Positions 1-22,508 of a stretch of 22,508 nt of DNA are shown here, in pieces. A program made the translations under genes and the position numbers. Under the pieces are notes generated by a model that was not told the origin of the DNA, made no database searches, and saw only the letters and a program-made list of their open reading frames with translations. Within the stretch, counting starts at the first letter, position 1; every line of letters starts with the position of its first letter. Source of the stretch: a virus; the IMG/VR virus record IMGVR_UViG_3300034152_000338, positions 1 through 22,508 of that record; one strand, written 5' to 3'.

Positions 1-120
1 GCAGTACTACAGTTTCATAGCCTGTTCAGCGGCGGGAATAGCTGAAACCGCATTCACATCATCCCCGGTCCGCAAACTGACATGTTTCATAGCCTGTTCA
101 GCGGCGAGAATAGCTGAAAC
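1..120 (+). CRISPR. End of a CRISPR array (two 37-nt repeats)
   Basis: Two 37-nt repeats at 12-48 and 84-120 begin GTTTCATAGC and end GCTGAAAC. They differ at one base (G at 35, A at 107). They flank a unique 35-nt spacer (49-83), and bases 1-11 are the tail of another spacer, giving a 72-nt period. Inside the repeat TTCAGC pairs with GCTGAA around a 10-nt loop, and the first bases GTTTCA can also pair with the last TGAAAC, so two folds compete for the same 3' strand. The array continues left of the window. The repeat copy with the single change is at the right end, so this may be the trailer, with the leader outside the window. No cas gene is visible and the type cannot be set from the repeat. 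With only two complete repeats seen, another kind of direct repeat is still possible. Confidence 0.82.
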
Positions 121-157
121 ATTAAACGGCTATTTTTTTAATCTAATTAAATTAGGT

Positions 158-165
158 GTTTCATA
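158..165 (+). repeat. Possible truncated CRISPR repeat
   Basis: The 8 bases GTTTCATA equal the first 8 bases of the CRISPR repeat and start 74 nt after the last full repeat, close to the 72-nt array period. Nothing beyond these 8 bases matches. The TTG start of the next gene follows at once. The stretch 121-157 between them is AT-rich and could hold a promoter or the last spacer, but no clear -35/-10 pair is seen. A chance match is possible. Confidence 0.35.
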
Positions 166-465
166 TTGTATCATAAATTCAAAGCAAAGATAACCGAGCG
201 CAATAACATTAAGTTCCGCTCAAAAAAAGAAGCGCGGTATTATGACGAGCTGTTGCTGAAACAAAAAGCCGGCATAGTGCTGTTTTTCCTTAGACAGCCG
301 ATGTTCGATCTCCCGGGCGGCACAACGTATCGTGCCGATTTTATGGTGTTTTATTCAGACGGACACGTCGAGGTAGTTGACGTGAAAGGACACAGGACAA
401 AAGAATTTATTCGAAACAAAAAACAGGTGGAAGCATTATATCCCATCAAAATCGAGGAGAGATAA
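166..465 (+). CDS. DUF1064-type PD-(D/E)XK nuclease-like protein
   Basis: A 99-residue protein with the layout of phage DUF1064 proteins: an N-terminal FRSKKEARYYDELL helix (18-31), an ADF strand at 57-59, VDVKG at 71-75, then a basic helix and YPIKI near the end. E22, D58, D72 and K74 fit a PD-(D/E)XK nuclease site, as in Holliday-junction or branch-cleaving endonucleases of phage recombination modules. The start is TTG at 166, chosen because AGGTG (154-158) sits 7 bases upstream and no ATG or GTG precedes it in frame. It ends 2 bases before the next gene, whose ribosome site (GAGGAGA, 454-460) lies in its last codons. The family call is fairly firm. Nuclease activity is inferred from the motifs. 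Confidence 0.8.
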   Translation: MYHKFKAKITERNNIKFRSKKEARYYDELLLKQKAGIVLFFLRQPMFDLPGGTTYRADFMVFYSDGHVEVVDVKGHRTKEFIRNKKQVEALYPIKIEER

Positions 466-467
466 TC

Positions 468-1184
468 GTGTTCAAACCAAACAGCTTAAAAAAAGCACTG
501 GCGATAATTCCAGCCCGGACGGGATCAAAAAGGGTGCCGATGAAAAACTTTCGGATGCTGAACGGGCTGCAATTGATAGAATATTCAATCCTCGCGGCTG
601 TTGTCTCGTATCTTATATCGCGCATAGTGGTAACGACGGATGCGGAGCGCAGCGCGATTATAAGCCGCGCCAATTTCGATTATGTCAAACGTCCGACGGA
701 ACTTTGCGCAGACGATGCCGATGACCTGTCGGTAATCCGCCATGTCATCGACCAGGGCGATTATGACGATTTCGATTTGATCGCGTATCTCCGTCCGACC
801 ACGCCGTTTCGGGCGACGTATCACATTGACGAAGCGATAAAAGCGATATCGCTTGATACTGCTGCGACCGGGTTGCGGTCGGTGGAAGAAATGCCTGAAT
901 CGGCGTACAAATGCTATATCAACAAAATAGGCTACTTGTGGCCGATTCGAAAAAACGGGGACGATTTTACCGACAAACCCAATCAATTTTGCGAAAAAAC
1001 GTATAAAGCGAACGGATATGTTGACATTTGTAGAAAGAATGTGGTAATGAGCGGAAAACTGTGGGGCGACCGGATATTGGCGTATGAAACGCCCCGGACG
1101 ATCGAAATTGATACAACCGGAGATTGGCAGTACGCCGAGTATCATTCGCGGCGCACAAACCCGATGAATGTTTGGAAGGATTGA
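468..1184 (+). CDS. neuA: CMP-nonulosonate (acylneuraminate) cytidylyltransferase
   Basis: This 238-residue protein matches the NeuA/PseF/LegF family, which couples a nonulosonic acid to CTP to give the CMP-sugar donor. The nucleotide-binding signature IPARTGSKRVPMKN is at 14-27, LRPTTPFR at 108-115, ANGYVDI at 181-187, and the C-terminal IDTTGDWQYAE block at 214-224. Length equals that of stand-alone bacterial enzymes. The start is GTG at 468, with GAGGAGA seven bases upstream. It is the first gene of a tight operon with an aminotransferase, a VOC protein and a NeuB-type synthase. Which sugar it activates (neuraminic, legionaminic, pseudaminic or another 3-deoxy-ulosonate) cannot be read from the sequence, so the symbol marks the family only. 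Confidence 0.88.
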   Translation: MFKPNSLKKALAIIPARTGSKRVPMKNFRMLNGLQLIEYSILAAVVSYLISRIVVTTDAERSAIISRANFDYVKRPTELCADDADDLSVIRHVIDQGDYDDFDLIAYLRPTTPFRATYHIDEAIKAISLDTAATGLRSVEEMPESAYKCYINKIGYLWPIRKNGDDFTDKPNQFCEKTYKANGYVDICRKNVVMSGKLWGDRILAYETPRTIEIDTTGDWQYAEYHSRRTNPMNVWKD

Positions 1185-1185
1185 C

Positions 1186-2241
1186 ATGATCGACTTCACC
1201 TCCGGCGGCATCTTTGCCGCTATTCTTGGTCAGAACCCGCTTGCGATCCGCGAGCACATTTCAAAAATAACCGATATTTCCTCATACTTCCCGCACTATC
1301 CTCATCCCGTCGCACTACGCTACATCGATATGCTTAAAGAATTCACGGGCTTTGAATCGGTGGCGCTGTTCTCCACAGGCAGCGAAGCGGTCGAGGCGTT
1401 CATGCGCTGTATGAGATTTCACAGCGGCAAGGGCGCCGTGTGGGGCGGTTTGGTCGACCCGGATGATGTAGGCAAGGACGATGCAAAGCCGGATGCCATG
1501 CACGGCATGACCCTGGGCTCATTAATCGCAGCTGGTAAAATATCCGACACGCAGTCATTGAGATTTGGCGTGGTGCCTGATGCTACGTCAAGCATGATCA
1601 TGGAACCGTACCACGCACCGTCAGCGCAGTTTCATCGAGACGAACCGACTATCGCACGGATCAAGATGCTACAAAAAGAGTTCAAGTCGATTCCGCTGTG
1701 CGTTGATGAAGTGCAGGGCGGTTTCGGCCGGGCCGGGCGGCTGTTCGCGCATCAGTGGTATGACGACCTGAAGCCGGATTTCGTAACGATCGGCAAGGCA
1801 TGCGGCGGCGGCCTACCTCTGTCGGCACTGCTGGGGCCGAAGGACATCATGGAATCGGAAGTAGTGCGGGAACACGCGCACTTGCACTCCACGCATTCCG
1901 GCAATCCGTGGATGTGCGCAGCGGGGATTGCTGTCATCGAAGAAATTCAAAAGCATGATCTGATTGATCGTAGCCAAAGGCTGGGTATCATGCTGAAAAA
2001 TCTACTCGCGGACTGCGGAGTACGGCACCACGCAGGACGCGGACTATTGGCCGGGCTTGAGTTTGAAAATCAGCTTGATGCGGGTCGAGTTGTCCAACTG
2101 TGCCTTAAAAACGGCTTAAAAGTCGTCAACACAGGGCGAAAGTGGATCAAACTCGGTCCGGCTTTCACGATTCAAGAATCAGTTCTTGAGCAAGGTTGTA
2201 TAATTTTGAAGAACGCAATAAAGGAGACATTATCAGAATGA
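1186..2241 (+). CDS. Class III PLP aminotransferase (GSAM/HemL-like)
   Basis: A 351-residue fold-type I, class III aminotransferase resembling glutamate-1-semialdehyde aminomutase but shorter than the usual ~430. STGSEA (64-69) is the phosphate-binding turn, MEPYHAP (139-145) follows, DEVQGGFGRAG (174-184) carries the PLP-contacting Asp174, GKACGGGLPLSA (203-214) carries the probable Schiff-base Lys204, and THSGNP (236-241) is the partner-subunit loop. I chose ATG 1186 because GGAAGGA (1174-1180) lies 5 bases upstream. The ATG at 1168 in the same frame has no ribosome site. The neuA-like gene ends 1 base before. The context suggests a transamination on a sugar in nonulosonate synthesis rather than in tetrapyrrole synthesis. 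This is inference. The substrate is unknown. Confidence 0.85.
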   Translation: MIDFTSGGIFAAILGQNPLAIREHISKITDISSYFPHYPHPVALRYIDMLKEFTGFESVALFSTGSEAVEAFMRCMRFHSGKGAVWGGLVDPDDVGKDDAKPDAMHGMTLGSLIAAGKISDTQSLRFGVVPDATSSMIMEPYHAPSAQFHRDEPTIARIKMLQKEFKSIPLCVDEVQGGFGRAGRLFAHQWYDDLKPDFVTIGKACGGGLPLSALLGPKDIMESEVVREHAHLHSTHSGNPWMCAAGIAVIEEIQKHDLIDRSQRLGIMLKNLLADCGVRHHAGRGLLAGLEFENQLDAGRVVQLCLKNGLKVVNTGRKWIKLGPAFTIQESVLEQGCIILKNAIKETLSE

Positions 2242-2495
2242 AAACCACCCTTCGCCACGCCGGAATCTTGGTAAAAAGCCTGGAACGCTCGATCCAGACA
2301 TACCGTGGTCTGGGATTCGAGCCGATCGAGCCGATCGAGACGTTGCGGGTGCAGAAGATGTCCGATTCATCCGGACGGGTCATCGAACTGGTGGAAGGAA
2401 ACTGGAATCCGCACATTGCGGTAAACTGGTACGCGGATGAGGACGGAAACTACGTCGAGACTGTAAAACAAGTACCAACAACATCGGAAGGATAA
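2238..2495 (+). CDS. Short VOC (glyoxalase-fold) protein
   Basis: An 85-residue protein with the opening of the vicinal oxygen chelate fold: RHAGILVKSLERSIQTYRGL (6-25), then GRVIELVEG (46-54). It runs directly into HIAVNWYADEDGNYVE (59-74), which resembles the end of a full VOC domain (HIAF...DPDGN..EL). H7 and E50 sit where metal ligands usually are. VOC domains are about 110-130 residues, so this is a strongly shortened or half-domain form. Its ATG overlaps the aminotransferase stop (ATGA), with AGGAG (2222-2226) 11 bases upstream. An earlier in-frame start at 2196 lies inside the aminotransferase and is not preferred. Similar small VOC proteins occur in bacterial surface-sugar clusters. 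Its reaction is unknown. Confidence 0.65.
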   Translation: MKTTLRHAGILVKSLERSIQTYRGLGFEPIEPIETLRVQKMSDSSGRVIELVEGNWNPHIAVNWYADEDGNYVETVKQVPTTSEG

Positions 2496-2496
2496 A

Positions 2497-3348
2497 ATGC
2501 CCAACAAAATTAAAATCATAGCAGAGCTTGGCATTAACCATAACGGCAGCTTGGATCTTGCCAAAGAGATGATTTTTCAAGCCAAACTGGCGGGCGCAGA
2601 CTGCGTGAAATTCCAGAAGCGTACTGTGGATGTTGTGTATGCCGGCGAGCTGGACAAGCCGCGCAACGATAAGAATCCGTACGGCTGGAAAACGCAAGGA
2701 GAACAGAAGCGCGGGCTGGAATTTAGTATTGACGATTATATTGAGATAGACGAATGGTGCGAATCATTTGAAATGGAGTGGTTCGTGTCGTGCTGGGACA
2801 CCGCGAGCCTGGAAATTATGGAACGGGAATTCGATCCGCCGAAGCACAAGATAGCGTCCGCGATGCTGACAAACGGTGAGTTCGTGAACAGGGTTGCCGA
2901 ATTCGGGAAGCACACATATATCAGCACCGGCGGGTGTACGCTATCAATGCTTCCCATTATTGTTGACGTTTTTAAAGCCGCCGGCACTTCTTTCAGCTTG
3001 CTGCATTGCGTATCAACTTATCCATGCGCAAACGAGCATTGCAATATCAACGCCGTAAAAGCGCTTCGGCGCCTGTATCCTGAAGTCGAGGTCGGCTACA
3101 GCGGTCACGAAGTCTGCATTGTGCCGAGCCTCGCGGCGATGGCGGTAGGCGCGACTGTGATCGAGCGGCATGTGACGCTGGATCGCGCCATGTACGGCAG
3201 CGATCAGGCCGCGAGCCTGGAATTCCAAGGACTTAAGAGGATTGTCGACTATGCGCGTATCATAGAAGCGTGCATGGGTGATGGATTCAAGCGATATCTC
3301 GACGCCGAGAAGGAAGTAATGAAAAAACTCAGGTATTGGGAAAAATAG
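2497..3348 (+). CDS. neuB: NeuB-type nonulosonate (sialic/legionaminic acid) synthase
   Basis: A 283-residue TIM-barrel synthase of the NeuB/SpsE family, which condenses phosphoenolpyruvate with a hexosamine-type aldose to make a 3-deoxy-ulosonic acid. Family motifs in order are AELGINHNG (9-17), VKFQ (37-40), STGG (143-146), LLHCVSTYP (168-176), GYSGHE (200-205), ERHVTLDR (223-230) and GSDQAASLE (234-242). It ends right after the barrel, whereas typical NeuB proteins run to ~340 residues with a C-terminal SAF (antifreeze-like) domain that helps bind ManNAc in the dimer. That domain is absent here and the next gene does not supply it. GGAAGGA precedes the ATG. The symbol marks the family. The substrate may differ from ManNAc. 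Confidence 0.87.
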   Translation: MPNKIKIIAELGINHNGSLDLAKEMIFQAKLAGADCVKFQKRTVDVVYAGELDKPRNDKNPYGWKTQGEQKRGLEFSIDDYIEIDEWCESFEMEWFVSCWDTASLEIMEREFDPPKHKIASAMLTNGEFVNRVAEFGKHTYISTGGCTLSMLPIIVDVFKAAGTSFSLLHCVSTYPCANEHCNINAVKALRRLYPEVEVGYSGHEVCIVPSLAAMAVGATVIERHVTLDRAMYGSDQAASLEFQGLKRIVDYARIIEACMGDGFKRYLDAEKEVMKKLRYWEK

Positions 3349-3359
3349 AGGGCAAGTGA

Positions 3360-4697
3360 ATGGCAAACATCCTGTTGATCAGCTACGATAACGGCAGCCA
3401 TTTGCCGTTTTTCCCGCTGAACCTGTTCTACCTGCATGGCCACCTGGCCAAATCCGGGACGAACACGGTCGGGATATATCATCAAGACCTGCACCACGGC
3501 CCGGACAAAGCGTTGTTGCCGCTGCTTGACGAGAACCCATGGGATCTCATCGGAGTAGGAATGACAGCGGGTTACTATCAATATGCTAAACTGAAGTCAT
3601 TATCGAAAGTAGTAAGCGCATCGAAGCGCAGGTCAAAGTTTCAGTACATGCTCGGCGGTCATGGCCCGGCGGCGGAGCCGGAGTTCTTCATAAACAAGAT
3701 GGGCGCCGACACGGTCGTTGTCGGTGACGGCGAAAACGGAATGGACCAGGCGCTGTCCGGGAAAAACGGTGTCATACACTCGGAGCCGTGTACCGAAGAT
3801 GACGCACCGCTGTTTCTTTATGATCGCATGCCGATCAGCACATACAAGCTGATACGGTGGCCGACTTCGACGGCTACCGATTTTTGCTTTCCGATCCTCT
3901 CCAGCCGGGGGTGCAAGTGGTCCTGCTCGTTCTGCTATCGCATGCGCAAGGGTTTTCATATGCGCAGTATCGACGCGATAATGGAAGAGATCAAGTATCT
4001 GCACAAGACACATCAAATCAATCACATCCAATTTGCCGACGAACTGCTCATGGCCGGCGATAAGCGGACTGCGGCGGTCTGCGAGGCCATTCTCAAGCTC
4101 AATTTCAAAATAAAATGGGACTGCAACGGGCGTCTGAACTACGCCAAACCGAAGCTGCTGGCATTAATGAAGAAATCCGGCTGCGAGTATATTAACTACG
4201 GCATCGAGTCGTTAAACCAACAGCTTCTTAACGAGATGGGAAAAGGATTGACGCTGCAACAGATCAATAGCGGCGTTACCGCAACCCTGACAGCCGGTAT
4301 TTCCCCTGGTCTTAATTTCATCTGGGGATTTCCGGGCGACAGCACTGCTAATCTGCGAGCTGCCGTGATGTTTTTGAAGAAATACGATCCGTGCGATGAG
4401 CTGAGAACTATTCGGCCGGTAACACCGTATCCGGGCACGAAGCTCTACCGGTTGGCTATCGAAAAAGGACTACTACAGGGCCCGGAGGAGTTCTACGAAC
4501 AAAAGCACGTTAACTCCGATCTGGTCAGCGTGAATTTTACCGACATGCCCGATGTTGAGTTCCACCGGGCGCTAAAATATGCAAATTTGGAACTGTACGA
4601 GAACTACATAGAGAAGCGCAAAAACAAGATGATGCGCACGGCGCAGGACTTTTATGACGGAAAAAACAATAGTTTCCGTGGATGGAGGCCGGTATGA
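3360..4697 (+). CDS. B12-binding-domain radical SAM protein
   Basis: A 445-residue radical SAM enzyme. The N-terminal ~140 residues look like a cobalamin-binding domain: ILLISYDNG start, LGGHGPAAEPE (98-107), then ADTVVVGDGE (116-125). The radical SAM core follows, with the 4Fe-4S/SAM motif C185-x3-C189-x2-C192 in SSRGCKWSCSFCY. Later core elements include FADELL, INYGIESLNQ and WGFPGDS. Family members with this layout perform methylations and other carbon-centred radical chemistry in antibiotic, lipid and sugar pathways. AGAGGG precedes the ATG at 3360. It sits after the NeuB-type gene and overlaps the next radical SAM gene by 4 bases, so joint action on one product is likely. The substrate cannot be read from the sequence. 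Confidence 0.85.
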   Translation: MANILLISYDNGSHLPFFPLNLFYLHGHLAKSGTNTVGIYHQDLHHGPDKALLPLLDENPWDLIGVGMTAGYYQYAKLKSLSKVVSASKRRSKFQYMLGGHGPAAEPEFFINKMGADTVVVGDGENGMDQALSGKNGVIHSEPCTEDDAPLFLYDRMPISTYKLIRWPTSTATDFCFPILSSRGCKWSCSFCYRMRKGFHMRSIDAIMEEIKYLHKTHQINHIQFADELLMAGDKRTAAVCEAILKLNFKIKWDCNGRLNYAKPKLLALMKKSGCEYINYGIESLNQQLLNEMGKGLTLQQINSGVTATLTAGISPGLNFIWGFPGDSTANLRAAVMFLKKYDPCDELRTIRPVTPYPGTKLYRLAIEKGLLQGPEEFYEQKHVNSDLVSVNFTDMPDVEFHRALKYANLELYENYIEKRKNKMMRTAQDFYDGKNNSFRGWRPV

Positions 4698-5491
4698 ACG
4701 GACTTGCGAGTGTTAACATCGAGTTGACGAGCCGCTGCAATAAGAGTTGTTGGATGTGCGGGCGCCGCAAAATGGAGAAGCAGCATCCGGAGCTTTGCGA
4801 CTGGGGCGATATGCCGATTGAGCTGCTCAAAAAGATTGCAGTGCAGATCCCGCCGGGCGTGACGGTGCAGCTCCACTGGAACGGCGAGCCGCTACTATAC
4901 CCGGACCTGGAAAAAGCGGTAATGTGTTTTCCAAATCATTTCCTTCACATGGACACGAACGGAAAACTGCTAATGGAGCGTGTTGACGAGATATATGTTG
5001 ATTCGATAGCTATAAGCATCGTTCAGGACGATCCTGAAGGAGACGAGCAGCTTGACATAGCGGAGAAATTCATTGAACGGCGCTATAACGAAATGCTGGT
5101 AGTACTGCGCACGCTCGGAAAAATCGATGCGGACAGGATGAGTAGGATCAAAGACCTCTCTTGCCGGTATCCGCGTGTAGTAGTAGCAATACGTCAATTG
5201 CACGCGCCGGCGGGCAGCTTCGGCTACGAGAAACCGGTGGTAAAACCGGAGACCGGCGTATGCCTGGAAATGCTGCACAAGCTGGCTATCGATAGGTTCG
5301 GCGATGTGTCCCCGTGCGTCCGTTACGATCCGTTCAAGCAGAATCGACTCGCCAATGTAGAGAGTGAGGCCCTGGCCGATGTGTGGACCGGCGGCCGGCG
5401 GAAAGAATGGGTTGATTATCACGTCACCGGGCGGCGTGACATGGTGCCGCTGTGCGCCGGCTGCGATTTTTGGGGCTGCCCAAATGGATAA
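4694..5491 (+). CDS. Radical SAM/SPASM domain protein
   Basis: A 265-residue radical SAM protein with C15-x3-C19-x2-C22 (RCNKSCWMC) near the N-terminus and HWNGEPLLYPD (61-71) as the SAM-binding GGEP-like element. A SPASM-type C-terminal cluster uses C190, C208, C254, C257 and C262, with the typical LANVESEALADVW spacer. SPASM proteins act on peptides or on sugars and aminoglycosides. I chose ATG 4694, which overlaps the upstream stop (ATGA) and has GGAGG (4684-4688) 5 bases before it. ATG 4682 in frame lacks a ribosome site. The stop codon touches the first base of a tRNA. No precursor-peptide gene is evident beside it, so a small-molecule or sugar substrate seems more likely. This is inference. 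Confidence 0.85.
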   Translation: MNGLASVNIELTSRCNKSCWMCGRRKMEKQHPELCDWGDMPIELLKKIAVQIPPGVTVQLHWNGEPLLYPDLEKAVMCFPNHFLHMDTNGKLLMERVDEIYVDSIAISIVQDDPEGDEQLDIAEKFIERRYNEMLVVLRTLGKIDADRMSRIKDLSCRYPRVVVAIRQLHAPAGSFGYEKPVVKPETGVCLEMLHKLAIDRFGDVSPCVRYDPFKQNRLANVESEALADVWTGGRRKEWVDYHVTGRRDMVPLCAGCDFWGCPNG

Positions 5492-5567
5492 GCGGGAATA
5501 GCTTAAAGGCAGAGCACTATCTTCCCAAGATAGGAAATGAGCGGTTCGAATCCCTCTTCCCGCTCCA
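5492..5567 (+). tRNA. tRNA-Gly (anticodon CCC)
   Basis: A full cloverleaf can be drawn. The acceptor GCGGGAA (5492-5498) pairs with TTCCCGC (5557-5563). The D stem is GCTT/GAGC with GG in its loop. The anticodon stem CTATC/GATAG holds the loop TTCCCAA (anticodon CCC, reading GGG). The T loop is TTCGAAT. The discriminator is T, as expected for bacterial tRNA-Gly, and CCA is encoded (5565-5567). The T stem pairs perfectly only if C5542 is bulged (GAG-C-GG with CCCTC). Without the bulge there are two mismatches and a G-T pair. It starts at the base after the upstream stop codon, so it must be cut out of the operon transcript. It probably supplements host decoding of GGG. The bulge leaves some doubt about function. 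Confidence 0.88.
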
Positions 5568-5585
5568 AAACACGGAAAAACAATC

Positions 5586-6338
5586 ATGGATAACAAAAAT
5601 CTTAGGCAAAAATACGAACAGATGCACAACCGGGGCTCGTCTGCCTGGTTCGACGACGGCGAGCTGGAGCGCACGGCGATATTAAAATCAGTTAGGTGGA
5701 AGAACAAAACCGTGCTTGAGATCGGCTGCGGCGAGGGCGATCTGCTGTCGCTGATCGCCAAATCGGGGCCAGGGTTATGCTACGGCATAGATTACTCTGA
5801 GACTGCGATAGCGACAGCGCAGAAGAAGCACCCGGAGCTGTCGCTGTGGGCCGGTGATTACAAAAACTTCGGTATACTGCGATGCGACATACTAGTTATG
5901 CAAGGTGTTCTTGAGCACCTTGACGATCCGTTCGCAGAGCTAAAAGAAATGATCGACAAATTCCAGGCGAGAGCCGTTGTAACAAGTTCCCCCAGCTTCA
6001 TCAACCCGCGCGGCATAGTGTGGATGACGCTTGACATGCTCGGCGCGGTAATGAGCAAGACCGACCTTCACTATCTCTTCCCCTGGCAATTTCAGCGATT
6101 TTGTGATAATAACAACTACTCGCTGGAAATGGTGTCAATCGATAATAGTTGGGGATACGGGATCAAAATGATCAACGATCTGCGGCAACGTATCCCGTTA
6201 GCGCTGAAAGACGGCAACATAAAATACGATAACGGCAAACTGGTTGAATTTCTTAACAAACTAATCCACATTTCAATTCAGGTTCCCCGATCCGACAACA
6301 CCGGCGCAACGATGATCTACAAAATCGGTGTGCGATGA
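5586..6338 (+). CDS. Class I SAM-dependent methyltransferase
   Basis: A 250-residue Rossmann-fold methyltransferase of the UbiG/Methyltransf_11-23 type. Motif I VLEIGCGEGD is at 43-52, the acidic strand-2 end GIDYS at 67-71, WAGDYKNF (88-95) is motif II-like, and VLEHLDDP is at 108-115. The C-terminal part has LHYLFPWQFQRFCDNNNYSLEM, typical of sugar or small-molecule methyltransferases with a lid region. The ATG at 5586 comes 18 bases after the tRNA, with only a weak GGA-type ribosome site. It overlaps the next gene by ATGA. Together with the radical SAM and NeuA/NeuB-type genes it could methylate the finished sugar. A nucleic-acid or protein substrate cannot be excluded. Confidence 0.83.
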   Translation: MDNKNLRQKYEQMHNRGSSAWFDDGELERTAILKSVRWKNKTVLEIGCGEGDLLSLIAKSGPGLCYGIDYSETAIATAQKKHPELSLWAGDYKNFGILRCDILVMQGVLEHLDDPFAELKEMIDKFQARAVVTSSPSFINPRGIVWMTLDMLGAVMSKTDLHYLFPWQFQRFCDNNNYSLEMVSIDNSWGYGIKMINDLRQRIPLALKDGNIKYDNGKLVEFLNKLIHISIQVPRSDNTGATMIYKIGVR

Positions 6339-6520
6339 AATGTCCTCACTGCTGCTCTGATGATGTGATGGTGATTGATACGCGCAAGTACGATACCGCG
6401 ATACGCAGACTACGTGAATGTCGAAAATGCGGCCACATCTGGATAACGTGGGAAATGAACGAATCCTCGATAGAAGTTCTCCACCCCTCTAAATTCAGCC
6501 CCTTCAAACTAAATCCCTAA
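6335..6520 (+). CDS. Stand-alone NrdR-like zinc ribbon protein
   Basis: A 61-residue protein that matches the N-terminal zinc ribbon of the ribonucleotide reductase repressor NrdR: MKCPHC, VIDTR, IRRLRECRKCGH, then a W/T-W-E end. C3, C6, C29 and C32 are the zinc ligands. NrdR is ~150 residues with an ATP-cone domain after the ribbon. Here the ATP cone is missing and the protein stops after about 20 more residues. It therefore keeps a DNA-binding-type module without the nucleotide sensor. The ATG overlaps the methyltransferase stop. Its own stop codon lies inside a perfect 36-bp palindrome. It could be a phage regulator or an interfering partner of host NrdR. Neither is shown. Confidence 0.72.
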   Translation: MKCPHCCSDDVMVIDTRKYDTAIRRLRECRKCGHIWITWEMNESSIEVLHPSKFSPFKLNP

Positions 6521-6543
6521 ATAGCGCTATTTAGGGATTTAGT
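6508..6543. repeat. Perfect 36-bp palindrome
   Basis: The sequence reads identically on both strands from ACTAAATCCC to GGGATTTAGT, centred between 6525 and 6526 (AGC|GCT). It covers the last codons and stop of the NrdR-like gene. As RNA it would form a long, near loop-free hairpin. No run of T follows directly (TCCTTGCATTTTATC), so a standard intrinsic terminator is not a good fit, though a bidirectional terminator or RNase barrier at the operon end is possible. An operator or a packaging/recombination site next to the terminase genes are alternatives. Confidence 0.75.
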
Positions 6544-6575
6544 CCTTGCATTTTATCTAAATAATTAAAATACTA

Positions 6576-6590
6576 GTGCCATCATGGCAC
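6576..6590. promoter_or_regulatory. Inverted repeat over the terS start codon
   Basis: GTGCCAT and ATGGCAC are perfect 7-bp arms around a single C. The right arm begins with the ATG of the terminase small subunit. No Shine-Dalgarno sequence precedes that ATG. The upstream 6544-6575 is AT-rich, with TTGCAT (6546) and AATACT (6569) as a weak possible promoter pair. The site could be an operator, or a TerS-binding/packaging element as pac sites often lie in or near terS. Role inferred only. Confidence 0.4.
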
Positions 6591-7003
6591 GTCCTAAGAA
6601 AATTACGAAGAGAATGAAGCAGCGGTTCCTCGAATTGCTTGCTGATTGCGGTAATGTTTACAAGTGCAGTGTCGCACTGAATGTGTCGCGTTCTGATCTG
6701 TATCGTTATCGCAACGCCGATCCGGAATTTCGCGAAGCCTGGGACGCTGCAAAAGAAGCTGCGGTGGAGCTGCTTGAGGATGAGGGCTGGCGGCGAGCAT
6801 TCGATGGCATTGAAAAACCGGTATTCTATAAAGGCGAGATTTGCGGCTATGTGCAAGACTACTCCGATACGCTGCTAATGCATCGCCTCAACGCAGAGCG
6901 ACCGGATAAGTACCAGTATCGGCAAAAGATCGATGCGAACGTCGAGGGCAACATAACAATCCAGATCGTTAAATTCGCCGATGAAGATAAAGATCCCGAA
7001 TAA
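6584..7003 (+). CDS. Terminase small subunit
   Basis: A 139-residue protein with the small-terminase pattern: a basic N-terminus (ARPKKITKRMKQ), then a helix-turn-helix DNA-recognition region (NVYKCSVALNVSRSDLYRYR, about 24-43), DPEFREAWDAAKEAA, and an RRAFDGIEKPVFYKGEICG segment followed by YSDTLLMHRLNAERPDKY. This family binds the packaging start site and recruits the large subunit. The large subunit gene follows with a 23-base overlap, which confirms the call. The start at 6584 has no ribosome site and lies in an inverted repeat. The next in-frame ATG (6617) would remove the conserved basic start, so 6584 is kept. Confidence 0.88.
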   Translation: MARPKKITKRMKQRFLELLADCGNVYKCSVALNVSRSDLYRYRNADPEFREAWDAAKEAAVELLEDEGWRRAFDGIEKPVFYKGEICGYVQDYSDTLLMHRLNAERPDKYQYRQKIDANVEGNITIQIVKFADEDKDPE

Positions 7004-8330
7004 CTGGAAGCCACGCGACTATCAGATGCCGCTGTGGACGTATCTTGAACGGGGTGGCCGGCGGGCGGTGGAAGTAGCCCACCGGCGCTGGGGAAAGGAC
7101 GATGTCGCATTGCATTTCGCGGCAACGCAATGTGTGCAAACAGTGGCGAACTACTGGCACATGCTGCCGCAGTACACCCAGGCGCGCAAGGTTGTCTGGG
7201 ACGCGATCAACCCAAAAACAAACAAGCGTCGCATTGACGAAGTTTTTCCGCTGGAATTACGACGCCGCACTTCAGTGCAGAATATGCTGATCGAGCTGAA
7301 AAATGGTTCGATTTGGCAGCTGGTAGGATCAGACAACTACAATGCGTATATCGGCAGCCCTCCGCTTGGAATAGTACTTTCAGAATGGGCTGTGGCAAAC
7401 CCTATGGCCTGGGCGTACCTGTCGCCGATTCTCGAAGAAAACGGTGGGTGGGCCCTTTTCATATACACCAGCCGGGGCAACAATCACGGCCGAACTACTT
7501 ACGACATGGCAAAAAGTACGGATGGCTGGTACGCTGACCGCAGCATGGCGACCGAAACGCCCGTATTTAACGCCGAGCAACTGGACAGTATCAAAAGCGA
7601 GTATATGCAGCTGTTCGGCGAGGAATACGGATTGGCGCTTTTCGAACAAGAATATTTATGCAGCTGGGAGGGCGCGATACTCGGCGCGTACTACAGCAAG
7701 CAGATTCGTCAGGCGAGAGAAGAAGGCCGGGTTTGTCCCGTGCCGCATCAGCCGGGCGTCGAGGTGGATACATTTTGGGATTTGGGCGTTGACGACTCAA
7801 TGACTATCTGGTTCATGCAGCCGATCGGAAAGTCTTATCATTTCATCGACTACTACGAGGCAAGCGGGTATGGCCTGGAGCACTACGCGAAAGTGGTGAA
7901 AGAGAAACCGTACGTCTATGGCAATCATTGGATGCCGCATGACGCCGATCACCGCGAAATGACGAATTCCGAAATAGCAAAATCACGGAAAGAAGTCGCG
8001 CAGGACTTGGGCATTCGACCGATAAACGTTGTCTCGCGTGCCCGCAATATCGACGTAATAATCAATGTTCATATTCCGGCGGTGCGAAACATTCTCGCGT
8101 CATGCTGGTTTGACGAAACCAGGTGCGCCAAGGGCTTGCTGGCTCTTGAAAACTACCGTGCCGAATACAACGAAGAGACGAAAATTCTCGGCAGCCGGCC
8201 GGAGCATGATTGGAGTTCGCACGCAGCGGACGCATTCAGAACTTTCGCTGTCGGCTATGAATCCCGCAAGCCGGTGCTTAAATTACAAGCGCCCCGGTAC
8301 GCTAATCAACAGCAGGGTTGGATGGCATAA
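6981..8330 (+). CDS. Terminase large subunit
   Basis: A 449-residue DNA-packaging motor. The ATPase has a Walker A variant HRRWGKDD (35-42), a Walker B GIVLSEW (130-136) with the catalytic-type Glu after Ser, and a coupling motif YTSRG (162-166). The C-terminal RNase H-like nuclease begins TFWDLGVDDSM (264-274, Asp267), continues with FIDYYEASG (288-296), and ends with HDWSSHAADAFR. The length is usual for podoviral terminases. It starts inside the small-subunit gene without a good ribosome site, so translation is probably coupled. The stop overlaps the portal start (TAATG). The D in place of T/S after GK in Walker A is seen in related phages and need not mean loss of activity. Confidence 0.93.
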   Translation: MKIKIPNNWKPRDYQMPLWTYLERGGRRAVEVAHRRWGKDDVALHFAATQCVQTVANYWHMLPQYTQARKVVWDAINPKTNKRRIDEVFPLELRRRTSVQNMLIELKNGSIWQLVGSDNYNAYIGSPPLGIVLSEWAVANPMAWAYLSPILEENGGWALFIYTSRGNNHGRTTYDMAKSTDGWYADRSMATETPVFNAEQLDSIKSEYMQLFGEEYGLALFEQEYLCSWEGAILGAYYSKQIRQAREEGRVCPVPHQPGVEVDTFWDLGVDDSMTIWFMQPIGKSYHFIDYYEASGYGLEHYAKVVKEKPYVYGNHWMPHDADHREMTNSEIAKSRKEVAQDLGIRPINVVSRARNIDVIINVHIPAVRNILASCWFDETRCAKGLLALENYRAEYNEETKILGSRPEHDWSSHAADAFRTFAVGYESRKPVLKLQAPRYANQQQGWMA

Positions 8331-10252
8331 TGAGTAAAGACGATGATCTACTACAAGAAATCCGCGACAATTTCAGAACAGCGTATGACGCTGTCTCGGA
8401 TCAGTATGACGAGATGATAGACGATCTCAACTTTCTTAACAACACCGATGGAAGCCAATGGCCCGATGCGATTCGTGGTGAACGGGCGGCTGACGGGCGT
8501 CCGTGCCTGGTGATAAACAAGCTGCCCGCATTCGTGGACCAGGTCGAAGGCGACATTAAACAGAACACTCCATCCATCAAGATCAAGCCCGTTGACAACA
8601 AATCCGATCCCGATACAGCCGAAAAAATAACCGGACTAATTCGCAATATCGAAATACAGAGCATGGCGGATATCGCTTACGACAACGCGGCGTCGTCTGC
8701 AATCCGCTGCGGTCTCGGTAGATTCCGAATCGTGACGGAATATTGCGATAATGACGTTTTCGAGCAGAACATTTTCATAAAACCCATTAAAAATCCGTTT
8801 ACAGTATTTTGGGACCCGCATGCGCAAGAATGGGATAAATCGGATGCAAAGTTTTGCTTTGTGACCGAAAAAATATCACGGCAGGAATTCACGGAAAAAT
8901 ATCCGAAAGCGTCATTACAGGAATTCCAGTCATCGAAAGATGCATCGCACTGGGGCGACGGCAAAAACGAAATACGAATCGCGGAGTACTTCCGCAAAGT
9001 TCCCGAGACGAAAACGATTTACCTGGTTCATCATGAACTAACCGGTGATGATTATGTCACCGACAAAAAACCCGGGGAATTCGATGGACAGGTGATCAAT
9101 AGCCGACGGGTGGAATCGTCAAAAATCGTCTGGTACAAGACAAACGGAGTCGAGATATTGGAAGGGCCGACCGACTGGCCGGGGAAGTACATTCCGATCA
9201 TTGATATAATCGGCAAGACAATACAGATAGAGGGAAAAACCGTACATTGGGGCATCGTGCGGCACGCGAAGGATCCGTGCCGTCTGTATAATTTCTCCCG
9301 AAGTCATGATGCCGAAATGACCAGCTTGGCGCCTAAGTCGCCGTATATGGTCACCGCCAATATGATTGGCAACTATCAGGGAATCTGGGATCAAGCGCAC
9401 AAAAAAAATTTTCCCTATCTGCCGTTTGAGGTCGATAAAGACGCGCCGAGCTTAAAACCATACCGTGAGCCGCCGGTTCCGGCTAATTCCGGTATTCTGA
9501 TGCAGATTCAAATGGCGGACCAGGAAATTCACGATACTACCGGATTGCAGCTCGCATCTTTAGGCAAACCGAGCAACGAGAAGTCCGGGCGTGCAATAAT
9601 CGCACGTGTTCGGGAGGGAGAACGCGGGAATTACGCTTATTCAGACAATATCGCAAAGGCGATCCAGCAGGCCGGGCGCATCATCCTTGACCTGCTACCG
9701 CGAGTTTACGATACCGCGCGAATTGAGAGAGTACTCGGCGAGGACGGCAGCGAAGAAAGGGTTCAGTTTAACCAGCCTGTGAGAGACGAAAAAACAGGCG
9801 AGATGAAGCTGTATGATCTTACAGTCGGGAAGTACGACGTGGTGGTAAGCGTGGGACCAAGCTATCAGACTCAGAGGGAAGAAGCCGCCGAAGGCATGGT
9901 ACAGTTTTACGCGGTACTACCCGATGCTCAAAAGCTTGTGACATCAGACCTTATTCCCGGCAATCTGGATTGGCCCGGTAGCGGGGAATGGGAAAAGCGA
10001 TTAAAAGCGACCTTGCCGCCGCAGCTGGCTGGGGACGATGATGCAAATGGCGGGCAGCCTCCCCCGCCTCCCCAGCCGGATCCCGCGCAGATGGCTGCTA
10101 TGCAGAAGATGCAGGTAGACATGCAGAAAGCGCAGGTCGATATCGAGAAGTCAAAAGCCGACATCGAAAAAACAAGGGCGGAAATAGAAAAAATCCGTGC
10201 CCAAACACGGGTGGAACTTGCAGACGCACTGGAACCGAGGAAAAGTGTTTAG
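8330..10252 (+). CDS. Portal protein (P22 gp1-like)
   Basis: A 640-residue protein of the P22-type portal family, the dodecameric ring at the DNA entry vertex. Typical segments are the acidic helical start, QWPDAIRGERAADGRPCLVINKLPAFVDQVEGD near 39-70 (in pieces), SIKIKPVDNKSDPDTAE, FTVFWDPHAQEWDKSDA, and GLQLASLGKPSNEKSG. After a proline run (PPPPPQPDP) the C-terminal ~60 residues form a long K/E/Q helix with repeated D/E-I-E-K units, a probable coiled coil like the P22 barrel. ATG 8330 overlaps the large terminase stop. The upstream TTG 8318 in frame is not needed. The next gene starts inside its 3' end. Confidence 0.93.
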   Translation: MSKDDDLLQEIRDNFRTAYDAVSDQYDEMIDDLNFLNNTDGSQWPDAIRGERAADGRPCLVINKLPAFVDQVEGDIKQNTPSIKIKPVDNKSDPDTAEKITGLIRNIEIQSMADIAYDNAASSAIRCGLGRFRIVTEYCDNDVFEQNIFIKPIKNPFTVFWDPHAQEWDKSDAKFCFVTEKISRQEFTEKYPKASLQEFQSSKDASHWGDGKNEIRIAEYFRKVPETKTIYLVHHELTGDDYVTDKKPGEFDGQVINSRRVESSKIVWYKTNGVEILEGPTDWPGKYIPIIDIIGKTIQIEGKTVHWGIVRHAKDPCRLYNFSRSHDAEMTSLAPKSPYMVTANMIGNYQGIWDQAHKKNFPYLPFEVDKDAPSLKPYREPPVPANSGILMQIQMADQEIHDTTGLQLASLGKPSNEKSGRAIIARVREGERGNYAYSDNIAKAIQQAGRIILDLLPRVYDTARIERVLGEDGSEERVQFNQPVRDEKTGEMKLYDLTVGKYDVVVSVGPSYQTQREEAAEGMVQFYAVLPDAQKLVTSDLIPGNLDWPGSGEWEKRLKATLPPQLAGDDDANGGQPPPPPQPDPAQMAAMQKMQVDMQKAQVDIEKSKADIEKTRAEIEKIRAQTRVELADALEPRKSV

Positions 10253-10862
10253 CGCTAAACTCATATCGCATAATAAGCCGGTCACGAGATTGCACGATGT
10301 GGTACTAGTAATAGGAGACGGCAGTGGCCTACACGCGGATTTAGAACAATTCTTGGTTTGGGATATACCGCATGACGTGGCTGCCATCGGCCGTTCGATC
10401 AAGGTCTATCCGGGCAAGGTCCGGCATTGGTTCAATCTGGACTCGGAATGCTCGATAAACTGGGCGAAGAATTTGATTAACGGTGAAGGCACAATTAGAC
10501 ATACCGTCGGCGATGTCGACGGATTCGACTGTGACTGGGAGTGCACACAGCCGAATTATAATTATGCGATCATTACCAACGATGACAGGCGGCTACACGG
10601 ATCAAGCGCATTATTCGCCTCGCTGGCCTGCATCGCGATGGGATACAAAAAAATCGTGCTGGCCGGCTGCCCGATGGACATGAGTGGCCATTGGTACTTC
10701 CCGCCGTCTAAAGAAACGTTGGGGCCGCTGTGGATAGGCGTTGATTTCATGGCATGGATCGATTTCGCGCGGCAGCCGGATTCTAAAAAAGTAACAAGCA
10801 TGAGCGGCTATACCGCAAAATTATTGGGAGAGGCGACAAAAGATGGAATGTTCAAGCTGTAA
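10245..10862 (+). CDS. MptE/DUF115-like Rossmann protein, possible glycosyltransferase (copy 1)
   Basis: About 205 residues. The N-terminal strand-loop VVLVIGDGSGL resembles the GxGPSL nucleotide-binding loop of MptE/DUF115 proteins and of GT42 sialyltransferases. It is followed by HDVAAIGRSI and a LDSE segment, then GSSALFASLACIAMGYKKIVL leading into AGCPMDMSGHWY, where those families have TSG...GYKEIYLxGID. The tail is TSMSGYTAKLLGEAT. The gene at 11222 has the same blocks, so the two are paralogs. GTG 10245 follows GAGGA and overlaps the portal stop. An in-frame start at 10197 lies inside the portal gene. A sugar transferase role is inferred from fold resemblance and from the NeuA/NeuB-type genes upstream. 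Members of this fold with other reactions exist. Confidence 0.6.
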   Translation: MFSAKLISHNKPVTRLHDVVLVIGDGSGLHADLEQFLVWDIPHDVAAIGRSIKVYPGKVRHWFNLDSECSINWAKNLINGEGTIRHTVGDVDGFDCDWECTQPNYNYAIITNDDRRLHGSSALFASLACIAMGYKKIVLAGCPMDMSGHWYFPPSKETLGPLWIGVDFMAWIDFARQPDSKKVTSMSGYTAKLLGEATKDGMFKL

Positions 10863-11118
10863 ATATCATGACACCGGCACATGCCGGCGATATCCGCCGT
10901 CGCATCATGGATTTCCAATCGTGAGCAGTACTACATGGTGCGGCGAATACAGCTGGTGTGGCGAATATCAAAAAAATAAGGAGCACGAAAAAAATGAGCA
11001 AAAAGAACAAGAAATCGGAAATTTTAGAAGACGTGAGCGAATACCTAGACGAGCAATTTATGCCGGAGCCGCTAACCGGACTGGTGATACCATTAAACGT
11101 CGCGGAAGCACTAATTAG
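10843..11118 (+). CDS. Small Cys-rich phage protein
   Basis: The first ~43 residues look like a known type of small phage protein with a metal-site pattern: C3, C6, C14, then W-C-G-E-Y. Here the WCGEY unit is present twice in tandem (32-36 and 38-42, from an 18-base near-duplication at 10936-10971). After that the frame runs on for ~48 residues of low-complexity, basic sequence that overlaps the next ORF by 125 bases and looks like chance read-through. The ATG overlaps the end of the upstream gene, with GGGAG about 13 bases before. The N-terminal part is probably real. The long tail is doubtful, and the original stop may have been lost with the duplication. Confidence 0.5.
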   Translation: MECSSCKYHDTGTCRRYPPSHHGFPIVSSTTWCGEYSWCGEYQKNKEHEKNEQKEQEIGNFRRRERIPRRAIYAGAANRTGDTIKRRGSTN

Positions 11119-11221
11119 CAACATCGGCGCAAACAATTGGGCTGCTGTTATCGCCATTTGCAATGCCGATATCCGGCCCGCTGCGGAGAAGCAATATCCC
11201 GACACTTTCGGAAAACGCTAA
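10994..11221 (+). CDS. Small hypothetical phage protein
   Basis: A 75-residue protein with a basic start (MSKKNKKSE), an acidic helix (ILEDVSEYLDEQF), then PLTGLVIPLNVAEALISNIGANNWAAVIAICNADIRPA. The ATG at 10994 has AAGGAG (10978-10983) 10 bases upstream, the best ribosome site in this segment. The frame could start at GTG 10958 but this lacks support. The stop TAA abuts the ATG of the second DUF115-like gene. I do not recognise a family. It is nested in the portal-to-scaffold interval between two paralogs, so it may be a partner of them, but nothing in the sequence proves it. Confidence 0.7.
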   Translation: MSKKNKKSEILEDVSEYLDEQFMPEPLTGLVIPLNVAEALISNIGANNWAAVIAICNADIRPAAEKQYPDTFGKR

Positions 11222-11911
11222 ATGCATCAAGTAATCAGCAACAACACGGTTTTCCCGACCGAGATCATTAAAGGCGATCCGCACGCCACGCCGATCATAA
11301 ACGACTATATGGCGCGGCTGCGCACGTCGGACAATGACGTTTTACTAGTACTCGGCGACGGGTCGAATGTGCTGGACGACATTGCGCGCTGGTACGAGAT
11401 CGCAGAAGGAATAGTCGAATACGACACAATGGCGGTCAACTACAGCGCATTGATTTGCCCGCATGAGTTCCAGCACTATGCCGCCGGCGACGCGCACATG
11501 CCGGATATGCAGGCTGTTGCAGCGGGATTGCCGAAGCATGTTATCAAGCATGCGTGGAACCCCGGGAGCCTTGGTTTCGATGTCCGGTGGGTGCGTAATG
11601 GGCGCGGGGGATGGAACGGTACGAGCGCAAATCTGGCATTCAAGATCGGCCTGGCGCTTGACTACACCCGAATCGTGCTGGCCGGCTGCCCGATGGACAG
11701 TAGCGGAAACTGGTATAAACGGCTGATAAAGCCGAACGACATAAAAGTAGATAAGGATCACCGTCACCACATGTGGAAGTGGTGCGAGATGGCAACCCGC
11801 CCGATCGGCCGGTTTCTGCGGTCGATGAGCGGCAACACCGCCGACATTTTCGGCGAACCCACCCGGCAGTGGTTATTGCACGAGCCGGAGATTGAGGAGA
11901 ACGAAAAATGA
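11222..11911 (+). CDS. MptE/DUF115-like Rossmann protein, possible glycosyltransferase (copy 2)
   Basis: A 229-residue paralog of the protein encoded at 10245. VLLVLGDGSNVLDDI replaces the family GxGPSL loop. YDTMAVNYSAL followed by AAGDAHM matches the D..AvN.S...D pattern of DUF115/MptE and GT42-like folds. WNGTSANLAFKIGLALDYTR leads into IVLAGCPMDSSGNWY. The end SMSGNTADIFGEPT is shared with copy 1. Between these it has an extra HRHH-rich stretch (around DKDHRHHMWKWCEM), where a catalytic histidine would be needed in a sialyltransferase. It starts right after the upstream stop with only a weak ribosome site, and overlaps the scaffold gene by 4 bases. Transfer of the CMP-sugar made by the left operon is a reasonable but unproven role. 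Confidence 0.62.
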   Translation: MHQVISNNTVFPTEIIKGDPHATPIINDYMARLRTSDNDVLLVLGDGSNVLDDIARWYEIAEGIVEYDTMAVNYSALICPHEFQHYAAGDAHMPDMQAVAAGLPKHVIKHAWNPGSLGFDVRWVRNGRGGWNGTSANLAFKIGLALDYTRIVLAGCPMDSSGNWYKRLIKPNDIKVDKDHRHHMWKWCEMATRPIGRFLRSMSGNTADIFGEPTRQWLLHEPEIEENEK

Positions 11912-12753
11912 GTGAAGAAGTAAAAGAGCAAGACCCGCAGGAACCTGCGGAGAGCACACCCCCGGAAGGGGAGAAACCTGAGCAGATATCCGGCGCTGCC
12001 GCAACGACAGCCGCCGAGGCGGGTGACGCCCCCGTGGACGACAAGCCCGATCCGGCCGCGATGAAGGCCGAGAAAGAAGCACTGGCGGAAGAGCGCAAGA
12101 GGATAGCAGCGGAAAATCGGGCCGCATATTGGCAAAGAAAGGCGGTTGAGCAGCCACAGCGGCCGCACACCCCGGCGCAACCAGATCAACAGCCACCGGC
12201 AGAAATGCCGGAGGGCAACGCCAAACCGGACCCGTCACAATTCGATGACTATGATCAATACATCGATGCGCTGACAACCTGGAAGGTAGATGCAAAAAGG
12301 GCCGAATGGGAAGCCGATCAACAGAGGCGACAGCAAAATGCCGCTTACCAGGAGCGCGAAGCGCGGTTTCGTGAAAAGCTGGATGAGGGATTCGCGAACT
12401 ATCAGGATTTCGGGGATGTAGTATTCGATCCTACGTTGCCGATCTCGCAGACGATGAAAGAGATAGTGATGGAATCCGACAAGCCGGCTGAAGTACTGTA
12501 CCATCTCGCTAAAAACCGGGTCGATGCTGTTCGTATCTCACGCATGACGCCGGCCGCCGCCGCCAGAGAAATCGTTAAAATCGAAAATCAGCTCGGCGTG
12601 ACAAAACCGGGCGCTCAACAAAAAAAATCAACCGGCGCTCCGCCGCCGATCAGCCCTGTCGGGCCGTCGGGATCACACGAAAAGGACCCCGAGAAAATGA
12701 CGCAAGCGGAATTCGCCGCATGGCGGGCAAAACATGGTGCCCGGCCATACTAA
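11908..12753 (+). CDS. Scaffolding protein
   Basis: A 281-residue, highly charged protein placed directly before the coat gene, as in P22-like phages. The N-terminal ~50 residues are acidic and proline-rich. A helical stretch follows (MKAEKEALAEERKRIAAENR), then a Pro/Gln linker, FDDYDQYIDALTTWKVDAK, and a Q/R/E-rich coiled-coil region to about 165. The C-terminal third contains a helical DPTLPISQTMKEIVMESDKP segment and ends WRAKHGARPY, a basic tail that would suit coat binding. GAGGAGA (11894-11900) lies 7 bases before the ATG. Scaffolds diverge fast, so the call rests on composition, size and position as well as on family-like phrases. Confidence 0.85.
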   Translation: MSEEVKEQDPQEPAESTPPEGEKPEQISGAAATTAAEAGDAPVDDKPDPAAMKAEKEALAEERKRIAAENRAAYWQRKAVEQPQRPHTPAQPDQQPPAEMPEGNAKPDPSQFDDYDQYIDALTTWKVDAKRAEWEADQQRRQQNAAYQEREARFREKLDEGFANYQDFGDVVFDPTLPISQTMKEIVMESDKPAEVLYHLAKNRVDAVRISRMTPAAAAREIVKIENQLGVTKPGAQQKKSTGAPPPISPVGPSGSHEKDPEKMTQAEFAAWRAKHGARPY

Positions 12754-12769
12754 GAAGGAGTAACTAAAA

Positions 12770-14068
12770 ATGGCTAGTACAACTTCACATACACTGTTAA
12801 AACCGACCATAATCGCAAAAGAAGCCCTCCGGCTGCTCAAAAACAACATGGTAATGGGCAATATAGTCTATCGCGATTATGAAAAGGAATTTCCCGGGAT
12901 GCCGAAAACCGGGGGTTCCGTTCAGATTCGAAAACCCAACAAATTCAAGGTCACCAAGGCCCGGACGCGCGTGTCAACCACGATGTCCGAAGCTTACATC
13001 ACTATGACGGTGGCCACCCAGGCCCATGTAAGCTGGGTGTTCGAGATGGTCGATCTTACCTTGACCATCGAGGAATACTCGGAGAGGTACATACGACCTG
13101 CCGCCGCAGCGCTGGCGAACCAGGTTGACGCGGACCTGTGCGCCCTGTACGATGATGTTGCGAATACTACTTATGAGAGCACCGGATACGTGACCCCGCA
13201 TACATTTTGGGTAATGGGTGACGCGATGCGGAAGTTGGACGAAGAAGCTGCGCCGCCCGATGACCGGGTAGTAGTTTTCAATCCCGCTGCTCATTGGTCA
13301 TTCGCCAATGCGCTGTCGAACTGGAATTTCCGCGAGGGCGGAGAGGGAGCGCTGAGGAAGGGCTTCCTGGGCAAAATCGCCAATGCGGAAGTGTTCATGG
13401 ACCAGAACATAAAAACCCATACGGTAGGAAAGTATGCGACCGACACCGCCGCCGCCACTACGAGCCGCATTTTCATTCACTCGACCGCTGATAGTGCCTC
13501 CGGCGGATTGCCGACCGGCAACGCCCGCGAAGCGACGGAAAACCAATCGCTGTTGATCGCCGGAAATATTCAGGATTCCGTTACTCCGTTTAAAACAGGT
13601 GACACATTCAGCATAAACGGCTGTTACTCAGTCAATCCGATGTCGGGAGAGTCGACGGGACAGCTGCGCGATTTTGTGGTAACGCAGGATTGCGGCACTG
13701 TTACCGATGACAGCACGGGCATACCGTCTTGGATCTACTTTCAGCCGTACATGATCCACACCGGTCCGTACAAAACGGTTGACACCATCCCGGCGCTGGG
13801 CGCGGCCGTGAAGATTTACGGCAACTCAAACCGCCCGCACCCGCAGAACCTGGCATTCCATAAGAACGCCTTTGCTCTTTGCATGGTGCCGCTGCAAATG
13901 CCGACCGGAGTATGGGGCGCCGTGGAAATGGAAGACGGTATCAGCATCCGCATTGTGAAAGACTACGATGTAGACGAAGACGCCGAAATCGTAAGAATGG
14001 ATATTCTGTACGGCGTCAAAACCATCTACCCCGAGCTGGCCTGCCGAATCTTCGGCAAAGAGGGCTAG
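12770..14068 (+). CDS. Major coat protein (P22 gp5-like)
   Basis: A 432-residue protein, almost the length of P22 coat (430), of the P22 coat family with an HK97 core plus an inserted domain. The N-terminal helix has LLKPTIIAKEALRLLKNNMVMGN, followed by a GGSVQIRKPNKFKV E-loop segment, TMTVATQAHVSWVF, DLTLTIEEYSERYIRPAAAALANQVDADL (the spine helix) and VVVFNPAAHW. It ends with an acidic VDEDAEIVRMDILYGVKTIYPELACRI strand region. AAGGAG (12755-12760) nine bases before the ATG is a strong ribosome site, as expected for the most abundant virion protein. It follows the scaffold by 16 bases. Confidence 0.94.
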   Translation: MASTTSHTLLKPTIIAKEALRLLKNNMVMGNIVYRDYEKEFPGMPKTGGSVQIRKPNKFKVTKARTRVSTTMSEAYITMTVATQAHVSWVFEMVDLTLTIEEYSERYIRPAAAALANQVDADLCALYDDVANTTYESTGYVTPHTFWVMGDAMRKLDEEAAPPDDRVVVFNPAAHWSFANALSNWNFREGGEGALRKGFLGKIANAEVFMDQNIKTHTVGKYATDTAAATTSRIFIHSTADSASGGLPTGNAREATENQSLLIAGNIQDSVTPFKTGDTFSINGCYSVNPMSGESTGQLRDFVVTQDCGTVTDDSTGIPSWIYFQPYMIHTGPYKTVDTIPALGAAVKIYGNSNRPHPQNLAFHKNAFALCMVPLQMPTGVWGAVEMEDGISIRIVKDYDVDEDAEIVRMDILYGVKTIYPELACRIFGKEG

Positions 14069-14070
14069 TG

Positions 14071-14556
14071 ATGCCGGATGACAAGAAACTAAAACTGGAG
14101 TTCCCCTTCCAAGGTCTTCGGGAGGGAAATCCCTACCAGAAGTACCCGCGGTATTTGTATCGCGAGGGGGCTCCGCCTTTTTTGGTCGAAAACACCGATG
14201 AGGAAGAAAAAGCAAGGGCGGACGGCTATGATTCAATTACTGCTTCCGCTCTTGCAAACAAACAGCTGGTAAACTGGTATTGGGATCTTGAAGACATGAG
14301 CGCAAAACAGCTTGTAGTATTCGCGCGGGACGAATTCGGTATTGAGCTGCCGGTGGAAGCCGGGCAAACCCGGTTGTTTAAAGCGGTTTGCGAGTTAAGC
14401 AAGTTTGCGCCGCAAAATCGGGACCGTCTGGTGCTGATGGCTCACACAATCCAGATGAACTATGCCGCGACGCTGGAAGAGATAAAGCGCATGGTAGCGG
14501 GGAAAGGTCAAGATCTTGATGTCAGCGAAGTCACAGTAAGGGAGTTCTACGCATGA
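14071..14556 (+). CDS. Hypothetical protein with HeH/SAP-like segment
   Basis: A 161-residue protein directly after the coat gene. The first ~65 residues are Pro/charged and resemble a short virion-associated arm (FPFQGLREGNPYQKYPRYLY). Residues ~77-110 (DLEDMSAKQLVVFARDEFGI through LFKAVCEL) look like a HeH/LEM- or SAP-type helix-extended-loop-helix motif, found in nucleic-acid-binding and packaging proteins. The ATG at 14071 follows AGAGGG. The same frame is open far upstream inside the coat gene, but that part is Arg-rich shadow sequence. The gene overlaps the next one by ATGA. Its position suggests a head-completion or coat-associated role. I do not recognise the family with confidence. 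Confidence 0.75.
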   Translation: MPDDKKLKLEFPFQGLREGNPYQKYPRYLYREGAPPFLVENTDEEEKARADGYDSITASALANKQLVNWYWDLEDMSAKQLVVFARDEFGIELPVEAGQTRLFKAVCELSKFAPQNRDRLVLMAHTIQMNYAATLEEIKRMVAGKGQDLDVSEVTVREFYA

Positions 14557-14738
14557 TAAAAGCAGTAGGTTTTACAAACGACGGCCAAGTCTTCATGAAG
14601 ATGAGCGCCGTTAATAAAGATAAAGCAGAAATCGATTTTACCATCACGATGTCTCCGGACGAGGCGCGAAGGGCATCAAAAGATCTCCCGGAAGCAGCAC
14701 AGAAAGCCGATGAGGCGTTGAAAGGTATATTCGGATGA
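14553..14738 (+). CDS. Small hypothetical protein
   Basis: A 61-residue protein with a beta-rich first half (AVGFTNDGQVFMKMSAV, IDFTITMSPDEAR) and a helical second half (RRASKDLPEAAQKADEAL). Small phage proteins with an F.I.MSPDEAR..A..L pattern are common near head-tail joining genes. It overlaps both neighbours by ATGA, so it is translated by coupling between the 161-residue protein and the gp4-like gene. Function unknown. Confidence 0.7.
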   Translation: MIKAVGFTNDGQVFMKMSAVNKDKAEIDFTITMSPDEARRASKDLPEAAQKADEALKGIFG

Positions 14739-15418
14739 GTGAATCCGCGCAAACGTTGATCGAAGCCGCAATGCGTCAGCTAAATATCGTGGCAGCCGGC
14801 GAAACGCCTACCGATGCCGAGCTGGCCGATGGTTTCGAAGCGTTACAGATTATGCTTCGACGCTGGTCGGCGGAGAATATGAATATCTACTTCATCGAGC
14901 AGGATACGCTGACGATGGATGGTTCGAGCTCCTATACGATAGGATCGGGTGGAGATTGCAATACTACCTGGCCTTGGAGGATAAAGGGCGCAGTCGTTGA
15001 CAGTGAGTATGTGTTGCAGATGATCGGAGAATCGTTGTATCGCAGGCTGAGCACGAATACTATCTCGGCGCCTCCGACATATCTATACTACAACCCGGAG
15101 TATCCCCTGGGCCTGCTCTATCCTTATCCGACCGCCGGAAGTTCGATGGTGATAGATTCGCTCAAACCACTTAGCGAGCCGGCTGAACTCGCCAATAATG
15201 TAACATTCCCGCCGCCGTATGACGCGGCGATCAAATGGAATCTGGCGCTTGAACTTGCGCCGGAATTCGGTCAGGAACCATCAGCAGTGATTGCGAAGAT
15301 GGCGGCGGATTCATTGCGCGGAATAAGATCACAAAATTTTGCGAGTCAAATAAACGAAGCGCGGCTGGACACCGTTCTGCCTGGCGGACGGTATCGATAC
15401 AACATTGATGAAGGATAA
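14735..15418 (+). CDS. P22 gp4-like head-tail adaptor/tail accessory factor
   Basis: A 227-residue protein of the P22 tail accessory factor gp4 family, the ring that joins portal and tail hub. The N-terminal helical part LIEAAMRQLNIVAAGETP, then ELADGFEALQIMLRRWSAE (about 29-47), is the family signature, followed by LTMDGSSSYTIGSGGD and a later IKWNLALELAPEFGQEP. It is longer than P22 gp4 (166). AAAGG lies upstream, and the ATG overlaps the preceding stop. The gp10-like gene follows with a 2-base gap, as in P22 order, which supports the call. Confidence 0.87.
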   Translation: MSESAQTLIEAAMRQLNIVAAGETPTDAELADGFEALQIMLRRWSAENMNIYFIEQDTLTMDGSSSYTIGSGGDCNTTWPWRIKGAVVDSEYVLQMIGESLYRRLSTNTISAPPTYLYYNPEYPLGLLYPYPTAGSSMVIDSLKPLSEPAELANNVTFPPPYDAAIKWNLALELAPEFGQEPSAVIAKMAADSLRGIRSQNFASQINEARLDTVLPGGRYRYNIDEG

Positions 15419-15420
15419 TA

Positions 15421-16809
15421 ATGAGAATCGACATACCGCTAATGGCGGGCGCTTATAGCGATTACAGCTCAAATATCAATGCGCAGGAATGCCTCAATCT
15501 CACGCCGTTCGTCGATGAACAGGAAGGAATTCCGGCCTTTTACGGGCGACCCGGATTATCCGTCGAAACGACTTTATACGCCGACAACCCGGTACGCGGC
15601 ATGGCGCAGATGGGCGGGGCCCTGTGGGCCGTTGTCGGCGCTCGAATTTACAAAAGAACGATTGGGGGGACGAACACCAACAAAGGCACCCTAGATACTA
15701 ACACCGGGGTGGTGCATTTCGCGGCTGGGGACGGCAGCAAGCTGTTTTTTGTAGACGGCACCGAGGGCTATACGATAGTAGCGGATACGTTCGCGAAAAT
15801 CGATGATGCCGATTTCCCGGCAAACCCCGTCAGTTGTGCATACATCGACGGATATTACATCGTCAACTCCGGCGGAACGGGAGATTTCTATATCAGCGCG
15901 CTGGACGATCCAACAAGCTGGACTGCTGCCGGCTATGCCACGGCCGAGGGCGATCCCGATAATCTCCAACGTATAGTTAACGTCAATAACGACCTGTGGC
16001 TTATCGGAAAGAGCACGATTGAAATTTGGTTCGATTCTGGTAATGCGACTTTTCCGTTTGAGCGCATCACAGGCGCGATCGGCTATGTCGGCACCAACAG
16101 CCCGCACAGTGCTTGCGTCTACAACCGTACGCTGTTCTTCATTGACAGCTTCGGAATTGCCAGGGCCGCGAGGGGCCTGGACCCGGAAAGAATAAGCACG
16201 CGGCAAATAGAATACCAATGGGCGCAATATACTACTCTCGCGGACGCGATCGGGTACGTTATCCCGTTCGAGGGTGACGAGTTTTTGATCTTTACTTTTC
16301 CGACTGGACACGCCACCTGGTGCTATAACATCAAGACCGGGCTGTGGTCGAAGTGGGAGAGCTATGATGCTATCGACGGCCGGTACCGGGGGACGTGCTA
16401 TCAGTTCTTCAATAACGAACATCTGGTAGGAGACCACTCAAACGGAAAACTATTAAAGCTGTCGAGCGGTGTCTACCAAGATGAGGGAAACGCTATTACT
16501 AGGCGTATTACTACCCGGAAAGTAACCGGCGGCGGCGCGAGACTAGTACATCATTCATTTGAGGCGGAGGTAGAGCCCGGTCACGGCGAGCTGGCGCTTG
16601 CGCTGACCTGGTCCGATGACGGCGGGACGAGTTGGGCGAGCGGCAGTACTATAACTCTCGCGAATGAAGATTACGACGCCATTGCTCCGCGATGGCGCAG
16701 GCTGGGACGTGGCAAAAACCGGATCTATAAGTTATCGTCTACCAGCAATGCGAAAACGGCGATAAAGGGCGTCGCGCACGTTGAAATCGAGCCGACGAAA
16801 CGGTATTAA
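15421..16809 (+). CDS. P22 gp10-like tail hub / packaged DNA stabilization protein
   Basis: A 462-residue beta-rich protein, near the 472 of P22 gp10, the hexameric tail hub below gp4. It opens IDIPLMAGAYSDYSSNINAQ, then ECLNLTPFVDEQEGIPAFYG and RPGLSVETTL, typical of the family. Repeated beta-blade units follow (AAGDGSKLFFVDGTEGY, VNNDLWLIGKSTIEIWFDSG, SACVYNRTLFFIDSFGI), in keeping with its propeller-like fold. AAGGA (15411-15415) is 5 bases before the ATG. Gene order gp4-gp10-fibre agrees with P22-like phages. No oddities seen. Confidence 0.9.
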   Translation: MRIDIPLMAGAYSDYSSNINAQECLNLTPFVDEQEGIPAFYGRPGLSVETTLYADNPVRGMAQMGGALWAVVGARIYKRTIGGTNTNKGTLDTNTGVVHFAAGDGSKLFFVDGTEGYTIVADTFAKIDDADFPANPVSCAYIDGYYIVNSGGTGDFYISALDDPTSWTAAGYATAEGDPDNLQRIVNVNNDLWLIGKSTIEIWFDSGNATFPFERITGAIGYVGTNSPHSACVYNRTLFFIDSFGIARAARGLDPERISTRQIEYQWAQYTTLADAIGYVIPFEGDEFLIFTFPTGHATWCYNIKTGLWSKWESYDAIDGRYRGTCYQFFNNEHLVGDHSNGKLLKLSSGVYQDEGNAITRRITTRKVTGGGARLVHHSFEAEVEPGHGELALALTWSDDGGTSWASGSTITLANEDYDAIAPRWRRLGRGKNRIYKLSSTSNAKTAIKGVAHVEIEPTKRY

Positions 16810-16812
16810 AAA

Positions 16813-18576
16813 ATGGCTATAACCGACGAACAGAATTTTCTGCCGCCGCAGCATGACTGGAACACCGGAGACCTCATACGCGATGTCGCATGGCTGAAGT
16901 GGTTTAACAACGTCGGCAATCTACATAAAAGCATCAAATTTGTTAATGTGGTTGGCGATTTGGACGACATCGCGGACGGCACCAGTTACGGACGGGTGAA
17001 CCTTGCCTGCCTTGACGCCTCCTCGCTTGTGCTCTTGAGCCAATGCACCGGCGATCTGGACGACATCGCCGACGGCACTTACGGGAAAGTGCTGAAAACC
17101 GATATCAGTGCGGGGCATACTCTATTGAGTGAGTGCTCGGGCGATCTTGACGACATTGCCGACGGCACTTACGGTAAAGTGCTGAAAACCGACATCTCGT
17201 CCGGGCATATACTGCTGAGTGAGTGCACCGGCGATCTGGACGACATCGGAGACGGCACTTCTTACGGGAAAGTGCTGGCAACGGCGATCAGCGCAGGCAA
17301 GATCAATCTTTCCGCCGGAGCGCCCGGACTTACGGGATCGCTTACGGTTGGGTTTACGGATGCAGACGTTACCGCCGACAACGGCCAAAACCTCGGATGG
17401 CTAATTGGTAGTAGCGGGACGCTAACACTGTCAAGCACCGGGAAGATGGCCATTAACGCCGCCGGCGCACTGGAAATTCAGGCGGGCGGCAACATAAAAG
17501 GACTGGGCGGCACGGACATTGAGTTAACACCGTCTGATGCAAGCCCGAGTCTGATTGAGTGGACTGATAAATACTACCTCGGCGCCGGGGCGACGGAAGC
17601 AAATGGATTGTGCATTTATCCGCATACCGCAAATACAGGGGGTTTCCGAATAGGAGCACTACCCACAGACGGATCAACTAAACAGTTCGCCAGCTTTGAC
17701 TCCAATTGCCTTAATGTTACTACGCTACAATGCTACAAAGACGCCAATGAATATGCATACGTACAAATACTAAGCAACCTTTTTAACAGCGCCGTGGACC
17801 TCTACGCGGAAGAAGGCGCAAGCTCATGCAAATTGCTGGTGGATGGAGTAACCGGTAAAGCATACGTAACCGGGATTCTCAGCGTATCCGATTATGGCGC
17901 CTTTTCCGGTGGAGTACACGTCGGCGGGACGAGCGACCCGGGCACAGACCAACTGCTTGTTGACGGCGTATCGGCATTCAACGGCGCTCCATTGAGCCCT
18001 AGATGTGGCGTACGAATCTTTGGACCCGGTAATGATTCCTTGAGTTTCAGCCTTTTTTGTGAGGACTCGGGCGGTACAAATTATTTTTCTGTTCGGGACG
18101 ACGGCCGCGTGTGGTGCTACGACCGAATGGGCATAGCAAACGAGCTGGCAATTGGAGGAATTGATACACAAGACGATGTTACACTCAAACTGCAGGGTGT
18201 CAACACCGACAACGCAGACTATGTGTTCTGGGCGGAAGACAGCACGCCCAATCCAATTATGAGCTGTACTAATGCGGGAAATTTCTGGGTAAGCAATAAC
18301 TGCTCTGCTCTGAGTTTCACCGACAGGTCTAAGTTCTACCGGGGCAGTGATCCGATAGCGGATCTCGAAAAGATAAGAGAAGTGCCCGGTTCGGAAAACG
18401 GCGACTGGTCGCAAATAGATCACGATTCGCTGCCCGAAGGATTGCGGAGTAGTAGAGCGGACGTAAAGGGACGGGACATCGGAGCGCAATTAAGCATGAT
18501 AACTTCAGCTGTACTTAAAATGGAGGGAAGGATTAAATCACTAGAGCAAAAGGCACAAGAAGTAAGAGGAGGATAA
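16813..18576 (+). CDS. Tail fibre/tailspike-like protein with GDLDDIADGT repeats
   Basis: A 587-residue protein after the tail hub. Residues 1-46 form a likely particle-binding head (HDWNTGDLIRDVAWLKWFNN). Residues 47-169 hold four ~30-residue repeats, each starting GDLDDIADGT (GDLDDIGDGT in the fourth). A long Gly/Ser/Thr beta-rich shaft follows, with repeated LLVDGV units. From ~500 the C-terminus has FTDRSKFYRGSDPIADLEKI, the block IDHDSLPEGLRSS, and KGRDIGAQLSMITSAVLKME, ending in a coiled coil. This end resembles the intramolecular-chaperone-like tail ends of many phage fibres, but I see no clear S74 cleavage residues. It probably recognises the host surface. No enzymatic domain is evident. 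Confidence 0.82.
   Translation: MAITDEQNFLPPQHDWNTGDLIRDVAWLKWFNNVGNLHKSIKFVNVVGDLDDIADGTSYGRVNLACLDASSLVLLSQCTGDLDDIADGTYGKVLKTDISAGHTLLSECSGDLDDIADGTYGKVLKTDISSGHILLSECTGDLDDIGDGTSYGKVLATAISAGKINLSAGAPGLTGSLTVGFTDADVTADNGQNLGWLIGSSGTLTLSSTGKMAINAAGALEIQAGGNIKGLGGTDIELTPSDASPSLIEWTDKYYLGAGATEANGLCIYPHTANTGGFRIGALPTDGSTKQFASFDSNCLNVTTLQCYKDANEYAYVQILSNLFNSAVDLYAEEGASSCKLLVDGVTGKAYVTGILSVSDYGAFSGGVHVGGTSDPGTDQLLVDGVSAFNGAPLSPRCGVRIFGPGNDSLSFSLFCEDSGGTNYFSVRDDGRVWCYDRMGIANELAIGGIDTQDDVTLKLQGVNTDNADYVFWAEDSTPNPIMSCTNAGNFWVSNNCSALSFTDRSKFYRGSDPIADLEKIREVPGSENGDWSQIDHDSLPEGLRSSRADVKGRDIGAQLSMITSAVLKMEGRIKSLEQKAQEVRGG
16951..17319 (+). repeat. Four in-frame tandem repeats (90-96 bp)
   Basis: Units start at 16951, 17047, 17137 and 17227 (96, 90, 90 and 93 bases). 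Units 2 and 3 are nearly identical at DNA level and protein level, including TYGKVLKTDIS. Units 1 and 4 share the GDLDDI core with TSYG in place of TYG. The pattern suggests expansion by slippage or unequal recombination within the fibre gene. Confidence 0.88.
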
Positions 18577-18577
18577 A

Positions 18578-18739
18578 ATGGAACAACAGGAACAGTATCA
18601 AAGCGGTAATTTGCAAATCGATATAGAAGTCTTAATGGAAGAGTTGTCACAATTGCATTTACGTTTCATTGCCGCACGTACGGAAATCAAAAGGCTGCAA
18701 AGCAGGATTGCAGATCTTGAAAAGGAGAAGGAAAAATGA
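18578..18739 (+). CDS. Small coiled-coil protein (53 aa)
   Basis: ATG 18578 follows GAGGAGG (18566-18572), one of the strongest ribosome sites in the window, which overlaps the end of the fibre gene. The 53-residue product (MEQQEQYQSGN start, then DIEVLMEELSQLHLRF and EIKRLQSRIADLEKEKEK) has heptad-spaced Leu/Ile and high charge, so it is probably a single coiled coil. The stop overlaps the next start (ATGA), so it fits the operon. I see no membrane segment, which argues against a spanin. Function unknown. It could be a fibre-associated or ejection-complex protein. Confidence 0.75.
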   Translation: MEQQEQYQSGNLQIDIEVLMEELSQLHLRFIAARTEIKRLQSRIADLEKEKEK

Positions 18740-19113
18740 ACTGGGGAGCAATAGCAAGCATAGGTGCGGGTGCCCTGGGAGGTCTCGGCGGCATGTTCGG
18801 CGCAAGCAGCGCAGCGGATGAGCAAAAAAAAGCGCAGCAAAAAATGATCAAGTTCCTTAAAGAGCAACAACAAACCATGCGTGCCGATCTTGCGCCGTAC
18901 CGGGAGTTCGGATTGAATGCTTTGAATCGGTTGCAAACCGGCAGGTCCACACCGCCGCCCGCATTGCGTTCACTTTATGGCAGGCGCATGGCTTTACAAT
19001 CGCAAATAAACAATCTGCGGAGTCAAAATGCTTTGTTGCCGCGCATCGAGGACCTCGAATCAGAGTTGCATGATATAATATGGCCATCGGATGAAGAATG
19101 GGGAGTACTCTAA
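18736..19113 (+). CDS. Small ejection-type virion protein
   Basis: A 125-residue protein with a Gly/Ala-rich hydrophobic start (IASIGAGALGGLGGMFGASSAA), a basic helix (EQKKAQQKMIKFLKEQQQ), and the phrase DLAPYREFGLNALNRLQTG, which recurs in phage internal and tail proteins as PYR..G..AL..L. The C-terminal half is helical. Small proteins of this sort stand where P22 has its ejection genes (gp7/gp20/gp16). The Gly-zipper start could insert in a membrane. GGAGAAGG precedes the ATG. Function inferred from place and composition. Confidence 0.7.
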   Translation: MNWGAIASIGAGALGGLGGMFGASSAADEQKKAQQKMIKFLKEQQQTMRADLAPYREFGLNALNRLQTGRSTPPPALRSLYGRRMALQSQINNLRSQNALLPRIEDLESELHDIIWPSDEEWGVL

Positions 19114-19114
19114 A

Positions 19115-19174
19115 ATGCCACAAGTATACAGACCGGCAAATCTGATAACGAGAAGGGATATTATAAAATGGTAG
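19115..19174 (+). CDS. Possible 19-residue mini-ORF
   Basis: ATG at 19115, one base after the previous stop and 9 bases after GGGAG, opens 19 codons (MPQVYRPANLI...KW) and ends at TAG 19172-19174, overlapping the next start at 19168. It may only couple translation between its neighbours, or be chance. No family recognised. Confidence 0.25.
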   Translation: MPQVYRPANLITRRDIIKW

Positions 19175-20262
19175 CACCATACAAGCCGGGAAAGCCCGGC
19201 AGGGAAGGACTGAACGCGATTTTACCTTTTGCGAAACCCGGCACTGTGATGCCCGTCGAAACGCCGGTGCCGGATCCCGGAAGCATTGAAGCCTTGGAGC
19301 AAGAGCTTGCGGATCTTGAGCAGCAAATATCCGAGCAGGAAAGAATCTATGGCGGAACCTACACCCAGGGCGGGATCATGGATGCATATCCGGGTTATGC
19401 ACCTCCAAGCAATGAGGAATTCCTGTACAATGCCTATCAGTCGTACCTCGGTCGTGACCCCGATGACTACGGATGGAAGCATTTCATGGAGCGCTTGCAG
19501 AGTGGAGAGTATACGCAACAGGATGTACTATCCGTTTTACAGGACAGCGCGGAGTTTCGCGCGAGAACGCCCGAACAACAGGCGGGAGCGCAGCAACAAA
19601 TGTATGATCTCACATTTGCGAGACCGTCTGCGGAGATGACTCCGCCCGAACTGCAACTTCCCGAAGTCCCGAATGTCCTATCATACTTCGAAAACTTTGA
19701 AACCTCACCAGGATATCAATTTAGGCAGGACGAAGCGGCGAGGGCTTTGGAGCGCCAAGCAGCGGCACGCGGTTATCGCATGTCTCCACGCGCGGCGATG
19801 GAGCTGCAAGAACGCAGCCAAGGGTTGGCCGCGCAGGAATACGGCGACTGGTACAATCGTCAAATGGGGCGGGCCGGTCTCGCAATGCAGGACTGGGCGC
19901 TACAGGCCCAGCGGCAGGGATTGCTCGGCGCCGACTGGTACAATCGCGCCGGATTTCAGCAGGCGCAGGAAAACCAGGCAGTACAAGATTGGATGAATCA
20001 GTACAACGCGCTGATGGGCATGGCCGGGATGGGCGCAGGGGCGGCGGGACAGACCGGATCGCAAAGCATACCGTTAACCGGGCAGATCGCCGGTGGATAC
20101 CAACAGCAGGGGCAGGCCGGCGCAGATCTTTATACTAATCTTGCAAACATATTCAGTCAGGGCTTGACCAGCGGTGTTAATAACTGGCTGTTATATAACG
20201 CGCTCAATCAAAATAGTCCAGGCAATTCAGGTTTGTGGGATTTCGGCGCGGGTTCAACATAG
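19168..20262 (+). CDS. Ejection-type virion protein with DUF4214 domain
   Basis: A 364-residue protein. After a Pro-rich start and a short coiled coil (EALEQELADLEQQISEQE), residues ~88-134 match the DUF4214 pattern: FLYNAYQSYLGRDPDDYGWK, then FMERLQSGEYTQQDVLSVL and SAEFR. This domain is common in secreted and surface proteins. Next comes the phage phrase SPGYQFRQDEAARALERQAA, then ARGYRMSPRAAMELQERSQG and QEYGDWYNR, found in many predicted tail-tip or DNA-ejection proteins. The C-terminal ~110 residues are Gln/Gly/Ala-rich. AGAAGGGA lies 8 bases before the ATG. It stands where P22-like phages carry internal ejection proteins. Confidence 0.75.
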   Translation: MVAPYKPGKPGREGLNAILPFAKPGTVMPVETPVPDPGSIEALEQELADLEQQISEQERIYGGTYTQGGIMDAYPGYAPPSNEEFLYNAYQSYLGRDPDDYGWKHFMERLQSGEYTQQDVLSVLQDSAEFRARTPEQQAGAQQQMYDLTFARPSAEMTPPELQLPEVPNVLSYFENFETSPGYQFRQDEAARALERQAAARGYRMSPRAAMELQERSQGLAAQEYGDWYNRQMGRAGLAMQDWALQAQRQGLLGADWYNRAGFQQAQENQAVQDWMNQYNALMGMAGMGAGAAGQTGSQSIPLTGQIAGGYQQQGQAGADLYTNLANIFSQGLTSGVNNWLLYNALNQNSPGNSGLWDFGAGST

Positions 20263-20277
20263 TAAAGGAGATGAGAG

Positions 20278-21345
20278 ATGCCGGTACCTTTGAATATACA
20301 AATGCCGTACGCGGGCAATGCACTGCTTGACGCGGAGCGCATCAGGCAAGCAAGAATACAGAATACGTTGCTCGGGATGGCGGCGGAGCGTCAACCAGGT
20401 GAATACGCACATCAGGACTTGACCCGGCGCCATGAACAGGAAAATAGAAGGCAGGCCCAAGAGCTCCGAAAAGTAGAAGTAATGGGAAACCTGATGCAGG
20501 GGGTTACTGATCAGGCGAGTTATGATATCGCGAAAAGCCGGTATTCACGCATCTTCGGTGATCAAGATCTGGTCGGCATGCCTCCGGAATATAGCAAGAA
20601 GGCAGTGGACAATATTTTAGCAGTCACCTCGAAATTGTTGCCACAAGCAAAAACAAAATGGAGCGCGGTAAAGCAGGGGATAAGCAGCGAGGGTAATCAG
20701 GTGTTTTTCCGTACAGATGACGCCGGCAATGTGCAGATCGTCCACGGTGTCACGCCTGAGCCCAAACGCGGCATGAAAATATATGACCGCGAGGGGAATC
20801 TACTCGTTGATATGGGTGGTGAGCGTACCCCCGCAATGTCGAAAAAGACGCAAGGTGCGATTGAGGAAAAAATCGTATCGGGCAAAGAGCAATTAGAGCG
20901 CATGAGGGCAATACAAAAAGAGTTCAAGCCGGAGTATCAGGAATTAGGCACTCGCTTTGAAAGCGCCTGGACATCGTTAAAAGCGAAGTTGGGACAACCG
21001 GTGGAGGAGGCAGACCGCAAAGAGCTTGTGGGATTTAAAAAATATCAGCGAAAGGCGATTGAGAACATTAACCTTTATATCAAGGAACTGACCGGCGCTC
21101 AAATGTCGGAAAAAGAAGCTGATCGTCTGCGACTTGCACAGCCGGATCCTGGTGAAAAATGGTATCAGGGTGATGACCCGATAACATTCAAGGCTAAAAT
21201 GGATGATGTGATCCGCATGACGCGAGCTGCTATCGCGAGATTTGAGTACTATCGAAATCAGGGAATATCGGACCCGGAAATCATTAAAATGATAAACGCC
21301 GGCAAGGCAGTGCGGATTGAAGATATTGCCGCGAGAATGGAATAA
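20278..21345 (+). CDS. Ejection-type internal virion protein
   Basis: A 355-residue, mostly helical protein. The N-terminus (PVPLNIQMPYAGNALLDAER) and the following Q/R/E-rich helices resemble starts of phage internal proteins. Residues ~115-175 are beta-rich (GNQVFFRTDDAGNVQIVHGV). The rest is helical, with ELTGAQMSEKEADRLRLAQP and DDPITFKAKMDDVIRMTR, phrases seen in phage ejection or tail-lysozyme-associated proteins. AAGGAGA precedes the ATG. It lies between two other candidate ejection proteins, as P22 gp7, gp20 and gp16 do. No catalytic motif is visible. Confidence 0.72.
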   Translation: MPVPLNIQMPYAGNALLDAERIRQARIQNTLLGMAAERQPGEYAHQDLTRRHEQENRRQAQELRKVEVMGNLMQGVTDQASYDIAKSRYSRIFGDQDLVGMPPEYSKKAVDNILAVTSKLLPQAKTKWSAVKQGISSEGNQVFFRTDDAGNVQIVHGVTPEPKRGMKIYDREGNLLVDMGGERTPAMSKKTQGAIEEKIVSGKEQLERMRAIQKEFKPEYQELGTRFESAWTSLKAKLGQPVEEADRKELVGFKKYQRKAIENINLYIKELTGAQMSEKEADRLRLAQPDPGEKWYQGDDPITFKAKMDDVIRMTRAAIARFEYYRNQGISDPEIIKMINAGKAVRIEDIAARME

Positions 21346-21347
21346 AA

Positions 21348-22508
21348 ATGCCTGATGAAATCGACGAACTTTTGGAATTTGATCCTGGTAACGACGAGCC
21401 CGGCCTAGAGCAGGATAAGATTGACAAGATCCTGCAATTTGATCCGGAGAGAGAACCCGTCGGCGGAACCTATCAGAAATTGCGTGAACCCTATCGTGAG
21501 CATCATCATCCACTGCTGCCTAAACCCGGCAGACCTATCTATCGATATAAACCAGCCGAAGAACCCGAAGCAGAATTCTCTGCAATGGCAGAGGCCGGCC
21601 TGGTTGACGATCCGGTCAGCAAAGTAAAAATCTATGCAAAACACCGGGGCATTCCCCTTTCCGATATTCCTAAATTTTACAGGATCTCGAAAGAAGGACA
21701 GATCGAGTTTAAGACAAAATCCGGGCAGTGGCAGCGGGAAGTCTCCGAATTGCTATCATCGAAAATAAAGCGGGGAGTCGCACAAGCTTTATCACATCCG
21801 TCCACATATCTCGGAACAGCGGGTGCAGTAGTAGGCGGCCCAAAGGGAGCAATTGGCGGGGCCATGGCCGGAGAGGCTGTCCGAAAAGGCATAGGAAAGG
21901 TTTTCTATGACGAGCCGCAAAGCGGGCTTGATAACGTCGTTGATGTTGCGCTCGAAGGGGCATTTGCACTCGGCGGCGAGATGGCCGGTAAATTGATATC
22001 CGGCATGGTCAACAGATATCTGGGCCGCAAAGCGAAAGGGCTGCGTTTCGCCGGCCGGGAGGTGCGCTTAGGTCTATTAAAGCCGGAAGATCATGCAAAA
22101 GCGCTGTATATCAAAACTATTGCGGATAAACATGGGATAACCCTTGCTCCGCACCAGCTCTACGACAAGGAGGGCATGACAAATATATGGAAGTATTTGC
22201 GCAAGCATCCGTTGACATCCAACCAGATCCAGAGTTTTGAGAAAACGCTTGCGACGCAGACGGATGAAGCGATAGACAAATTCATTCGCGAAATGGGCGG
22301 ATATGAGGAAACTCCCGTGGCGCTTGGCGAAAAGATCAAAGGCGCCGCCGGGCGGGCAATCAAAGAAGCGGAAGACATAAGAGAGCGAGCGGCAAAGCCA
22401 CACTACTTACGCGCGTTTGACGATCTCGAAGAGGCTGCGATAAGAGTAGACGGAAAAATATTCAAGGGCAAGACACACCCGGACGCCTATCAGAAAGCAT
22501 ATGATGAA
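21348..22508 (+). CDS. Large ejection-type virion protein, 3' end outside window
   Basis: The frame is open from ATG 21348 to the last base, 387 codons without a stop. The N-terminus repeats a short motif: ELLEFDPGNDEP (7-18) and KILQFDPEREPV (27-38). Such FDP/FNP repeats mark the starts of several phage ejection proteins. A Pro/His-rich linker follows. Near residues 153-180 is a Gly-zipper hydrophobic stretch (GTAGAVVGGPKGAIGGAMAG), and another hydrophobic segment (VALEGAFALGGEMAGKLISG) follows it. Such segments fit a protein that enters or crosses the host membrane during genome delivery. The ribosome site is weak. The gene starts 2 bases after the upstream stop. The missing part could hold a catalytic domain. 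Confidence 0.75.
   Translation, partial: MPDEIDELLEFDPGNDEPGLEQDKIDKILQFDPEREPVGGTYQKLREPYREHHHPLLPKPGRPIYRYKPAEEPEAEFSAMAEAGLVDDPVSKVKIYAKHRGIPLSDIPKFYRISKEGQIEFKTKSGQWQREVSELLSSKIKRGVAQALSHPSTYLGTAGAVVGGPKGAIGGAMAGEAVRKGIGKVFYDEPQSGLDNVVDVALEGAFALGGEMAGKLISGMVNRYLGRKAKGLRFAGREVRLGLLKPEDHAKALYIKTIADKHGITLAPHQLYDKEGMTNIWKYLRKHPLTSNQIQSFEKTLATQTDEAIDKFIREMGGYEETPVALGEKIKGAAGRAIKEAEDIRERAAKPHYLRAFDDLEEAAIRVDGKIFKGKTHPDAYQKAYDE

Follow-up and report, generated by a model that had tools for sequence, protein, structure and literature searches.

Repeat anatomy at the left contig end

The window, i.e. the whole 22,508-nt stretch analysed here, is an entire IMG/VR record, and its contig starts inside a CRISPR-like array. 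Two direct repeats of 37 nt each lie at 12-48 (GTTTCATAGCCTGTTCAGCGGCGGGAATAGCTGAAAC) and 84-120, with starts 72 nt apart. They are 36/37 identical (97%, direct-repeat family D1), the one difference being G to A at repeat position 24 in the second copy, and their consensus is GTTTCATAGCCTGTTCAGCGGCG(G/A)GAATAGCTGAAAC. Base-by-base comparison shows that identity between the copies starts and stops exactly at both borders, and the 6-nt repeat ends, GTTTCA on the 5' side and TGAAAC on the 3' side, are complementary. The repeat length falls inside the range of about 23-47 nt given for the near-identical direct repeats of CRISPR arrays. Between the two copies is a 35-nt spacer, spacer 1 (49-83, CGCATTCACATCATCCCCGGTCCGCAAACTGACAT), while the first copy is preceded by the end of another spacer (1-11), cut by the contig end and, compared in register, unlike the bases that lead into repeat 2. 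No strand is assigned to these features or to the two that follow them. The original prediction had described two 37-nt repeats with palindromic ends and 35-nt spacing, and this description is borne out in full.

Past repeat 2 lies an AT-rich 37-nt stretch (121-157), either the last spacer or a leader or trailer, followed by GTTTCATA (158-165), which equals the first 8 bases of the repeat and begins 74 nt past the start of repeat 2 at position 84. G+C content is 20% at 121-165, against 52% for the window. The length of 121-157 suits a spacer provided that 158-165 is what is left of a cut repeat, and only in that case would a second spacer (37 nt) be in view beside the one full spacer. First-order models put the chance of GTTTCATA occurring in register between 1.4e-4 (window composition) and 6.6e-4 (local AT-rich composition), and the observed 8-mer frequency in phage loci gives 1.4e-4 over a narrower range, values that carry moderate weight, as the recurrence was noticed post hoc. 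Array ends usually carry a cut or degenerate terminal repeat. Since GTTTCATA is in register and directly abuts the DUF1064 reading frame, 158-165 is probably a third repeat, truncated where the array ends.

A search for pairs alike in length and spacing across some 0.85 Mb of sequence from related phages turned up only low-complexity tandem repeats (in loci L014 and L061), apart from one further pair on a bacterial contig (L076). Because the other such pairs in the phage loci are low-complexity tandem runs, we take the pair at the contig end to be real rather than a product of chance. A separate 23-nt repeat pair with 72-nt spacing was noted in a terminase relative (L083:16075, the same repeat recurring at L009:984); it is simple-looking and not CRISPR-like.

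RNA folding of the repeat gives alternative hairpins of similar energy, no better than those of shuffled sequences (z about -1), and therefore no CRISPR type can be read from structure, in agreement with the prediction of two competing hairpins and no assignable type. No terminator or promoter consensus was found in 1-165, and an Rfam search returned sub-threshold chance matches only.

Phage genes downstream of the repeats

The neighbour of the repeats, predicted to be a DUF1064 gene, is indeed one: a phage Holliday-junction-resolvase-like gene on the plus strand at 166-465 (PF06356, E 5.9e-17; phrog_190, 2.7e-28). Its frame opens with TTG at 166, the next base after GTTTCATA. In DUF1064 relatives, two or more residues separate the start codon from a conserved HKF, and the codon matching the ATG of one of them, L069, is ATA here, formed by the last three bases of GTTTCATA. 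The usual DUF1064 start codon thus seems to have been lost at the very end of GTTTCATA, as a recent join, natural or artificial, would explain. These observations point to array sequence having been fused to the DUF1064 gene at its start codon, either by natural recombination or in a chimeric read. Sequence inspection also finds a plausible ribosome site, AGGTG, at 154-158, 7 nt before the TTG. A reading of 121-165 as a minus-strand leader with an extended -10 element (TGATACAAT, 173-165) was dropped; the stretch also codes for the conserved DUF1064 start.

A cargo block separates DUF1064 from the genes for terminase, portal, scaffold, coat and head closure. The terminase small and large subunit genes occupy 6584-8330 on the plus strand (phrog_4044, 2.1e-37; phrog_2, 2.8e-21), placing the array about 6.5 kb upstream of the packaging operon, as predicted. 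Genes for the portal, a scaffold-like protein and the major head protein follow on the same strand at 8318-14068 (phrog_156, 1.8e-138; phrog_283, 1.2e-73), the scaffold being assigned by its position and homology to relatives. The relative L066 has the same order, with DUF1064, small ORFs, terminase, portal, scaffold and coat; judged by this gene content, the right side of the contig is phage, and DUF1064 is a native phage gene at that place, as the matching order in L066 indicates. The best named terminase relatives come from Acetobacter, Stenotrophomonas, Rhizobium and Bradyrhizobium phages (45-48% identity) and the coat protein relatives from Vibrio, Xanthomonas and Shewanella phages (about 31-32% identity), and we assign no host from them.

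Several other features of these genes deserve mention. (i) The cargo block between DUF1064 and the terminase genes (468-6338) encodes a PseF-like cytidylyltransferase, a class-III aminotransferase, a NeuB/PseI-like synthase, a B12-binding radical SAM protein, a radical SAM/SPASM protein and a methyltransferase, and looks like a nonulosonic-acid-like sugar pathway carried on a phage; in L066 the same place is taken by a lysis-like gene and small ORFs. (ii) Just before the terminase genes, 6335-6520 encodes a small zinc-ribbon protein like the NrdR N-terminal domain. (iii) The terminase large subunit (6981-8330) is 70-72% identical to relatives that come with portal and coat proteins sharing only 31-40% identity with those of the present phage, and the packaging motor gene therefore seems to have been exchanged between phages. 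(iv) Two related-looking proteins with a common AGCPMD motif (10197-10862 and 11222-11911) flank small ORFs between the portal and scaffold genes, and neither matches NCBIfam.

Searches for the repeat, its spacer and Cas proteins

No exact copy of the repeat occurs in 2.9 million viral contigs or in 84,980 genomes (one per species), and a relaxed form, with the loop freed and with stem wobble and variable gaps allowed, gave no real copy in the same two collections, in scans that may omit records very near the window. The single relaxed match, in Legionella brunensis, lies at the end of a coding-like stretch without a second copy and was attributed to chance; at up to 3 mismatches, the repeat was found in none of 399 genomes drawn from the Legionella phylum. 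In published text, only unrelated papers with short sub-strings of the repeat came up.

Spacer 1 was searched for in several ways: its exact 24-nt core was absent from the viral contigs, one of its reading frames with degenerate codons gave no match, and comparison with phage and plasmid collections gave none. Against the window itself, 62 terminase relatives and 12 DUF1064 relatives, nothing rose above chance, and so the targeting of related viruses that marks virus-borne mini-arrays was not seen for spacer 1 among those relatives. An exact search with 125-154 returned no match. The original prediction had proposed comparing the repeat with host arrays and searching for the spacer: no host array in the 84,980 genomes shares the repeat, and neither the viral contigs nor the phage and plasmid collections contain a match to spacer 1. 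Known matches are lacking for the majority of environmental spacers.

The prediction that the window holds no cas gene agrees with our results, as no Cas protein was recognised among the window proteins tested from this partial contig. Linkage to cas genes, or a repeat in common with a cellular array, supports a CRISPR array but is not part of its strict definition. No array was found in the fetched sequence of the 62 terminase and 12 DUF1064 relatives, nor in the full records of four of them.

Origin of the array sequence and comparison with known systems

The contig end is best explained, in our view, as one end of a CRISPR array carried by a P22-like tailed phage directly upstream of its DUF1064 gene, a reading to which we give about an even chance. 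It is favoured because a CRISPR array would show this repeat length, such sharp borders, GTTTC...GAAAC ends and a spacer of 35 nt, because the in-register 8-nt start of a third repeat has a p of about 1e-4 to 7e-4, because DUF1064 stands where it does in L066, as a native phage gene, and because known virus-borne arrays lack cas genes and use host-like repeats (PMC6858448, PMC11656645). It is weakened by the confinement of the array to the contig end, the place at which a chimeric join is most difficult to dismiss, by the lack of an array in any fetched phage relative, by the lack of a real match for the repeat and spacer 1 in the collections searched, and by the apparent loss of the DUF1064 start codon at the end of GTTTCATA. 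Of the original prediction of a CRISPR array on a phage genome, the CRISPR-like anatomy and the adjoining phage genes have held up, while phage ownership is only putative for an array that takes up the last 120-165 bases of a contig and is shared by no relative fetched.

The main rival is serious: the assembler or a chimeric read may have attached part of some bacterium's CRISPR array, present in the same sample, to the phage contig, the phage itself having no array. We regard this as possible, if the lesser prospect. Restriction of the array to the contig end, its absence from every relative fetched, the join at the expected DUF1064 start codon and the sharp change in base composition across 121-165 are all consistent with such a chimera. 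A k-mer bridge, however, requires at least about 20 nt in common, and the array seemingly reaches the gene border with GTTTCATA, leaving no room for such an overlap; the join would therefore have to come from a chimeric read and not from an assembly bridge. The truncated third repeat likewise argues against the simplest and commonest assembler bridge, in which array and phage DNA have a spacer in common, because such a bridge would run from spacer into phage sequence and not into repeat; it does not count against a chimeric read. The plausible ribosome site before the TTG also speaks against a chimera, suggesting that 121-165 is the gene's own upstream region.

Alternatively, the repeats may not be CRISPR at all and instead form a non-coding phage repeat pair upstream of the DUF1064 operon, e.g. 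regulator binding sites or a duplicated intergenic element. The view of only two full copies and one full spacer, the occurrence of the repeat in no other array and hairpins no stronger than chance would all fit, but length, spacing, sharp borders and GTTTC/GAAAC ends are jointly hard to account for otherwise, no similar non-tandem pair occurs in the 0.85 Mb of phage relatives, and 1-165 is free of terminator or promoter consensus; we consider this quite unlikely. Least probable is an RNA anti-CRISPR, in which transcribed repeats would act as decoys binding host Cas proteins. Phage-borne repeats are capable of such action (PMC10651486), but the class is defined by solitary repeats with no second full repeat within 100 bp, and it is disfavoured here because two full copies start 72 nt apart.

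Under the phage-borne reading, the array would comprise no fewer than two full repeats plus a truncated one in view, with the remainder beyond the contig end. It may be transcribed during infection, its transcript processed by a host Cas6-type enzyme and loaded into a host effector, and its spacers would direct attack on rival phages or plasmids. A fuller version strikes us as unlikely: the P22-like phage would carry a true CRISPR array with a repeat unlike any in the genomes searched, the array would head the late-gene operon and have its guides made together with that operon, and it would serve against rival phages with the help of host Cas proteins or of cas genes encoded left of the contig. 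If the array is real, a small short-tailed phage joins the viruses with guide arrays, the repeat would point to its host, and the competitors that it fights may be revealed. Phage mini-arrays without cas genes and lone repeats are already established (PMC6858448, PMC10651486, PMC11656645); with small phage arrays known, the present case is at most one more member.

The closest likeness in layout is to the mini-CRISPR arrays of the Sulfolobales viruses SPV1 and SPV2 (PMC6858448) and to phage mini-arrays (PMC11656645), which share a short array placed between viral genes or beside them, no cas in view and a presumed dependence on host Cas; mini-arrays of this kind have just one or two spacers. 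In those archaeal viruses and phages, the repeats equal the host's and most spacers match related viruses, whereas here the left end of the array is missing, the collections searched held no matching host repeat or spacer target, the leader is only a candidate, and the carrier is a P22-like tailed phage. The compact arrays of huge phages are also short (median six repeats), and some of them are without interference genes (PMC7162821). Those phages, however, have genomes above 200 kb, and several encode their own cas genes, while the records of the present phage's relatives measure about 37-64 kb. Solitary repeat units, or RNA anti-CRISPRs, are similar in placing a CRISPR-like repeat on a phage with no cas genes in view (PMC10651486). 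The authors of that study set aside full repeat matches less than 100 bp apart as arrays, and the present locus differs from solitary units in just this respect, as it has a second full repeat, in array register with the first.
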